A DNA stretch of 64,000 bases, taken from assembly GCA_021731145.1 (NCBI GenBank), contig JAKFXX010000012.1, positions 1-64,000 of the forward strand. The letters are read 5' to 3'. The stretch comes from Gammaproteobacteria bacterium. Its GTDB lineage: Bacteria > Pseudomonadota > Gammaproteobacteria > Ga0077554 > Ga007554. The translations under genes were made by a program, and so were the position numbers. Shown one piece after another: positions 1 through 64,000 of this stretch (position 1 is the stretch's first letter; each line of letters begins with the position of its first letter). The notes beneath the pieces are model-generated. The model had not been told where the DNA came from. It ran no database searches and worked only from the letters and a program-made list of their open reading frames with translations.

Positions 1-122
1 GTTTGCGCGGTTGGTGGCGGAGAAAAAATGACGGCTATTCTTCCTTGAATATTTGATACACTTGACCCACAATTGGACTGATTCTATATATTCAAGCGCA
101 TTCAAACGTAAGGAGGCACAAA

Positions 123-725
123 ATGGCCGTTTTAGTTGGCAAACCCGCACCGGATTTCACTGTAACCGCAGTGATGGGCAACAATGAGATCAACGAAAGC
201 TTTAACCTGCTTTCGCATATCAAGGGCAAGCACGCTGTAATATTTTTCTATCCCCTTGATTTTACATTTGTATGCCCTTCGGAGATTCTGGCTTTTGATC
301 ACCGTTACCAGGATTTCAAAGCTCGCAACACTGAGGTTATTGCTGTCAGCGTAGACTCCCAGTTCACCCATCTGGCATGGAAAAACACCCCGGTCAACAA
401 TGGCGGCCTGGGGCAGGTGAAGTTTCCCATGGTGGCGGATCTTACCAAGTCCATCGCCCGTGATTACGACGTGCTGATCAACGACGCCGTGGCGCTGCGC
501 GGTACATTCCTTATCGACCGTGACGGTGTTGTGCGTCACCAGGTAGTTAATGATCTGCCGTTGGGACGGAACGTGGATGAGGCCATTCGTATGGTGGATG
601 CTCTGCAATTCTTCGAAGAACATGGTGAAGTGTGCCCGGCTGGCTGGCAGAAAGGCAAGCCCGGCATGAAGGCGAGCACGGAAGGGGTTGCCGAATATCT
701 GGCTGCTCATGCTGCGGATCTTTAA
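123..725 (+). CDS. 2-Cys peroxiredoxin (AhpC/Prx1 type)
   Basis: This 200-residue cytoplasmic thiol peroxidase should reduce hydrogen peroxide and alkyl hydroperoxides. The peroxidatic cysteine is C51 in the motif DFTFVCPSE and the resolving cysteine is C171 in EVCPAGW, so it is a typical 2-Cys Prx1/AhpC enzyme, at the family's normal length. The start is supported by a strong AAGGAGGCAC Shine-Dalgarno just upstream. No AhpF-like reductase is next to it, so the electron donor (thioredoxin or another) cannot be read from context. A hairpin follows the stop. Confidence 0.95.
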   Translation: MAVLVGKPAPDFTVTAVMGNNEINESFNLLSHIKGKHAVIFFYPLDFTFVCPSEILAFDHRYQDFKARNTEVIAVSVDSQFTHLAWKNTPVNNGGLGQVKFPMVADLTKSIARDYDVLINDAVALRGTFLIDRDGVVRHQVVNDLPLGRNVDEAIRMVDALQFFEEHGEVCPAGWQKGKPGMKASTEGVAEYLAAHAADL

Positions 726-740
726 TGCTGTTGCAATAAA

Positions 741-775
741 GATTAAATCCAGAAGCACAAGCTCCTGGATTTAAT
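741..775 (+). terminator. Hairpin after the peroxiredoxin gene
   Basis: A perfect 12-bp inverted repeat (GATTAAATCCAG at 741-752, CTGGATTTAATC at 764-775) with an 11-nt loop lies 16 nt after the peroxiredoxin stop. There is no clear T-tract, so it may be a weak terminator or an mRNA 3'-end stabiliser. Confidence 0.5.
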
Positions 776-865
776 CGCGCTAAAAATAAGGCGTTGTGTT
801 GCTGCGCGTCGTGCATGGATGCACAAGTGCCGCGAGAGGCAGGATGCCGGAAGCGGCCAACGCTT

Positions 866-899
866 GGTGGGTTACGCAAAAATGCTAACCCACCCTACA
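866..899. repeat. REP-like palindrome overlapping the prmC stop
   Basis: GGTGGGTTA (866-874) and TAACCCACC (886-894) form a 9-bp perfect stem, followed by CTACA. The right arm encodes the last residues and the TAG stop (885-887) of prmC on the minus strand. It resembles REP hairpins dispersed in gammaproteobacterial genomes; similar GTGGG-type hairpins flank the RAYT gene at 44117. Confidence 0.6.
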
Positions 900-1757
900 T
901 TTTTGCCACTGTCCGCTGACTGCCCGATTTATCCCTGCCATGTCCTGATGATTGCTTACCTGTTGGTAGCCGAGTCCGATCAATAGTTGTGATACCGCTT
1001 CGCCCTGGTCATAGCCATGTTCCAGCAGCAATGAACCGCCGGGGAGGATGTGCTGCCGCGCCCGGTCGGCGATAAGGCGGATATCGTCCAGTCCGTCCGG
1101 GCCTGATGCCAGCGCACTCAAGGGTTCATAGCGTATCTCCGTGCTGCTCAAGCGGGGATCATGACTGCTGACATAGGGCGGGTTGGAAACAATCAGGTGA
1201 AATGCCTCCCCATTAAGCGGGGCCAGCCAGTCGCCTTCGCGGAATTCGACGTTGTTGATGCGCGATGCCACGGCATTGCGGTGCGCCACTTCCAGCGCCG
1301 CTGTGGAACGGTCGGTGGCGATGATGCGGCAAGCGGGGCGCTCGCTGGCGATGGCCAGCGCGATGGCGCCAGAGCCTGTGCCGAGATCAAGAATGTGCCA
1401 TGAAGCATCGACGGGGATGCGTTGCAGGGCAAGCTCTACCAGCAGCTCTGTTTCCGGGCGGGGGATGAGGGTGGCTGGCGTGACTTCCAGCCCCATTGAC
1501 CAGAATTCACGGCGGCCGGTGAGATAGGCGACAGGCTCGCCTGCGGCGCGGCGTTCGATGAGGGCATTGAAACGCGCCTGTTGTTCGGGCTGGAGTTGCC
1601 GGTCGGGCCAGGCATGGAGATGGCTGCGGTTACGTTCCAGCGTGAAAGCGAGCAGAGTTTCGGCATCGAGCCGGGCCGTGTCGTGCAGGGCGGCAAGGTG
1701 CAGGGTAGCCTGGTGCAGTGCCTCGGCGATGGTCATGGGTTTGCTTGTCATGGTCAT
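885..1757 (-). CDS. prmC: Peptide chain release factor N5-glutamine methyltransferase PrmC
   Basis: SAM-dependent methyltransferase that modifies the glutamine of the GGQ motif in release factors RF1 and RF2. The 290 residues show the N-terminal helical domain, the SAM-binding motif ILDLGTGSGAIALA and the catalytic NPPY motif (SNPPYVSS), all diagnostic of PrmC/HemK. The family is usually about 280 residues; ATG codons at residues 1, 3 and 8 are all possible and none has a good Shine-Dalgarno. The usual neighbour prfA is not in the window. The last four residues (CRVG) and the stop are encoded by a REP-like palindrome, so the C-terminus may have been rewritten. Confidence 0.95.
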   Translation of the reverse strand: MTMTSKPMTIAEALHQATLHLAALHDTARLDAETLLAFTLERNRSHLHAWPDRQLQPEQQARFNALIERRAAGEPVAYLTGRREFWSMGLEVTPATLIPRPETELLVELALQRIPVDASWHILDLGTGSGAIALAIASERPACRIIATDRSTAALEVAHRNAVASRINNVEFREGDWLAPLNGEAFHLIVSNPPYVSSHDPRLSSTEIRYEPLSALASGPDGLDDIRLIADRARQHILPGGSLLLEHGYDQGEAVSQLLIGLGYQQVSNHQDMAGINRAVSGQWQKCRVG

Positions 1758-1811
1758 GGAATATGTTTATATTGTACCGCGTTGTATCTGACCCTGGTTT
1801 AATCCGTCCGA

Positions 1812-2120
1812 ATGATCCTGAGACTGCGTTCCATTTTGCTCGCTAAACACGGCGCCATATTCCTGGTGCTGGCGTTGCTGTTTGCGCAATTCGGACTGAT
1901 CGCGCACGAGATCGACCATCAGTTTCACAAGCCCAGCACGGCCTGCGAGATGTGTCTTACTGCGCATCATCTGGGTAGCACGCCAATCGTCAAGAGTATG
2001 CCTTTGGTGGTGTCGCGCGTGGCAGGCAATATTGCTTTGCCGGCGAATGCCGCTACACCGACTCAACGCTTCGTTGCCAATTTCTCTGCTCGCGCTCCTC
2101 CCCAATCTCTCCACGCCTGA
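1812..2120 (+). CDS. Small membrane-anchored His/Cys-motif protein, putative metal-uptake accessory
   Basis: A 102-residue protein with one hydrophobic segment (about residues 12-32), followed directly by HEIDHQFHKPSTACEMC and AHH, a cluster of His, Glu and Cys residues that could bind a metal. HEIDH formally fits HExxH, but at this size a protease is unlikely. It lies 54 bp from the divergent prmC and just before an outer-membrane protein and Zn-type ABC transporter genes, so a role in metal acquisition is inferred from context. It may belong to a DUF2946-like group; I cannot confirm the family. No clear ribosome binding site is visible. Confidence 0.6.
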   Translation: MILRLRSILLAKHGAIFLVLALLFAQFGLIAHEIDHQFHKPSTACEMCLTAHHLGSTPIVKSMPLVVSRVAGNIALPANAATPTQRFVANFSARAPPQSLHA

Positions 2121-2369
2121 AAAATAACCGAATCGCCAACGTCCCTTAGGACGGCTTGGCACGTGTTTTTGCCGTGCGCGCGTTGCGCTGCGGTGTGCAT
2201 TAGTCGTCGAGCAAAAACAACTTGAACATTGTCCATCTTGCATACGAGCGCCATGCGTTGTTGTCAAACGCTTGCGTAGTTCACTACGCGGCGCGTTCGA
2301 CGCCTAGCCTGGCATCTCGTCTGCCAGCGGCCAATTGTTCAAGTTGTTCTTGCTCGACTCCTTAATCGT
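2121..2369 (+). other. Intergenic leader with several hairpins
   Basis: A 250-nt gap between the small membrane protein and the outer-membrane protein. It contains a bulged stem (GCCAACGTCC at 2135-2144 against GGACG and TTGGC up to 2160), a second hairpin around GCACGTGTTTTTGCCGTGC (about 2160-2180), and a perfect GCGTAGT/ACTACGC stem (2274-2280, 2283-2289). No credible ORF is present. It could be a terminator plus structured 5' leader; I do not recognise a riboswitch class. Confidence 0.35.
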
Positions 2370-2381
2370 GTGGAGAAAATA

Positions 2382-3611
2382 ATGATCAAGAAACAATTTG
2401 CCGTCATCGGCATGGCGGCTGTCCTGTCTCAGCCTGTTATTGCCCAGGAAGAAACCCAGCAAGGAACGGATGGCGAGATGCGCCGGCCGTGGCAAGCGCA
2501 GCGTCCCGCCATTACAAGCAGCGCCTTCAATCCCGCAGCCAGCCTGATCCTGTATGGCACGTACAGCCGTTTCACCAAAAATTATCAGGAAGATATACAT
2601 GGCTTTGCCCCAGCCGGTGACGCTCATGGGGCTACCAGGGAGGGCCTGTCGCTCCAGGGGAGCGAGCTGATCTTGTCGAGCAATGTGGATGACAAATTTT
2701 ACGGTTCGTTGATCCTCAGGCTGGAGGATGGCAAGGCCGAAGTCGAAGAGGCCTTTTTTCAGACCCTCGGGCTGCCCCAAGGTTTGACCGTCAAGGGTGG
2801 ACGTTTCCTGTCGGGCATCGGTTATCTCAATGAGCAGCATCCGCATTTTTGGGATTTCGTCGATATCGCCCTGCCGTATCGCGCCATGCTCGGGGGGAAT
2901 TACGGCGATGACGGCGTGCAGTTGCGCTGGGTTGCGCCAGCCCCGCTGTTTGTGGAGTTTGGTGCCGAGGCGTTGCGTGGTGAGAATTTCCCGGCCTCCG
3001 GAGCGGCGAGGCGAGGTGTAGGGGCGCGTAGCGCCTTTGTCAATCTCGGCGATGATGTCGGCCTCAGCCATAGCTGGCGCGCGGGCGTGGCGCGGCTGGA
3101 AGCCGACGCGCAGGGGCGCATGTTCGAGGACCATGCCCACAATGAATACAGCTTTACCGGTAAAGCGCCTCTGAACGTCGCCAATTTTGTCTGGAAGTGG
3201 GCGCCGCTGCGTAATCCCGCCATTACCAACTTCAAGTTCCAGGCGGAGTATTTACAGCGCGACGAAAGCGGTGCATATACCTTTGGTTCACCCGCGCAAG
3301 ATGTGCGCTATGGAGCCAAACAGTCGGGTTGGTATGCCCAGGCGGTTTATCAGTTCATGCCGCGCTGGCGGGTGGGCGCGCGCTATGACGAACTCAAGGG
3401 CGGTATGCCGCCTATAGAACTGGCAGGCACGATTCTCGACCCCGAAGGCCACAAGCCGCAGCGCGCCAGCGTGATGCTCGATTTCTCCAACAGCGCGTTC
3501 AGCCGTTTACGTGTGCAGTTCAGCCATAATCAGACCGCGTCCAAGGATGCCAATGAGGTTTATCTGCAATACATCATGAGCCTGGGGGCGCACGGCGCTC
3601 ACAAGTTTTAG
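2382..3611 (+). CDS. Outer-membrane porin-like protein of a metal-uptake locus
   Basis: The predicted product is a 409-residue secreted protein with a signal peptide (MIKKQFAVIGMAAVLSQPVIA) and alternating amphipathic stretches rich in Gly and aromatics. A near C-terminal strand (NEVYLQYIMSLGAHGAHKF) is consistent with a beta-barrel. A GTG at 2370 is also open, but GGAG at 2372-2375 sits correctly for the ATG at 2382. It lies directly before a ZnuA-like binding protein, so it may be an outer-membrane channel for metal or chelated metal. I see no TonB box or plug domain. The function is inferred from context only. Confidence 0.7.
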   Translation: MIKKQFAVIGMAAVLSQPVIAQEETQQGTDGEMRRPWQAQRPAITSSAFNPAASLILYGTYSRFTKNYQEDIHGFAPAGDAHGATREGLSLQGSELILSSNVDDKFYGSLILRLEDGKAEVEEAFFQTLGLPQGLTVKGGRFLSGIGYLNEQHPHFWDFVDIALPYRAMLGGNYGDDGVQLRWVAPAPLFVEFGAEALRGENFPASGAARRGVGARSAFVNLGDDVGLSHSWRAGVARLEADAQGRMFEDHAHNEYSFTGKAPLNVANFVWKWAPLRNPAITNFKFQAEYLQRDESGAYTFGSPAQDVRYGAKQSGWYAQAVYQFMPRWRVGARYDELKGGMPPIELAGTILDPEGHKPQRASVMLDFSNSAFSRLRVQFSHNQTASKDANEVYLQYIMSLGAHGAHKF

Positions 3612-3653
3612 CAGGTGGACGCGTACCCTATGAAATTTTCGGGAGTTGTTGTC

Positions 3654-4559
3654 ATGAAAAGAGCATTTTCGCACCTGTTAGCGGCCTCGTTGCTGCTTTT
3701 CAGTATTTCTGCGCCGGCGGCGTTACGGGTGTTTGCCTGCGAACCGGAATGGGGGGCGCTGGCTGCCGAGCTTGGCGGCCCGGCGGTGAGCGTTTATACG
3801 GCAACGACCGGCATGCAGGACCCGCACCTCGTCGAGGCCCGGCCCAGCCTCATTGCCCAGATGCGCAAGGCAGACCTGGTGATATGCACCGGCGGCGATC
3901 TGGAACAGGGGTGGTTGCCGTTGCTGTTCCAGCAGGGAGGTAACAACCGGGTGCAGCCCGGTGGATCGGGCTATTTCGAAGCGGCTGCGTTTGTCACCCT
4001 GCTGGAAGTGCCAAGCCGGTTGGACAGGGCGGAGGGCGATGTTCATGCGATGGGCAATCCCCACCTCCATCTCGATCCGCGCAATATCGCGCTGGTCGCC
4101 GCAGGGCTGGCAAAGCGGCTGGCGCAGGTTGATGGCGCGAATGCGGCACAATACCAGGCGCGTCACGATGATTTCGCCAAGCGTTGGACGCAGGCCATGC
4201 GGCGTTGGGAACAGCAGGGCACGCCGCTCAGGGGTATCCCTATTGTTACGCAGCACAAGAGCTGGGGTTACCTTAGCCACTGGCTGGGATTGCGGGAGAC
4301 TGCAACGCTCGAACCCAAGCCGGGCATACCGCCAAGCAGCGCCTATTTGTCGCAAGTGCTGGCCGAGCTGAAGCAGAAACCGGCGAAAATGGTGATCCGC
4401 GCCGCTTACCAGGATCAGCGCCCCACGCGCTGGCTGGCGGAGCGGGCAGGCATCCCGGCGGTGGAGTTGCCCTTCACTGTGGGCGGCTCGGATCAGGCCA
4501 AGGATCTGTTCGGGTTGTTTGACGATACGCTGGCCCGTTTACTCAAGGCTGACCAATGA
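3654..4559 (+). CDS. Metal ABC transporter substrate-binding protein (ZnuA-like)
   Basis: Periplasmic cluster A-I solute-binding protein for Zn2+ or Mn2+. A signal peptide (MKRAFSHLLAASLLLFSISAPA) is followed by the usual ligand positions: His in MQDPHLVEARPS, His in NPHLHLDP, and His in VTQHKSWGY. There is no long His-rich loop as in enterobacterial ZnuA. An ORF is open from GTG 3615, but GGGAG (3641-3645) and the signal peptide favour ATG 3654. The gene overlaps the permease gene by ATGA at 4556, so the two are translationally coupled. The metal is not certain. Confidence 0.85.
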   Translation: MKRAFSHLLAASLLLFSISAPAALRVFACEPEWGALAAELGGPAVSVYTATTGMQDPHLVEARPSLIAQMRKADLVICTGGDLEQGWLPLLFQQGGNNRVQPGGSGYFEAAAFVTLLEVPSRLDRAEGDVHAMGNPHLHLDPRNIALVAAGLAKRLAQVDGANAAQYQARHDDFAKRWTQAMRRWEQQGTPLRGIPIVTQHKSWGYLSHWLGLRETATLEPKPGIPPSSAYLSQVLAELKQKPAKMVIRAAYQDQRPTRWLAERAGIPAVELPFTVGGSDQAKDLFGLFDDTLARLLKADQ

Positions 4560-5338
4560 ACCTGGCGAGTCTGGATTGGAGTATCCTCGGGCCGGCGCTA
4601 CTGGCTGGGCTGCTGGTGCTCGCCACGCATGTGCCGCTCGGTAGCCAGGTACTGGCGCGCGGCATCGTCTTCATCGACCTGGCCATCGCCCAGCTTGCCG
4701 GGTTGGGTGTGATCGCCGCGCACACTCTGGGCTGGGGCGAAGAGCAAGGGTGGCAGACACAGGCTGTTGCGGTAGGCACGGCGCTGCTTGGCGCTCTGCT
4801 GCTCACCTGGAGCGAAAAACGCTGGCCTGAAATACAGGAGGCGCTGATTGGTGTGCTATTCGTGCTGGCGGCGACGGGCGGGATTCTGCTGATGAGCAGT
4901 GATCCGCATGGCGGCGAGCACCTCAAGGATTTGCTGGTGGGGCAGATTCTTTGGGTAACACTGCCCGATCTCATCCCAATTGCGGTGCTGTATGCTGTGG
5001 TATTGGCCGCGTGGTTTGGTCTGCGCAGCCGCCTCGGCGGCTTGGGTTTTTATGCCCTGTTCGCTGTTACCGTCACCGCTTCCGTGCAACTGGTTGGCGT
5101 GTACCTGGTGTTCGCCAGCCTGATCATTCCAGCGCTGGCGACGCGCGGCTGTGGCCGCGAATCCTCGCGTCTGGCGCTGGGTTATGGTCTGGGGATCACA
5201 GGCTACGCCGTGGGTCTGGCGCTGTCGGCGCTGTTTGATCTGCCCTCAGGCGCAGTTGTAGTATGGTCACTGGCGGTATTGGGCATGCTGGTGGCATGGC
5301 GGGTTTCGGCGAGCGGCAGGCGTCTGTTCCATTTTTAG
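4556..5338 (+). CDS. Metal ABC transporter permease (ZnuB/MntB-like)
   Basis: A 260-residue polytopic inner-membrane protein of the ABC-3 family with about seven to eight hydrophobic segments (for example LLAGLLVLATHVPLG, AVLYAVVLAAWFGL, VYLVFASLIIPALATRG). It should form the channel for the metal delivered by the preceding binding protein. The length and the LIIPALAT motif fit ZnuB. No ATPase (ZnuC) lies between it and the binding protein or downstream, where the next genes are signalling proteins on the other strand; the ATPase must be elsewhere or shared. Confidence 0.85.
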   Translation: MNLASLDWSILGPALLAGLLVLATHVPLGSQVLARGIVFIDLAIAQLAGLGVIAAHTLGWGEEQGWQTQAVAVGTALLGALLLTWSEKRWPEIQEALIGVLFVLAATGGILLMSSDPHGGEHLKDLLVGQILWVTLPDLIPIAVLYAVVLAAWFGLRSRLGGLGFYALFAVTVTASVQLVGVYLVFASLIIPALATRGCGRESSRLALGYGLGITGYAVGLALSALFDLPSGAVVVWSLAVLGMLVAWRVSASGRRLFHF

Positions 5339-5339
5339 A

Positions 5340-5762
5340 TTAATCGAACACCACGTCAACCCGCCGCAGATAATCGGCCAATGCAGCGGTCACCTTGTTG
5401 ATTGCCTCGCCGTTGCCTTGTAGCGCAGCCTGCTCAAGTTCATCGCCTATTTCGCTGATGAAATCGAACCCGTAGGCCGCGCCTGTGCCTTTGATGTTGT
5501 GGCCGATGGCGCGGATCGGCTCATAATCCCCTCGCTTCAATGTCCCCGTAATGGTGTCGATATCCCGCTGCCGGTTGGCAAGATATTTCGCCGCCAGATC
5601 CTTGAGGGATGCGTCTATATGCACGGTGATCCTGGGATTATCCATGCGGCTATCTTGCGTGTTTCCAATCATTTGCGCAACGGTAGTAAGCCGTCGTTCA
5701 TTGTAATATGTATATTTAGAATGGTGGGAACGGCATAAGGGGTCGTAATCACCGTAAGGCAT
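5340..5762 (-). CDS. Histidine phosphotransfer (Hpt) domain protein
   Basis: A small Hpt protein whose phospho-acceptor histidine lies in IGHNIKGTGAAYGF, within a helical bundle covering the C-terminal 90 residues. It follows the hybrid kinase gene on the same strand, so it probably relays phosphate from that kinase's receiver to a further response regulator. The start is uncertain. GTG 5807, ATG 5762, ATG 5672 and ATG 5645 are in frame; I chose 5762 because GAAGGG lies just upstream, although the conserved domain begins only near 5645. The tail ends 1 bp from the convergent permease gene. Confidence 0.75.
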   Translation of the reverse strand: MPYGDYDPLCRSHHSKYTYYNERRLTTVAQMIGNTQDSRMDNPRITVHIDASLKDLAAKYLANRQRDIDTITGTLKRGDYEPIRAIGHNIKGTGAAYGFDFISEIGDELEQAALQGNGEAINKVTAALADYLRRVDVVFD

Positions 5763-5810
5763 TGCGCCCTTCACGGGTGTGACAATGAGGCTTAACCATA
5801 AAAGCACTGG

Positions 5811-8177
5811 TTATTCCTTAACGGCCCCTAATACCGCAGCGAGTACATTTTTCAGTGCTTCACGCTTGATGGGCTTGGTCAGGCAGTCATCGAAGCCGGC
5901 CTGGAGCAGTTTGCCACGTATGGCCGCACCGGTATGCGCAGTGAGCGCCAGAACAGGTTTGGTGTAGCCCCGCTGGCGTAACAGTTGTACGGCTTCCATG
6001 CCATCCATGACCGGCATTTCCATGTCCATCAGCACGATATCCGGCTGTTCCGCAAGCGCGATATCCACGGCGGCCTGGCCGTTTTCCGCAAATATGGCGG
6101 AGAGGCCCATGCTGTCGAAGTAATTTTTGAACAGGGCGCGGGCGTCTTCGGAATCGTCGGCCAGCAGTATGCGACCGTTCAGTTTCTCTGCGGGTTGATG
6201 CGTCATCTCAATGGGCAGTTCTACCTGTGGTGCGGGGATGCGCAAATGAAATGTCGAGCCCTTGTCCAGTGTGGATTCAACTGATATGGCGCCCCCCATC
6301 AGATGCGCCAGATTGCGGCTGATGGTGAGGCCCAGACCGGTGCCGCCATATGCGCTGGTCATGGAAGCATCGGATTGTTGGAATGCCTCGAATATTTTTT
6401 CCAGCGCCGTTTGAGGGATGCCTGGCCCGGTATCTTCCACTGCGATTTCGAGCCAGTCATTTTTCCAGAGGATCTTGATATGGACGTGACCTTGGGCCGT
6501 GAATTTCAGGGCGTTGCCAATCAGATTGAGGAGGATCTGGCGTAGGCGGAAGCCGTCCACCATGAGTCCTTGAGGCAGGTTTTCATCGTATAGCGCTTTG
6601 ATCTCCACTCCTTTAGCGGTGGCCAGCCTCTCCAGCGTGTCAGTCACGCTGTCTATCATGCCGCGTATGGCTATCGGGCGAATGTCGAGATCCATTTTAC
6701 CGGCCTCGATTTTTGCCTGATCAAGCAGATTGTTGATTAAGCGCAGCAGATGTTCGCTGTTTTTATCGATAGTCTGAATCGCCTTTTTTGCGTCGGGTGG
6801 TAGCGAGGTGTTTTCACCGAGCAAACGATTAAATCCCATGATGGCGGTGAGCGGGGTGCGCAGCTCATGGGTTATGTGAGAGAGAAATTTGCTTTTGAGC
6901 GCGTTGGCTTCCTCGGCTGCCATTTTTTCATAAAAAAGTTTTTGCTTTTCATCGTAAAGTATCTTGATGCGTGACAGAATCATCAGCAGATAGAGAGTAA
7001 AGCTGTTTATCATTGCAAATAACAATGTGCTCTGCTGCTTGAAAAGGGCCAGCAATCCCAGGCTAAACAGGTAGACCGTTGACAGCCCCGCCGCCGCCAG
7101 CATGGTCATGGCCAGAGCAGACTGCAGGCGGCGGTGCGCGGCAAGTAAAGGGATGGCGATGCCGATCAATACCAGTGCGATATCCCAGCCCGATTTGTGT
7201 GGGCGCAACACTAAATCCCGCGCCAGGTTTTGATATGTCAGCGCCACAATCTGCAGGCCGGCCTTCATGCCCTGTGCCGTGGCGACGCGATCACCCAGAA
7301 TCGCGGTGCTGCTGCCGATAAAAATGGTTTTCCCCTGGATCTCAGCGGGGGATATTTCATAGCCAGGCGCACCGAGCGCGGCAAACACCAGGCGGTAAAA
7401 AGGCATTACCGGGAAGGGTTCGGGATTTTTGGGATGCTGCAAAATAACCTCGCCGTTTTCCGTGACGGGCCAGGAATGCCGCCCTATCTGCAAGCGCTGT
7501 TCATTGGGCAGATACTTTACGGGTGGATACGGTTGCTGAGCGTATAACGCGGCCAATGCCGTGTTAGGCAGATACTTGCCGTATGCTTCGTGCAGCAGCG
7601 GGGCGCGGCGTAATATGCCGTCCGTATCGGTGGGCTGGTTGATGACGCCGAGTCTCACCGCCGCCGGGGAGGGCCGGGTAAACTCCGCTCTTGGCAGGGT
7701 GATGTCATCCCAGTGCCTGGCAGGGACAGGGCTGCTGACCGGCCAGGCCAGCGAGGCCAGTTGCGCGTGGTAGGCGGCATCCCGTTGCGGTGCAAGAGGC
7801 AGCGCCACGCCGGGCAGCACAACATTGCCGGCGCGCTGGATGGCACGGGCGAATTGCCCGTCACCCTCGCGCTGTTCGGAAAACAGGATGTCATAGACAA
7901 CCGTTTTGGCACCGGCATCCTTGAGGTAGCCGGTCACCAAGCCATAGATATCGCGCTTGTAAGGCCACGCGCCGAACTCAGGGGTGAGCCGGGCCATGGA
8001 TTCTTCGTTCGCATCAACGATCACGGTATCCGTGAAGTGGAACTCTTTTGCGATGAGAGGGTGCTGCGTGGTTTCCGCAAACCACAAGTCCATCTGCTTG
8101 TAGGATGCGGTCTGGCTGATCAAGGCTGTAAGTAACAGCGCCGTGCAGACCGTGACGATCAGGCGCCGCCAAGTCAT
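5811..8177 (-). CDS. CHASE2-domain hybrid sensor histidine kinase
   Basis: A 788-residue inner-membrane sensor. Domains in order: one TM (about 7-22), a large periplasmic CHASE2 sensor (about 30-320), three TM helices (about 333-402), HisKA with phospho-His437 in SHITHELRTPL, an HATPase with N-box NLIGNALKFT and G-boxes EDTGPGIP and GGTGLGLTIS, and a C-terminal receiver with Asp718 in VLMDMEMPVMDG. A hybrid kinase of this kind needs an Hpt partner, and one is encoded immediately downstream. A LysM-FecR protein lies immediately upstream on the same strand, 33 nt away. FecR-CHASE2 pairing is common; the signal is unknown. Confidence 0.93.
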   Translation of the reverse strand: MTWRRLIVTVCTALLLTALISQTASYKQMDLWFAETTQHPLIAKEFHFTDTVIVDANEESMARLTPEFGAWPYKRDIYGLVTGYLKDAGAKTVVYDILFSEQREGDGQFARAIQRAGNVVLPGVALPLAPQRDAAYHAQLASLAWPVSSPVPARHWDDITLPRAEFTRPSPAAVRLGVINQPTDTDGILRRAPLLHEAYGKYLPNTALAALYAQQPYPPVKYLPNEQRLQIGRHSWPVTENGEVILQHPKNPEPFPVMPFYRLVFAALGAPGYEISPAEIQGKTIFIGSSTAILGDRVATAQGMKAGLQIVALTYQNLARDLVLRPHKSGWDIALVLIGIAIPLLAAHRRLQSALAMTMLAAAGLSTVYLFSLGLLALFKQQSTLLFAMINSFTLYLLMILSRIKILYDEKQKLFYEKMAAEEANALKSKFLSHITHELRTPLTAIMGFNRLLGENTSLPPDAKKAIQTIDKNSEHLLRLINNLLDQAKIEAGKMDLDIRPIAIRGMIDSVTDTLERLATAKGVEIKALYDENLPQGLMVDGFRLRQILLNLIGNALKFTAQGHVHIKILWKNDWLEIAVEDTGPGIPQTALEKIFEAFQQSDASMTSAYGGTGLGLTISRNLAHLMGGAISVESTLDKGSTFHLRIPAPQVELPIEMTHQPAEKLNGRILLADDSEDARALFKNYFDSMGLSAIFAENGQAAVDIALAEQPDIVLMDMEMPVMDGMEAVQLLRQRGYTKPVLALTAHTGAAIRGKLLQAGFDDCLTKPIKREALKNVLAAVLGAVKE

Positions 8178-8210
8178 CGAAGGGCGTCCATTACGTGCGT
8201 TGCGACCGCG

Positions 8211-9887
8211 TCAGGGGGCGAGCGGGAACAGCAACACAGGGATGATCAGCCACCACGGTATGTTGTGCGGTACTTTAATCTGTTGAGTTGCGCCAAACGG
8301 CCCGGCAAAGCCATCCGCGTCTATCGCCTTGACGCGCATGAAGTATTCGCCCCCGCCTGGGTTGCCCAAAGCGATGCGCGGTTCGGTCAAGGTTTGATCG
8401 GTGTGGATATCCTTGAAGTCCTTGTCGCGCGCCAACTGGAATTGATATTTCTGCCCAGGCTCTCCCTCAGGCCATTGAAATTCCATGTGCTTGCTGTCAA
8501 TTTTCGGCGGCGGCACCATCGGAGAGGCCGGTATCGGCTTCATGGTAAATGTTTGCACGTCGCTGAACGGGCCTTCGTCGTTGCCCGCAGCGCGGCTGGC
8601 GATGCGCCAATAGTAGTCGCCGGGTGTCAGTGTAATGGTATGTTGCAGGTTTTTCAGGCTGGCGAGGTCTGCAATTGGGCTGGAAAATTCAGGGTTGGAT
8701 GCAAGCTGGAAATGGTAGGCCTCGGCCTTTTCGGACTTGGTCCACTGAAACTGCGCCTGATCGCCATAGAGTTTTCCCTTGTCCGCCGGTGCACTGACAA
8801 AAGGTGGTTCGGGGCGTGCTTTCAGGGTGAAGGCATGTTCGGCATTCAGCCCTTCCAGTCCTTGCGCGTCAATGGCGCGGACTCTCAGGAAATAGTTACC
8901 GTCGGGCAGGTCGGGCCACTTCGCCTCATTGGTTTTGAAGGCGCCATCCAGTAATAAATTTTGGAAATCCGGATCCGCAAATACCTGGGCGCGATAGGAT
9001 GCCGCGCCGTCCATGGTTGCCCACCTGAAGCGCAACGGAACCCGCTGCAACAACGCTGCCACCTTCGACAGGTCAGGTGCTTTCTGCAAGGCAATGGGCG
9101 GGGAAGGTGGCTTGCCGGCCTCGGCCAGCGTGCCGAACCCGGCGGGGACGGGGAATGGTTTACCCTCACCCTGTACCGCCACCTCGCCATGCAGCACCTC
9201 GCTGCGTGACACGTTAGCGGTATCCGCACTCACGCGGAAGTCTGTGCCGCGCACGCCGACGGCAATCACTGGGGTAATGATTTCATAGCGCGCCGCAGGG
9301 CCTCTCAAGGGGGTGACCTGGGTTTCCACCTGGCCGCTTTGCAGCCGCGTGCGTGTGTCCGTCACGCCGGACTTTCCGTATGCGGCCATCGTTGCCAGCG
9401 TCAACCGGCTGTTTGCCATCACCATCAGGCGCGAGCCGTCGGCAAAGCGTAGCGTGAGGTTGCTGTCGCTGCCGGTGCGGATTTGATCACCCGCCTGCAA
9501 GGATGCCCCGGCCTCAATCGCCAGGGACGCGCCGCCCGTGGCGTGTATCACCTCGGCCACCCCCTGCACGCGCATCACCTCGGCGACGGTTTGCTGGAGT
9601 TTCAGCAATTCAACGGGTATGCGCAACTGTAATCCCGGTGGGAGCTGTCTCGGGTTTTTGACGCCGTTGATTTTTTGCAGTTTTACCCAATCACGGGCGC
9701 GCGCCAAATAGCTGTTCGAGACGCCAATCAGCGTGTCACCCTGGCGTACCGTATATATCCAGTCAGCAGTGCCCGCCTGGGCGTATCCCGTCAACAGCAA
9801 AGCCATCCAGATGCAGCGGGGTAAGCGCTTGCCTGACCGATGTGGAAAAGGGCTTGATGTGAGGTGGGTATTCACTGATAGCATCAT
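8211..9887 (-). CDS. LysM-FecR domain envelope protein with FN3-like repeats
   Basis: A 558-residue secreted protein. A signal peptide lies at about residues 20-40, followed by a LysM domain (YTVRQGDTLIGVSNSYL...) that should bind peptidoglycan and a FecR domain (about 120-250) with AVGVRGTDFRV. Three or so FN3-like repeats containing YHFQLA, YQFQLA and EYFMRVKAIDADG follow, and a hydrophobic C-terminal segment (WWLIIPVLLFPLAP) may anchor it in a membrane. It is the first gene of a minus-strand run with the CHASE2 kinase and Hpt genes. It may be a periplasmic input or partner of the kinase; this is inferred from gene order. Confidence 0.85.
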   Translation of the reverse strand: MMLSVNTHLTSSPFPHRSGKRLPRCIWMALLLTGYAQAGTADWIYTVRQGDTLIGVSNSYLARARDWVKLQKINGVKNPRQLPPGLQLRIPVELLKLQQTVAEVMRVQGVAEVIHATGGASLAIEAGASLQAGDQIRTGSDSNLTLRFADGSRLMVMANSRLTLATMAAYGKSGVTDTRTRLQSGQVETQVTPLRGPAARYEIITPVIAVGVRGTDFRVSADTANVSRSEVLHGEVAVQGEGKPFPVPAGFGTLAEAGKPPSPPIALQKAPDLSKVAALLQRVPLRFRWATMDGAASYRAQVFADPDFQNLLLDGAFKTNEAKWPDLPDGNYFLRVRAIDAQGLEGLNAEHAFTLKARPEPPFVSAPADKGKLYGDQAQFQWTKSEKAEAYHFQLASNPEFSSPIADLASLKNLQHTITLTPGDYYWRIASRAAGNDEGPFSDVQTFTMKPIPASPMVPPPKIDSKHMEFQWPEGEPGQKYQFQLARDKDFKDIHTDQTLTEPRIALGNPGGGEYFMRVKAIDADGFAGPFGATQQIKVPHNIPWWLIIPVLLFPLAP

Positions 9888-10084
9888 ACGTTATTCTGCT
9901 CCATGAAAGGAAATAGCGTTTTCCCCCGGGAAATGACAGCTTCTACGCTGTGATCGTTCCATTTGCGAATTTAACAAAACTTATCAAACAGTTCTACATT
10001 ATGGCCCTAGAATGTAGATTGTTCCTGATAAACACAGGGCAAGTGTACTTGGTGCCCGCCTGGCGGCCTCTCGGAGAAGCCCGC

Positions 10085-11104
10085 ATGAATATAGTAATTG
10101 TTGATGATGATCCGGAGCATCTGTCGCTGGTTCATCGACTGCTCGAAAACCTGGATGAGTGCCAGGTGCTGGATTTTTCGCGCCCACTCGAAACCCTCGC
10201 TTGGTGTGAGCAGAATGACCCTGATTTGGTGATTGTCGATTATATGATGCCCGAACTGGATGGCATGGAGTTTATCCGCCGCTTCCGTCGGCTGCATGGC
10301 AAGATGGATACGCCAGTCGTCATGGTTACCTCGCGCACGGAAAGCCATGTGCGTTACGAGGCGCTGGAGGTGGGCGCGACGGATTTTCTTAACAAGCCGG
10401 TCGATAAAACCGAGCTTTTTGTGCGCACCAGAAACATGCTGGCCCTGCGCCGCAATCAAAAACAACTCGCCAATCGCGCCGAATGGCTGGCCGGGGAGGT
10501 TAAAAAGGCGACAGCGGAAATTGTTGCTCGGGAACGCGAAACCATCCTGCGACTGTCCAAGGCGGCGGAATACCGCGACCCGGAGACGGGTGCGCATATT
10601 CTGCGTATGGCCCATTATGCGCGGCTTATAGCGCGAAATATCGGAACTCCCGAGGAGGAGCAGGATCTTATCCAGAAAGCTGCGCCCATGCATGATATCG
10701 GCAAGGTGGGCGTTCCCGATCATATCCTGCTCAAGCCCGGGCGGCTGGACCCTGACGAGTTGAAGATTATGCGGCAGCACGCGCAGATCGGCTATGAGAT
10801 CCTCAAAGACAGTGATTCCCATATATTGCGCGTTGCGGCGCAAATTGCGCTGACGCATCATGAAAGGTACGATGGCCTTGGTTATCCGCACGGAACAAAA
10901 GGCGAGGATATCCCGATAGTGGGACGGATCACGGCGCTGGCCGATGTTTTTGATGCCTTGCTGTCCAGCCGACCCTACAAAAAGGCCTGGGAATTGGATC
11001 GTGTAATTGAAATGATCAAGGCTGAATCCGGGAAACACTTTGATCCACTGTGTGTGGAAGCGCTATTCAAGGACTGGGATGCGGTATTGGAAATAAGGCG
11101 GTGA
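10085..11104 (+). CDS. Response regulator with HD-GYP domain (cyclic di-GMP phosphodiesterase)
   Basis: A 339-residue REC-HD-GYP protein. The receiver has acidic pocket VDDD and phospho-acceptor Asp52 (VIVDYMMPELDG). The HD-GYP domain carries HDIGKVGVPDHILLKPG and HHERYDGLGYPHG, so it is expected to hydrolyse c-di-GMP. An ORF is open from 9950, but GGAG at 10073-10076 and the receiver boundary set the start at ATG 10085. A close paralogue follows in tandem. The pair is divergent from the CHASE2/FecR genes and may be the output of that phosphorelay. Confidence 0.93.
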   Translation: MNIVIVDDDPEHLSLVHRLLENLDECQVLDFSRPLETLAWCEQNDPDLVIVDYMMPELDGMEFIRRFRRLHGKMDTPVVMVTSRTESHVRYEALEVGATDFLNKPVDKTELFVRTRNMLALRRNQKQLANRAEWLAGEVKKATAEIVARERETILRLSKAAEYRDPETGAHILRMAHYARLIARNIGTPEEEQDLIQKAAPMHDIGKVGVPDHILLKPGRLDPDELKIMRQHAQIGYEILKDSDSHILRVAAQIALTHHERYDGLGYPHGTKGEDIPIVGRITALADVFDALLSSRPYKKAWELDRVIEMIKAESGKHFDPLCVEALFKDWDAVLEIRR

Positions 11105-11220
11105 TTTTTCGATGGTTTTTTTCATGTAAAAAACAGATTTTCAATAAAATAAAAACCTAAAAAAGTACTAATTCAGGCATGTTTTTATAAGTAAAGCCAT
11201 GCAGGCCAGCGGAGGGTGAA

Positions 11221-12270
11221 ATGAATATAGTGATAGTGGATGATGATCAGGATTCGGTGTCCCTCCTGCTGCAGATGCTGGGCTCGCTTGAAGGATGCAG
11301 CACAATCTGTTTCACGAAACCCCATGAGGGGCTGGAGTGGTGCGCACGGAGTGATCCCGACCTGGTGATTCTCGATTATGCCATGCCGGATATGGATGGC
11401 ATTGAGTTTCTGTGCCGTTTCCGTGCCCTGAAGGGTAAGAGTGGGATACCTTTGTTGATGGTCACGGTTGTTCACGAAAAGTCGGTGCGCTATCAGGCGC
11501 TGGAGATGGGGGCAACGGATTTTCTCACCAAGCCAGTTGATTCAATCGAGCTGATTGCCCGTGTAAAAAATATGCTTGCCTTGCGCCGCAACCATAAACA
11601 ACTTTCTGATCTTGCGGGATGGCTGGCTCAGGAGGTGGGCAAGGTTACCGATGAGATTGTGTTGCGGGAACGTGAGATTATTATTCGCCTCTCCAAGGCT
11701 GCGGAATACCGCGACCCGGAAACCGGCGCGCACGTGCTGCGCATGGCCCACTACTCCCAGCTGATTGCAAAAAATCTCGGGCTTGCCCGCCAGGATCAGG
11801 ATATTCTCCTGGAAGCGGCACCGATGCACGACATCGGTAAAGTCGGCATCCCTGATTATATCCTCCTCAAGCCCGGCCCCTTGAGTCCGGCGGAAGCTAC
11901 TATCATGCGGCAACATGCCCAGATCGGTTATGAAATTCTCAAGGGCAGTGAATCCCGTATCCTTAATGTTGCTGCGCAGATTGCGTTGACACACCATGAA
12001 AAATACGATGGGTCGGGCTATCCGTCCGGTTTGCAAGGTGATGATATCCCGGTTTATGGCCGGATTGTTGCGTTGTCGGACGTGTTCGATGCGCTGCTTT
12101 CCCAGCGTCCCTATAAAGAAGCGTGGGGAGTGGAGCGTGTCGCGGAAACAATCCGTGCGGGGGCGGGCAGCCACTTTGATCCGGCCTGTGTGGATGCATT
12201 ATTCAATGACTGGCAGGCCGTGCAGGCGATTATGCAAACTTTTCGCAACGAAGAATCCCCATTGCATTAA
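11221..12270 (+). CDS. Response regulator with HD-GYP domain, paralogue
   Basis: A 349-residue tandem paralogue of the previous gene, with the same REC (Asp52 in VILDYAMPDMDG) and HD-GYP motifs (HDIGKVGIPDYILLKPG, HHEKYDGSGYPSG). A GGAGGGTGAA Shine-Dalgarno precedes the ATG. A 116-bp AT-rich spacer separates the two copies, so the second may have its own promoter. All visible catalytic residues are retained in both copies, suggesting both are active c-di-GMP phosphodiesterases with different input specificity. Confidence 0.93.
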   Translation: MNIVIVDDDQDSVSLLLQMLGSLEGCSTICFTKPHEGLEWCARSDPDLVILDYAMPDMDGIEFLCRFRALKGKSGIPLLMVTVVHEKSVRYQALEMGATDFLTKPVDSIELIARVKNMLALRRNHKQLSDLAGWLAQEVGKVTDEIVLREREIIIRLSKAAEYRDPETGAHVLRMAHYSQLIAKNLGLARQDQDILLEAAPMHDIGKVGIPDYILLKPGPLSPAEATIMRQHAQIGYEILKGSESRILNVAAQIALTHHEKYDGSGYPSGLQGDDIPVYGRIVALSDVFDALLSQRPYKEAWGVERVAETIRAGAGSHFDPACVDALFNDWQAVQAIMQTFRNEESPLH

Positions 12271-12312
12271 CCCGAACCCCGCACGCGCCTCATAGCTGGT
12301 AAACTGGCGGCT

Positions 12313-14223
12313 ATGATCACACTTCGTAATATATCGCTGCGACGCGGCGGACGCCTTCTGTTGGAGGACGTCACACTTACTTTTCACGCCGGACAAAAAA
12401 TAGGTATCACCGGCGCCAATGGCACCGGAAAATCCAGCCTGTTTGCCTTGCTGCGTGGTGAAATCCATCAAGATAGCGGCGATGTGGGTATGCCGCCGCA
12501 GCTCACTATCGCCCACGTCGCGCAAGAAACCCTCGCGCTGGATCAACCTGCCATAGAGTATGTTATTGATGGTGATGCGGAGTTGCGCGTGTGTGAGGCG
12601 CAGATCGCCGAAGCTGGCCACGCCGATGATGGCGAGCGTATCGCCGCGCTCTATGCACGTTATGAAAATATTGATGGCTACACCGTTCGGATACGTGCCG
12701 CGCAGCTTCTAAGTGGCTTGGGGTTCACCGTGCCGGAGCATATGCGGCCTGTCAGCGCCTTCTCCGGCGGTTGGCGCATGCGGCTCAATCTGGCCAAGGC
12801 GCTGATGTGCCGTTCCGATTTGCTGTTGCTCGATGAACCGACCAACCATCTCGACCTCGATGCCGTACTGTGGCTTGAGCAATGGCTGCTGGCTTACCCG
12901 GGCACGCTGTTGCTGATCTCCCATGACCGCGACTTTCTGGATAATGTTGTGGATGCTATCGCCCATGTGGAGCAACGCAATATCAACCTGTACAGTGGCA
13001 ACTACGCGCAGTTTGAGCGGCAACGTGCCGAGAAGCTGGCGCTGCAACAGGGAAGCTACGAGAAGCAGCAGCGTGAGATCGCCCACATGCAGGACTTCGT
13101 GGCGCGCTTTCGCGCCAAGGCCAGCAAGGCACGCCAGGCGCAAAGCCGACTCAAGGCTCTGGCGCGCATGGAAACAATTGCCGCAGCCCATGTGGACTCA
13201 CCGTTCCGCTTTGCCTTCCGCGAACCCGCCAAACACCCTCATCCGTTATTGCGCCTGGAAAAGGTTAGCGTCGGATATGGCGATACCGTTATTTTGCGCG
13301 ACATCAATCTCGGTTTGGAGGCGGGCGCGCGCCTGGGTGTGCTGGGCCGCAACGGCGCGGGCAAGTCTACCCTCATCAAGTTTCTGGCGGGTGAGATCAA
13401 GCCACTGAGCGGGCAGCGGATTGATGGCGATGGCTTGCGCATTGGTTATTTTGCTCAGCATCAGCTCGAACAACTGCGTCCTGAAGACAGCCCGTTGGAG
13501 CATTTGCGGCGTCTTGATCAGCAGGGTAACGATGCGTCGGGCGGAGCGGGTGAGCAGGAAATGCGCAGTTTTCTCGGGGGTTTTGGCTTCGCTGGTGACG
13601 ACGCGATGCGTGCGGTGGCGCCATTTTCCGGGGGAGAAAAGGCGCGTCTGGTGCTGGCCCTGCTCGCGTGGCAGCGCCCTCACCTGCTGTTGCTCGACGA
13701 GCCAACCAATCACCTGGATCTGGACATGCGCGACGCGCTCACCATGGCTCTGCAGGATTATCAGGGCGCGCTAGTAGTGGTGTCCCATGACCGCTATCTG
13801 CTGCGCACCATTGCCGATAGCCTGGTGCTGGTGGCGGATGGCAAAGTGGCGGCATTCGATGGCGACCTGGATGATTACCGGGACTGGCTGAATCAGTCGC
13901 AAAAGCAAAAACAGCCAGATCTTCCGAAAAATCCGTCCGCTGCCGCTAATAATAATTCCAAGCTGCAAAACCGCCAGGCCGCACAGCAGCGCCGCCCGCT
14001 GGAAAAGCGTCTGAGCGAGATCGAAAGGCAGCTTACACGTTTTCATGACGAAAAGACCGCAGTGGAAGAGCTACTCGCTGATCCCGTCAGCTATCAGGTG
14101 GAAAACACGGCCCGCCTGAATGAGGGCATCGCACAGCGGACGCAGATTATCGGGCAATTACAAAAGATTGAAGAGGATTGGCTGGAGGTCAGCGAGATGC
14201 TGGCGGCGTTGTCAGATGTGTGA
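12313..14223 (+). CDS. ABC-F family ATPase (YheS/Uup-like)
   Basis: A 636-residue soluble protein with two ABC ATPase domains and no membrane segments. Walker A motifs are GANGTGKSS and GRNGAGKST; signature motifs are FSGGWRMRL and FSGGEKARL; both Walker B motifs read LLLDEPTNHLDLD. A charged linker around residues 230-300 and a C-terminal coiled-coil region (about 540-630) match YheS-type ABC-F proteins, which act on the ribosome. Among E. coli paralogues, YheS fits best by length (637). It converges with yqaA across a repeat element. Confidence 0.9.
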   Translation: MITLRNISLRRGGRLLLEDVTLTFHAGQKIGITGANGTGKSSLFALLRGEIHQDSGDVGMPPQLTIAHVAQETLALDQPAIEYVIDGDAELRVCEAQIAEAGHADDGERIAALYARYENIDGYTVRIRAAQLLSGLGFTVPEHMRPVSAFSGGWRMRLNLAKALMCRSDLLLLDEPTNHLDLDAVLWLEQWLLAYPGTLLLISHDRDFLDNVVDAIAHVEQRNINLYSGNYAQFERQRAEKLALQQGSYEKQQREIAHMQDFVARFRAKASKARQAQSRLKALARMETIAAAHVDSPFRFAFREPAKHPHPLLRLEKVSVGYGDTVILRDINLGLEAGARLGVLGRNGAGKSTLIKFLAGEIKPLSGQRIDGDGLRIGYFAQHQLEQLRPEDSPLEHLRRLDQQGNDASGGAGEQEMRSFLGGFGFAGDDAMRAVAPFSGGEKARLVLALLAWQRPHLLLLDEPTNHLDLDMRDALTMALQDYQGALVVVSHDRYLLRTIADSLVLVADGKVAAFDGDLDDYRDWLNQSQKQKQPDLPKNPSAAANNNSKLQNRQAAQQRRPLEKRLSEIERQLTRFHDEKTAVEELLADPVSYQVENTARLNEGIAQRTQIIGQLQKIEEDWLEVSEMLAALSDV

Positions 14224-14286
14224 AAGCGCATCGCTGGGGTCGTTCTGGTGCCGGAGGCAATCAACATTCCTGTTCAGGAACCGTAC

Positions 14287-14422
14287 CTAGTACATGAAAT
14301 TATAAATTACGAAACATGATCCGAATCCCATGTAGGGCTGGCTTTAGCCTGACATGTCGGCCTGAAGGCCGACCTACAATTGTGCGGCATTACGCTGCAC
14401 AATTTATGTGTTCATGTACTAG
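14287..14422. mobile_element. MITE/REP-like palindromic element with 12-bp perfect terminal inverted repeats
   Basis: CTAGTACATGAA at 14287-14298 is repeated in inverse at 14411-14422, and the similarity extends imperfectly to about 22 bp (ATAAATT is shared). Inside are a perfect hairpin (GTCGGCC/GGCCGAC about 14355-14372, loop TGAA) and a related imperfect unit starting TGTAGGGCTGGC. The right terminus supplies the TAG stop of yqaA. It has no coding capacity. The structure suggests a non-autonomous miniature element, inserted between two convergent genes. Confidence 0.6.
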
Positions 14423-14847
14423 ACTATCAGCAGAATGGCTGCATAGCGCGCCGCTTTACCAATGGCGATAAACAGCAGCGCCAGTCCACCGTGAATGCGC
14501 AACCAGCCCGCCGCCACGCACAGCGGATCGCCGATTATTGGCAGCCAGGAAAACAGCAACAGCGGGCTGCCCCATTTTTGCATATACTGCACCGCGCGCC
14601 GCAGTTTTTCATTGCCCATGGCTTGCGCGGGGTAGCGCCATGCGATTAGCCGACCAATCAGCCAGGAACTCATTCCGCCCAGCGTATTGCCCAGTGTCGC
14701 TACCCAGAGTAATGTCCAGGGATCATGGCCCTTGTTGGCGGCCAGCAGCGCCAGGATCGCTTCCGAGCCGCCCGGTATTATCGTTGAGGCAAGAAAGGCG
14801 CTCAGGAATAGCGCCCATACCCCCCATTCGTTGACAAACTCCAGCAT
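14419..14847 (-). CDS. yqaA: YqaA family inner-membrane protein (DedA/SNARE-associated type)
   Basis: A 142-residue polytopic protein with four hydrophobic segments and the YqaA features SAFLASTIIPGGSEAILA, GNTLGGMSSWLIGR and LFSWLPIIGDPLCVAAGWLR. Related DedA/VTT proteins are implicated in lipid scrambling or transport, but the role of YqaA itself is not established. The TAG stop codon is part of the terminal repeat of the neighbouring palindromic element, so the last residues could have been altered by its insertion. Confidence 0.85.
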   Translation of the reverse strand: MLEFVNEWGVWALFLSAFLASTIIPGGSEAILALLAANKGHDPWTLLWVATLGNTLGGMSSWLIGRLIAWRYPAQAMGNEKLRRAVQYMQKWGSPLLLFSWLPIIGDPLCVAAGWLRIHGGLALLFIAIGKAARYAAILLIV

Positions 14848-14870
14848 CAGCGCTCCGCCATGAAAGGCAA

Positions 14871-14895
14871 TAAAAAAAGCGGCCGAAGCCGCTTA
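14871..14895 (-). terminator. Rho-independent terminator read on the minus strand
   Basis: On the minus strand AAGCGGC-TTCG-GCCGCTT (14894 to 14877) is followed by a run of seven T (14876 to 14871 region), a textbook intrinsic terminator. It lies upstream of yqaA and downstream of no annotated minus-strand gene, so it must end a short transcript that starts between 14896 and lipB, or attenuate yqaA. Confidence 0.8.
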
Positions 14896-15039
14896 GTGGT
14901 GATGCGTGTGGTTTTTGTTGTAAACCGGCATCCCTGCAATCCTGGCGGGATGTAAGATGTAATATAATGTGTCGTGAAATCTAAACCACGAGTATGGCGC
15001 GAGTCAATACCGTTTTTTAACTCTATCCCGGTAACATAA

Positions 15040-15690
15040 ATGAATCCTGGCGCCGTACTGGCGGGTTTGGCTAAATCAGAGGTGCCGAATGTCGTGGTGC
15101 GCCACCTTGGACGCTGCAACTACCTGCCGGTATGGCACGCCATGCAGGAATTCACCGCTATGCGCACGGACGATGCCCCCGATGAGCTGTGGCGGGTGGA
15201 GCACCCGCCGGTGTATACCCAGGGCATGAACGGCAAGCCCGAGCACCTGCTTGATCCAGGCACTATCCCGGTGATCCAGGTGGATCGTGGTGGACAGGTC
15301 ACCTACCACGGGCCGGGGCAGGCCGTGGTCTACGTGCTGGTTGACCTGCGCCGCCGTGGCTGGGGGGTGCGGCAACTGGTTGGTTACATGGAACAGGCGG
15401 TGATCGACTTGCTGGCGGACTATGGCATCCCTGCCCATGCGCGCCGCGACGCCCCCGGTGTGTATGTTGGGAACAGCAAAATCGCAGCCCTCGGACTGCG
15501 TGTGCGCCGTGGATGCAGCTATCACGGCCTGAGCCTCAATGTGGTGATGGATCTGGAGCCATTTCAGCGCATCAACCCCTGTGGCTATGCGGGGATGGAG
15601 GTTACACAGGTGAGCGATTTGGGTGGTCCATGCGATTTTGGCGCAGTGTCTGATGCGCTGCTAAGGCATCTTGGGCGGCATCTGGGGTAA
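15040..15690 (+). CDS. lipB: Octanoyl-(acyl-carrier-protein):protein N-octanoyltransferase
   Basis: LipB transfers octanoate from acyl carrier protein to lipoyl domains, the first step of lipoate synthesis. The 216 residues include the family motif [16 protein letters not shown], the catalytic lysine region [15 protein letters not shown] with SYHGLSLNV, and the catalytic cysteine in INPCGYAG. A perfect TATAAT (14963-14968) upstream could be its -10 element, though no good -35 is seen. It is followed 96 bp later by lipA, which performs the next step. Confidence 0.95.
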
Positions 15691-15786
15691 ACTATGCTGA
15701 TGACAGGTCAGGCTCCACAGATTGAGCATGAGTCATATCTGTTTGAATCCGCGTAAATTCTTCTAACTCAACTCCCAGAAAATCCC

Positions 15787-16755
15787 ATGGCCATATTCGA
15801 TAGCGACGAACTCCCGCCCCTGGCGCCCAACCCTATGAAGGGCGAGTCAAAAGTGTCTCGTATTCCGGTTAAGGTGGTGCCCGCCGCCGCGCCCCTGAGA
15901 AAACCGGCATGGATACGCGCCCGCTCGCCCAACAGTCCCGAGGTTGCACGGCTCAAGGGCGTATTGCGTGAACACAAGTTGCATACCGTGTGCGAAGAGG
16001 CGTCATGCCCGAATCTGGGGGAATGCTTCGGCCACGGCACAGCCACCTTTATGATCATGGGCAATATTTGCACGCGGCGCTGCCCGTTTTGCGATGTCGC
16101 CCACGGCAGGCCCAATGCGCTGGATGCCGATGAGCCGGAGAATCTTGCGCGTACCATTGAGGCGATGGGGCTGCGCTATGTGGTGGTGACCTCGGTGGAC
16201 CGCGACGACCTGCGTGACGGCGGGGCGGGCCACTTCGCCGCCTGCATCCAGGCGATACGCCGCAGGGCGCCGAACACGCGGCTCGAAATTCTTGTGCCCG
16301 ATTTTCGCGGACGCATGGATGTCGCGCTGGAGGTGCTGAACGACAATCCGCCGGATGTTTTCAACCACAACCTGGAAACCGTGGCGCGCCTCTATAAGCA
16401 GGCACGTCCCGGCTCCGATTATGAGTGGTCTCTCAAGCTGCTGCAGCGCTTCAAGGCGGCCCATCCCGCCATCCCTACCAAGTCCGGCGTGATGCTCGGT
16501 CTCGGTGAGACCATCGAGGAAGTTGAACAGGTGATGATGGATTTACGCGCTCACGGCTGCAACATGCTCACCCTTGGCCAATATCTGCAACCCAGCCAAC
16601 ACCACTTGCCTGTGGCGCGCTACGTTACGCCTGATGAGTTTGATCGTCTCGCGGAAACAGGCCGCAAAATGGGCTTTGCCAATGTCGCCAGCGGCCCGAT
16701 GGTGCGCTCTTCCTATCATGCCGATTTACAGGCGGCGGGTGATAAAGTCGTATAG
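15787..16755 (+). CDS. lipA: Lipoyl synthase
   Basis: A radical SAM enzyme that inserts two sulfurs into octanoylated lipoyl domains. The 322 residues contain both cluster motifs: the auxiliary cluster [12 protein letters not shown] (CX4CX5C) and the radical [11 protein letters not shown] (CX3CX2C), plus the C-terminal RSSY serine that ligates the auxiliary cluster. The length matches the family. It works directly after LipB. Confidence 0.97.
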
Positions 16756-16852
16756 CTTTCTTTAAATTCTCGACGAAAAATTTGATGATAAGCCGGGCCA
16801 AACCTTGCAGGATTTTTTTTGAATAGGTGCCGCGTAAACGGGAGTGAAAACA

Positions 16853-17413
16853 ATGCGGCGTTGTGAGTGGGCAAACGGAAGTCCATTGGAAATGGAATAT
16901 CACGACAGCGAGTGGGGCGTGCCTGTCCATGATGACCGGGTGCTGTTCGAGTTTTTGATTCTGGAAGGCGCGCAGGCGGGTTTGAGCTGGTCTACGATAC
17001 TCAAAAAGCGCGAGAATTACCGAATAGCATTCGATGATTTTGATGCCCAAAAAATCGCGCAGTACGATGAAGATAAAATCGCCACTCTTCTTGCCGACCC
17101 CGGTATTGTGCGTAACCAGCTGAAAGTGGCCGCCACGGTTTTGAACGCCCGGTTGTTTCTGGCTGTGCAAAAAGAGTTTGGCAGTTTTGATCGTTATATC
17201 TGGAGTTTTGTCGGCGGCGCTCCCATCATCAATGCGCGGCAGTCCGCCAAGGATGTTCCCGCCAAAACAGCGGAATCAGATGCCATGAGCAAGGATCTGG
17301 CCAAACGCGGTTTTAAATTCGTCGGCTCCACCATCTGTTATGCCTATATGCAGGCGACCGGGATGGTGAACGATCATGATGTGGCGTGCCATCGCTATCA
17401 TGTCTGTCAGTGA
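16853..17413 (+). CDS. tag: DNA-3-methyladenine glycosylase I
   Basis: Base-excision repair enzyme removing 3-methyladenine. The protein starts MRRCEWANGS; Cys4 and His17 fall exactly on the zinc ligand positions of E. coli Tag (C4, H17), and the C-terminal HDVACH provides the second pair. This numbering and the GGAG at 16841-16844 favour ATG 16853 over the open GTG at 16844. The helix-hairpin-helix fold region contains EGAQAGLSWSTILKKRENYR. The 3' end overlaps the TfoX-like gene by 14 bp. Confidence 0.93.
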   Translation: MRRCEWANGSPLEMEYHDSEWGVPVHDDRVLFEFLILEGAQAGLSWSTILKKRENYRIAFDDFDAQKIAQYDEDKIATLLADPGIVRNQLKVAATVLNARLFLAVQKEFGSFDRYIWSFVGGAPIINARQSAKDVPAKTAESDAMSKDLAKRGFKFVGSTICYAYMQATGMVNDHDVACHRYHVCQ

Positions 17414-17765
17414 TCAATACAGTGACTATGTGCTTGAGCAACTGCGTTGCGCCGGGCAGGTGACCGGCAGAAAAATGTTTGGCGGGATGGGGCTTTATTT
17501 GCAGGGCGCGTTTTTCGCCTTGATTGCCAGTGACACCCTGTACTTTAAAGTGGATGACGCCAACCGGTCTGACTATGAGGCTGCGGGCATGGGGCCATTC
17601 AAACCCTTTGCCGACAGGCCCGGCTACACCATGCAGTATTACGAGGTTCCGGTAGACGTGCTGGAGGATGTTGCAGAGTTGCGGGTGTGGGCTAACAAGG
17701 CGCTGTCCGTGGCGCTGCGCAAGGCTTCCGGCGGCAAAAAATCCTCCAAAAAGACCAAGTCATAG
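17400..17765 (+). CDS. TfoX N-terminal domain protein
   Basis: A 121-residue protein matching the TfoX N-terminal domain (RKMFGGMGLYLQGAFFALI, LYFKVD, PFADRPGYTMQYYEVP). It lacks the C-terminal TfoX helical domain, so it is not a full-length competence regulator; stand-alone domains of this kind are common and of unknown function. ATG 17400 lies inside the end of tag, giving a 14-bp overlap and probable translational coupling. The tail is Lys/Ser rich (KKSSKKTKS). Confidence 0.85.
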   Translation: MSVSDQYSDYVLEQLRCAGQVTGRKMFGGMGLYLQGAFFALIASDTLYFKVDDANRSDYEAAGMGPFKPFADRPGYTMQYYEVPVDVLEDVAELRVWANKALSVALRKASGGKKSSKKTKS

Positions 17766-17857
17766 GGTTGGGAATCCTGTCCTCCCCATCATTTCTGCAA
17801 GCCCGCCGGGATGGTGTACAATCATCTATATCATAGAAACAACACGAGGAATCCCCA

Positions 17858-18415
17858 TTGGAGCAATTTCGTGGCACCACGATTCTGTCGGTGCGCCGTG
17901 CCGGGCGGGTAGTGATCGGTGGCGACGGGCAGGTGTCGCTGGGCAATACCATCATGAAGGGCAATGCCCGCAAGGTGCGCCGTCTTTATAATGGCGGGGT
18001 GCTGGCTGGTTTTGCCGGAGGCACGGCGGATGCCTTTACCCTGTTTGAGCGTTTCGAGGGCAAGCTTGAGAAATATTCGGGCAACCTACAGCGTGCAGCG
18101 GTGGAGCTGGCCAAGGACTGGCGCACCGACCGTATGCTGCGCCGTCTGGAGGCCATGTTGACGGTGGCCGACAAGCATGTCTCATTGATTATTTCCGGCA
18201 ATGGCGATGTGATCGAGCCGGAAAACAGCCTGATGGCGATAGGTTCCGGCGGGGCGTTTGCCCAGGCTGCGGCGCGCGCCCTGCTGGAAAACACCGAGAT
18301 GGATGCGCGCACCATTGTCGAGCGTGCGCTGTCTATTGCCGCCGACATCTGTGTCTACACCAACCATAACCTGACCATCGAAGAGTTGGAAGCGGTCAAC
18401 CCTGATTCATTATAA
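17858..18415 (+). CDS. hslV: HslV protease subunit of HslVU
   Basis: Peptidase subunit of the HslVU (ClpQY) ATP-dependent protease. It starts with TTG preceded by a GAGGA Shine-Dalgarno. The N-terminus [14 protein letters not shown] implies a six-residue propeptide removed to expose the catalytic threonine; E. coli HslV lacks this extension. Conserved [19 protein letters not shown] and [13 protein letters not shown] motifs are present. The unfoldase gene hslU follows 37 bp downstream. Confidence 0.96.
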
Positions 18416-18452
18416 CCTTTACGGTGAGAGCGTTATCCGTGAGTCCCAAACC

Positions 18453-19787
18453 ATGTCCGAAATGACCCCAAGAGAAATCGTCCAGGAACTGGACAAACAC
18501 ATTGTCGGCCAAGCCGCCGCCAAGCGTGCCGTGGCTATCGCCCTGCGCAACCGCTGGCGCAGGATGCAGATCAGCGAGCCGCTGCGTAGCGAGGTCACGC
18601 CGAAGAATATCCTCATGATCGGCCCCACCGGCGTAGGCAAGACCGAGATCGCGCGGCGTCTCGCCAAGCTGGCCAATGCGCCGTTTATCAAAATCGAAGC
18701 CACCAAATTCACCGAAGTAGGCTATGTCGGGCGCGATGTGGAGTCGATCATCCGCGACTTGATGGACATTTCCATCAAAATGACGCGCGAGGAGGAGATG
18801 AAGAAAGTGCGCCATCGTGCCGAGGACGCAGCTGAGGAGCGCATTCTCGATATCCTGCTGCCGCCCGCGCGCGGCATGGGTTTCAGCGCGGAGCCGCCCA
18901 GCGCAGAGGCATCGTCAACACGTCAGAAATTTCGCAAGAAGCTGCGCGAGGGCGAGTTGGATGAGCGCGAGATCGAGGTGGAGGTCAGCGTCGCGCCCGT
19001 CGGCGTGGAAATCATGGCGCCGCCCGGCATGGAAGACATGAGCAGCCAGTTGCAGAGCCTGTTTCAGAATATCGGGACAGGGCGCACTCGCACGCGCAAG
19101 ATGCGCGTCAAGGAGGCCTTCAAGGTGCTTGTCGATGAGGAAGCCGCCAAGCTCGTCAACGAAGAAGAGATCAAGGTCAAGGCCGTGCATAATGTCGAGC
19201 AGAACGGCATCGTGTTTCTCGACGAGATAGACAAAATCGCCAAACGCGGCGAGCACGGCGGGCCGGATGTGTCACGCGAAGGCGTGCAACGCGATTTGCT
19301 GCCCCTGGTGGAAGGCTCCACCGTATCCACCAAGTCCGGCACGGTGCGCACCGACCACATCCTGTTCATCGCTTCGGGCGCGTTTCATCTTTCCAAACCA
19401 TCCGATCTTATTCCCGAATTGCAGGGGCGGCTGCCGATCCGTGTTGAGCTGGATGCGCTGACGGTGGAAGATTTCGTCAGGATACTCACCGAGCCCAGCG
19501 CCTCGCTCACTGAACAATACCGCGCGTTGCTGGTGACGGAAGGCGTAACGCTTACTTTTAGCAAGGGTGCCATCGCACGCATCGCAGAGGTGGCCTGGCA
19601 CGTCAACGAACGCACCGAAAACATCGGCGCGCGGCGTCTGCATACCGTGCTGGAACGGCTGCTGGAAACCCTCTCATTTGACGCCTCCGACCGCAGCGGT
19701 CAAACGCTTGAGATCGACGCCGCCTATGTGGATGAGCACCTTGCGAAACTGGCGAAGGATGAGGATTTGAGCAGGTATATTTTGTAG
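18453..19787 (+). CDS. hslU: HslU ATPase subunit of HslVU
   Basis: A 444-residue AAA+ unfoldase that recognises and feeds substrates to HslV. Walker A is GPTGVGKTE, Walker B is VFLDEIDKI, and the variable I domain occupies roughly residues 110-245. The C-terminal EDLSRYIL tail is the element that docks into HslV. The length and order after hslV are standard. Confidence 0.97.
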
Positions 19788-19809
19788 GGTTGGCAGGAAT
19801 AGGCAAGAC

Positions 19810-20055
19810 ATGGAACAGATGCCGACCGTACTTAGAATTGGGCCTTACCGATTTTTCTTTTATGCGGGCGACGGGAATGAACCCGTGCATATTCATATTG
19901 AGCGTGATGACAAGATTGCGAAATTCTGGCTTGATCCTATCAGGTTACAGAGTAGTGGCGGGTTCAGCCGGGTAGAAATTGGTCAAATCCAGAAGATTAT
20001 CAATGAACATCACCTGCAGTTAGCGGAGGCGTGGCATGGGTATTTTGGCAATTGA
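19810..20055 (+). CDS. DUF4160 domain protein
   Basis: An 81-residue protein with the DUF4160 pattern: FYAGDGNEPVHIHIERDD, AKFWLDP and a C-terminal helix (IINEHHLQLAEAWHGYFGN). It overlaps the next gene (DUF2442) by 20 bp. This DUF4160-DUF2442 pairing is frequent in bacteria and resembles a toxin-antitoxin arrangement, though the activity is not established. The pair is inserted between hslU and the DUF971 gene. Confidence 0.8.
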   Translation: MEQMPTVLRIGPYRFFFYAGDGNEPVHIHIERDDKIAKFWLDPIRLQSSGGFSRVEIGQIQKIINEHHLQLAEAWHGYFGN

Positions 20056-20332
20056 AATGGAGATTCCCTATGCCGAGGGCGTCGCGGTAACCGAGGATAC
20101 CTTGAGTGTGGATTTGAGCGACGGACGAACCATTTCAGTGCCGCTGGCCTGGTTTCCCAGGCTCTCGTATGCCACTCCAGATGAGCGGAACAACTGGCGA
20201 TTGATCGGCAAGGGTCAGGGCATCCATTGGGAAGACATTGATGAAGACATTAGTGTCGATGACTTGATCGTTGGTAAGGCATCAGGTGAAAGTCAAACTT
20301 CTTTTAAGGCATGGCTAAGCAAGCGCGCTTGA
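20036..20332 (+). CDS. DUF2442 domain protein
   Basis: A 98-residue protein with the DUF2442 features: a strand pair VTEDTLSVDLSDGRTISVPLAWFPRL, then GIHWEDIDEDISVDDLIVG. It overlaps the preceding DUF4160 gene by 20 bp, so the two are co-translated. The small size and coupling suggest an addiction-like pair; this is an inference. The C-terminus (SFKAWLSKRA) is basic. Confidence 0.8.
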   Translation: MGILAIEMEIPYAEGVAVTEDTLSVDLSDGRTISVPLAWFPRLSYATPDERNNWRLIGKGQGIHWEDIDEDISVDDLIVGKASGESQTSFKAWLSKRA

Positions 20333-20354
20333 TCCATCTGCGGAACTTTTTAAA

Positions 20355-20738
20355 ATGATCACAGACAACAAACCCAGACCCACCGACATACGCCTGCATC
20401 AAAAAACGCGGGTACTGGAACTATTCTTCGATGACGGTGCGCACTTCCGGCTGCCATGTGAGTATCTGCGCGTCTACTCGCCGTCGGCTGAGGTGCGCGG
20501 CCACGGGCCGGGGCAGGAGGTGTTGCAGTTGGATAAGGAGAATGTAAATATCTCCGCCATCGAGCCGGTCGGCAATTATGCCGTGCGTCTGGTGTTTGAC
20601 GATGGACACAACACCGGGCTGTACTCCTGGAATGTGCTCTACACCCTGGGCGAAAATTACGGCACCTTCTGGCAGGAATATCTCGCGCGCCTTGAAAAGG
20701 CCGGACATACTCGCAATGAACCCGGTACAGCCTCCTAA
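20355..20738 (+). CDS. DUF971 (gamma-butyrobetaine hydroxylase-like N-terminal domain) protein
   Basis: A 127-residue protein with the DUF971 core (RLPCEYLRVYSPSAEVRGHG, VGNYAVRLVFDDGHNTGLYSWNVLYTLG). The domain also occurs in Apbd/Mrp-type iron-sulfur proteins and butyrobetaine hydroxylases; the role of the free-standing form is unknown. Its place between hslU and ubiE is conserved in many gammaproteobacteria. Confidence 0.85.
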   Translation: MITDNKPRPTDIRLHQKTRVLELFFDDGAHFRLPCEYLRVYSPSAEVRGHGPGQEVLQLDKENVNISAIEPVGNYAVRLVFDDGHNTGLYSWNVLYTLGENYGTFWQEYLARLEKAGHTRNEPGTAS

Positions 20739-20750
20739 AGGATAATGCTC

Positions 20751-21512
20751 ATGGATAAACACGAACCAACAGACGACACCACCCACTTCGGTTTCCAGCG
20801 CGTGCCGGTGACGGAGAAAGCGCGCAAGGTGGCGGGGGTGTTCGACTCGGTGGCGTCCAAATATGACGTGATGAATGATGTCATGTCGTTCGGCATTCAC
20901 CGCTTGTGGAAGCGGTTTGCCATTGATATGAGTAACGTGCGCGCCGGGCAGCATGTGCTGGATCTGGCCTCCGGCACGGGTGATCTGGCCGCCCGGTTTG
21001 CGCGCAAGGTGGGGCCGGCCGGTTATGTGGTTTCTTCCGATATCAACGCCAGCATGCTCAACACCGGGCGCGCGCGCCTGGTGGATCAGGGGGTGGTGGG
21101 CAATGTGCGCTATGTGCAGGCCAACGCCGAATGCCTGCCGTTTCCCGATAATCATTTCGACTGCATCACCATCGCCTTCGGTCTGCGCAATGTTACCGAC
21201 AAGGATGCCGCGCTGCGCTCTATGTGCCGCGTGCTGCGGCCCGGCGGGCGGTTGCTGGTGCTGGAATTTTCCAGCCCAGTGGTGCCTGGTCTCAAACCTG
21301 TTTATGACACCTACTCGTTCAAGTTGCTGCCGCTGATGGGCAGGATGATCGCTGGAGATGCCGAAAGCTACCGCTACCTGGCCGAGTCGATACGCATGCA
21401 TCCCGACCAGGAAAGCCTCAAGGGAATGATGCAACGCGCTGGTTTCGAGCGTTGCGAATATTTTAATCTGGCGGGTGGGATTGTGGCCTTGCACCGGGGG
21501 TATAAGTTGTAG
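20751..21512 (+). CDS. ubiE: Ubiquinone/menaquinone biosynthesis C-methyltransferase UbiE
   Basis: SAM-dependent C-methyltransferase for ubiquinone (and menaquinone) synthesis. Motifs include [24 protein letters not shown], the SAM loop [16 protein letters not shown], and the family signatures [14 protein letters not shown] and [22 protein letters not shown] at 20737-20742 is 8 nt from ATG 20751, favouring it over ATG 20745. It belongs to a ubiE-ubiJ-ubiB cluster. Confidence 0.97.
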
Positions 21513-21672
21513 GAGCGAGCTGTCACTTCGGTTTCTATCCAAAAGCAACAGTCGAACGGAATGTGCCATGAAGTTTTTTCGTGCTTTTCGTGGACGGTGG
21601 TGCGTAATACAACACATTAAAAAACCTCTGTGTACACTGTGTCTCCGTGGCTAAATTTTTAAGGGCACTATA

Positions 21673-22299
21673 GTGCAAGTACCTACACTTTTCCTCTCCG
21701 CGCTTGATGCCGCGTTAAACGCCTGTCTGCGCCTCGACCCCGGCACCCTCCAGCGTCTTGCCGCACTGTCCGGCAAGGTTATCGCCATCGAGCTGCGCGG
21801 CCTGGATATCACCTTGTACTTGCTGCCCAGCGCGAATGGCATGCAGGTGTCGGGCGTTCATGAAGGCGTGCCGGATACATTGTTGAGCGGCACGCCTCTG
21901 GCGTTGGCACGGCTGGGCGCGGCCAAGCATGAGCCGGGCACATTGTTTTCCGGCGATGTGGAAATCCGTGGCGACATCGAACTGGGGCAGCGTTTCAAAG
22001 CAATTCTCGATGCCATCGATATTGACTGGGAAGAGCAATTATCAAAATTGACCGGCGATGTCATCGCACATCAGGTTGGCAACGCGGTGCGCGACATACT
22101 TGGCTGGAGCCGCCGCGCGGCGGATACCCTCGGCCGCGATACCGTCGAATACCTGCACGAGGAAAGCCGCGACTTGCCCAAGCGCGATGAAGTGGAAGAA
22201 TTTCTTGCTGGTGTCGATACGCTGCGTTCCGACGCTGACCGGATCGAAGCGCGTATCCACCGTTTGCACGGGCTGATGCAACGCAGGGGTGCCGGATGA
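21673..22299 (+). CDS. ubiJ: Ubiquinone biosynthesis accessory factor UbiJ (SCP2 domain)
   Basis: A 208-residue protein with an N-terminal SCP2 lipid-binding domain (about 15-115) and a C-terminal coiled coil ([25 protein letters not shown]). UbiJ binds ubiquinone intermediates and, with UbiK, organises the Ubi complex. The start is GTG. It overlaps ubiB by 4 bp (ATGA at 22296), showing coupling. A 160-bp spacer separates it from ubiE. Confidence 0.9.
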
Positions 22300-23948
22300 T
22301 CCGCCCCGGTCAGGCGTTACGCCTGCTGCATATTAATCGTATTCTGGTACGGCACGGGTTGGATGAGATCGTCCTTGCTACGCACCTGTTCCGTCCATTC
22401 CGTTTTCTTCTTTATCTTATGCCGTGGCGCTGGTTTGGCGTATCCCAGGAGGCGCGTGGTGTACGCATCCGGTGCGCCCTGGAAGATCTGGGGCCGATCT
22501 TCGTCAAATTCGGCCAGACCCTTTCCACGCGTCCTGATTTGCTGCCTCCTGACATTGCCCAGGAGCTGGCGCGACTGCAAGACAGTGTGCCGCCGTTTCC
22601 AGGGTTGCAGGCGCGTGTGATCATCGAGCAGGCCTACGGCAGACCACTCACCGAGGTATTTCAGTTCTTCGATGAAACCCCGTTGGGTTCGGCCTCCATC
22701 GCGCAGGTGCATGTCGCGCGCCTGCACGACGGCAAGGAGGTGGTGGTGAAGGTGGTGCGTCCCAGCATCGAGAAGGTCATTCAACGCGACATCGGTCTGC
22801 TCTATATCGTCGCCGATCTTGCTGAACGCTACTGGAAAGAGGCGCGGCGTCTGCGACCGCGCGAGGTGGTGGCCGAATATGAAAAGACCATCCTCGGTGA
22901 GCTCGATCTGATGCGCGAGGCTGCCAACGCCTCGCAACTGCGCCGCAACTTTTTAAATTCGGATTTGCTGTACGTACCTGAGATCTACTGGCCGCAGACG
23001 CGCCGCAACGTGATGGTGATGGAACGCATTTTCGGTACACCCATCGGTGACGTGCCATCCTTGCGCCAGCAGGGCATTGACCTCAAAAAACTGGCAGAGA
23101 AGGGTGTGGAAATCTTCTTCACCCAGGTGTTTCGCGACAACTTTTTTCACGCCGATATGCACCCCGGTAATATTTTCGTTTCCCCTCAGGGCCGTTACAT
23201 TGCCGTGGACTTCGGCATCATGGGCACGCTCAGTCCCGAGGATCAGCGTTATCTCGCCGAGAATCTGCTGGCTTTCTTCAATCGTGACTACCGGCGCGTC
23301 GCCGAATTGCACGTGGAGTCCGAATGGGTGCCTGCGGGCACTCGTGTCGATGAATTCGAATCTGCCATTCGCAGCGTCTGCGAACCGATCTTCGAGCGCC
23401 CGCTCAAGGATATCTCCTTCGGTTATCTGCTGCTGCGCCTGTTCCAGACTGCGCGCCGTTTCAATATGGAAGTGCAGCCTCAATTAGTGCTGTTGCAAAA
23501 GACCTTGCTGAATATCGAAGGACTGGGGCGTGAGCTATACCCTGATCTCGACCTATGGACCACCGCCAAACCCTTCCTGGAACGCTGGATGCGCGAACAG
23601 TTCGGCGCGCGTGCCTTGTATAAGAACCTGCGCGCCCAGATACCTGGCTGGGCCTCAAGCCTGCCGCAATTGCCCGCCCTGGTGCATGATGTATTGCAGC
23701 AGGCACGCGATGGCAAGCTGCGTGTGGAATGGCAATCCGAGGAGCTGCAAAAGATTCGCAGCGAAATCAAACGAGCCAACCAACGCACCTTCGGCGCCGT
23801 GGTTGGCGCCTCCTTGATTATCGGCGCCGCCATCATCAAGGGGCTGGATGGCAATGCCCCCGCGATGATCGGCGGCGCGCCGTTGCTTACCTGGTTGCTG
23901 GGGGGGATGGGTATTGTTATTCTCTTTCTGGCCTGGCCTGATGATTGA
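22296..23948 (+). CDS. ubiB: Ubiquinone biosynthesis protein UbiB (atypical protein kinase-like)
   Basis: A 550-residue UbiB/ABC1/COQ8 family membrane protein. The N-terminal KxGQ motif is present ([16 protein letters not shown]), with an Ala-rich loop, a catalytic-like region [11 protein letters not shown] and metal-binding VDFGIMG. Two C-terminal TM helices ([13 protein letters not shown] and [18 protein letters not shown]) anchor it. It supports the hydroxylation steps of ubiquinone synthesis, probably through ATPase activity. Length and neighbours are standard. Confidence 0.96.
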
Positions 23949-24097
23949 CCTGACGGGTAACCCGGACCTCTCCGCAATTCTGGAGCTTGAGTTAAGCCCC
24001 GTTAAAGCAATACGGAAAAATGGATGCCTGATCAACTAAGCGTCATTCGAGGCTGGCGCCTTTAATTTCAAGACCTTCCCCTTCGGCTTCCATGTTG

Positions 24098-24128
24098 GAC
24101 GGGCGATTCGAGGTCCTAATCGCCCGTC
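24098..24128. terminator. Hairpin between convergent ubiB and glpQ
   Basis: A perfect 11-bp inverted repeat (GACGGGCGATT at 24098-24108, AATCGCCCGTC at 24118-24128) with a 9-nt loop lies in the 200-bp gap between the convergent genes. No T-tract follows on either strand, so it is terminator-like rather than a clear intrinsic terminator. Nothing else is seen in this gap. Confidence 0.4.
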
Positions 24129-24150
24129 TCGTCTCAGTCCTGCCGCAAAC

Positions 24151-25395
24151 TCAATGACTGCTTTCGCAAGTCACGCGCTGCCAACGGCTGTTGAACTGGC
24201 CGGTCAGACATGCCGCGCCATCTGGATTCGTTTCCAGATCGAACAGCACGCGCGCAGCTACCGCGGTATCGGTGAAATCGGAAAACACGCCATCGATGCC
24301 GAGACGGTAGAACTGCAGGTACTCATTCACAGGGTTGCCGGTGTAGTCGCTTGCGAGCCGGCGCTGCTCGTTACGGAACGTCCAGGTATGTACCAGCAAT
24401 CCGGCCTTGTGGGCACGCTCGATCAAGTCGGTCGGTGCGGTCAACTTGCGGCTTGCCTCACCCGGGCCAGGAAGCCCGGCAGTCACGGTGCTGACGATAT
24501 AGCGCTTCCAGGGGCCAATTCCATCGGCATAGGTCGCGATTTCCCCCAGTCCGGCGTCGGTGGTCAGGTAACCGAAGGTACGTGCCAGCAGTTTGGGATC
24601 ATTTGATGCGGTCCAGTCATATGGACGATCGAACGGCGCGTTGAAAGCAAGTGAACCATCGGCATTGACGTCGTCGGCATCGATCAGTTGGATCAGCGGC
24701 AACGGCGTCATTTTGCGTAACTGTTTCAGGTTTGCTTGTTCGAATGACTGGATGAATACCGGCGCGCCGCGGTGATTCCAGCCAGCCTTGGCGAGCGCAT
24801 CGATCAGCCGCTTCTCGAGCGGCAGACCGATCTGCTGGTGATAGGTTGGATGCTTGGTTTCCGGGTAGATGCCGATGATACGCCCTGTCTCTTCCGATTT
24901 TCGCTTGGCCAGTTTAATTATTTCTTCGAATGTCGCAATTTCGAACTTGCCGTTAAACTGCTGAGGGCGATCGGCGAAGGACTGTTTGGCGTGAATGGTC
25001 TTGATTTCGGCCAGAGTGAAATCGGAAGCGAAGAAACCTTCTTCCGCAGCACCATCGACAACCACCGTGCGTTTGCGACTGGCGAACTCGGGATGATCGG
25101 CGACATCGGTCGTGTTGATGATGTTCGGTTCGTGCCGCGCAATGAGGTAACCGTCCTTTGTCGCAACCAGATCTGGCTCGATGTAATCGGCACCCAGTTC
25201 CACCGCAAGTGCATAGGACTCAAGCGTATGCTCGGGCAGATAACCTGCAGTGCCGCGGTGTCCGATCACGATCGGCCGCAAAGACTGGCGGGCACTGTCA
25301 TGCTTCTCCATGTCTGCCTGCGCGGACGGGGCAACCGATATAAACGCAAGGGTACCTGTCAGCACCAACAGTACAGCTTGTTTCTTCAGCCTCAT
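24151..25395 (-). CDS. glpQ: Glycerophosphodiester phosphodiesterase (GlpQ-like), periplasmic
   Basis: A 414-residue secreted enzyme hydrolysing glycerophosphodiesters to glycerol 3-phosphate and an alcohol. It has a signal peptide (about 1-27), the GDPD motif [14 protein letters not shown] with [22 protein letters not shown] supplying the catalytic His and metal ligands, and a C-terminal [14 protein letters not shown]. The length is greater than E. coli GlpQ (358) owing to an insert around residues 100-140 and a longer tail. GAGGAG is placed 7 nt before the ATG. No glpT transporter is next to it. Confidence 0.9.
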
Positions 25396-25573
25396 GATGT
25401 ATCTCCTCAGATGTATGGGAGGTACAGGCTAACGTCAAAACATTGCAACGCTATTACCGCACGCGCGAACAGACGGCGAGAAACAGCAGGCTGGCGGTTG
25501 AAGCGGGGGTGTCCGTTGTTGGCGGGGTGCCACAGTATGCAAAGCGCGCAAGAGATCGATCTCTCCCAAGCAT

Positions 25574-25601
25574 TTGTATATTAACGAACACTAATATACA
25601 A
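25574..25601. promoter_or_regulatory. Operator-like palindrome upstream of an RND efflux operon
   Basis: TTGTATATTA (25574-25583) and TAATATACAA (25592-25601) are perfect 10-bp inverted arms separated by 8 bp. The site ends 34 bp before the GTG start of the efflux adaptor gene. Its size and position are typical of an operator for a dimeric (for example TetR-type) repressor; no such regulator is encoded next to it. Confidence 0.6.
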
Positions 25602-25635
25602 TAACGCAAAGCTGTACCCGGAAAGGAGAGTTGCT

Positions 25636-26697
25636 GTGCGCACATTATCTATGATCATACTGCTGGCTGGTTTGCTGGGCATATCGCAAGCACCATCCGC
25701 CGCCGAACCCCCGCTTGCTGTGGCGCAGGCGCAATACCGTGGCGTGGCCGCGCAACAGGCGTTTGATGCGGTGGTTGAGGCGGTCAAGCAGTCGACCGTT
25801 TCGGCGCAGACGAGCGGGCGTGTCCAGGAAATTGCTGTCGATGTGGATGATCGTGTCGCCAAGGGGGCGGTGCTGGTGCGCGTGATGGATACGGAACCCC
25901 GTGCGCGGCTGACGCGGGAGCAGGCGGGGCTGAGCGAGGCCCAGGCCCGTTACAAGGAGGCGCAACAGGATTTCGAGCGCATCAAAGGGGTTTATGAAAA
26001 GAGGCTGATTGCCAGAGTCGAGATGGATCGCGCAAGCGCCGCGCTCGATGCAGCCAAGGCGCGGCTGGAGGCAGCCCAGGCGCGCGTAACGGAAAGCCGC
26101 CAGCAATTCGACTACGCGGTGGTGAAAGCGCCGTATAACGGCATTGTGGTCAAGCGTCATGTCGAGGTGGGCGAGACGGCCCAGGCGGGCCAACCCTTGC
26201 TGACGCTGCTTGCATTGGATCGTTTGCGTGTTTCGATTGAGGTTCCTCAAAGCTTCATCAAGACCGTGCGTACCCAGGGGCGCGTTCATATTGTGTTGCC
26301 CGCGCACAATGGCGCCAGCCCGCGCACGGTTGAGGCCGCTCACCTCACGGTTTTCCCTTACGCCGATCCGGTGACGAATACGGTGAGGGTGCGTGCCGAT
26401 CTTCCTGAGGGGGTGCAAGGTGTTTATCCTGGCATGTTCCTCAAGGCCTCTTTTGCCGGTGATGAGGAAAAGACCCTGCTGGTGCCGCAGGCCGCCGTGG
26501 TGCAGCGCAGTGAGATGACCGGCGTGTATGTGGTCAGCAAGGATGGCCGTGTAGCGCTACGCCAGATTCGCATGGGGCAGCGCTATGCCGATGGCATGAT
26601 CGAAGTGCTGGCGGGACTGGATGCAGGCGAGAACGTAGCGCTTGATCCGATACGCGCCACGATGAATCTCAAACAGCAGCGCGCGGCCAAACCATGA
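25636..26697 (+). CDS. RND efflux periplasmic adaptor (membrane fusion protein)
   Basis: A 353-residue HlyD/AcrA-like adaptor. A signal peptide (MRTLSMIILLAGLLGISQAPSAA) is followed by the split lipoyl/barrel-sandwich domain, a helical hairpin (about 95-160, ARLTREQAGLSEAQARYKEAQQ...) and beta-barrel and proximal domains. GTG is the start, preceded by AAGGAG. It overlaps the transporter gene by ATGA at 26694. No outer-membrane channel gene is present in this operon, so a shared TolC-like protein is needed. Confidence 0.92.
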   Translation: MRTLSMIILLAGLLGISQAPSAAEPPLAVAQAQYRGVAAQQAFDAVVEAVKQSTVSAQTSGRVQEIAVDVDDRVAKGAVLVRVMDTEPRARLTREQAGLSEAQARYKEAQQDFERIKGVYEKRLIARVEMDRASAALDAAKARLEAAQARVTESRQQFDYAVVKAPYNGIVVKRHVEVGETAQAGQPLLTLLALDRLRVSIEVPQSFIKTVRTQGRVHIVLPAHNGASPRTVEAAHLTVFPYADPVTNTVRVRADLPEGVQGVYPGMFLKASFAGDEEKTLLVPQAAVVQRSEMTGVYVVSKDGRVALRQIRMGQRYADGMIEVLAGLDAGENVALDPIRATMNLKQQRAAKP

Positions 26698-29600
26698 GCG
26701 AACGCATGGGGATATCCGGCGTCATCGCCAGGAAATTTTTACACTCCCAGATCACGCCTCTACTGGCACTGGTCGGGTTGCTGCTAGGCCTGTTTGCGGT
26801 GCTGGTGACGCCGCGCGAGGAAGAGCCGCAGATCAACGTTACTTTTGCCAACGTCTTTGTCGCCTTCCCTGGCGCGACGGCAAAAGAGGTTGAATCTCTG
26901 ATCAGCACGCCTGGCGAACAGGTGATGTCGGAGATCGAGGGCATCAAGCACATCTACTCGGTGTCTCAGCCGGGTATGGCGGTGTTTACTGTGCAGTTCG
27001 ATGTGGGGCAGGATCGCACGAAATCGATTGTGAATCTGTATAACGCGATTTACTCCAATCAGGATTGGTTGCCCGCCCATCTGGGCGTGGGGCAGCCCAT
27101 CATCAAGCCGATGGGCATGGATGATGTGCCTATTGTTACGCTTACCCTGTGGACCGATGACGCGAAGCGGGGCGGCCATGAGCTGCAACGGGTGGCGCAT
27201 GCTATCGAGGCGCAATTGAAGCGCGTCCCCGGTACGCGTGACATTTACACCGTCGGCGGCCCGGACCGGGTGGTGCATGTGCAGCTTGATTCCAAGCGCA
27301 TGGCGGCCTATGGCATTGCGATAGATGATCTGCGCGCCGCGTTGACAGCGGCTAATACATCGCGCGAGGCGGGCGCACTGGTGTCTGGTAATCGTGAGAT
27401 ACAGGTGCAGGCCGGCACCTTTCTGACGAATGGCGCAGAGGTCGCTGCGCTGGTGGTTGGCGTACGCAACAATGCGCCCGTTTATCTGCGTGATGTGGCG
27501 CGCGTGACGCAAGGGGCGGATCAGCCTGAGCAGTATGTTTCCTTCGGCACCGGGCCTGCCGCGCAGGATAAGGGCGTTACCGTCAAAGGCGAATTTCCCG
27601 CCGTCACCGTGGCCATCGCCAAACAGCCGGGCACCAATGCGGTCAGTATTGCCGAGCAGGTGATCGAGCGCTATGAGCAGCTCGAAGGCACTTTCGTGCC
27701 ACAGGGCGTGCATGTCACCGTGACACGCAATTACGGCGAAACCGCCAACGACAAGGCCATGAAGCTGATCGGCAAGCTGGCTTTCGCCACCGCATTTGTG
27801 GTGCTGCTGGTGTTTTTCGCGCTGGGCTGGCGCGAGGCCTTGATCGTCGGCAGTGCCGTGGTCATTACGCTGATGATCACGCTGTTTGCCTCGTGGGCGT
27901 GGGGCTTTACCCTCAATCGCGTGTCATTGTTCGCGCTGATCTTCTCTATCGGCATCCTGGTGGACGACGCCATCGTGGTGGTGGAGAACATCCACCGCCA
28001 TATGCAGATCGGTGATAAGCCGCTGGCCGAGGCCATTCCGCTGGCGGTGGACGAGGTCGGCAGTCCCACCATCCTCGCCACCTTCACCGTCATCGCCGCG
28101 CTGTTGCCGATGGCTTTCGTCACCGGCCTGATGGGGCCGTACATGGGTCCGATCCCGATCAACGCCAGCATGGGTATGCTGATCTCGCTGGCGGTGGCCT
28201 TTGTGGTGACGCCGTGGCTGACCTACAAGGTGCTTCGTAACGCCAAACACATGCAGGGCCATGCCGCTCTCGTGGAAGGTGCCCAGGCACACACGGAAGG
28301 CGAGGGCAACGGGCCTCTCTACGGATTTTTCAAAAAATATATTGGTGCTTTTTTGCAAGGTGACGCGGGTAAGCCACGGCGCTGGGCGCTGTTTGGCGCC
28401 ATCATGCTGCTGATTGTGATCTCCGTCGGCCTGGGCGTGGTAAAGCTGGTGGTGCTCAAGATGCTGCCGTTCGACAACAAATCCGAGTTTCAGGTGGTGG
28501 TCGACATGCCGGAGGGCGTCAGTGTGGAGCAGACCGCGCGCGTGCTCAGTGAGCTGGGTGTATATCTGGCGACCGTGCCCGAGGTGACGGATTACCAGAC
28601 CTATGCAGGCACTGCCGCGCCGATCAACTTTAACGGCCTGGTGCGTCAGTATTATCTGCGCAAGGGTGCGAATGTCGGCGACATCCAGGTGAATCTGGTG
28701 GACAAGCACAAGCGCGACCGCAAGAGCCATGAAATAGCGGCTTCAGTGCGCGCTCCCTTGCAGGACATCGGGCGCCGCCTGGGGGCCAACGTCAAGATCG
28801 TCGAGGTGCCGCCCGGCCCGCCAGTGCAATCGCCGCTCGTCGCCGAGATCTATGGCATGGACTATGACGGCCAGATGCGTATCGCCAAGCGTGTGCGCGG
28901 AATATTTGAAAATACCCAGGACGTTGTCGATGTGGATGACAGCATCGAGGCCAACCAAAAACGTTTGATCGTGCATGTCGACCGGCAGAAGGCGGCGCAG
29001 TTGGGCGTGTCGCAACAGAGCGTGATAAGCGCGCTCAGTGCCGCGCTGGGTGGCGATGACGCCAGCTACCTGCACGACGTCCATGCCAAATATGCCGTAC
29101 CCATCCGCCTGGAATTGCCGGTGGCGGACAAGGCCGCTATCCAGTCGCTGTTGGACCTTAAAGTGCGAAGCAATCAGGGCAAGCTCGTACCCTTGTCCGA
29201 AATCACCACTGTGGAGCACAACACGCGCGAACATGCCATTTACCACAAGGATTTGATGCCTGTGGTATTTGTCACCGGCGATGCCTCGGGAAAGCTCGAT
29301 AGCCCGCTGTATGGCATGTTTGACATGCTCGGCAAGCTTGGTGATACCCCGATGGAGCACGGTGCGGTGCTGGATCAATCCCTGCTCAGCCAGCCGGCTG
29401 ATCCCTATCACTACGGCTTGAAGTGGGACGGCGAGTGGCAGATTACCTACGAGACCTTCCGCGACATGGGGATTGCCTACGGCGTCGGCATGATCCTTAT
29501 TTATCTGCTGGTGGTCGCGCAGTTCCGCTCCTATTTGACGCCGCTGATCATCATGGCGCCGATCCCGCTCACCATCATCGGTGTAATGCCGGGCCACGCC

Positions 29601-29945
29601 CTGCTCGGCGCGCAATTCACCGCCACTTCCATGATTGGCATGATCGCGCTGGCCGGTATTATCGTGCGCAACTCGATCCTGCTGGTCGACTTTATTAATC
29701 AGGAAGTAAGCCGCGGCGTAGCATTCGAAGAGGCGGTGATCCGCGCCGGCAGCGTGCGCGCCAAACCAATCGTGCTCACGGGCTTGGCGGCCATACTCGG
29801 CGCGCTGTTCATTCTGGATGATCCAATCTTCAACGGACTGGCAATCTCGCTGATCTTCGGCATCCTTGTCTCTACCCTGCTGACGCTGGTGGTGATACCA
29901 GTGATGTATTACGCGTTTATGCGCAAGCGGATCGTTTCTGGCTGA
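26694..29945 (+). CDS. RND efflux inner-membrane transporter
   Basis: A 1083-residue AcrB-superfamily proton antiporter with about twelve TM helices and two large periplasmic loops. TM4 carries the paired aspartates of the proton relay (FSIGILVDDAIVVVENIHRH), as in HAE-type pumps, not the heavy-metal CzcA pattern. The sequence resembles the MexK/CzcA-like 'efflux RND permease' group slightly longer than AcrB. It is co-translated with the adaptor (4-bp overlap). The substrate cannot be assigned. Confidence 0.92.
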   Translation: MSERMGISGVIARKFLHSQITPLLALVGLLLGLFAVLVTPREEEPQINVTFANVFVAFPGATAKEVESLISTPGEQVMSEIEGIKHIYSVSQPGMAVFTVQFDVGQDRTKSIVNLYNAIYSNQDWLPAHLGVGQPIIKPMGMDDVPIVTLTLWTDDAKRGGHELQRVAHAIEAQLKRVPGTRDIYTVGGPDRVVHVQLDSKRMAAYGIAIDDLRAALTAANTSREAGALVSGNREIQVQAGTFLTNGAEVAALVVGVRNNAPVYLRDVARVTQGADQPEQYVSFGTGPAAQDKGVTVKGEFPAVTVAIAKQPGTNAVSIAEQVIERYEQLEGTFVPQGVHVTVTRNYGETANDKAMKLIGKLAFATAFVVLLVFFALGWREALIVGSAVVITLMITLFASWAWGFTLNRVSLFALIFSIGILVDDAIVVVENIHRHMQIGDKPLAEAIPLAVDEVGSPTILATFTVIAALLPMAFVTGLMGPYMGPIPINASMGMLISLAVAFVVTPWLTYKVLRNAKHMQGHAALVEGAQAHTEGEGNGPLYGFFKKYIGAFLQGDAGKPRRWALFGAIMLLIVISVGLGVVKLVVLKMLPFDNKSEFQVVVDMPEGVSVEQTARVLSELGVYLATVPEVTDYQTYAGTAAPINFNGLVRQYYLRKGANVGDIQVNLVDKHKRDRKSHEIAASVRAPLQDIGRRLGANVKIVEVPPGPPVQSPLVAEIYGMDYDGQMRIAKRVRGIFENTQDVVDVDDSIEANQKRLIVHVDRQKAAQLGVSQQSVISALSAALGGDDASYLHDVHAKYAVPIRLELPVADKAAIQSLLDLKVRSNQGKLVPLSEITTVEHNTREHAIYHKDLMPVVFVTGDASGKLDSPLYGMFDMLGKLGDTPMEHGAVLDQSLLSQPADPYHYGLKWDGEWQITYETFRDMGIAYGVGMILIYLLVVAQFRSYLTPLIIMAPIPLTIIGVMPGHALLGAQFTATSMIGMIALAGIIVRNSILLVDFINQEVSRGVAFEEAVIRAGSVRAKPIVLTGLAAILGALFILDDPIFNGLAISLIFGILVSTLLTLVVIPVMYYAFMRKRIVSG

Positions 29946-30016
29946 TCGAAAGTAAAAATATAGTGGCATCGAGCATGCAATTTTTCCGTGGCAAAGACAG
30001 TAAATGAATTACGCTG

Positions 30017-30124
30017 ATGTTTTTCGCTTCCGTATCGGAAACGCCGTGGTTTGGCATGGCGGGGCTTGCTGTGGGGATGCTGGTCGAGATTATCGGTATC
30101 GCCATCGAGCACAAAGGCCGGTGA
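30017..30124 (+). CDS. Possible 35-residue single-TM peptide
   Basis: A short frame begins MFFASVSETPWFGMAG and continues with a hydrophobic stretch and a charged end (EHKGR). It follows the RND transporter by 71 bp and ends at the first base of the convergent regulator's stop. There is no convincing Shine-Dalgarno, so it may be chance or a degenerate remnant. Nothing else is recognised in 29946-30124. Confidence 0.25.
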   Translation: MFFASVSETPWFGMAGLAVGMLVEIIGIAIEHKGR

Positions 30125-33100
30125 TCAGTCGATCTGCAAGCTCCGCCGGATCGCCTCGGTTTCGGCGGAAGGCGGCATGGCAAGCACTGCATTGAGCACC
30201 TTGCGGCAGCGCTGATAGACAGCCAGTGCTTCGGCGCGCCTGTTTTGCCGCAAGTAGCTGCGCATGAGACGCTGATAAAACACCTCTGCCACAGGATCGA
30301 CCTCCAGCGATTTTCCGTAGCAATCCACAGCGGCATCCCACTCCCCAGTCTGTTCGCAACGCTGCCCCAAATCGTCCAATTGACGCAGGAATTTGCTTTT
30401 TAGACGTTCGCGCGGGGTGATTGCCCAGGCGGAACCCTCCTGATGCAGAAAGGGTCCCTGGTATAACTGAAACACCTTCCTCAACGATGCGGGGTCTTTG
30501 TGTTCACCTGCCTGACGATCCTGTAACCGGCTCATGGCACGCCCCAGCGCCCAGACATCGACCCAGCAATAATGCGCTTCGAGCGACAGACGGCCGCTCT
30601 GCAAGACCAGCACTTTGTCATGATCGAGCACCTTGCGCAGGCGATGCAGCGTAGTATTGAATGCCTGGCGGGCAATGTCGCCTTCGGCGTCGGGCCACAA
30701 GGCCTCGGCCAATTGATCGACACCGATATCCCTGCCGCCAAAGGCAAGTAGCGCCTTGAGCAATTCCAGTGGCTTGCGCTGCCCCTTGCTGCTGAGCGAT
30801 ATCGGCTCATCATGGCACAGCACCTGAAAGCGGCCGAGAGTGTATATTTTCAGAGGCCATGGCCACTCTTCGCAATGCGTGCCGGCATCCGCCAGATCCA
30901 GGCCGCGTTGCCGCACATAGTATCTGATGTGGTCGGTTTCGATCCCCGCTTCGAGGGCATAGGCGCATAGTCTGGCAATGTCCGTCCGCGTCCAGAAGTG
31001 CAGGTTAACACTGCCCATTTTTTTATTCAGGGCGCAGACCCGGCGCAATAGCGATATGCCTAATGCCTGTCTGCCTCGATCCAGTGCATACAGGGCCAGA
31101 CGTGCCAGACAATGGTATTCGATGAGTTCGCTGCGCATGCTGCGGCCAATGCGCCGGGCGCGGCCCAAGTGAACCAGCGCGGCGCGATTCCGCCCCTGCG
31201 CGAAAAGGATCTGCGTCAGGCCGATGAGGCATATCGCATTCGGGAAAGGGGTGCCTGCGGCAGTTGACAGCCGGACGGCCGTTTCAGCGTCTTCCAGGGC
31301 ATGCGGCAGATTGCTTTGCAGCATGGCGAGCCAGGCCGCCTGGTAATGATAATAGCCGACATCGAGCAGGCGCGTGGCATTCAGCACGGGCGCCATTCTG
31401 CGCAGATAATCCTTGGCCAGCTCCAGATCGCCCGCCACCAGCGCGCCGACCGCACCCTGCCCAAGCAACAGGTAGTCCCTGACATGTACCCCGCTCTGGG
31501 TAACGATTCGCCACCCCTCTTCTACGGCATTGATACAGTGCTCGGTAGTGCCCGCCAGCGAGTTGTAAAACCCCTCCTGGAGTTGCCAGGTGATTTTTAT
31601 CAGCGCGGGTACATCGGGTGCATGCACTTCCTCTTCCAGGGAGCGGAAAATCATCCAGGCCTTGGCGAAATCGCCAAGCCAGAAATAATAGGGCAACAGG
31701 TTGATGCCCATGATGAGCCGCTGATTCCTGTCGGGGCAGTTCTGCATGAGGGTTTTCAGGCGTTCCTCCCATGCCGGAAGGCGCGGATGCTGTGGCCGGT
31801 GATAAATCAGCGTACCGAACATGCTGGACAGCACGCGGATTTCTATCTCGATCGAAGGGAAGTGCGGATGGCGTTCGAGCATGTCTTCAAGTTCGCCGAT
31901 CCAGTGATCCAGTGGAGTGAAATTTCCCCATTCATAGCGATAAGTGTCGACCACGCCTGCCCACGCCAGGTATTGGCCTGCTGGGTGCTGTTCCGCCTTG
32001 AAAAATGCGTAGGCCTTTTCATGATACCCGCGCGCCTCGGCGATATTGAACGGCAGGCGGCAATAGCCCAGCCAGTAGAGCAGCCAGCCGTTTTGTTCGA
32101 TGACATGATTGGGCAGCGCATGTATCCAGCTTTCGAGGGTTTGGGTGCGCCCCTGGGCAATCAACATGGCCGCATGCCGCAGGATGGCTTCCCTGGCCAT
32201 GTCCCAGTTCGCGATGCTGATATAGAGCGCGATAGCTTCATCGACCTGCCCCGCCTTTTCCAGAATATGCGCGGCGCGATTCTGGGTGTCGAACAACTGC
32301 TCCGCGAAAAAAACTCTTCTCGATTGAGACAACAGGAAGTCGCGGAACAAGCCGTTGTACTGATACAAAATCCCATCGCCATTCCGCTTCTCGACGAAGT
32401 AGTGCCTGCGGCTGAGGTCGGCCAGCATCTCGCCCGCATCGGCATGTCCGGTGAGTTGCACCACCATCTCGGTGGTCATGCAGGGGAAAAAGGCACTTTG
32501 CAGCAGGAATTTCTGCATGTCCGGGGTGGCCTTGGCAAAAATTTCATCGGCGAAATAATCGAAGATGAGCTGGAAGGCATCCTGATCTATCGCTGGCGAT
32601 AGCGCGGTATGCGTTTGGGCGTGTTCGAGCATCAAGACCAGTCCCGCCGCCCAGCCGCCGGTTTTATCGTAGAGCAGGCGCAGCATGGTTTCATCGGTCT
32701 GGCCGCCACGTATCGCGGCGATATCGCGTATCTCATCGGAGGTGAGGCACAAATCCTGCGCATCGATAATCTTCATCTTCCGGTTGAGCCGTAGCCGGGC
32801 GAATGCCGGGGGTGGAGTGCCACGGCTGACCAGGATCACTGTCGCGTCCACGGGCAACTCGGAGAGGCTATCTTGCAAGACCTGATAAAGGGCGGATTTT
32901 TCCTCCATCTCATGGCAATCGTCCAGCACAAGCACGAACGGCCCTTCGAGCCGGCTGTAGAGTTCTCTGAAATAGCGTTTGGTGAACGTGGGCAGATTTG
33001 CCAGATATTCGGCTGTCAGCAGGGGCAAGTCGGGTTTGTTTGCTGGCCCCAGGTGTTGGGCGGCAAGCCCCAGATAATAAAAAAAGTTGGCGGGATCCTG

Positions 33101-33340
33101 GTCCCGGCTATCGACCTGATACCAGAGTACAGGCAGGCCGCGCGCTTTGGGGTAACTCGAAAGAAGCGCCGTTTTACCCGAACCGGGTGGGCCGGAAACC
33201 CATATGACCGAGCACTGGCGACTGCCATCGAGCAACTGAAACAGCCGCTCGCGAGGATAAACGCCGGCATCCTGAGGCAGGGCGGTCTTGGCCGGGGAGA
33301 ACGGCCTCGGAGCAACTATCGTTTGAGTGAGCAGGGGCAT
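30125..33340 (-). CDS. MalT-like ATP-dependent transcriptional regulator with OmpR/BTAD C-terminus
   Basis: A 1071-residue STAND-type regulator. Walker A is at 50-57 (GPPGSGKT), Walker B-like FVLVLDDCHEM follows near 135, and the middle (about 350-800) is a long helical TPR-like sensor array as in MalT/LAL proteins. Instead of a LuxR helix-turn-helix, the C-terminus has an OmpR-type winged helix (about 835-920, YTLGRFQVLCHDEPISLSSKGQRKP) and a BTAD domain (about 930-1065), as in SARP and AfsR-like activators. It converges on the RND efflux genes and is divergent from dnaE. The target genes are unknown. Confidence 0.88.
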   Translation of the reverse strand: MPLLTQTIVAPRPFSPAKTALPQDAGVYPRERLFQLLDGSRQCSVIWVSGPPGSGKTALLSSYPKARGLPVLWYQVDSRDQDPANFFYYLGLAAQHLGPANKPDLPLLTAEYLANLPTFTKRYFRELYSRLEGPFVLVLDDCHEMEEKSALYQVLQDSLSELPVDATVILVSRGTPPPAFARLRLNRKMKIIDAQDLCLTSDEIRDIAAIRGGQTDETMLRLLYDKTGGWAAGLVLMLEHAQTHTALSPAIDQDAFQLIFDYFADEIFAKATPDMQKFLLQSAFFPCMTTEMVVQLTGHADAGEMLADLSRRHYFVEKRNGDGILYQYNGLFRDFLLSQSRRVFFAEQLFDTQNRAAHILEKAGQVDEAIALYISIANWDMAREAILRHAAMLIAQGRTQTLESWIHALPNHVIEQNGWLLYWLGYCRLPFNIAEARGYHEKAYAFFKAEQHPAGQYLAWAGVVDTYRYEWGNFTPLDHWIGELEDMLERHPHFPSIEIEIRVLSSMFGTLIYHRPQHPRLPAWEERLKTLMQNCPDRNQRLIMGINLLPYYFWLGDFAKAWMIFRSLEEEVHAPDVPALIKITWQLQEGFYNSLAGTTEHCINAVEEGWRIVTQSGVHVRDYLLLGQGAVGALVAGDLELAKDYLRRMAPVLNATRLLDVGYYHYQAAWLAMLQSNLPHALEDAETAVRLSTAAGTPFPNAICLIGLTQILFAQGRNRAALVHLGRARRIGRSMRSELIEYHCLARLALYALDRGRQALGISLLRRVCALNKKMGSVNLHFWTRTDIARLCAYALEAGIETDHIRYYVRQRGLDLADAGTHCEEWPWPLKIYTLGRFQVLCHDEPISLSSKGQRKPLELLKALLAFGGRDIGVDQLAEALWPDAEGDIARQAFNTTLHRLRKVLDHDKVLVLQSGRLSLEAHYCWVDVWALGRAMSRLQDRQAGEHKDPASLRKVFQLYQGPFLHQEGSAWAITPRERLKSKFLRQLDDLGQRCEQTGEWDAAVDCYGKSLEVDPVAEVFYQRLMRSYLRQNRRAEALAVYQRCRKVLNAVLAMPPSAETEAIRRSLQID

Positions 33341-33686
33341 AAAAAACCATCCTTAGGGGCGATTCCATCATGGATAGCATAAGCCAGCAAACTTACAAAT
33401 AGCTTACATATTCAAATTGCTAGCAAAGCACGAGGCAAATATAGCGCTCTTGCAAGTGCTTATCCATGGTAAAAATACCATGATTGCCCTTTATGAACGC
33501 CGTTCTCGTCTGGCTGGTTGCGCTATGAACGGTGCGCCTGAAATGCAGGTGCTTGTATCTGTTGTGAAATAGGCGATGTGCCGTTTCAGCGTCCTGTGAA
33601 GCCCGGTTGTTTGATATTATATGCCTAGTGACTGCCATCTTTCATAGCCCTTGCAACCCGCACCTCGAACCACGAAAATTACACAA
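33341..33686. other. Divergent intergenic region with a small perfect palindrome
   Basis: This 346-bp region separates the divergent BTAD regulator and dnaE. It holds a perfect CATGGTA-AAAA-TACCATG palindrome (33465-33482) and a tandem CTTACA repeat near 33389-33406 (ACTTACAAATAGCTTACATA), both possible regulator sites. A 72-residue minus-strand frame (33420-33638) has no coding character and is not annotated. No terminator or RNA gene is recognised. Confidence 0.35.
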
Positions 33687-36600
33687 ATGACCCCCGGCTT
33701 CGTCCACCTCCATCTCCACACTGAATATTCCCTGGTTGATAGCGTTGTGCGCGTCAAACCGCTGGTGAAGGCGTGCGCTGCTGCCGGTATGCCGGCCTGC
33801 GCGGTGACGGATCAATCCAACCTGTTTGCCATGGTGAAGTTTTACCGTGCGGCCCAGGCGGCGGGCGTGAAGCCTATCATCGGGGTGGATGTGTGGCTGC
33901 ACAATGAGGTGGATCATAACCAGCCGTCGCGCTTGGTGTTGCTGTGCCAGAACCGCGAGGGCTATCTCAACCTCACGCGCCTGGTGTCGCGCAGTTATAT
34001 CGAAGGCCAGTTGCGCAGCATCCCCATGATCCGCAGGGACTGGCTGGAGGGCGCGAGCGATGGGTTGATCGCCTTGTCCGGTGGGCGCGCCGGTGACGTA
34101 GGGCAAGCCCTGCTGGCGGGCAACCGGGGAGCTGCCGAAGCGCTGCTCAATGGCTGGAAAGCGCTGTTTCCCGATCGCTTCTATCTGGAGCTGCAACGCA
34201 GCGGACGCGAACACGAGGAGGATTATCTGCACGACGCCGTTGATCTGGCGCAGGCGCTCGACGTGCCGGTGGTGGCCACCAACGATGTGCGCTTCATCAA
34301 GCCTGAGGATTTTTACGCGCACGAGGCCAAGGTGTGCATCCATGAGGGGCGTGTGCTGGATGACCCGCGCCGCCCGCGCCTGTATTCCGAGCAGCAGTAT
34401 CTGCGCACCCCGCAGGAAATGGCCGAGCTGTTTGCCGATCTTCCCGAGGCGCTGGAAAATACCGTGGAGATCGCGCGCCGCTGCACGCTGGAACTGACGC
34501 TGGGCAAAAACTTCCTGCCCGACTTCCCAGTGCCGGAAGGCATGACCATGGACGCCTATTTCCGCGAGTGCGCGGGCATCGGGCTGGAAAAGCGCCTGGC
34601 TTTCCTGTTCGATACCCAGGCCCCAAAGTTTGCCCAACAGCGTGTTGAGTACGACGAACGGCTGGCGCGCGAGCTAGACGTAATTATCAGCATGGGCTTT
34701 GCCGGTTATTTTTTGATCGTGGCGGATTTTATACGTTGGGCCAAAGAGAACGATGTGCCGGTGGGGCCGGGGCGCGGTTCGGGCGCGGGGTCGCTGGTGG
34801 CCTACGCGCTGGAGATCACGGACCTTGACCCGCTCCGCTATGACCTGCTGTTCGAGCGATTTCTAAACCCCGAGCGTGTCTCGCTGCCGGATTTCGATAT
34901 CGACTTCTGCATGGAGGGCCGCGACCGTGTCATCGAGTATGTGACAGAGCACTACGGACGCGACCGCGTGTCGCAGATCATCACCTACGGCAGCATGGCG
35001 GCCAAGGCCGTGGTGCGCGACGTCGGGCGTGTGCTGGGGCATCCTTACGGCTTCGTCGATCAGATCGCCAAGCTGATCCCCTTCGAGCTAGGCATCACAC
35101 TCGATGATGCACTGGAGAAGGAAGAGACGCTGCGCCGCCGCTATGAGCAGGAAGAGGACGTGCGTGGATTGATCGACCTGGCGCGTTCGCTGGAAGGGTT
35201 GACGCGCAACGCCGGCAAGCATGCGGGAGGCGTAGTGATCGCACCTTCGGCGCTCACCGACTTCACACCGCTCTACTGCGAACAAGGCGCGGCGGGAACG
35301 GTGACGCAATTCGACAAGGACGATGTCGAGGCAGTGGGGCTGGTTAAATTCGACTTCCTGGGATTGCGCACGCTCACCATCATCGACTGGGCGGTGAAGA
35401 ACATCAACCAGGGGCGCGCCACACGCGGTGAAGCGCTGCTGGATATCGTCCGCATCCCGCTGGATGACGCGCCGTCTTTCGCCCTGCTCAAGCGTTGCGC
35501 GACAACGGCAATCTTCCAGCTCGAATCACGCGGCATGAAGGATCTCATCAAACGCCTGCAACCGGACTGCTTCGAAGACATCGTGGCTCTGGTGGCGCTG
35601 TTCCGCCCCGGCCCATTGCAGTCCGGCATGGTGGACGACTTCATCAACCGCAAGCACAAGCGTACCAAGGTGGAATACCCGCACCCCGCGCTGGAGCCGA
35701 TCCTCAAGCCCACCTACGGCGTGATCCTCTATCAGGAGCAGGTGATGCAAATCGCCCAGGTGCTGGCCGGATTCAGTCTGGGCGCCGCCGACCTGCTGCG
35801 CCGCGCCATGGGCAAGAAAAAAGCCGAAGAAATGGCGCAGCAGCGCGCCATTTTTGTGGATGGCGCCAAGAACAACGGCGTTGATGAAAAGATCGCCGCC
35901 TACATCTTCGACCTGATGGAAAAGTTCGCCGGTTACGGCTTCAATAAATCCCATTCGGCGGCGTATGCCTTGCTGTCCTACCAGACCGCCTGGCTCAAGG
36001 CCCACTACCCGGCGGCCTTCATGGCGGCGGTGCTGTCTGCCGATATGGACAACACCGACAAGGTGGTGACGCTGATCGACGAATGCCGCGACATGAAGCT
36101 GACCGTGCTGCCGCCGCACATTAACACCTGCGAATGCGCCTTCACCGTCAGCAATGACAGCACGATTCTATATGGCCTGGGCGCGGTCAAGGGTGCAGGC
36201 AGCGCGGCCATTGAGGGTATCATTGCCGCCCGCAAGCAGGCCCCGTTCCGTGACCTGTTCGATTTTTGCCAGCGTATCGACCTGCGCAAGGCCAACCGGC
36301 GCGTGCTGGAGGCGCTGATTCGTGCCGGTGCGCTTGATGGGCTGGGAGCGGGCCGCGCCACGCTCATGGCCTCGCTCACGGTCGCCACGCAATTGGCCGA
36401 ACAGCATTCGCGTAATGATGCCGCAGGGCAGGAAGACCTGTTCGGTGTTTTCGCGGCACCAGGCAGTGTGAACGAGAGCGAGGCGCATGAAACGCGCTAT
36501 GTCGAAACACCCGAGTGGAATGAAGAGCAGCGTCTCACAGGGGAAAAGGAAACCCTCGGGCTGTACCTCACCGGCCACCCCATCGCACGTTACGAGCACG

Positions 36601-37160
36601 AGCTGGCGCGCTTCATCAGCGCGCGGATTGTCGATCTCAAGCCTGGCCGCGACCAGTCCGTTGTTATCGCCGGCCTGGTGGTGGCCATGCGCGCCATGAT
36701 GAGCCGCAAGGGCGACCGCATGGCCTTCATCACCCTGGACGACCGCAGCGGACGCATCGAGCTGGCGGTGTTTCCCGAAAACTTCCGCCAATACCGCAAC
36801 CTGATCATCAAGGACAAACTGCTGGTAGTGGAAGGCACGGTGAGCGTGGATGAGTATTCCGGCGGATTCAAGATGAGCGCGGACAAGATTTTTGACATTG
36901 ATCAGGCGCGCGAGGCCTATGCCAAACGGTTAGTGATTGATGTCGAAGAGCGCCAGGCGGACAACGGCTTCGTCGGTGAGTTGGCGCAGCGGCTGGCGCC
37001 GTTCCGCGAGGGCGTTTGCCCGGTATGGATTGAATACCACGCACCCACCGCGCGCGCGCAGCTCGCCCTGGGCCAGGAATGGCGCGTTCATCCCAGTGAT
37101 GAACTGCTGCATCGCCTGCAAGAGCTGGCGGGTGAGGGTAGGGTAAGGGTGGTTTATTAG
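33687..37160 (+). CDS. dnaE: DNA polymerase III alpha subunit
   Basis: Replicative polymerase catalytic subunit, 1157 residues from ATG 33687. It has an N-terminal PHP domain (FVHLHLHTEYSLVDS), the C-family palm with the catalytic PDFDIDFCMEGRDRVIEYV motif, fingers, a helix-hairpin-helix region and an OB-fold domain near residue 980-1060 (VVIAGLVVAMRAMMSRKGDRMAFITLDD). The reading frame is open 12 codons further upstream from a TTG, but alignment with E. coli (MSEPRFVHL...) favours ATG 33687. Length is normal. No accA adjoins it as in E. coli; accA lies about 9 kb downstream. Confidence 0.97.
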   Translation: MTPGFVHLHLHTEYSLVDSVVRVKPLVKACAAAGMPACAVTDQSNLFAMVKFYRAAQAAGVKPIIGVDVWLHNEVDHNQPSRLVLLCQNREGYLNLTRLVSRSYIEGQLRSIPMIRRDWLEGASDGLIALSGGRAGDVGQALLAGNRGAAEALLNGWKALFPDRFYLELQRSGREHEEDYLHDAVDLAQALDVPVVATNDVRFIKPEDFYAHEAKVCIHEGRVLDDPRRPRLYSEQQYLRTPQEMAELFADLPEALENTVEIARRCTLELTLGKNFLPDFPVPEGMTMDAYFRECAGIGLEKRLAFLFDTQAPKFAQQRVEYDERLARELDVIISMGFAGYFLIVADFIRWAKENDVPVGPGRGSGAGSLVAYALEITDLDPLRYDLLFERFLNPERVSLPDFDIDFCMEGRDRVIEYVTEHYGRDRVSQIITYGSMAAKAVVRDVGRVLGHPYGFVDQIAKLIPFELGITLDDALEKEETLRRRYEQEEDVRGLIDLARSLEGLTRNAGKHAGGVVIAPSALTDFTPLYCEQGAAGTVTQFDKDDVEAVGLVKFDFLGLRTLTIIDWAVKNINQGRATRGEALLDIVRIPLDDAPSFALLKRCATTAIFQLESRGMKDLIKRLQPDCFEDIVALVALFRPGPLQSGMVDDFINRKHKRTKVEYPHPALEPILKPTYGVILYQEQVMQIAQVLAGFSLGAADLLRRAMGKKKAEEMAQQRAIFVDGAKNNGVDEKIAAYIFDLMEKFAGYGFNKSHSAAYALLSYQTAWLKAHYPAAFMAAVLSADMDNTDKVVTLIDECRDMKLTVLPPHINTCECAFTVSNDSTILYGLGAVKGAGSAAIEGIIAARKQAPFRDLFDFCQRIDLRKANRRVLEALIRAGALDGLGAGRATLMASLTVATQLAEQHSRNDAAGQEDLFGVFAAPGSVNESEAHETRYVETPEWNEEQRLTGEKETLGLYLTGHPIARYEHELARFISARIVDLKPGRDQSVVIAGLVVAMRAMMSRKGDRMAFITLDDRSGRIELAVFPENFRQYRNLIIKDKLLVVEGTVSVDEYSGGFKMSADKIFDIDQAREAYAKRLVIDVEERQADNGFVGELAQRLAPFREGVCPVWIEYHAPTARAQLALGQEWRVHPSDELLHRLQELAGEGRVRVVY

Positions 37161-37178
37161 GGAGCCGCCGATTTATTC

Positions 37179-37266
37179 AATCCGTTCGGGCTGAGCCTGT
37201 CGAAGCCTTTGCTAACTTGTTGATTCACAAAGAGCGCATTTCGACAAGCTCAATGCGAACGGATTT
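37179..37266. repeat. 27-bp imperfect inverted repeat after dnaE
   Basis: The arm at 37179-37205 (beginning AATCCGTTCGGGCTGAGC) is matched in reverse complement at 37240-37266, with about 23 of 27 positions identical. The arm sequence is of the CGTTCGGGCTGAGCCTGTCGAAG type, a repeat I know from many proteobacterial genomes. It probably forms a long cruciform or terminator-like stem. The rest of 37161-37483 has no credible gene. Confidence 0.6.
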
Positions 37267-37483
37267 AATCGGTGTTTTCTTGGCGCTTCTGAAGAAACAA
37301 GGGGTTTCACGGCACGGGGATGGGTTGTTTGACAAGTGCCGGGAAAACGAGCATCTTGCTGGGCGAAATTGGACACGGACACGGTTATGCCCCCGAAGCC
37401 AAGATCCATCACTCCTGTGGTGCATTAGATTTACAGATCAATTTGCGAGATAATCACCTAGCGTTAAAGTCAGGAGACAGTTC

Positions 37484-37693
37484 ATGCAACTCACAGCCGT
37501 TTTAATCCCCGCCCAAGAGGGTGGTTTTGTGGCAATCAACCCCGAAACGGGCACAAGTACTCAAGGCGAATCAATTGAGGAGGCTCTTGCCAATCTGCAA
37601 GAGGCTACCGGGTTATATCTGGAAGAGTTTCCGTTAGCGTCCTACGGTCAGCCCCTCATGACTACGTTTGAGGTTCCTGTCCGTGCCGCCTAG
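37484..37693 (+). CDS. hicB: HicB family antitoxin
   Basis: A 69-residue HicB-type antitoxin: an RNase H-like fold beginning MQLTAVLIPAQEGGFVAINPE, then TQGESIEEALANLQEATGLYLEE and a tail ending TFEVPVRAA. It belongs to the short COG1598-type HicB whose gene precedes hicA. AGGAG lies 8 nt before the ATG. The partner toxin overlaps it by 11 bp but is internally deleted, so HicB may now be an orphan antitoxin. Confidence 0.85.
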   Translation: MQLTAVLIPAQEGGFVAINPETGTSTQGESIEEALANLQEATGLYLEEFPLASYGQPLMTTFEVPVRAA

Positions 37694-37808
37694 CCTGCCG
37701 CATATGTCGGGTGCTGAGGCGATTCGCGCGCTTCAAAAGATTGGTACGTTGTCGGGTGTTCTAAAACAAGCGGGTGTCTCATCTGACGAATTCATGTCAG
37801 TATTGTAA
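37683..37808 (+). pseudogene. hicA: HicA toxin with an internal in-frame deletion
   Basis: From GTG 37683, overlapping the hicB stop, a 41-residue frame reads VPPSLPHMSGAEAIRALQKIG and then continues directly with GTLSGVLKQAGVSSDEFMSV. The first part matches the N-terminus and the second the C-terminus of HicA (COG1724, about 70-75 residues). The central 30 or so residues, including the catalytic histidine of the GSHVIL motif, are missing. The reading frame is preserved, so a peptide may be made, but RNase activity is not expected. Confidence 0.8.
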
Positions 37809-37814
37809 TTTGTG

Positions 37815-37932
37815 GCATAACGTCATTCAAGAGGGACACGTCTTGGCGAGGCACAATAGGTGATGGGTTTCATCAGCGCAGGGGCGTTGCTCTGGCCTCA
37901 TCGTTGGCGTGCCCTTTAATCCTACGTTAGAT
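37815..37932 (+). other. Integron attC-like recombination site
   Basis: This 118-bp imperfect palindrome has attC architecture. The outer boxes are GCATAAC (37815-37821) and GTTAGAT (37926-37932, fits GTTRRRY), pairing as TAACGT/ACGTTA. After a short unpaired spacer, TTCAAGAGGGACACG (37826-37840) pairs over 12 bp with CGTGCCCTTTAA (37908-37919), leaving exactly three single extrahelical bases, all on one arm. The terminal loop contains a further hairpin TGATG-GGTTT-CATCA. It starts 6 bp after the hicA stop, and the next gene starts 1 bp after it, as in cassette arrays. Confidence 0.75.
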
Positions 37933-37933
37933 A

Positions 37934-38215
37934 ATGAGCAGCTTAACTGAAAGAATTATTATCAGGGGCGTTACCGAGGACGGCAGAAAATTCCGTCCCA
38001 GTGATTGGGCTGAGCGCATCACCACCGCAGTTGGCAAAGTCGGCGCTGGCCGCCGCATTGAATTTCATCCAAAGGTCAGCATGATCACCATCGAGGGGAT
38101 CAGTTGCGTGCTGGTGGACAAGAGCCTGGAGCAAGACGAACCGCTGGTGTTTGTTTTTCTGATGAACTTCGCCAAAAGCAACCGCCTGCAAGTTGAAGAT
38201 TTCCAGCAGGGATAA
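37934..38215 (+). CDS. DUF3579 domain protein
   Basis: A 93-residue protein matching DUF3579 (IIIRGVTEDGRKFRPSDWAERI, CVLVDKSLEQDEPLVFVFLMNFAKSNRLQVED). The family is small, cytoplasmic and uncharacterised, and I associate it mainly with betaproteobacteria. Its ATG starts 1 bp after the attC-like site, where a cassette gene would begin. I found no second attC after it, so it may be a chromosomal gene or a cassette with a decayed site. Confidence 0.8.
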   Translation: MSSLTERIIIRGVTEDGRKFRPSDWAERITTAVGKVGAGRRIEFHPKVSMITIEGISCVLVDKSLEQDEPLVFVFLMNFAKSNRLQVEDFQQG

Positions 38216-38278
38216 AAACGGTCTTGATGCGTAGTAGTCGCTATCCAATCTGACAGCCAAAAAAATTCGCCCCCCCTC

Positions 38279-38307
38279 TTGACAACCCTACAGCCTCTAT
38301 TTATATG
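38279..38307 (+). promoter_or_regulatory. Sigma-70-like promoter for the SpvB/Rhs gene
   Basis: TTGACA (38279-38284), a 17-bp spacer, then TATATG (38302-38307): a perfect -35 and a 4-of-6 -10 at optimal spacing. It is placed about 230 bp before the likely ATG at 38540. A C-run (38269-38276) and a G-run (38402-38411) flank the leader. No ORF of note lies in 38216-38419. Confidence 0.6.
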
Positions 38308-38539
38308 CTCAACCCGCGCCTGTCGAATCGCACTAAAAACAACCAGATAACACGTATCTCCCATGCTACTTTAAGCGTGCTCAAGGTGGCATGGGTAGTT
38401 ACCCGGGGGGGGGTAAAACATGTCAATAACAATAATAACCGCCTGCGCCTTTGGCGCGGCTATCGTACTCATTGTCCGCAACATCCTGGTTCGGCCACCG
38501 GTCAACGCTTTCTCCCGTTTCAGGCGCGTAGGGTGCGCC

Positions 38540-39682
38540 ATGCGCACCATCGTCCGGACGCCGCGACTGTTCCCGTTGCTTGCGCTGTCCGTCCTTGTCG
38601 CCCCCGCTTTTGCCGCCACCAGCAACGTCGGCGCCACCGCGGGCAGCTTCGTCGTCGGCCCCACCGGCGCGGCGGCGTATACCATGCCCATCGCCGTGCC
38701 GCCCGGCGTCAACGGCATGCAGCCCGCCCTCGCGCTCGCCTACAACAGCCAGGGCGGCAACGGTCTGGCCGGCATGGGCTGGGGCTTGGCGGGATTGTCC
38801 GCCATCCACCGCTGCGCCGCCACCATCGAACAGGACGGCTACAAGGGCGGTGTCAACCTCGACGCTGACGACCGCCTCTGCCTCGATGGCCAACGCCTTG
38901 TTCCCCTCAACGGCAGCACTTACTGGAGCGCCAGCGAATACCGCACCGAGATCGAAACCTACACCCGCATCACACCTTTTAACGGCGGCTACCGCGCCTG
39001 GACCAAAGCCGGCCAGATCATCGACTACGGCGCCACCGACAACGCCCGCCAGCAGGGTTCCACCGGCACCGTCATCAGTTGGGCCATGAACCAGGCCCAG
39101 GACAGATCGGGCAATTACCTCGCCGCCACCTACACCAAAAACCCCGCCACCGGCGAGCACTACCCCCAGCGCATCGACTACACCGGCAACACCAACACCG
39201 GCCTTGCCGCCAACCGCGCCGTGGTGTTTGGCTATGAAAGCCGTTCGGATATTGAAACCGCCTGGGTCGGTGGTGCAAAAACACAAACCGGCGTGCGCAT
39301 GAATCGGGTGCAGACCTTTTTCAGTGCGGTGCTGGTGCGTGAATATCGGCTGGCGTATGACGTGAGCACGGCAACGGGGCGCTCGCGGTTGGTGAGTTTG
39401 CAGGAGTGTGCGGGGGATGGGGTGTGTTTAGCGGGAACGCAGGTGGGGTGGCAGGGTAGCGGGGCGGGTCTAGATGTCCATAGGCAGTGGGGTGCCGGCC
39501 ATACGAATTCCGACCAATTAGGTGATTTCAACGGTGACGGCAAAACCGACGTCATCCAGTTTTACAATGGTAACTCCTATGTTTGGATAAATATCGGAAC
39601 TTCCCACGACCTCTTAACCTCTACCACCACCGCCCTCGTCACCCAAACCACGATCACCTACAAACCCCTCACCGACAACTAG
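38540..39682 (+). pseudogene. SpvB/Rhs polymorphic toxin, N-terminal part (frameshifted)
   Basis: This is the N-terminal SpvB-type segment of a large secreted toxin. ATG 38540 starts a good signal peptide (MRTIVRTPRLFPLLALSVLVAPAFA); an upstream ATG at 38420 is open but would bury it. The SpvB domain is seen as YTMPIAVPPGVNGMQPALALAYNSQGGNG and GMGWGLAGLSAIHRC, followed by a single calcium-binding-type VCBS repeat (LGDFNGDGKTDVIQFY). The frame ends at TAG 39680-39682 just after TITYKPLTDN. Removing one base (T39680) restores the reading frame into the next ORF (DNSLTQGDTKENTAAYPL), so both ORFs were one gene. Confidence 0.85.
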
Positions 39683-39728
39683 CCTGACACAGGGGGACAC
39701 CAAGGAAAACACCGCCGCCTACCCGCTG

Positions 39729-42700
39729 ATGGATCTGCAAACCCCGATCTACGTCGTGGCCTCGCACAGCGCCAGCAACGGCATCGGCGGGCTGAACACC
39801 GCCGTCTACACCTACGCAGGCGCCAAGGCACACCAGACCGGGCGCGGTTTCCTGGGCTTCCGTAGCGTCACGGCCACCGGGCCAGACGGCATCAAGACCA
39901 TCAGCTATTACCATCAAGGCTATCCTTACACCGGCCTGCCCCAGCAGGTCGACGTCCAGCAGCCCAATGGCGCACTGCTGCGCCGCTCGGTCAATACCTG
40001 GACAGCGCACAACCTTGGCGGCGGGCGGTATTTTCCCTATGTTGCGAGCAGCACAGAGTTCGCCTGGGAGCTCAACGGCGCGGCTCTACCCACCGTCACC
40101 ACCACCGGCAGCTACGACCTGTTGGGCAACCCCACGCAGATCACGGCGGCGGCCAGCGACGGCCACACCAGCAGCACCGCCAATATCTACAACAACGACA
40201 CCACCAACTGGCTGCTCGGCCAGTTGACCCAGGCGCAGGTCACCCGCACTCTGCCCGGCGGCCAGAGCCAGACGCGCACCTCCACGTTTGCCTATGACAC
40301 CGCCGGACGGCTCCTCCGCGATGTCATCGAGCCGAATACCGTCTTCACCCTCGCCACCGACTACGGCTACGACGCCTACGGGCACCGCAACCGCGCCACC
40401 GTGAGCGGCGCGGACATCGCCACGCGCGCCACCGCCACCGACTACCTCACCAGCCTCGCTGACCCGTATCCGCAGATCCGCACCACCAACGCCCTGGGCC
40501 ACACCGAAGTCCAGACACTGGATGCCCGCTTCGGTGCGCCCGTCAGCCTCACCGGCCCCAACGGCCTCACCACCGCCTGGGCCTACGACGGCTTCGGTCG
40601 CAAAGTGCAGGAAAACCGCGCCGACGGCACGACCACCACCTGGAGCCTGGCGTGGTGCCCCTCCGCCACCTGTCCATCGAGCGCCCGTTATCTGGCCACC
40701 AGCCAGTCCAGCGGCAGCGCCCCTGTAAGCGTCTATTACGACCTCCTCGGCCGCGAAGTGCGCAGCCATAGCCAGGGCTTCAACGGCCAGGCGGTCTACA
40801 AAGATACCCAGTACGACATCCTGGGCCGTCTGCAATACGCCTCCCAACCCTATTTCGCTGGCGGCGCGGCCTACTGGGGCGTCATGTCCTACGACCTGCT
40901 CGGCCGCCCCGTCACCGAAACCGCGCCCAGCGGCGCCACCACCCGCACCAGCTACCAGGGCCTGACCACCGTCGTCACCAACGCCCTCAACCAGACCGCC
41001 ACCCGCGTCAAAAACAGCCAGGGCCAGCTCATCCAGTCCATCGACGCCCTGGGCAGTCTTACCCGCTACAGCTACGACCCCTTTGGCAATCTCACCCAGA
41101 CTATCGACCCCAAATCCAACATCGCCACGCTCACTTACGACATCCGCAGTCGCAAGCGCAGCATGACAGACCCCGACATGGGCTACTGGGAATACAAATA
41201 CAACGTCCTCGGCGAACTCATCTACCAGATGGACGCCAAGAGCCAGGTCGTCACGATAGAATACGACCTGCTCGGCCGCATGACCAAGCGCGTCGAAAAA
41301 GAAGGCATCAGCACCTGGGCGTATGACACCGCCGCCATGGGCAAAGGCAAACTCGCCCAGGTCACCGGCCCCAATGGCTACAAACAGACCCCTGTCTACG
41401 ACGCCCTCAGCCGCCCGGTGCGCGTATCCACCTTCATCGACAGCGCCACTGCCCCCTATGACATGGACACCGGCTACGATGCCTATGGCCGTGTCGGCAG
41501 CGTCGCCTATCCCACAGTCGGAAACAGCCGCTTCACTGTCTACAACACCTATAACCCCCAAGGCCACCTCAGCGAGGTCAAAAACGCCGCCACCGGCCAA
41601 AGCTACTGGAAGACCGACGTGATGGACGCCGGTGGCCACCTCCTTGCCGACACCTTCGGCAACGGCCTCGGCACCGTGCGCAGCTACAACCCCGCCAGCG
41701 GCTTCCTCGAAGCCATCAACACCGGTGCCACCATGCAGAGCCTGCGCTACACCTACGACAGTATCGGTAACCTCACCCGGCGCGCCGACGCCATCAACAG
41801 CGTCACCGAAACCTTTGCCTACGACAGCCTCAACCGCCTGACCTCCGTCAGCGGCCCCGCGCCCAAAACCTACGCCTACGACAGCATCGGCAACATCACC
41901 AGCAAATCCGATGTCGGCACCTACACCTACGGCGCCAAGCCCCACGCCGTCACAGCCACGGCGGGCGCGGCCAACGCCAGCTACACCTACGACGCCAACG
42001 GCAACATGACCGGCGGTAATGGCCGTGCCATTGCTTACACCTCCTTCAACTTGCCGACGAGCATCACCAAAGGGAGCAGCACCCTGACCTTTGCCTACGA
42101 CGCCAACCACGCCCGCATCCAGCAAGCCGGCCCGGATGGCGTTACCGTCTACCTCAGCCCGCGTTGGGACAGCGGCACCCACTATGAGAAGACCACTAAA
42201 TCCCACGGCAGTGTCGAACACACCCACTACATCTACGCCGGCAACACCCCGGTCGCCCTCTACACCGTAAAAAACACCAGCGTTACCCCGGTGGTCCGCT
42301 ACCTGCACAAAGACCACCTCGGCTCCATCGACACCATCACCGACGAGACCGGCCAGGTCGTCGAACGCCTCTCCTACGACGCCTTCGGCAAACGCCGCAA
42401 CACCAACGGCACCGACGGCCCCATCACCGCCCAGACCACCCACCACGGCTATACCGGCCATGAAATGCACGATGAGGTGGGCCTGACCAACATGAACGGG
42501 TGCTTCTACGACCCCAGCCTGGCCCGCTTCACCCAAGCCGACCCGTACATCCAGAACCCCACCAACCTGCAAGACCTCAACCGCTACAGCTATGTCAACA
42601 ATAATCCGTTGAAGTATGCTGACCCGAGCGGGTATAAGAAGTTTTGGAAGAATATCTCGTGGACGGAGATACGCGGGGCGATCAATGTTGCGGCGGCGGT

Positions 42701-43412
42701 GGCTATCACTGCTTTTTGTCCGTATGCTTGTGGTGGTGCGGGACTCAGCTTCTTGCCCAGCGCCCAAAACGATTTAAGCGGCAGAAAATATTCAGGCTCT
42801 ACAGACCCGGCCCTCATGATTCAAGGAGGTGTCAATTACGGGGCAGGCAATCCGGAGTGGCAGCTTAGCGCGAATTTTTACCCTGACAGCTTCAACATGT
42901 CGAATGGTGGTATACCGCTGTTTGGCTATCAGTCGAACAATAATAACCGCTTCCCGGATTATGATGGCCCTGGGGTTCAGCATATTTTCGGGGCGGTAGT
43001 CCCTGTTGTGGGGGCTATTCTCAGGACGGCTGTGCCGAGACTGGCAAGCTGGGTCAGGGGGCTGTTTGTGCGCTCCGAGGCCGCAGGAGAAGGGGCGGCG
43101 GCGGAGAGTTTGACGGTTGATGTTGTAAAGGGGGGCGGCGCCTTAACGGAAGTAGCCGATGCGACTGTTGCTGGTTCTCGCTATGCGAACATCGCCGCGA
43201 ATCTTAGTGCACGGGAATTTCAATCGACACTTGTTTCAAATGGATACAGGGTGGTCAAACAAACGGTCGGACCGAATGGTCCCGTGACTATTCTTAGTAA
43301 TGGTGAAAAAACATATACGATTTACACGGCAACCAGCACGCAATCTGTAAGCGTCCAAGTAACAAATTCTGCCGGGGAAATCTTGAGCAAGATTCGCCTA
43401 GGTGGGCCGTGA
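39729..43412 (+). CDS. SpvB/Rhs polymorphic toxin, Rhs-repeat and C-terminal toxin part
   Basis: The continuation (1227 residues from the first ATG) of the gene broken at 39680. It contains many YD/Rhs repeats (for example YDAYGHRNRATV, YDLLGRPVTETAPSG, YSYDPFGNLTQ) that should form a cocoon-like shell, then the Rhs core (HLGSIDTITDETGQVVERLSYDAFGKRR; GYTGHEMHDEVGLTNMNGCFYDPSLARF) ending near residue 966 at YADPSG. The last 260 residues are variable: two hydrophobic segments and a terminal domain of about 80 residues (from SRYANIAANLSAREFQ, with SNGEKTYTIYTATSTQS) that I do not recognise as a known toxin. A 194-residue gene follows, likely its immunity protein. Confidence 0.85.
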   Translation: MDLQTPIYVVASHSASNGIGGLNTAVYTYAGAKAHQTGRGFLGFRSVTATGPDGIKTISYYHQGYPYTGLPQQVDVQQPNGALLRRSVNTWTAHNLGGGRYFPYVASSTEFAWELNGAALPTVTTTGSYDLLGNPTQITAAASDGHTSSTANIYNNDTTNWLLGQLTQAQVTRTLPGGQSQTRTSTFAYDTAGRLLRDVIEPNTVFTLATDYGYDAYGHRNRATVSGADIATRATATDYLTSLADPYPQIRTTNALGHTEVQTLDARFGAPVSLTGPNGLTTAWAYDGFGRKVQENRADGTTTTWSLAWCPSATCPSSARYLATSQSSGSAPVSVYYDLLGREVRSHSQGFNGQAVYKDTQYDILGRLQYASQPYFAGGAAYWGVMSYDLLGRPVTETAPSGATTRTSYQGLTTVVTNALNQTATRVKNSQGQLIQSIDALGSLTRYSYDPFGNLTQTIDPKSNIATLTYDIRSRKRSMTDPDMGYWEYKYNVLGELIYQMDAKSQVVTIEYDLLGRMTKRVEKEGISTWAYDTAAMGKGKLAQVTGPNGYKQTPVYDALSRPVRVSTFIDSATAPYDMDTGYDAYGRVGSVAYPTVGNSRFTVYNTYNPQGHLSEVKNAATGQSYWKTDVMDAGGHLLADTFGNGLGTVRSYNPASGFLEAINTGATMQSLRYTYDSIGNLTRRADAINSVTETFAYDSLNRLTSVSGPAPKTYAYDSIGNITSKSDVGTYTYGAKPHAVTATAGAANASYTYDANGNMTGGNGRAIAYTSFNLPTSITKGSSTLTFAYDANHARIQQAGPDGVTVYLSPRWDSGTHYEKTTKSHGSVEHTHYIYAGNTPVALYTVKNTSVTPVVRYLHKDHLGSIDTITDETGQVVERLSYDAFGKRRNTNGTDGPITAQTTHHGYTGHEMHDEVGLTNMNGCFYDPSLARFTQADPYIQNPTNLQDLNRYSYVNNNPLKYADPSGYKKFWKNISWTEIRGAINVAAAVAITAFCPYACGGAGLSFLPSAQNDLSGRKYSGSTDPALMIQGGVNYGAGNPEWQLSANFYPDSFNMSNGGIPLFGYQSNNNNRFPDYDGPGVQHIFGAVVPVVGAILRTAVPRLASWVRGLFVRSEAAGEGAAAESLTVDVVKGGGALTEVADATVAGSRYANIAANLSAREFQSTLVSNGYRVVKQTVGPNGPVTILSNGEKTYTIYTATSTQSVSVQVTNSAGEILSKIRLGGP

Positions 43413-43448
43413 TAGAAGGCTAGTTACTCTAACAATGAGGAAAGCGGC

Positions 43449-44033
43449 GTGAGCACAATACACAGTGCGTGTTTAAGAGCACGTGAAAACCTGCGGCATG
43501 GGATAGTTACTGATCGGCGTTTTCCTAGAAATGTATTTTCTGGGCAATGGGACGACTTCTTTTTTTTTGATTCTGATTGGATATTTGACGCTGATTTTGT
43601 GCAGTGGGTAAAAGATCTGATCAATCTTGAGGATGGGCATTGCGCCTGCCTTGCAAATCTCGATGCGTTTACTGATGCAGGATCACAAGAGCGTCTGCTC
43701 TTCATAGATCATAAGTCAACATCTGATGAATATCGGTCTTTGCTATGTGGCGAAACTCCTGGTGATGGATGGATACATACCATCGATCGTTTCAGCTGTA
43801 CGTCTGATGCGTTTCAGTGGTGTATTTACTGCGAAAGAAGCAACGAAATCGCTGTTATTGCGATTAGAAAGTATAGCTCGTTGGAGTCATATTTACCTCT
43901 AATGGCAAAGTACAAAGCGGCTCGGCTTGACGAGGCGATAAGGAAGCCAATTTCTTATGGTTTTTCTGCACAGGCTTTATCAACGCAATGGCGAAGTGAG
44001 TTCCTGAAAGAATATGTGGCACGATCACCATGA
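43449..44033 (+). CDS. Candidate immunity protein for the Rhs C-terminal toxin
   Basis: An unrecognised 194-residue soluble protein starting at GTG with AGGAAAG upstream, 36 bp after the Rhs toxin stop. It is rich in acidic and aromatic residues (WDDFFFFDSDWIFDADFVQW) and Cys. Its base composition is visibly more AT-rich than the Rhs gene. Small, orphan, compositionally distinct genes directly after Rhs toxins usually encode cognate immunity proteins. The function is inferred only from position. Confidence 0.6.
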   Translation: MSTIHSACLRARENLRHGIVTDRRFPRNVFSGQWDDFFFFDSDWIFDADFVQWVKDLINLEDGHCACLANLDAFTDAGSQERLLFIDHKSTSDEYRSLLCGETPGDGWIHTIDRFSCTSDAFQWCIYCERSNEIAVIAIRKYSSLESYLPLMAKYKAARLDEAIRKPISYGFSAQALSTQWRSEFLKEYVARSP

Positions 44034-44046
44034 TCTGAAACGAGCC

Positions 44047-44079
44047 TGGTAGGGTGGGCAGGTTTTTTGTGCCCACGCG
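44047..44079. repeat. REP hairpin, family 1, left of the first RAYT
   Basis: TGGTAGGGTGGGCA followed by a T-rich loop and TGCCCACGCG: the stem is GTGGGCA (44054-44060) with TGCCCAC (44070-44076). It is an inverted relative of the repeat at 44667-44695 and lies 38 bp before the RAYT start. Confidence 0.65.
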
Positions 44080-44116
44080 TAAAATAAACCTTAACCCATG
44101 ATGCAATGATGTCGTT

Positions 44117-44659
44117 ATGTCACGTTATCGCCGGGCCAACATTGCGGGGGCTACCTATTTTACGGTGGTGACGTATCGCCGCCAAGCGATTTTGTGCGAT
44201 GCGCCTATACGCAGGGCGTTGCGAGACGCCATTGTTGCGGTACGCGAACAACGGGCATTCACCATTGATGCATGGGTTCTGCTGCCTGATCATTTGCATT
44301 GCATTTGGACATTGCCGCCGGGGGATGCTGACTTCCCGTTACGCTGGAGCATGATCAAGCGGCGGGTAAGCGTGGCCTGTGCGGCGGCGTATAAGCGTCC
44401 CGATTGGCTTACCGCATCGAAACGGAAACACCGGGAATCGACGCTGTGGCAATGCCGTTATTGGGAACACCAAATCCGTGATGAAACGGATTTTATACGG
44501 CATATGGATTACATCCATTACAATCCGGTCAAGCATGGGTTATGCCAAAAGGTGTCGGAATGGCCCCATTCAACGTTTCACCGTCATGTTGCGCAAGGTG
44601 TCTATGAGCTTGATTGGGGAGGTGTCGAGGCCGGAATGGCGGAAGCATTTGGTGAATGA
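44117..44659 (+). CDS. REP-associated tyrosine transposase (RAYT), copy 1
   Basis: A 180-residue Y1-type HUH transposase of the IS200/IS605-like REP-associated group. The HUH motif is HLHCIWTLPPGDADFP, and the catalytic tyrosine lies in MDYIHYNPVKHG; conserved YWEHQIRDETDF and WPHSTFHRHV complete the pattern. Such enzymes nick REP hairpins and are usually single-copy and domesticated. It is flanked by inverted REPs of one family (44047-44079 and 44667-44695), distinct from those of copy 2. Confidence 0.93.
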   Translation: MSRYRRANIAGATYFTVVTYRRQAILCDAPIRRALRDAIVAVREQRAFTIDAWVLLPDHLHCIWTLPPGDADFPLRWSMIKRRVSVACAAAYKRPDWLTASKRKHRESTLWQCRYWEHQIRDETDFIRHMDYIHYNPVKHGLCQKVSEWPHSTFHRHVAQGVYELDWGGVEAGMAEAFGE

Positions 44660-44666
44660 CGCGACG

Positions 44667-44695
44667 GCGTGGGCACAAACTACGTGCCCACCCTA
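44667..44695. repeat. REP hairpin, family 1, right of the first RAYT
   Basis: GTGGGCAC (44669-44676) and GTGCCCAC (44684-44691) form a perfect 8-bp stem, followed by CCTA. Its reverse complement matches the left REP (TAGGGTGGGCA... TGCCCACG), so the two enclose the first RAYT in inverted orientation. Confidence 0.7.
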
Positions 44696-44747
44696 CTTGG
44701 CTACCCGACGCGCTGGAAGAAGCCTGGTAGATACTATGACCGAGCCA

Positions 44748-44781
44748 GTAGCCTGGGTTGAGCGTTTTTGCGAAACCCGGG
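44748..44781. repeat. REP hairpin, family 2, left of the second RAYT
   Basis: A 34-bp sequence starting GTAGCCTGGGTTGAGCG and ending AAACCCGGG, with an internal stem CCTGGGTT/AACCCGGG (one wobble pair). Its exact reverse complement is at 45370-45403, and the match extends to 39 bp with one mismatch. Confidence 0.85.
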
Positions 44782-44825
44782 ATAATGGGTTCGAATTGTC
44801 CCCATGAATTTGGATTGCCACTGTA

Positions 44826-45356
44826 ATGGTCGCCTATCGCCGCAACTTCATTCCTGGAGGAAGTTATTTTTTTACGGTGACGCTGCTGGATCGCGCATCG
44901 CGGTTGTTGATCGAACGCATCGACGAGTTGCGTGCCGCGTTTGTATCGGTACGGACGGAACGTCCCTTTGACATCGACGCTATTGTGGTCTTACCCGAAC
45001 ATTTGCATTGCATTTGGACATTGCCGCCGGGCGATGCGGATTACGCTTTACGCTGGCGTGAAATAAAATCGCGCTTCTCCCGGCGCATTCCAGCCGGTGA
45101 ACGCCGCACTGCGGGACGTATCGCAAAACGCGAACGTGGCCTGTGGCAGCGCCGTTATTGGGAACATACACTGCGTGACGAACGGGACATGGCGCGGCAT
45201 ATCGACTATATTCATTACAACCCCGTTAAACACGGCCATGTATCTTGTGCCGCCGACTGGCCACACTCCTCGTTTCACCGCTTTGTACAAGGCGGGGTTT
45301 ATCCTTTGGATTGGGGTATGGCCGATGAAATCAATCACGGGAAATTCGGGGAATGA
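44826..45356 (+). CDS. REP-associated tyrosine transposase (RAYT), copy 2
   Basis: A 176-residue Y1 HUH transposase related to copy 1: HUH motif LPEHLHCIWTLPPGDADY, catalytic tyrosine in IDYIHYNPVKHG, and YWEHTLRDERDMARH. It differs in the N-terminus (MVAYRRNFIPGGSYFFTVTLLDR). It is enclosed by a perfect 34-bp inverted pair of family-2 REPs. Its 3' end overlaps, in antisense, the end of the antitoxin-like gene at 45335-45559 by 22 bp. Confidence 0.93.
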   Translation: MVAYRRNFIPGGSYFFTVTLLDRASRLLIERIDELRAAFVSVRTERPFDIDAIVVLPEHLHCIWTLPPGDADYALRWREIKSRFSRRIPAGERRTAGRIAKRERGLWQRRYWEHTLRDERDMARHIDYIHYNPVKHGHVSCAADWPHSSFHRFVQGGVYPLDWGMADEINHGKFGE

Positions 45357-45559
45357 AGATGCCTGCTGCCCCGGGTTTCGCAAAAACGCTCAACCCAGGC
45401 TACTTGCTCCTCGTGGGGAATCACGCGCCCCTCCTCGGCGTCTTTCAACCCTGCTTCTATCTTCTGTTTCACATAAAGCTCATACATGATGTCATCCCAA
45501 CTGGCCTGTTCTGGCAAATGGTCGATAAGCTGTCTTGCGGCTTCTTTTGGCGTTGCCAT
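45335..45559 (-). CDS. Antitoxin-like protein with a REP-derived C-terminus
   Basis: A 74-residue protein starting MATPKEAARQLIDHLPEQ, with the pattern DDIMYELYVKQKIEAGLKDAEEGRVIPHEE typical of RelB/Phd-like or ParD-like antitoxins of RelE/ParE modules. A GAGGTG Shine-Dalgarno supports the start. After HEEQ the coding sequence enters REP d, which encodes VAWVERFCETRG, and then the antisense of the RAYT 3' end. The native C-terminus and any toxin gene that should lie downstream are therefore missing; it is likely truncated and chimeric. Confidence 0.65.
   Translation of the reverse strand: MATPKEAARQLIDHLPEQASWDDIMYELYVKQKIEAGLKDAEEGRVIPHEEQVAWVERFCETRGSRHLHSPNFP
45370..45403. repeat. REP hairpin, family 2, right of the second RAYT
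   Basis: Exact 34-bp reverse complement of the REP at 44748-44781. It lies inside the reading frame of the minus-strand antitoxin-like gene, 14 bp after the RAYT stop. Confidence 0.85.
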
Positions 45560-45807
45560 ACATCACCTCGATATCAGTTGCGTGCATTCTCTTTAGCCGC
45601 TGGCCCGAGCGATCCAGCGTTTGGCGTCGTGCTTGTGAAAAGCAGGATCAGGTTCAGTTCGCCTCAATTTTACGTATTTTTCGTGGCTACGGCTACGATG
45701 AGCCTTGTCCAATGACAAGTGAGCCTGAACGAGGGGGTGTGTTGCATTGCAAGGCTTTGCATCTTGGGGGCGGTACCTGGGGGGATGTAAGCAGCCTTCT
45801 GGCGTGT
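45560..45807. other. Intergenic region without recognised features
   Basis: This 248-bp stretch lies between the start of the antitoxin-like gene and the end of the CBS gene. I see no convincing ORF, RNA gene or strong palindrome. The region next to 45560 should hold the antitoxin promoter. Confidence 0.3.
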
Positions 45808-46266
45808 CTACGCTTCTTCGGATTCCGGCCAGTTTTTGATGTAATTCTTGAGCAGGTTGTTCTCGAACTGGGTTTCGGTGAGCAGGGCCTGCACAATGTC
45901 GACGATGGAAAGCAGTCCGACGAACTCGCCTTCGCGCATAACCGGCAAGTGGCGAACGCGATGCCCGAGGCTGTTGCTCATCATTAAATTCATGACATGG
46001 TCGAGGGTATCCTGAGCATCGCAGGTAATCAGCTTCGGCGCCATGACATCGCGAACCCGAACCTCGGTCAGATTGGCGGCGTATTTATCCACCGCTCCCA
46101 TCACATCGCGCTCCGTGACTATGCTGGCAAGGCGGCCTTCATCCATCACCACCAGTGAGCCAATCCGGTTTTGCATCATCAGCGCCACCGCATCGGTCAA
46201 TAACCGATCTGGCGCGATGCTGTAGATGTTGGGTCCTTTCTGCTTCAAAATGTGGGTTACTTTCAT
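45808..46266 (-). CDS. Tandem CBS domain protein
   Basis: A 152-residue cytoplasmic protein made of two CBS domains (about 10-65 with SLVVMDEGRLASIVTERDVMGAV; about 75-135 with VMAPKLITCDAQDTLDHVMNLM and HLPVMREGEFVGLLSIVDIVQ). Such stand-alone pairs bind adenine nucleotides and regulate partners. No partner is adjacent; it is divergent from accA across 266 bp. Confidence 0.9.
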   Translation of the reverse strand: MKVTHILKQKGPNIYSIAPDRLLTDAVALMMQNRIGSLVVMDEGRLASIVTERDVMGAVDKYAANLTEVRVRDVMAPKLITCDAQDTLDHVMNLMMSNSLGHRVRHLPVMREGEFVGLLSIVDIVQALLTETQFENNLLKNYIKNWPESEEA

Positions 46267-46532
46267 GCTCTTGTTCCTCTACACAAGCAAAAATCATCAC
46301 TAATCATTTTCTTATTTATACACACTTTTACGCCAGTGTCCAACTGATGCGGACATTCCCTGTTGCGCCATCATCCGGGATCCCTCAATAGGCATGCTTT
46401 GCTTGGCAAGTGCCGGGCATCGGAGTATATTTATCTTGGTTTTTAGCAGCAGAAATTAGGCGCAGTGCTTGCCGCGCCGCCACTTTAGTTATTTCAACCG
46501 AACATATCACTGGCCGCCTTACTTAAAACCCC

Positions 46533-47498
46533 ATGAATCTGAACTTCCTTGAATTTGAACGCCCCATCGCCGAGCTGGAGGCCAAGATCGAAGAATTGCG
46601 TTACGTAGGTAGCGACAATGAGATCAATATCAGTGAAGAGATTGCGCGCCTCGAAGCGCGTAGCAGGGTGTTGACCAAATCAATCTTTTCTTCGCTTACC
46701 GCGTGGCAGACCGCGCAAGTGGCGCGCCATCCGCAGCGCCCCTACACGCTGGATTACATGAGCCGAATTTTCACCGATTTTGAAGAATTGCATGGTGACC
46801 GCAGTTATGCCGATGACGCCGCGATTGTCGGTGGCGTTGCGCGCCTGGATGACAAGCCGGTGATGGTGATAGGCCAACAAAAGGGACGTGACACCAAGGA
46901 AAGGGTGCGGCGCAATTATGGCATGCCGCGACCGGAAGGTTATCGCAAGGCGTTGCGCCTGATGCAGATGGCCGAGCGTTTCAAGCTGCCTCTGCTTACC
47001 TTTATCGACACCCCCGGCGCTTATCCCGGCATCGACGCCGAGGAGCGCAATCAGAGCGAGGCCATTGCCCGTAACCTGTTTGTGATGTCCGAACTGCGCA
47101 TCCCGATCATTTGCACCGTCATCGGCGAGGGCGGTTCCGGCGGCGCGCTCGCCATTGGGGTGGGCGATCATGTGCAGATGTTGCAATACAGCACCTATTC
47201 AGTGATCTCGCCCGAGGGTTGCGCCTCCATTCTATGGAAAAGCGCGGACAAGGCTGCCGAGGCCGCCGCAGCCTTAGGCATTACCTCCGCCAAGCTCAAA
47301 GCGCTGGGGCTGGTGGATAATGTGATCGAAGAACCGTTGGGCGGCAGCCACCGTGACCCCGATACCATGGCGGCGAATCTCAAGGCAGTGCTGTTGAAGG
47401 ATCTGGACCGCCTCAGCCAGATCGACATCGACAAACTGCTCGAAGCGCGTTATGCACGGCTCATGAACTTTGGGCATTTTGCCTCGGCGCGTAAGTGA
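46533..47498 (+). CDS. accA: Acetyl-CoA carboxylase carboxyltransferase subunit alpha
   Basis: AccA forms the carboxyltransferase with AccD and makes malonyl-CoA for fatty acid synthesis. The 321 residues start [22 protein letters not shown] and contain the crotonase-fold motifs [46 protein letters not shown] and [15 protein letters not shown]. Length and sequence are standard. tilS follows closely, as in many gammaproteobacteria. Confidence 0.97.
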
Positions 47499-47523
47499 AG
47501 GCGCGCTTTACCCTGATCCAACC

Positions 47524-48906
47524 GTGACTTCACCTCGTCGCCCCGCAGATGATTTCTCACGGCGCTTGCTCAATTCGTTAGACCCGCTGCCGCCCGCGCG
47601 ACGCTTTTGGATAGCTTACAGCGGCGGGCGCGATTCCACAGTGCTGCTGCATGCGCTCTCTGGAATACGCGCCTTCTTGTCTCCCGGCGTACAGTTATGC
47701 GCGGTGCATGTCGATCACGGCCTGAGCCCTCACGCAGGCGCATGGGCGCGTCATTGTGAGGCGGTCTGTGCCCGGCTCGGCATTCCTTGCCATACACTGC
47801 GCGTCAATGCCGCTCCCCAGTCTGGTGAAAGCCCCGAAGCGGCAGCACGCCAGGCACGTTACCAGGCCATTGCCTCGCTCATTGAGGCGGGTGACTGCCT
47901 GCTCACTGCCCACCATCAGGACGATCAAGCCGAAACCCTGCTGCTGCAACTGCTGCGTGGCGCAGGCCCGCATGGTCTGGCCGCCATGCCTGTGCATGCC
48001 CCGTTTGCCAATGGATGTCTCGCGCGTCCGCTGCTAGGCTTTACGCACGACGAACTGGCCGCCCACGCCGCTCAGCATGATCTTTCCTGGGTCGATGACC
48101 ACAGCAACTTCGACACTGGCTTTGAACGCAATTACCTGCGCCACGAGGTCATGCCGCACTTCAAGAAACGCTGGCCGGCGTGCGCAAGCACACTGTCACG
48201 TGCCGCCGCGAATGCTGCCGAGGCGGCGGCGTTGCTGGATGCGCTGGCGGACAATGATCTGCAAGCATTGCGTGGCCCGCTGCCGGGCACATTGTTGGTA
48301 AGCCAGTTGTTAAAGCTGGATGATGTGCGCCAGCGCAATGCGTTGCGCCGCTGGTTCAAAATGTTGGGCCTCCCTGCGCCGTGGGCGGCGCACCTCCAGA
48401 GGATTCAGGGCGACGTGCTGGCCGCTGCCGAAGACAGCACCCCCTGCGTGCGCTGGGCCGGCGCCGAGGTGCGCCGTTATCGCGACCTGATGTATGCCAT
48501 GCCTCCACTGCCTGCACATGATGCCAACACCGTGTTGGCGTGGGATCTGGAGCAACCCTTGATATTGCCGGATGGCAATGGAAGATTGACCGCACACAGC
48601 GTGACGGGCGGTGGTCTCAAGGCATCGCTGTGTCGCGCGCCAACCGTTAGTGTACGCTTCCGTCAAGGCGGTGAGCGATGCCGTCCCTCAGGGCGAGGCC
48701 ACACCCACATCCTGAAAAAACTCTTGCAGGAGCAGGGCATACCACCCTGGCAGCGCGACCGCATACCGCTGATTTATGTTGGTGACCAACTCGCGGCAGT
48801 GGCGGGTTTGTGGGTCTGCGAACCGTTTCAGGCCGGGAATGGCGAAGCGGGGATTGCTCTGGAATGGAATCATCAAAATTCCTTCTCCAATTTAAGTCTC
48901 ATTTAA
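47524..48906 (+). CDS. tilS: tRNA(Ile)-lysidine synthetase
   Basis: TilS attaches lysine to C34 of the CAU-anticodon tRNA(Ile), changing its specificity to AUA. The N-terminal PP-loop ATPase has IAYSGGRDSTVLLHAL, VHVDHGLSPHAGAWA and AHHQDDQAETLLLQLLRG; the TilS central and C-terminal domains follow. The frame is open from TTG 47470 inside accA; GTG 47524, 26 bp after accA, is a plausible start, but no strong Shine-Dalgarno settles it. The 3' end contains a regulator box for the next gene. Confidence 0.93.
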   Translation: MTSPRRPADDFSRRLLNSLDPLPPARRFWIAYSGGRDSTVLLHALSGIRAFLSPGVQLCAVHVDHGLSPHAGAWARHCEAVCARLGIPCHTLRVNAAPQSGESPEAAARQARYQAIASLIEAGDCLLTAHHQDDQAETLLLQLLRGAGPHGLAAMPVHAPFANGCLARPLLGFTHDELAAHAAQHDLSWVDDHSNFDTGFERNYLRHEVMPHFKKRWPACASTLSRAAANAAEAAALLDALADNDLQALRGPLPGTLLVSQLLKLDDVRQRNALRRWFKMLGLPAPWAAHLQRIQGDVLAAAEDSTPCVRWAGAEVRRYRDLMYAMPPLPAHDANTVLAWDLEQPLILPDGNGRLTAHSVTGGGLKASLCRAPTVSVRFRQGGERCRPSGRGHTHILKKLLQEQGIPPWQRDRIPLIYVGDQLAAVAGLWVCEPFQAGNGEAGIALEWNHQNSFSNLSLI

Positions 48907-48907
48907 G
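48891..48907 (+). promoter_or_regulatory. PmrA/QseB-type response-regulator box upstream of the first PepSY gene
   Basis: TTTAAG-N5-TTTAAG (half sites 48891-48896 and 48902-48907), an 11-bp-phased direct repeat matching the YTTAAK-N5-YTTAAK pattern of PmrA-like regulators. A TAGTAT -10-like element lies 10 bp downstream (48918-48923), so the box covers the -35 position. It overlaps the end of tilS. Confidence 0.65.
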
Positions 48908-48982
48908 CATCTACCTCTAGTATGACCTCCACGAAACGGCAATCATGCCGGATCGATGATTCACATTGAATGGAGAGTAATC

Positions 48983-49333
48983 ATGGCTAAGAAAACGATT
49001 ATCTTGATGGGCACACTCATCGCATTGGGTACCGCTGGCGCATTTGCTTATGCCAGTTCCGAGAAGAAGCATGAGAACGATGCTATCGCTGAATTGGCGA
49101 AGACGAAGGTTTCGCTTTCCCAGGCGATCTCGGTCGCGGAGCAGCATGTGTCCGGCAAGGCCTCACGTGCTTCGCTGGAGGATGAGCATGGCCGCCTTGT
49201 CTACAATGTAGAGGTGGCGAGCGCAAAAAAGGTAATGGACGTTAAGGTCGATAGCACTAACGGTAAGGTCATCAGTGCCAAGCCGGACAAGGCCGATGCC
49301 GAGCATGAAGGGCAGGAGGAAGATGGGGGGTGA
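48983..49333 (+). CDS. Secreted PepSY domain protein
   Basis: A 116-residue protein with a signal peptide (MAKKTIILMGTLIALGTAGAFAYA) and one PepSY domain (KVSLSQAISVAEQHVSGKASRASLEDEHGRLVYNVEV...). The acidic tail ends DAEHEGQEEDGG. GGAGAG precedes ATG 48983; the ORF is open from 48956. PepSY proteins act in the periplasm, often beside two-component systems. It has a PmrA-type box upstream and lies 283 bp before the response regulator gene. Confidence 0.88.
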   Translation: MAKKTIILMGTLIALGTAGAFAYASSEKKHENDAIAELAKTKVSLSQAISVAEQHVSGKASRASLEDEHGRLVYNVEVASAKKVMDVKVDSTNGKVISAKPDKADAEHEGQEEDGG

Positions 49334-49396
49334 GCCAAGCGGGGGCAGGAGTATGCCCCTGTCGGATCACTTGAGAAAGCTCTGAACAATTCATCA

Positions 49397-49457
49397 CTGA
49401 ATTTTTCAGAGGCGTGACGTCCTTGTTCGCGGAACCTCTGAATTTTTCAGAGGTTCC
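49397..49457. repeat. Two copies of a palindromic 16-mer before the two-component system
   Basis: CTGAATTTTTCAGAGG occurs at 49397-49412 and 49438-49453. The second copy is extended into a perfect 12-bp stem (GGAACCTCTGAA at 49431-49442, TTCAGAGGTTCC at 49446-49457). It could be a tandem operator or a hairpin downstream of the PepSY gene. The rest of the 49334-49615 gap shows only a small GGGGCA/TGCCCC stem (49342-49359). Confidence 0.55.
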
Positions 49458-49615
49458 ATTATGATGTTCTGATGAGTAGGCTACGGTGATGGAACAGTTC
49501 AAACATGCGCTTTTACTGGTGGCGAATGTGACGCATGGCGCGTGCTCGGCGGGGTGGAATAGACCTGGCGGTGGGTGGTTCCGGCTGCTTTATGCTGTAT
49601 CCGTGAGCTAGATCC

Positions 49616-50278
49616 ATGCGCCTGTTGCTCGTCGAAGACGATCCGATGATTGGTAAAAGCGCCCAGAAAGGGCTCAAGCAGGACGGCTATACGGTCGATT
49701 GGGTTCGCGATGGACAGGCCGCCGAGCTGGCGTTGGAGAATGGCGTGTATGACATGGTGCTGCTCGATCTTGGGCTGCCGCGCAAGGCTGGGCTTGAGGT
49801 GCTCGCTAACCTTCGCCGCAGGAAAAATCGCATTCCTGTGCTCATCCTTACAGCAAGGGACTCGGTGGCTGATCGTGTTAAGGGACTCGATGCAGGCGCC
49901 GACGACTACCTCGTTAAGCCTTTTGATCTCGACGAGCTTGCCGCGCGCATCCGCGCACTGCTGCGGCGGCAAGCTGGCCGCGCCGAGCCGATCATTGAGC
50001 ATGGCAGACTCGCTGTATACCCTGCCACTCATGAGGTGCTTCTCGACGGTGTGCGAGTGAACTTATCGGCGCGGGAATTTTCATTATTGCATGCACTGCT
50101 CGAACGGCCCGGCGTACCTCTCTCCCGGGTCCAGTTGGAGGAGCGTATCTACGGCTGGGGTGAAGAGATCGAGAGCAATGCGGTTGAGGTATATATACAC
50201 TCACTGCGGCGTAAACTGGGCGTGGAGTTTATCAAGAACATCCGGGGTGTGGGCTACATGGTGCCGAAAGAGCTGTGA
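49616..50278 (+). CDS. OmpR-family response regulator (QseB/PmrA-like)
   Basis: A 220-residue regulator with a receiver (phospho-acceptor Asp51 in MVLLDLGLPRKAG, LVKPFDLDELAARI) and an OmpR-type winged helix (about 125-218; VNLSAREFSLLHALLERPG, ESNAVEVYIHSLRRKLG). It is closest in style to QseB/PmrA/TctD. Its stop overlaps the kinase GTG by 4 bp. The nearby YTTAAG-N5-YTTAAG boxes are the type of site this subfamily binds, so it probably controls the flanking PepSY, membrane protein and efflux genes. Confidence 0.92.
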   Translation: MRLLLVEDDPMIGKSAQKGLKQDGYTVDWVRDGQAAELALENGVYDMVLLDLGLPRKAGLEVLANLRRRKNRIPVLILTARDSVADRVKGLDAGADDYLVKPFDLDELAARIRALLRRQAGRAEPIIEHGRLAVYPATHEVLLDGVRVNLSAREFSLLHALLERPGVPLSRVQLEERIYGWGEEIESNAVEVYIHSLRRKLGVEFIKNIRGVGYMVPKEL

Positions 50279-51591
50279 CATCAATCCGCCGCTATCTGCT
50301 GGTGGCACTGCTCGGGGCAGTAACTACCGTGATGCTGCTCGGTGCATTTGCCATGTATCGTATGGCACGTGAGGAGGCGGATGAGATTTTCGATTACCAC
50401 TTGCGGCAAGTCGCACTTTCGCTGCGAGACCAGGCATTCGAAAGTGCGGTGGTACCCAAAGGCGAAGCCGATGAGGAAGACTTCGATTTCGTCATCCAGG
50501 TATGGGACCGGGAAGGCGTGAGGCTCTACTATTCGCATCCGCATAGCGCGCTACCCGATCACGCACAACTCGGTTTTTCCACCATCCAGGCCAGAGACGG
50601 CGCATGGCGCGTATTTACCGCCCAGTTGCGCGGACAGACCATTCAGGTCGCCCAGCCGATGAGCGTGCGCAATGAACTGGCCGCTGAGGCCGCCCTGCGC
50701 ACCTTGATGCCGTTCTTTATCCTGCTGCCGGTGTTGGGGGTGCTGATATGGGTTGTTGTAGGCCGCGGCTTATCACCGCTTGAGCAGATCGCGCAAGCGG
50801 TGACCGCCCGGACGCCAGCAGCTCTGGATCCACTATCTGAGCAACGGGCGCCGGAAGAAGTGCAGCCGCTGGTGCATGCGCTCAATGATCTCCTGGCAAG
50901 GCTGAAAAGCGCCATGGAGGCTCAGCGTGACTTCATCGCCGACGCCGCCCACGAGCTGCGCACGCCGCTTGCCGCCTTGCAGCTTCAAGTACAACTCGTC
51001 AAAAGGGCAACGGATGCGCAGGAACGCACTGAGACTATTGCGGAGCTGGAACAAGGGTTGCAACGCACGATTCATGCGGTGCAACAGTTGCTCACTCTTG
51101 CACGCCAGGAACCGGGTGAGGTCGAGCGCCCATTTGCGCCCGTGAAGTTCGGAGAGCTTGTCCGATTGGTTGTGGCCGGGCATGTGCGCATGGCCGAAGC
51201 CAGACAGATTGATCTCGGCGTCTCTTCCGTGGATAACAACGCGTTGGTGCAAGGCGATGCGGATGCGTTACGCATTTTAATTGCGAATCTGGTCGAGAAC
51301 GCAATTCGCTATACTCCCGCTGGTGGCAAGGTCGATGTGTCGGTAGGTGTCGATGAGGGACGGCCATTTGCGGAAGTCGCCGACACCGGGCCGGGCATTC
51401 CGCCCGAGGATCGCGAGCGGGTATTCGACCGCTTCTATCGCCGTGCTGGAACCGAAGAGTCTGGCAGCGGACTGGGGCTGGCTATTGTCAAGGCGATTGC
51501 AGAACGCCATGGTGCCACAGTGACGCTTGGCGAGGCGAGCGGCGGCGGGTTGCGGGTTTGCGTGAAGTTTGCCGCAATGAGCGCAGGTTGA
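50275..51591 (+). CDS. Sensor histidine kinase (QseC/PmrB-like)
   Basis: A 438-residue inner-membrane kinase: two TM helices (about 8-28 and 143-163) around a periplasmic sensor of about 110 residues rich in acidic residues (PKGEADEEDFDFV), then HAMP-like linker, HisKA with phospho-His226 (DAAHELRTPLAAL), and HATPase (NLVENAIRYTP, ADTGPGIPPEDRERVF, GSGLGLAIVKAIAERHG). It begins with GTG overlapping the regulator stop. The acidic sensor region might detect cations, which would fit the PepSY and transporter neighbours; this is speculative. Confidence 0.93.
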   Translation: MTSIRRYLLVALLGAVTTVMLLGAFAMYRMAREEADEIFDYHLRQVALSLRDQAFESAVVPKGEADEEDFDFVIQVWDREGVRLYYSHPHSALPDHAQLGFSTIQARDGAWRVFTAQLRGQTIQVAQPMSVRNELAAEAALRTLMPFFILLPVLGVLIWVVVGRGLSPLEQIAQAVTARTPAALDPLSEQRAPEEVQPLVHALNDLLARLKSAMEAQRDFIADAAHELRTPLAALQLQVQLVKRATDAQERTETIAELEQGLQRTIHAVQQLLTLARQEPGEVERPFAPVKFGELVRLVVAGHVRMAEARQIDLGVSSVDNNALVQGDADALRILIANLVENAIRYTPAGGKVDVSVGVDEGRPFAEVADTGPGIPPEDRERVFDRFYRRAGTEESGSGLGLAIVKAIAERHGATVTLGEASGGGLRVCVKFAAMSAG

Positions 51592-51672
51592 CTGCGAGCG
51601 AATTTTTTGCCGGAAGATTGGCCAATACATGCAGTGGCTGGAACTCGTCTGCCCCAAATTTGATTTATGGTA

Positions 51673-52989
51673 TCAGGCCATCACGGTAGTAAAGAGCATC
51701 GCCATGGCGACCAACCCCATGACAAGCGTGGCAAGCCAGCCGAGTGCCTTGAGCCGGAGTGAAATTACAAACTGCTGCATGATCCGTTGATTTGCAGCCA
51801 TCACCATCAGCATCGCCATAATCGGGACTGCGATTACGCCGTTGATCACAGCGCTCCAATAGAGGGCCTTGATAGGGTCGATCGGCGTGAAGTCCAGTAA
51901 TGTGCCTATGATCGTTGCGGCTGCGACAATGCCATAAAAGCCTTTTGCTTCCATGGATTTCAAGCTAAGGCCATTGCGCCAGCCAAGCACCTCCGAGACA
52001 GCATAGGCGGCTGAACTGGCGAGTATCGGGACAGCGAGCAGCCCGGTTCCAATGATTCCGGCAGCAAATAAATGAAAGGCGAAATCGCCGGCAATTGGAC
52101 GCAGCGCTTGGGCTGCCTGGGCCGAGGTTTGAATATCCGTGATGCCTTGCCGATGCAGCGTTACCGCGGCAGTGAGTATTATAAAAAATGCGATTGCGTT
52201 GGAAAAAAGCATGCCTATTGCAGTGTCGATCTTCAGACGCTGAAGATGTTCCCTGGCTTGTTCGGGCGCCTTGATCAAAGCTTGATCCTTTCCCGACGCG
52301 CGTTGCTCTTCAACCTCTTGAGACGCTTGCCAGAAAAAAAGATAGGGACTGATAGTGGTTCCGAAAACCGCAACGACATTCATTATGAAATCGCGCGAAA
52401 GCGAAACTGAAGGGAAAACCGTTCGGTACACCACTTCCCCCCAAGGAATTTGTACCGCGAAAAGAACGCCCACGTAGGCGAATAAAGCCAGCGTGAGCCA
52501 TTTCAAAATCGATGCGAACCGATGGTAAGGCACGTATATCTGCAAGACAAGGCAAAGCAGGCCAAAGACAAGGGCATGCCAGTGCTGACCACCTCCCACA
52601 ACCAGTTGCAGTGCGTCCCCCATGGCGGCGATATCCGCCGCTATGTTCACCGTATTGGCAAAAACCAGCAGGGCTACCAGAAAATAGACCACCTTTGCCG
52701 GGTAATGGTGACGCATGTTGCCTGCAATACCACGTCCCGTCACACGGCCGATACGTGCGCTGATTAATTGAATGGCCATCATAAGCGGCAGGGTAAGAAC
52801 GACTGTCCACAGCAATCCAAACCCAAATTGGGCGCCCGCCTGTGAATATGTTGCGATCCCGCTCGGGTCGTCGTCGGCGGCACCGGAGACGAGTCCCGGC
52901 CCTAGTTTACGCAGGAATCGACCGGGCGCCTGCCCGATGCCAGTGCGCGCTGCATCTGCCGTGTCGGGTGTCTTGCGCTGTGCGTTTAT
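51673..52989 (-). CDS. NRAMP-related divalent metal transporter lacking a canonical start codon
   Basis: A polytopic NRAMP-family transporter of about 438 residues. The usual translation from TTG 52815 would miss TM1; the frame continues upstream through RFLRKLGPGLVSGAADDDPSGIATYSQAG, clearly native NRAMP N-terminus. No ATG, GTG or TTG is found between there and the upstream TAG; the best candidate is ATA 52989, 6 nt after GGGGGA. The TM1 metal motif is DDDPSG, not the classical DPGN, and TM6 reads TTISPYLFFWQ without the MPH triad, so the protein belongs to a divergent clade and its ion (Mn, Mg or other) is uncertain. Confidence 0.85.
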   Translation of the reverse strand: MNAQRKTPDTADAARTGIGQAPGRFLRKLGPGLVSGAADDDPSGIATYSQAGAQFGFGLLWTVVLTLPLMMAIQLISARIGRVTGRGIAGNMRHHYPAKVVYFLVALLVFANTVNIAADIAAMGDALQLVVGGGQHWHALVFGLLCLVLQIYVPYHRFASILKWLTLALFAYVGVLFAVQIPWGEVVYRTVFPSVSLSRDFIMNVVAVFGTTISPYLFFWQASQEVEEQRASGKDQALIKAPEQAREHLQRLKIDTAIGMLFSNAIAFFIILTAAVTLHRQGITDIQTSAQAAQALRPIAGDFAFHLFAAGIIGTGLLAVPILASSAAYAVSEVLGWRNGLSLKSMEAKGFYGIVAAATIIGTLLDFTPIDPIKALYWSAVINGVIAVPIMAMLMVMAANQRIMQQFVISLRLKALGWLATLVMGLVAMAMLFTTVMA

Positions 52990-53104
52990 CTTGAATCCCC
53001 CTGAAGTTTTTCTATAAGTCGTGATCTCCGCAGTGGTGCTGCGTTTCGGCAGCTAACAGAGGGGCTTTTCATTCTGGAGGATGGCACATGCCGATGTCGG
53101 CGCC

Positions 53105-53121
53105 CTTAAGTCAGATTTAAG
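53105..53121 (+). promoter_or_regulatory. PmrA/QseB-type box between the NRAMP gene and a small membrane protein
   Basis: CTTAAG-N5-TTTAAG (53105-53110 and 53116-53121), with CATAAA as a -10-like element 9 bp later (53131-53136), upstream of the gene at 53194. The site lies in the divergent region with the NRAMP gene, so it might affect both. Confidence 0.7.
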
Positions 53122-53193
53122 TTTTACGATCATAAAGTGTACATCAACGTGAAGAGCATTACTTCACGAACCGACGCAGAAAGGAGATGATTC

Positions 53194-53553
53194 ATGGAGC
53201 GCAAAACTGGCAGAGTGTGGCTCGGTTGCTGTGATGAGGAAAATTTTTTGGAAAACATTAAAAATTCAGGACTCTCGATCCATATCCTTCCCACCTCGGC
53301 CACATTGGTTGGCGCATGTATCACGGCGGTCAGCTTGGTCAAGTTGATGCACTTGGGGCGTGCCGGATTTTTCGTCGACAAGCTGCTTGCCCTGGACACC
53401 ATCATGTTTTTGGCGAGCGCTATCGTGTCCTTTATGTCGATGCGGGTTCGGCGTCTCGAACGTCGGCTCGAAATCCTCGCTGAAATGGTGTTCCTGGTTG
53501 CTCTCGGGTTTGTTGCTATCGCGGCCGTGTTTATTGCTTTTGAGATATCATAA
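53194..53553 (+). CDS. Small three-TM membrane protein of unknown function
   Basis: A 119-residue protein with a hydrophilic N-terminus (MERKTGRVWLGCCDEENFLENI) and three predicted TM helices at about 32-52, 64-84 and 94-117. A Arg-rich loop (MRVRRLERRLEIL) lies between the last two. AAGGAGATG precedes the start. It has a PmrA-type box upstream, placing it in the presumed regulon. I do not recognise the family. Confidence 0.75.
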   Translation: MERKTGRVWLGCCDEENFLENIKNSGLSIHILPTSATLVGACITAVSLVKLMHLGRAGFFVDKLLALDTIMFLASAIVSFMSMRVRRLERRLEILAEMVFLVALGFVAIAAVFIAFEIS

Positions 53554-53657
53554 TGTTGAATGAACAGGCAGAAATAAAGTATCAATTTTCTCCGCAGATT
53601 CAATTTCGACCTGCAAAAAGCAGGCTGATCGAAAAAATCTGCGCTTTTCAACAGCCG

Positions 53658-53674
53658 GTTAAGGATAACTTAAG
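53658..53674 (+). promoter_or_regulatory. PmrA/QseB-type box upstream of the PepSY-efflux operon
   Basis: GTTAAG-N5-CTTAAG (53658-53663 and 53669-53674); the first half site has one mismatch to YTTAAG. A weak -10-like TAGGTA/GGTAAT follows 6 to 8 bp later. It precedes the second PepSY gene and the RND genes behind it. Confidence 0.6.
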
Positions 53675-53749
53675 TATTCGTAGGTAATGCGCCAATCACG
53701 GTAACGCGGTAAGCGTTATTGATTATTGCTTTACTTCAGGAGGAATATC

Positions 53750-54085
53750 ATGGGCGAGAAACTGTCATTCATTATTGTCGCCGTGACTGCCGCAGCCTTG
53801 GCAGTTGCGATATTGTATGCAGGTCAGGAGATGCTTCAGGACGTAAACGATGCGGATGTCATTGAGCAGACCAAGATCAGCCTGATCCAAGCTGTTTCTG
53901 ATGCGGAACGGCATGCCAACGGCAAGGCTGCCAGGGTGGACTTGGAAGATGAGAATGGTGAAGTGGTTTACAGAGTGAAAATTATCAATGCGGGTGAAGC
54001 CACTGAGGTGCATGTGGACGGCAAGACCGGCAAGATTCTGAGCATGCAAGGGGATCAAGCCGACGACCCCTTGACTGGGTCATAA
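53750..54085 (+). CDS. Secreted PepSY domain protein, paralogue
   Basis: A 111-residue paralogue of the protein at 48983: signal anchor (MGEKLSFIIVAVTAAALAVAILYA) and one PepSY domain (KISLIQAVSDAERHANGKAARVDLEDENGEVVYRVKI). AGGAGG is placed 7 nt before ATG 53750, so the open codons from 53726 are not used. It is the first gene of a probable operon with the tripartite RND pump, and may link a periplasmic signal to the kinase. Confidence 0.88.
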   Translation: MGEKLSFIIVAVTAAALAVAILYAGQEMLQDVNDADVIEQTKISLIQAVSDAERHANGKAARVDLEDENGEVVYRVKIINAGEATEVHVDGKTGKILSMQGDQADDPLTGS

Positions 54086-54110
54086 AAAAGCTTAACCAAG
54101 CCTTTTTCCA

Positions 54111-55571
54111 ATGCGAACGGATACCATGAGTGAATGTTCCCGCAGGTTCGCGCCACGGTTTTTGCCCCGATTTTTTAAAGCGAAAAGCCCGCATGTCGGG
54201 CGGCGCATTGAGGCCTCCGAATTGCTCGTGGGTTGCGCCGTGATGACGTTGACAGCTTTCATCGCTGGTTGCGCAGGCTATCATCCAAAACCTTTGGACG
54301 ATAACCGTCTGAATGAATCCCTGGCTGCGCCCGATCGGGTCGCCCTGGCCCGGGAGGCTGCTCGGCTCCGCCATCCGCGTTTGCCCCCCATGACACTGGA
54401 CTTTTCCCAACCCCTTACCGGCGAAGCGCTGGGTGTTATTGCCGTGTTGGCCAGCCCTGATCTACAGGCATTTCGCGCCAAGGAGGGGGTGGCACAGGCG
54501 CAGGTTTTCGCTGCGGGACTATTGCCTGATCCTCAACTTGCCGTTGGACTGGATCACCCTCTTGGCGGAGGTGGTCTGGTCAACGCGCAAAACCTGGGCC
54601 TGAGTTGGGACATCGCGCGACTGATTACGCGCCAGGGCGATATGCGTATCGCCAATAACCAGGCATTGCAAGTGCGCAATGACATTGCCTGGCAGGAATG
54701 GCTGGTGGCCAATCAGGCGGCCCTCATGGGCAGGCGTGTTGCCTATCTCGAACGGCAACAAGCTATGGCTCAGCAGTTTTCCGATATCGCCGCCAAGCTG
54801 CTTGAAGTGGCGCGCCGCAATCTGCGGGAAGGGAACGTGAAAATCGATGAAGTGGGGTTGCGCCAGGTGGCCTATCTGGATGCGCGTGATCGTGTCCTAG
54901 CGCTGGCGCGGGAACTCCAAAAGGCGCGCCAGGATTTGAACCGGGTGTTGGGTTTGTTGCCTGGGGAAATTGTTTCAGTCGCCACTTCCAGGGTTTCCTT
55001 GCCGGCATCGTTGCCGAACCCTGATGCGCTGTTTGCCGAAACGCGCACAGCACGCCTGGATTTGGCGGCGCTGAGAGCGGGCTATGATACTCAGGAGGCG
55101 CGCGTATACCGTGCAGTGCTGGGGCAGTATCCACGCTTTAATCTGGGGTTGAGCGCGGTGAGGGATACAGCAGGCGTGCGCAGTCAAAGCATCGGCATCA
55201 GCCTGGATATTCCCCTGTTCAATAGTGCTAATCGCGGTGTCATTGCCGAGGCTGAAGCCACCCGCGATAAATTGTATGCCGAATATCTGGCGCGGTTGTA
55301 TCAAACCCGTGCGGATATTGCCACGTTAATTGCAGATCTTTATCGCATCGGTCAGGAATACGAGGCATTGGCGCAACAGTTGCCGGAGCTGGAGCGAGTG
55401 GAGCGTGTCTTGCGTGCCGCGGTAGCCAGCGGCGATACCTCTCTGGTGAATTATGAGACGGTGCGTGCCACGCTGCTGGATAAACAGATCAAACTGCTGA
55501 GTTTGGAACAGGCAGCGGCTGAGCAGGGGGTGGCTTTGCAGCTTGCCGTCGGTGCGCCGCTGACGCTATGA
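54111..55571 (+). CDS. TolC-like outer-membrane efflux lipoprotein
   Basis: A 486-residue outer-membrane factor. A lipobox FIAGC (near residue 53) indicates a lipoprotein like CusC/OprM; the N-region before it is unusually long and basic, so the true start may be later (ATG 54126 or GTG 54240). Two repeated coiled-coil halves (AFRAKEGVAQAQ..., LDLAALRAGYDTQEARVY...) match the OEP fold. Its stop overlaps the adaptor gene start by 4 bp (ATGA). Confidence 0.9.
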   Translation: MRTDTMSECSRRFAPRFLPRFFKAKSPHVGRRIEASELLVGCAVMTLTAFIAGCAGYHPKPLDDNRLNESLAAPDRVALAREAARLRHPRLPPMTLDFSQPLTGEALGVIAVLASPDLQAFRAKEGVAQAQVFAAGLLPDPQLAVGLDHPLGGGGLVNAQNLGLSWDIARLITRQGDMRIANNQALQVRNDIAWQEWLVANQAALMGRRVAYLERQQAMAQQFSDIAAKLLEVARRNLREGNVKIDEVGLRQVAYLDARDRVLALARELQKARQDLNRVLGLLPGEIVSVATSRVSLPASLPNPDALFAETRTARLDLAALRAGYDTQEARVYRAVLGQYPRFNLGLSAVRDTAGVRSQSIGISLDIPLFNSANRGVIAEAEATRDKLYAEYLARLYQTRADIATLIADLYRIGQEYEALAQQLPELERVERVLRAAVASGDTSLVNYETVRATLLDKQIKLLSLEQAAAEQGVALQLAVGAPLTL

Positions 55572-56662
55572 GATCCCTGATTATGACTAAATGCGTTAAT
55601 ACCTGGCTATGGTGGCCTCTTCTTGCGGTGGCAGTTTTGTTCGCGCCCATGGAGGGGTGGCCCGACTCAGGCGAGACAGCATCTGCGGCAAACAACTCGC
55701 CATCGGTGCTGATTCAAACCAGCCCGGTGCAAGAAGTGCGCATGACGGAAACACTGACCACCTATGGAACAGTAGAGTTTTCACCAGAGTACGTCCAGGC
55801 CATGGACGTCATGACGGAGGTGATGGTGAATCAGGTTTTTGTTGCAGCGGGGCAGCGGGTGCGGCGGGGCGACGCGCTGCTTTCGTTGCGCGCAACGGCC
55901 AACGCCCAGCTCGAATTGGAACGCGCCCGGATCGATGTGACTTTCTCCGAAAAAAATGCAGTGCGATTGCGTGATTTGCTCACCCGACAATTGGCAACCA
56001 ATGCCGAAGTCCAGGCGGCGGAACAGAATCTGTCCAGGGATCAGGCCATTCTCGCCGGTATCCAAAAACGCTTGGGTGGAAAGATAGACAGAGTTTTGAG
56101 CGCCGATATGGACGGTGTAGTGGATGCGGTGAATGTCCGCCAGGGTGATATCGCTGCGCCCGGCACACCCTTGGTGCGCATTGCCAAGGAGGATCGGTTG
56201 CGGGTGCGCCTCGGTGTTGAAGCCGAAGACATTCGCAAGATCAAGACAGGCCAGTCCGTGCAAGTGATGCCGGTTTATGTCAAAGGGACAGCCGTGACTG
56301 GCCAGATTACCCAGGTCTATCAATTGATAGACCCCAAAACGCATTTGATCGAGGTGGTGGTGCCCTTGCCTACCGCCCCCGATATCTTGCCAGGCACGAT
56401 GGTGCGGGGCGATATAGTTCTTCAGACGAGAAACACTCTGGCCATTCCGCGTTCCGCCGTGCTGTATGAGCGCGGTGGTAAGGCTTATGTCTTCGTGAAC
56501 GATAAAGGACAGGCCCGGCGGCGTGGCGTGGATATAGGGCATGATGATGGCCGCTACGTGGAAATCCTCGGTGGACTCGTGAAAAATGAGCGCGTGGTTA
56601 GCCTGGGTAATTATGAACTGACGAACGGCATGAGAGTGCGTACCCAAGGTGGCCATCAATGA
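55568..56662 (+). CDS. RND efflux periplasmic adaptor
   Basis: A 364-residue membrane fusion protein with an N-terminal signal/anchor (about 9-25), barrel-sandwich halves, a short helical hairpin (about 115-160) and beta-barrel domain (AVLYERGGKAYVFVNDKGQARRRGVDIG). It is coupled to both neighbours by 4-bp overlaps. With the flanking genes it forms a complete tripartite pump, unlike the two-gene RND locus at 25.6-29.9 kb. Confidence 0.92.
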   Translation: MRSLIMTKCVNTWLWWPLLAVAVLFAPMEGWPDSGETASAANNSPSVLIQTSPVQEVRMTETLTTYGTVEFSPEYVQAMDVMTEVMVNQVFVAAGQRVRRGDALLSLRATANAQLELERARIDVTFSEKNAVRLRDLLTRQLATNAEVQAAEQNLSRDQAILAGIQKRLGGKIDRVLSADMDGVVDAVNVRQGDIAAPGTPLVRIAKEDRLRVRLGVEAEDIRKIKTGQSVQVMPVYVKGTAVTGQITQVYQLIDPKTHLIEVVVPLPTAPDILPGTMVRGDIVLQTRNTLAIPRSAVLYERGGKAYVFVNDKGQARRRGVDIGHDDGRYVEILGGLVKNERVVSLGNYELTNGMRVRTQGGHQ

Positions 56663-59600
56663 TGAGCGCCTGGTTGCAGCGGCATTGCCGTTCCCTGCTG
56701 TTTCTATTGGCGCTTTTGGCTGTGGGGGGCGGCCTGTTTGCAATGCGCCTGCCGGTGGCGCTGTTTCCCACGATTGATTTTCCTCGTGTAGTGGTCAGCC
56801 TTAATGCCGGGGACCGCCCCGTGGATCGCATGGTGGTGGAGGTAACGCGGCCCTTGGAGCAGGCGCTACGGGCTGTGCCGGATGTTCACGCGATCCGCTC
56901 CACCAGCAGTCGCGGTTCGGCAGACATCGCGGTAACTTTTGCGTGGAACAGCGACATGGTAACCGCTTTGTTGCAGGTGGAGTCCGCGGTGAATCAGGCC
57001 CTTACCTCATTGCCACCAGGGGTAAGTTTTTCAGCGCGCCGGATGGATCCCACTGTCTTTCCCGTACTGGGTCTGGCGCTGACATCAGCCAGCCGTGATC
57101 CGGTTTCCTTACGCGACTTTGCCTATTATCAACTACGTCCAATGCTTTCCGCTGCTCCCGGTGTGGCCCAGGTAGAAGTCCTGGGTGGGCAACAGGCGGA
57201 GTACCAAGTACTGGTGGACCCGGTCCGCCTTCAGGCGCTGGGTTTGACCCCCATTGATGTCGCCACGGCCCTGTCCGCCAACAATGTTGTGACGGCAGTG
57301 GGGCGGCTGGAAGACCGTTACCGCCTGTACCTGATTCTGGCGGATTCGCGGCTGCATAGCCTTGACGAAATCCGCCGTACCATACTGCGTAGCGGTGGCA
57401 GCGGTATTGTCCAACTGGAAGATGTGGCCGATGTGCGCCTGGGACAAATGCCGCAGTGGACGCGGGTGACCGCCAATGGCCGGGATGCAGTGCTGATCAA
57501 CATCAAGCAGCAGCGCAACGCAAACACGGTCGCCATCGTTCAGGACGTCAAGGCACAGTTGGCAGCGTTTAGCAAGAAGATCCCATCGGATATTCAGATC
57601 AAGCCCTATTACGATCAGTCCAATCTCATTACCGACGCGGCATTGAGTGTCCGCGACGCGATCTTCATTGGCGCCTTGCTGGCCGCCGTTATCCTCCTGC
57701 TCTTTCTGCGTAATCTGCGCGTCACCCTGATTATTGCCATTGCGCTGCCAGGTGTGCTGGCGGCTACCGTGCTGTTGTTGTACGTGTTCCACATGAGTTT
57801 CAATATTATGACCCTGGGCGGCATGGCGGCGGCGGTAGGCTTGATCGTCGATGACGGGGTAGTGATGCTTGAACACATCATGCGCCGTCTCAGTGAGGCC
57901 GAGCGTGACACGCCCACGCGGGGCAGGGTGCTGTCAGCCGCCATGGAAATGGGGCGGCCACTGCTGGGGTCATCTCTTGCCACGATCATCGTATTTCTGC
58001 CCCTGGCTTTCTTGGGCGGGGTAACAGGTGGCTTCTTCAAGGCATTGGCCCTCACCATGGCCGCCAGTCTTATCATTTCCTTTTTTGTCGCGTTTCTCGC
58101 CGTGCCATTGTTGGCGGATCTTTGGTTGCGTGAACGTGACGCAGCGCGCCTGGAGGCCGTCGGCCCATGGATGGGGCGTGTACATGCCTTGTATAGGCGC
58201 CTCATGCAACGGCTCATGACGCGCCCAGTGATTGTGCTGCCGGTGATTGTGTTGCTGGGTTTTGTTGGCTACGCCGCTTATACCCATCTGAATTCTGGTT
58301 TCATGCCGCGCATGGACGAAGGTGGCTTCATTCTCGACTACAAGGCCGTACCCGGTACATCGTTGACTGAAACTGACCGGCTGTTGCGTCAGGTGGAAAG
58401 TATTATCACCTCTTTGCCGGAAGTGGACAGTTATTCACGGCGCACCGGTTTGCAGCTCGGCGGGGGATTGACGGAGACCAATCAGGGCGACTTCTTTGTT
58501 CGTCTTAAACCGCTGCCCCGACGCGATATAGAGGCCATCATGGCGGAGTTACGTCAGCGTGTGGAAAATGAGGTGCCTGGCCTGCGTATCGAGACGGCGC
58601 AGCTTATGGAAGACTTGATCGGCGACCTCACTGCCGTTCCCCAGCCCATAGAAGTAAAGATCTTCGGAGACGATGGCACCGTATTGCGCAAGCTGGCGCC
58701 GGAGGTCGCCAGACGCATCGCCAGCGTTCCCGGTGCGGTGGAAGTTTTTGATGGAATCACCATTGCCGGTGACGCCATCGACATTCGCGTCAACCGCGTC
58801 AAGGCGGCCCTCGAAAGTGTTGATCCCGATCTGGTTACCCGCCAGATTCAGGAGCAACTGGCAGGTGCAGTGTCCAGTCAGATTCAATCGGGTGAAAAAA
58901 TGATTGGTATCAGAGTCTGGACTCCAGGGGATCTGCGCAGCCGCATCGAAGTGCTCAATGAGCTGCGCATCCGCGCGCTGGACGGCCATTATCTGCCACT
59001 CAAGCGCGTGGCCGACATCGGTATCACTGAAGGCCAGGCCCAGGTGACACGTGAAAATCTCAAGCAAATGGTAGCCGTGACGGCACGTCTCGAAGGGCGT
59101 GATCTCGGTTCCACCATGCGGGATGTGCAGCGTGTGCTGATGAAGATGAATCTGCCTTCGGGTGTCTATATTGAATACGGCGGGCTTTACCAGGAACAAC
59201 AAAAATCCTTCCGGGATTTGCTCGTGGTTTTTGTCAGTGCAGTGATGTTGGTGACGGTGTTGCTGCTGTTTTTATACGAACGCTTTATTGTGGTGTTGAG
59301 TATCCTGTTAACCACATTGCTGGCCCTGAGTGGCGTCTTTGCGGGCTTGTTCCTGACTGGCGCCGAGCTTAACGTCTCTGCCATGATGGGGATGACGATG
59401 ATCGTCGGCATCGTCACCGAAGTAGCGATTTTTTATTTCGCGGAATTAGACACGCAAGCGCGTCACAGCGCGTCAGATCTGATCGTCGCGGGGATCAAGC
59501 GTATGCGGCCTATCTTCATGACCAGCAGCATCGCTATCCTGGCCCTGATGCCACTGGCTCTGGGAATGGGCGCGGGTTCTGCAATGCAGACACCGTTGGC

Positions 59601-59715
59601 CATTAGCATCATTTCCGGATTGATTGCAGCGGTGCCCCTGGTGCTTCTTTTGATGCCCGCGCTTTACCTGTTTTTTAGTGAGATGCTTGATAGGCGCATG
59701 TTTAAGCACCCGTAA
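56659..59715 (+). CDS. RND efflux inner-membrane transporter
   Basis: A 1018-residue AcrB/CzcA superfamily proton antiporter with twelve TM helices. TM4 reads AAAVGLIVDDGVVMLEHIMRRL: the double Asp is as in HAE pumps, with Gly-Val-Val-Met resembling HME pumps, so the substrate class is ambiguous. It overlaps the adaptor by 4 bp. The PmrA-type box in front of the operon suggests envelope-stress or cation-linked induction; this is inferred. Confidence 0.92.
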   Translation: MMSAWLQRHCRSLLFLLALLAVGGGLFAMRLPVALFPTIDFPRVVVSLNAGDRPVDRMVVEVTRPLEQALRAVPDVHAIRSTSSRGSADIAVTFAWNSDMVTALLQVESAVNQALTSLPPGVSFSARRMDPTVFPVLGLALTSASRDPVSLRDFAYYQLRPMLSAAPGVAQVEVLGGQQAEYQVLVDPVRLQALGLTPIDVATALSANNVVTAVGRLEDRYRLYLILADSRLHSLDEIRRTILRSGGSGIVQLEDVADVRLGQMPQWTRVTANGRDAVLINIKQQRNANTVAIVQDVKAQLAAFSKKIPSDIQIKPYYDQSNLITDAALSVRDAIFIGALLAAVILLLFLRNLRVTLIIAIALPGVLAATVLLLYVFHMSFNIMTLGGMAAAVGLIVDDGVVMLEHIMRRLSEAERDTPTRGRVLSAAMEMGRPLLGSSLATIIVFLPLAFLGGVTGGFFKALALTMAASLIISFFVAFLAVPLLADLWLRERDAARLEAVGPWMGRVHALYRRLMQRLMTRPVIVLPVIVLLGFVGYAAYTHLNSGFMPRMDEGGFILDYKAVPGTSLTETDRLLRQVESIITSLPEVDSYSRRTGLQLGGGLTETNQGDFFVRLKPLPRRDIEAIMAELRQRVENEVPGLRIETAQLMEDLIGDLTAVPQPIEVKIFGDDGTVLRKLAPEVARRIASVPGAVEVFDGITIAGDAIDIRVNRVKAALESVDPDLVTRQIQEQLAGAVSSQIQSGEKMIGIRVWTPGDLRSRIEVLNELRIRALDGHYLPLKRVADIGITEGQAQVTRENLKQMVAVTARLEGRDLGSTMRDVQRVLMKMNLPSGVYIEYGGLYQEQQKSFRDLLVVFVSAVMLVTVLLLFLYERFIVVLSILLTTLLALSGVFAGLFLTGAELNVSAMMGMTMIVGIVTEVAIFYFAELDTQARHSASDLIVAGIKRMRPIFMTSSIAILALMPLALGMGAGSAMQTPLAISIISGLIAAVPLVLLLMPALYLFFSEMLDRRMFKHP

Positions 59716-59738
59716 CACAACACCACGAGGATACCAAC

Positions 59739-60296
59739 ATGAAAAAATTGTTACTTCCCATAACCGCATCATTGATCACATGCCTGATCGCAATCATGCC
59801 TGCCATGCTGCGTGCAGACACATCCCCCGAAAAAGCACTGCAGGAAGCCGAATCGGCATGGAAGGCCAAATGCAACGAGACGGTGACGCCAGAGGTCCGG
59901 CGCTGGGAGTATGACAGGGCGATATTTGAACGCGACAATGATTATTCTGCGGTTGATGATACAGACAAGACTATTACAAATCCGCTGGCGAAGCGTTATC
60001 TGGTCGAAGCCAGATTCCATGTTACCCTCAGTGAACTCACCCAGGTTTTTTCCACGGACCCTGGGTTGGTGCGTTCTGAGATGCGGCTTGCGCAATCGTA
60101 CTTGAAACATTCGCTGGCCGTCCTGAAGGGCTCCGGCCTGTCCAAGGCTCAGCAAAAAATTCAGGAAATAGAAAACGCCTTGGCGCAACTCGAAAAATCG
60201 ATTGACGGTCACTGGAGTGGCTGCTGGGCAGAGCAGGAAAAACAGGTCTTCGAGAGCATAAGGGCCGACATTAAAGATTTGATTGGGATGCTTTAA
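59739..60296 (+). CDS. Secreted protein of unknown function, end of RND operon
   Basis: A 185-residue protein with a signal peptide (MKKLLLPITASLITCLIAIMPAMLRA) and a mostly helical mature part (KLTQ-like repeats absent; LSKAQQKIQEIENALAQLEKSIDG suggests a coiled coil). It starts 24 bp after the RND transporter and appears to be the last gene of the operon. I do not recognise a family; it may be a periplasmic accessory protein of the pump. Confidence 0.75.
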   Translation: MKKLLLPITASLITCLIAIMPAMLRADTSPEKALQEAESAWKAKCNETVTPEVRRWEYDRAIFERDNDYSAVDDTDKTITNPLAKRYLVEARFHVTLSELTQVFSTDPGLVRSEMRLAQSYLKHSLAVLKGSGLSKAQQKIQEIENALAQLEKSIDGHWSGCWAEQEKQVFESIRADIKDLIGML

Positions 60297-60337
60297 AAAA
60301 CCGCCCGTCCTATTAATCGTTCGCTGAAATATTTCTC

Positions 60338-60365
60338 TTGGAATACCCGAGTTTTTTGCTATAGA
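60338..60365 (+). promoter_or_regulatory. Sigma-70-like promoter before a small membrane protein
   Basis: TTGGAA (60338-60343), a 16-bp spacer, and TATAGA (60360-60365). It would give a leader of about 105 nt for the 45-residue protein at 60478. Confidence 0.45.
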
Positions 60366-60477
60366 ATTATTCGTGCAGCGGAGCTTTTGTAGTCCGGTGG
60401 TGCGGTTTGGTAGGTTCCGATGCATGTTGCAACTGGGTTAGTCACTGTTATGGTGTTTATCTGGGAGGGATGTGTCT

Positions 60478-60615
60478 ATGCAGCCAAGCAAGCAAAAGGA
60501 GGTGAAGGATCTTTATCCCATGAAGGATATTGCTCCCACCGTCGCAGGTATTCTGGTAGTCCTTGTTGTCGCGGTGACGTTCGCAAGATTTATCACGTCA
60601 TACGCGAGCTTGTAG
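60478..60615 (+). CDS. 45-residue single-TM protein
   Basis: A small protein starting MQPSKQKEVKDLYPMKDIA, with a TM helix of hydrophobic residues (about 20-38) and a short tail ending ITSYASL. GGAGGG is ideally placed 8 nt before the ATG, a promoter-like sequence lies upstream, and an intrinsic terminator follows the stop by 5 bp, so it looks like a complete monocistronic unit. The family is not recognised. Confidence 0.7.
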   Translation: MQPSKQKEVKDLYPMKDIAPTVAGILVVLVVAVTFARFITSYASL

Positions 60616-60620
60616 GATAG

Positions 60621-60656
60621 GAACGGCCCCGGTTTTTCTATAAGCCGGGGCCGTTC
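60621..60656 (+). terminator. Rho-independent terminator overlapping the ydcF 3' end
   Basis: GAACGGCCCCGG (60621-60632) pairs perfectly over 12 bp with CCGGGGCCGTTC (60645-60656), followed by GTTTTCTTG. It terminates the small-protein gene. The convergent ydcF gene ends at 60638 inside the hairpin; its last residues (NGPGL) are encoded by the right arm. Confidence 0.85.
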
Positions 60657-61441
60657 GTTTTCTTGTCCCCGCTGTTAATTGATCCCCGCAGTCCATACCA
60701 CAGCCGCCCGCCCAGTTCATGCAGGGCATAGCTGGATGTTTGCAGCGCGTGGGCGGAAGGCAGCCAGGCGAATCCGCCCCGTTCAATCGGCCAAGGAGTA
60801 GTGAAGCCGGTGGGAGCGGGAATGATGTTAATCCCCGCTTGCTGGAAGGCCTGTACGGCACGTGGCATGTGCCAGGCGTGGGTGACAAGGTAGATACGTT
60901 GGATGTGTGCCTGTGCAAGGATGGGGCGGCTGAAGCCGGCGTTTTCAGCGGTGGTGTCGCTGCGCTCTTCTGTCCAACGTACCGGAACGCGGAAGTCGTT
61001 GACCAGCACATCTTTCATGATACGTGCTTCGGAGAATGCCCTGCCATGCAGGGCACCGCCGGTAACCAGTATCGGCAGGCCGGTGTGGCGGTGCAGATAC
61101 GCACCGTAGCGCAGGCGTTCCAGGGCGAGCTTGGACGCCGTATCGCCGCCGTATTCCGGCGCGTCATAATTGCGTCCTGCGCCGAGTACAACGATGGCCT
61201 GTGCTTCAGGGTGGCGCAGATCTTCGGCGGTGAGGGCGGGGTAGGTTTGCAGCGAGCGCATCAGCGAGAGTGAAGTGAAGGGTATGCTGAAGATATATAA
61301 GGTCACCAGGGACAGCGCCAACAGGGTGATGGCTGCACGTTTGTATTTACGCAGCAGGATCAGCCCCATCACACCCAGCACCAGATTTATGGCAGGCGGA
61401 AGCACCAGTGATTCGACGGCGCGCGTAAGCAGAATACTCAT
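60638..61441 (-). CDS. YdcF family membrane protein (DUF218)
   Basis: A 267-residue protein with two N-terminal TM helices (about 12-30 and 37-55) and a DUF218/YdcF domain ([68 protein letters not shown]). This resembles ElyC/SanA-type proteins involved in envelope carrier-lipid metabolism. It overlaps cca by 4 bp, downstream of it on the same strand. Confidence 0.88.
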
Positions 61442-62667
61442 ACTCTAGGTTCTGCTGAGATGCGGGTTATGGCCGTGATGCGCTGGCGCCGCAGCTTTTC
61501 GGCCAATGCCTCGCCCACAAGACCCTCCGCCACCAGCGCCTTTGCATCCACGGTTTGCGTGGCTTGCAGGGCGGCACGGAAGATGTCGGCCTGCGGATAA
61601 GGTTTGTCCTCATAGCCGGGACGGCCCCGGAAGTCCGCCTCGCAGGCCAGCAAAAAACTCTCGAAGCGCTGCGGGCGGCGCAAGGCGTCGAGTGCTTGCA
61701 GGGTGTCCAGCAAGGTGGATGGGCGCAGCTCGGCGGCGCGGTGGCAGTGGGTATGGTATTGCGCAGTGAGTACGGCAAGATCGCGGTAATCACCAGGCAC
61801 GCGCCAGCGCTTGCACATCGCCTTCGCCAGATCCACGCCACGCGCTTCATGGCCGATGTGGCGCGGCCATTCCTCGGGTGGCGTGGTGCCCTTGCCAAGG
61901 TCGTGCAGCAGCGCTGCAAAGCGCACCTGCGTATCGGGAGACAGGCGCGCGGCCTGATCCAGCACCAGCATCACATGCACGCCGGTGTCGATCTCGGGGT
62001 GGTGTTCGGGCGGTTGGGGTACGCCGAACAGGCGGTCAATATCGGGGAACAATCGTGCCAATGCCCCGCAATCACGCAGCGTCTCGAAAAAACGCGAGGG
62101 ACGTGCCTCGCCCAGTGCGCGCACCAGCTCCGCCCACACTCGCTCCGGCACCAGCGCATCGACCTCGCCCGACTCGACCATCTGGAGCATCAAGGCATTG
62201 GTTTCGTCAGCAACACGGAAGCCCAGAGGGGCAAACCGCGCGGCAAACCGCGCCACGCGCAGGATGCGCACCGGGTCTTCGACGAAGGCGGCCGAGACGT
62301 GGCGCAACCACCGCTGGCGCAGGTCTTCGGCACCATCGTAGGGGTCGATCAGCGTGCCGTCGGGGGTTTCGGCCATGGCGTTAATAGTCAGGTCACGGCG
62401 TACCAGATCATCTTCCAGGGTGACATCGGGCGCGGCGTGTACGCTAAATCCCTTGTAGCCGGGGCCAGTCTTGCGTTCAGTGCGGGCGAGGGCGTATTCC
62501 TCGTGCGTGCTGGGGTGTAGAAAAACCGGAAAATCCTGCCCCACCTGCTTGAAGCCCTGATCCAGCATCTGTTGCGGCGTGGCGCCCACAACAACCCAGT
62601 CCCGATCCTGCACAGGCAGGCCGAGCAGCTTATCGCGCACGGAGCCACCGACTTGATAAATTTTCAC
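61438..62667 (-). CDS. cca: Multifunctional CCA tRNA nucleotidyltransferase
   Basis: Adds and repairs the 3' CCA end of tRNAs. The 409 residues have the class II nucleotidyltransferase head ([30 protein letters not shown]), [11 protein letters not shown], the ATP/CTP templating region [16 protein letters not shown] and a C-terminal HD domain ([14 protein letters not shown]) giving phosphodiesterase activity as in E. coli Cca (412 residues). The tail overlaps ydcF by 4 bp. Confidence 0.95.
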
Positions 62668-62876
62668 TTGTTCCCTCGGTCGTTAGTCATGGCGGGCGTT
62701 AAGCGGACGAAATGGTCATAAACTGGCATTATAAAGCATAGCGCACCCTCGCTGGCAGCGCCCGGCCAAGCATCGTTCGGGTGGGCCTTGAATGTATCCT
62801 CACACCGCCATGAAATGTATTATATCTTGCCAGTCTTACATACCAGCCATTGCTGGAAAAGGAATCATAAACACCC

Positions 62877-64000
62877 ATGGCCAGAGCTAAAGCAGCAAAA
62901 GAAATAAAAGAAGAGCCATTGGAAAAGCAACTCTGGAAGGCTGCCGACAAGCTGCGCAAAAACATCGACGCCGCCGAATACAAACATGTTGTGCTGGGGC
63001 TGATCTTCCTCAAATACATCTCCGACTCTTTCGAGGAAATGTTCAACAAGCTGCAAGCACGCGAAGGCGAGTATGCCGGGGCCGACCCAGAGGATAAGGA
63101 CGAATACAAGGCGGAGAATGTTTTCTTTGTGCCGCCGGAGGCGCGCTGGTCCTTTCTGCTGGCCAAGGCTAGGCAGCCAGATGTTGGCACTTTTATCGAT
63201 GCGGCGATGGATGCCATCGAAAAGGAAAACCCCTCCCTCAAGGGCGTGCTGCCCAAAGTGTTTGCGCGGCAAAACCTCGACCCCACCAGCCTGGGCGGGT
63301 TAATTGACCTGGTGGGCAATATCGCGCTGGGCAATGCCAAGGCCCGCAGCGCCGATGTGCTGGGCCATGTGTTTGAGTATTTTTTGGGTGAGTTCGCGCT
63401 GGCCGAGGGCAAGCAGGGCGGCCAGTTTTACACGCCGCGCAGCATTGTTGAATTGCTGGTCGCCATGCTGGAACCCTACAAAGGCCGGGTGTTCGATCCC
63501 TGCTGCGGCTCCGGCGGCATGTTCGTGCAGTCGGAAAAATTCGTCGAAGAGCATCAAGGCCGCGTCAACGACATTTCTATCTACGGGCAGGAGAGTAACC
63601 AGACCACCTGGCGGCTGGCCAAGATGAACCTCGCCATACGCGGCATCGACAGCTCGCAAGTGAAATGGAACAACGAAGGCTCCTTCCTCAACGATGCCCA
63701 CAAAGATCTGAAGGCCGACTTCATCATCGCCAACCCGCCATTCAATGTCAGCGACTGGAGCGGCGACCTGCTGCGCGGCGATGGCCGCTGGCAATATGGC
63801 GCGCCGCCTGTGGGCAATGCCAATTTCGCCTGGTTGCAGCACTTCGCCTATCACCTCAATTCGCAGGGTAAAGCGGGCGTGGTGCTGGCCAAGGGCGCAC
63901 TCACCAGCAAAACCAGCGGCGAAGGCGAAATCCTGTTTATCGATGCGCGCAATTTGGGCCACCTCATCAATCGTCGCACCAAAGAACTCTCGCACGACGA
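62877..64000 (+). CDS. hsdM: Type I restriction-modification system methyltransferase subunit (partial, internally deleted)
   Basis: N-terminal 374 residues of HsdM, running off the window. It starts [20 protein letters not shown], with the helical N-domain, SAM-binding [14 protein letters not shown] and catalytic [11 protein letters not shown], so it is an N6-adenine methyltransferase. After [12 protein letters not shown] the sequence jumps straight to [19 protein letters not shown]. In family members about 50 residues (the ADLVDCMVALPGQLF region) lie between these blocks. The deletion is in frame and lies at a GGCGAA direct repeat. hsdS and hsdR would be expected beyond the window. Confidence 0.85.

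Follow-up and report, generated by a model that had tools for sequence, protein, structure and literature searches.

We analysed a window of DNA, by which the whole stretch of 64,000 nucleotides is meant, lying on contig C20 of a genome of 2.89 Mb in 47 contigs (G000). The genomes G001, G002 and G003, the three found of the same genus, served as the congeners for comparison. Two covariance models of attC sites were used, R1 being built from four G000 sites with the window site included, and R2 from 22 sites (119-121 bases) of the array in G003 with no G000 sequence in it. Between dnaE and a DUF3579 gene, the window carries a cassette with a hicB-like gene, a shortened hicA frame and an attC site. 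The features of the locus are:

33651..37160, + strand: dnaE, DNA polymerase III alpha, the chromosomal upstream neighbour (NF004226, 1601 bits)
37161..37384, + strand: resident sequence from dnaE to the insertion, its final ~60 bases aligning with G001-G003 as far as the G of G^TT (BLAST, junction reading)
37385..37926, + strand: integron gene cassette, 542 bp, from the TT of GTTATGC to the G of GTTAGAT (empty site in 3/3 congeners)
37385..37390, + strand: cassette 5' end TTATGC, complement of R'' GCATAAC (7/7 with the shared G)
37484..37693, + strand: hicB-like antitoxin gene, 69 aa, intact (weak Pfam matches; 97-100% identical copies)
37683..37808, + strand: hicA remnant, 41 aa, 31 codons missing in frame (alignments with full-length relatives)
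37815..37932, + strand: attC site as it now stands, from R'' to the resident R' (models R1 and R2)
37825..37842, + strand: L'' arm with three extrahelical bases at 37828, 37832 and 37836 (sequence, pair table)
37906..37920, + strand: L' arm (sequence, pair table)
37926..37932, + strand: R' GTTAGAT, its G the last cassette base and TTAGAT the chromosomal target (TTAGATAATG in the cassette-free G001-G003)
37934..38215, + strand: DUF3579 gene (PF12112), 93 aa, the downstream neighbour (Pfam, 2.3e-30)

The DUF3579 protein is 92-95% identical in G001-G003. The consensus scan of positions 37100-38350 gave no promoter-like site on the + strand, one on the - strand (0.7 expected) and five terminator-like sites (1.6 expected). 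Directly after dnaE, at 37161-37290, an inverted-repeat-like stretch (CCGTTCGGGCTGAGCCTGTCGAAGCC ... GCATTTCGACAAGCTCAATGCGAACGG) was observed that the alignments with the three congeners mostly skip, and beyond the DUF3579 gene (38420-43412) two ORFs of 420 and 1227 aa resemble a split Rhs/YD-repeat protein.

Anatomy of the attC site and its cassette

The site consists of R'' (GCATAAC, 37815-37821), an unpaired spacer, an L helix with single bases on its 5' arm, a variable loop and R' (GTTAGAT, 37926-37932), as read in the window sequence. The L''/L' helix has 15 pairs and leaves C37828, A37832 and A37836 single, both in the sequence and in the pair table of the four G000 sites, which is the R''-L''-L'-R' architecture of attC sites with extrahelical bases on the L'' arm. 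The attC-like site proposed in the initial annotation is real, its R box coordinates being exact and the three single L''-arm bases confirmed in the sequence, and the spacings given there were also right, with the stop of the hicA frame (37808) 6 bp upstream and the start of the DUF3579 ORF (37934) 1 bp downstream. Folding energy by itself is weak evidence for an attC site, as z was -1.98 on either strand and 8/200 and 9/200 shuffles were equally stable. Covariation within the sets of long attC sites (four in G000, 22 in G003) was uninformative, and the Rfam scan of the window at gathering scores gave no match.

The limits of the cassette were set by comparison with its empty site. All three congeners carry GGACACGG^TTAGATAATG uninterrupted between dnaE and the DUF3579 gene, their spacer ending in GGACACGGTTAGATAATG; the left flank in the window is like that of the congeners up to GGTTA and continues with TGCCCCCG, and the right flank opens with GTTAGATAATG. 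With a cut at G^TT at either end, the cassette measures 542 bp (37385-37926), and the crossover would lie between 37926 and 37927. Comparison with relatives lacking the segment, which the initial annotation had proposed, revealed a precise insertion at G^TT against each of G001, G002 and G003, that is, a secondary (attG) site with insertion at GTT outside attI and attC and an empty site in 3/3 relatives. A 5' end complementary to R'' is expected of a cassette closed on itself. Here the start had been fixed by the empty site, and TTATGC complements R'' at every position, giving 7/7 with the G. In the G003 array, the agreement between the 5' end of a cassette and its own R'' summed to 163 over 26 cassettes (12/26 at 7/7), against a mean of 146.2 under shuffling, and 0/20000 shuffles reached 163.

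A different end, GCGTTAAAG at 37461-37469, had earlier been suggested for a cassette of about 460 bp. It was rejected because the empty site gives 37385 and because the sequence to the left of GCGTTAAAG is common to other hicBA copies; it lies inside the cassette, in the leader of hicB.

The hicBA pair of the initial annotation stood in part. The hicB gene is intact, with Pfam matches below the cut-off (DUF7387, 2.4e-5; HicB_lk_antitox, 0.062), and the copies of it in cassettes of G001, G002 and G007 are 97-100% identical. HicA is shortened by 31 codons, the alignments with full-length relatives revealing an in-frame deletion of 93 bases with its junction near 37736-37738 and the GSH motif lost. 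The scan of this frame for PF07927 gave no match; two full-length HicA relatives were scanned and both scored above the cut-off, and hicA is full length in all three genomes that carry the copies. The GSH motif is important for HicA, and as the window lacks a full HicA with GSH, the loss of 31 codons including this motif means that the pair has probably ceased to function as a toxin-antitoxin system.

The copies in G001, G002 and G007 are probably the records L132, L131 and L130 and not additional ones. L130 and L131 start at GTTATGCC like the window cassette, with differing left flanks, and L132 has a different start without GTTATGCC. An array copy of the window hicBA cassette was not found in G000-G007. 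On contig C65 of G002 (about 3430-3640 of L131), a repeat with inverted ends has seemingly entered the 3' portion of the hicBA cassette and split its attC.

The attC family and the integrase of the genus

The covariance-model check suggested for the site was made with R2, which is trained on array sites of a genuine integron in a sister species, and it returned one strong match in the 64-kb window (37817-37933, 102.6 bits, E 1.9e-29); the runner-up, the sole other match at E up to 10, scored 8.8 bits. The counts obtained with R1 are lower bounds because only 150 first-look candidates were scored per genome (of 915-1446; 150/1221 in G000). At E up to 1, R1 matched at least 47 sites in the four genomes of the genus in all, with at least eight in G000, at least six in G001, at least five in G002 and at least 28 in G003. 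Among the matches listed, seven places in G000 lie outside the window, and a DNA search of this genome with positions 37440-37940 found seven places, namely the window and six that share the attC part only. Outside the genus, two of seven genomes (G004-G009 and G054) were matched by R1, both from one genus of the family.

Contig C9 of G003 carries 27 R1 matches at 7778-36545, all on the - strand, and intI on the + strand at 38182-39123, and this array with its intI is a classical chromosomal integron. In three 62-bp attC sites of the array the L helix persists, its three single bases included, with A-T pairs now G-C. Five shorter array sites were folded and three of them show the L helix, those at 20236 and 19316 being without the attC shape; the single long G003 site that was folded has two single bases, compared with three in the window site.

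An IntI of 338 aa is encoded on contig C30 of G000 (TIGR02249, 492.6 bits; cut-off 265), with a frame that is open throughout, and it is the sole G000 match above the cut-off. IntI proteins above this cut-off were found in all eight genomes G000-G007 and in none of the 14 control genomes. Both an intI gene and related attC sites, for which the initial annotation had advised a search, are thus present elsewhere in the G000 genome. The surroundings of this intI match G001-G003 as far as the intI-adjacent region, the expected place of attI, and R1 gave no attC among the candidates scored on C30. Transposase-like fragments were observed beyond intI on the side expected for a cassette array (L015, about 15150-16350).

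At the window site, attC is not adjoined by intI as in a complete integron. The portion of PMC12690207 cited here names attC sites without a nearby integrase CALIN or SALIN, a lone attC being a SALIN. The window site is a lone attC, and hence a SALIN rather than a CALIN. Clustering of at least two attC sites without intI, as in a CALIN, was not found, as one of the at least eight R1 matches in G000 lies on C20 and R2 finds one attC in the window. The initial annotation had allowed that the site might be part of a CALIN; in the usual sense of that term it is not, being the single attC on this contig among the R1 matches listed. Further G000 contigs also have attC sites without intI, as would suit a former integron array between dnaE and the DUF3579 gene that decayed to one cassette; however, the flanks are joined cassette-free in 3/3 congeners and all four genomes share a conserved intI neighbourhood located elsewhere, which makes such a leftover very improbable.

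Lone cassettes at other places and their origin

Ten off-array places were compared with congeners, of which two were resolved by alignment and one by eye; the comparison left out G000 C2 and C31 (contig ends), G002 C52 and C51:34928, and G001 C21. A cassette of 662 bp in G002, carrying a gene of the PsiE family (PF06146), lies at AG^TTAA in the stop codon of ilvA, which has changed from TAA to TAG, and the IlvA protein therefore keeps its end. This site is empty in 3/3 congeners (G000, G001, G003), and the 5' end of the cassette and its R'' agree at 7/7. When the locus is aligned with G000 and G003, GTTA is covered twice, a four-base overlap identical to that in the window.

The place resolved by eye is on contig C12 of G000, where a stretch delimited at 732 bp between fabF and pabB, about 23 bp before the pabB frame, carries an addiction-module antitoxin gene (TIGR02574, PF09720). 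G^TT stands at the matching point in G001 and G003, G002 being too different. The BLAST alignments end at least 12 bases from the junction and the spacers have diverged, and the 7/7 agreement of this cassette is not independent because its ends were chosen by eye. In G003 the pabB ORF opens with TTG (L106, 1477), for which G000 has TAG (L021).

The hicBA copy in G002 starts at GTTATGCC after an ORF read as folD; here G000, G001 and G003 carry other sequence without a second hicB, and the spacer is too diverged for a junction. The place on G000 C3 has repeats on both sides and an attC remnant is also found in G003, and it is possibly an older insertion shared with G003 C7. The remnant on G003 C7 (L120) is attC-like and stands where G000 C3 (L022) has a toxin-antitoxin-like cassette between repeats. 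The place on G000 C9 has divergent congener matches only (the longest 1000 bp at 71%), that on G000 C1 has a flank with 90% similarity to a G003 array cassette, and the flanks of those on C41, G001 C6 and G003 C9:123089 were found in no congener.

As GTTA stands at both ends of the cassette, a short target duplication is formally possible, and with related copies scattered across contigs the site could be read as an ordinary palindromic repeat of dispersed type, or a MITE, with no more than a likeness to attC. However, the same family makes up the array adjoining intI in G003, the inserted bodies differ (hicBA, psiE, antitoxin), and the 5' end agrees with R'' at 7/7 at both aligned places, and we give this reading hardly any credence.

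We consider it highly probable that the 542-bp cassette was inserted exactly at G^TT between dnaE and the DUF3579 gene, likely by the IntI encoded elsewhere in the genome. The lone cassette at a secondary site, put forward in the initial annotation, is supported by the match to the attC model, the empty site in 3/3 congeners and the presence of intI and attC sites elsewhere in the genome. GWT is the target rule for attG sites. The rule for secondary sites is given as GNT/GTTRRRY in an excerpt of PMC10127599, and integron recombination is described as using the attC bottom strand, with extrahelical bases setting the strand choice, in an excerpt of PMC2727003.

From these features of the sequence we infer recombination of the attC bottom strand by the resident IntI. 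The cassette would have been excised as a circle, to judge by its anatomy, and its folded attC bottom strand would have been joined by IntI to the chromosomal GTT as an attG-type secondary site, after the lineage had parted from the three congeners. The hicB gene is predicted to be co-transcribed with the adjacent genes or expressed from its own leader, no functional toxin being present, and the loss in hicA would be expected to make the cassette harmless. With the insertion 7 bp ahead of the DUF3579 start codon, this gene is predicted to have acquired a new 5' untranslated region.

Direct traces of IntI action were not seen, and a foreign IntI, or the transfer of a copy already inserted, would have produced an identical sequence. 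Another integrase, foreign or former, may thus have inserted the cassette, or homologous exchange may have brought the inserted copy from an unsampled relative, with the resident IntI uninvolved. The presence of hicBA cassettes in other genomes of the family and the lack of an attC match among the candidates scored on the intI contig C30 would fit such a course, but the window attC belongs to the family of the integron of the genus itself and a full-length IntI is present in G000, and we regard it as unlikely.

The gene-edge positions of the cassettes, 7 bp ahead of a start codon, at a codon that remains a stop and about 23 bp before the pabB frame, may be viewed together. Tentatively, and with more doubt than confidence, the integron of the genus may act as a genome-wide exporter, its IntI putting single cassettes, several of them toxin-antitoxin, at G^TT on the edges of housekeeping genes, where host transcription could use them and the toxin would be free to decay, so that a genome without an array beside intI would keep a dispersed set of cassettes. 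Cassette insertion outside integrons is known largely from the class 1 integrase, plasmids and laboratory hosts. The worthwhile part of the present analysis is the natural before/after pairs (two by alignment, one by eye) from genomes that encode an IntI themselves; as these lie in one genus, they allow a direct comparison of target choice, of the effects on adjacent genes and of what becomes of toxin-antitoxin cargo away from the array.

Comparison with known systems

Insertion of a single cassette at a secondary site is already known, and we do not claim that these before/after pairs are unpublished. Recchia and Hall reportedly described in 1995 single cassettes at secondary sites on plasmids, such as aadB in RSF1010. 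The window resembles that case in having one cassette precisely at a secondary site, whereas here the site is chromosomal, the cargo is hicB/hicA and the attC is of a chromosomal integron family. The window site is like a SALIN or CALIN in having one attC and no intI nearby; it differs in that the insertion is resolved by empty sites and intI is found elsewhere in the genome. In Xanthomonas genomes, clusters of attC sites at several loci away from intI are reported in the part of PMC12444791 that we cite.

Sedentary chromosomal integrons with toxin-antitoxin cassettes are described in an extract of PMC11023631. They share with the present case the attC family of an array, here that of G003, and cargo of the toxin-antitoxin type; in contrast, the window cassette lies outside the array and its toxin gene has an internal deletion. 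Insertion at attG sites outside the integron was obtained in the experiments of Loot et al. (2024, Nat Microbiol), as described in PMC12444791 and PMC12901181. As in those experiments, a cassette with its attC occupies a chromosomal site that is not part of an integron; the window and its relatives differ in offering before/after pairs that arose naturally, in a lineage whose chromosome encodes an IntI.
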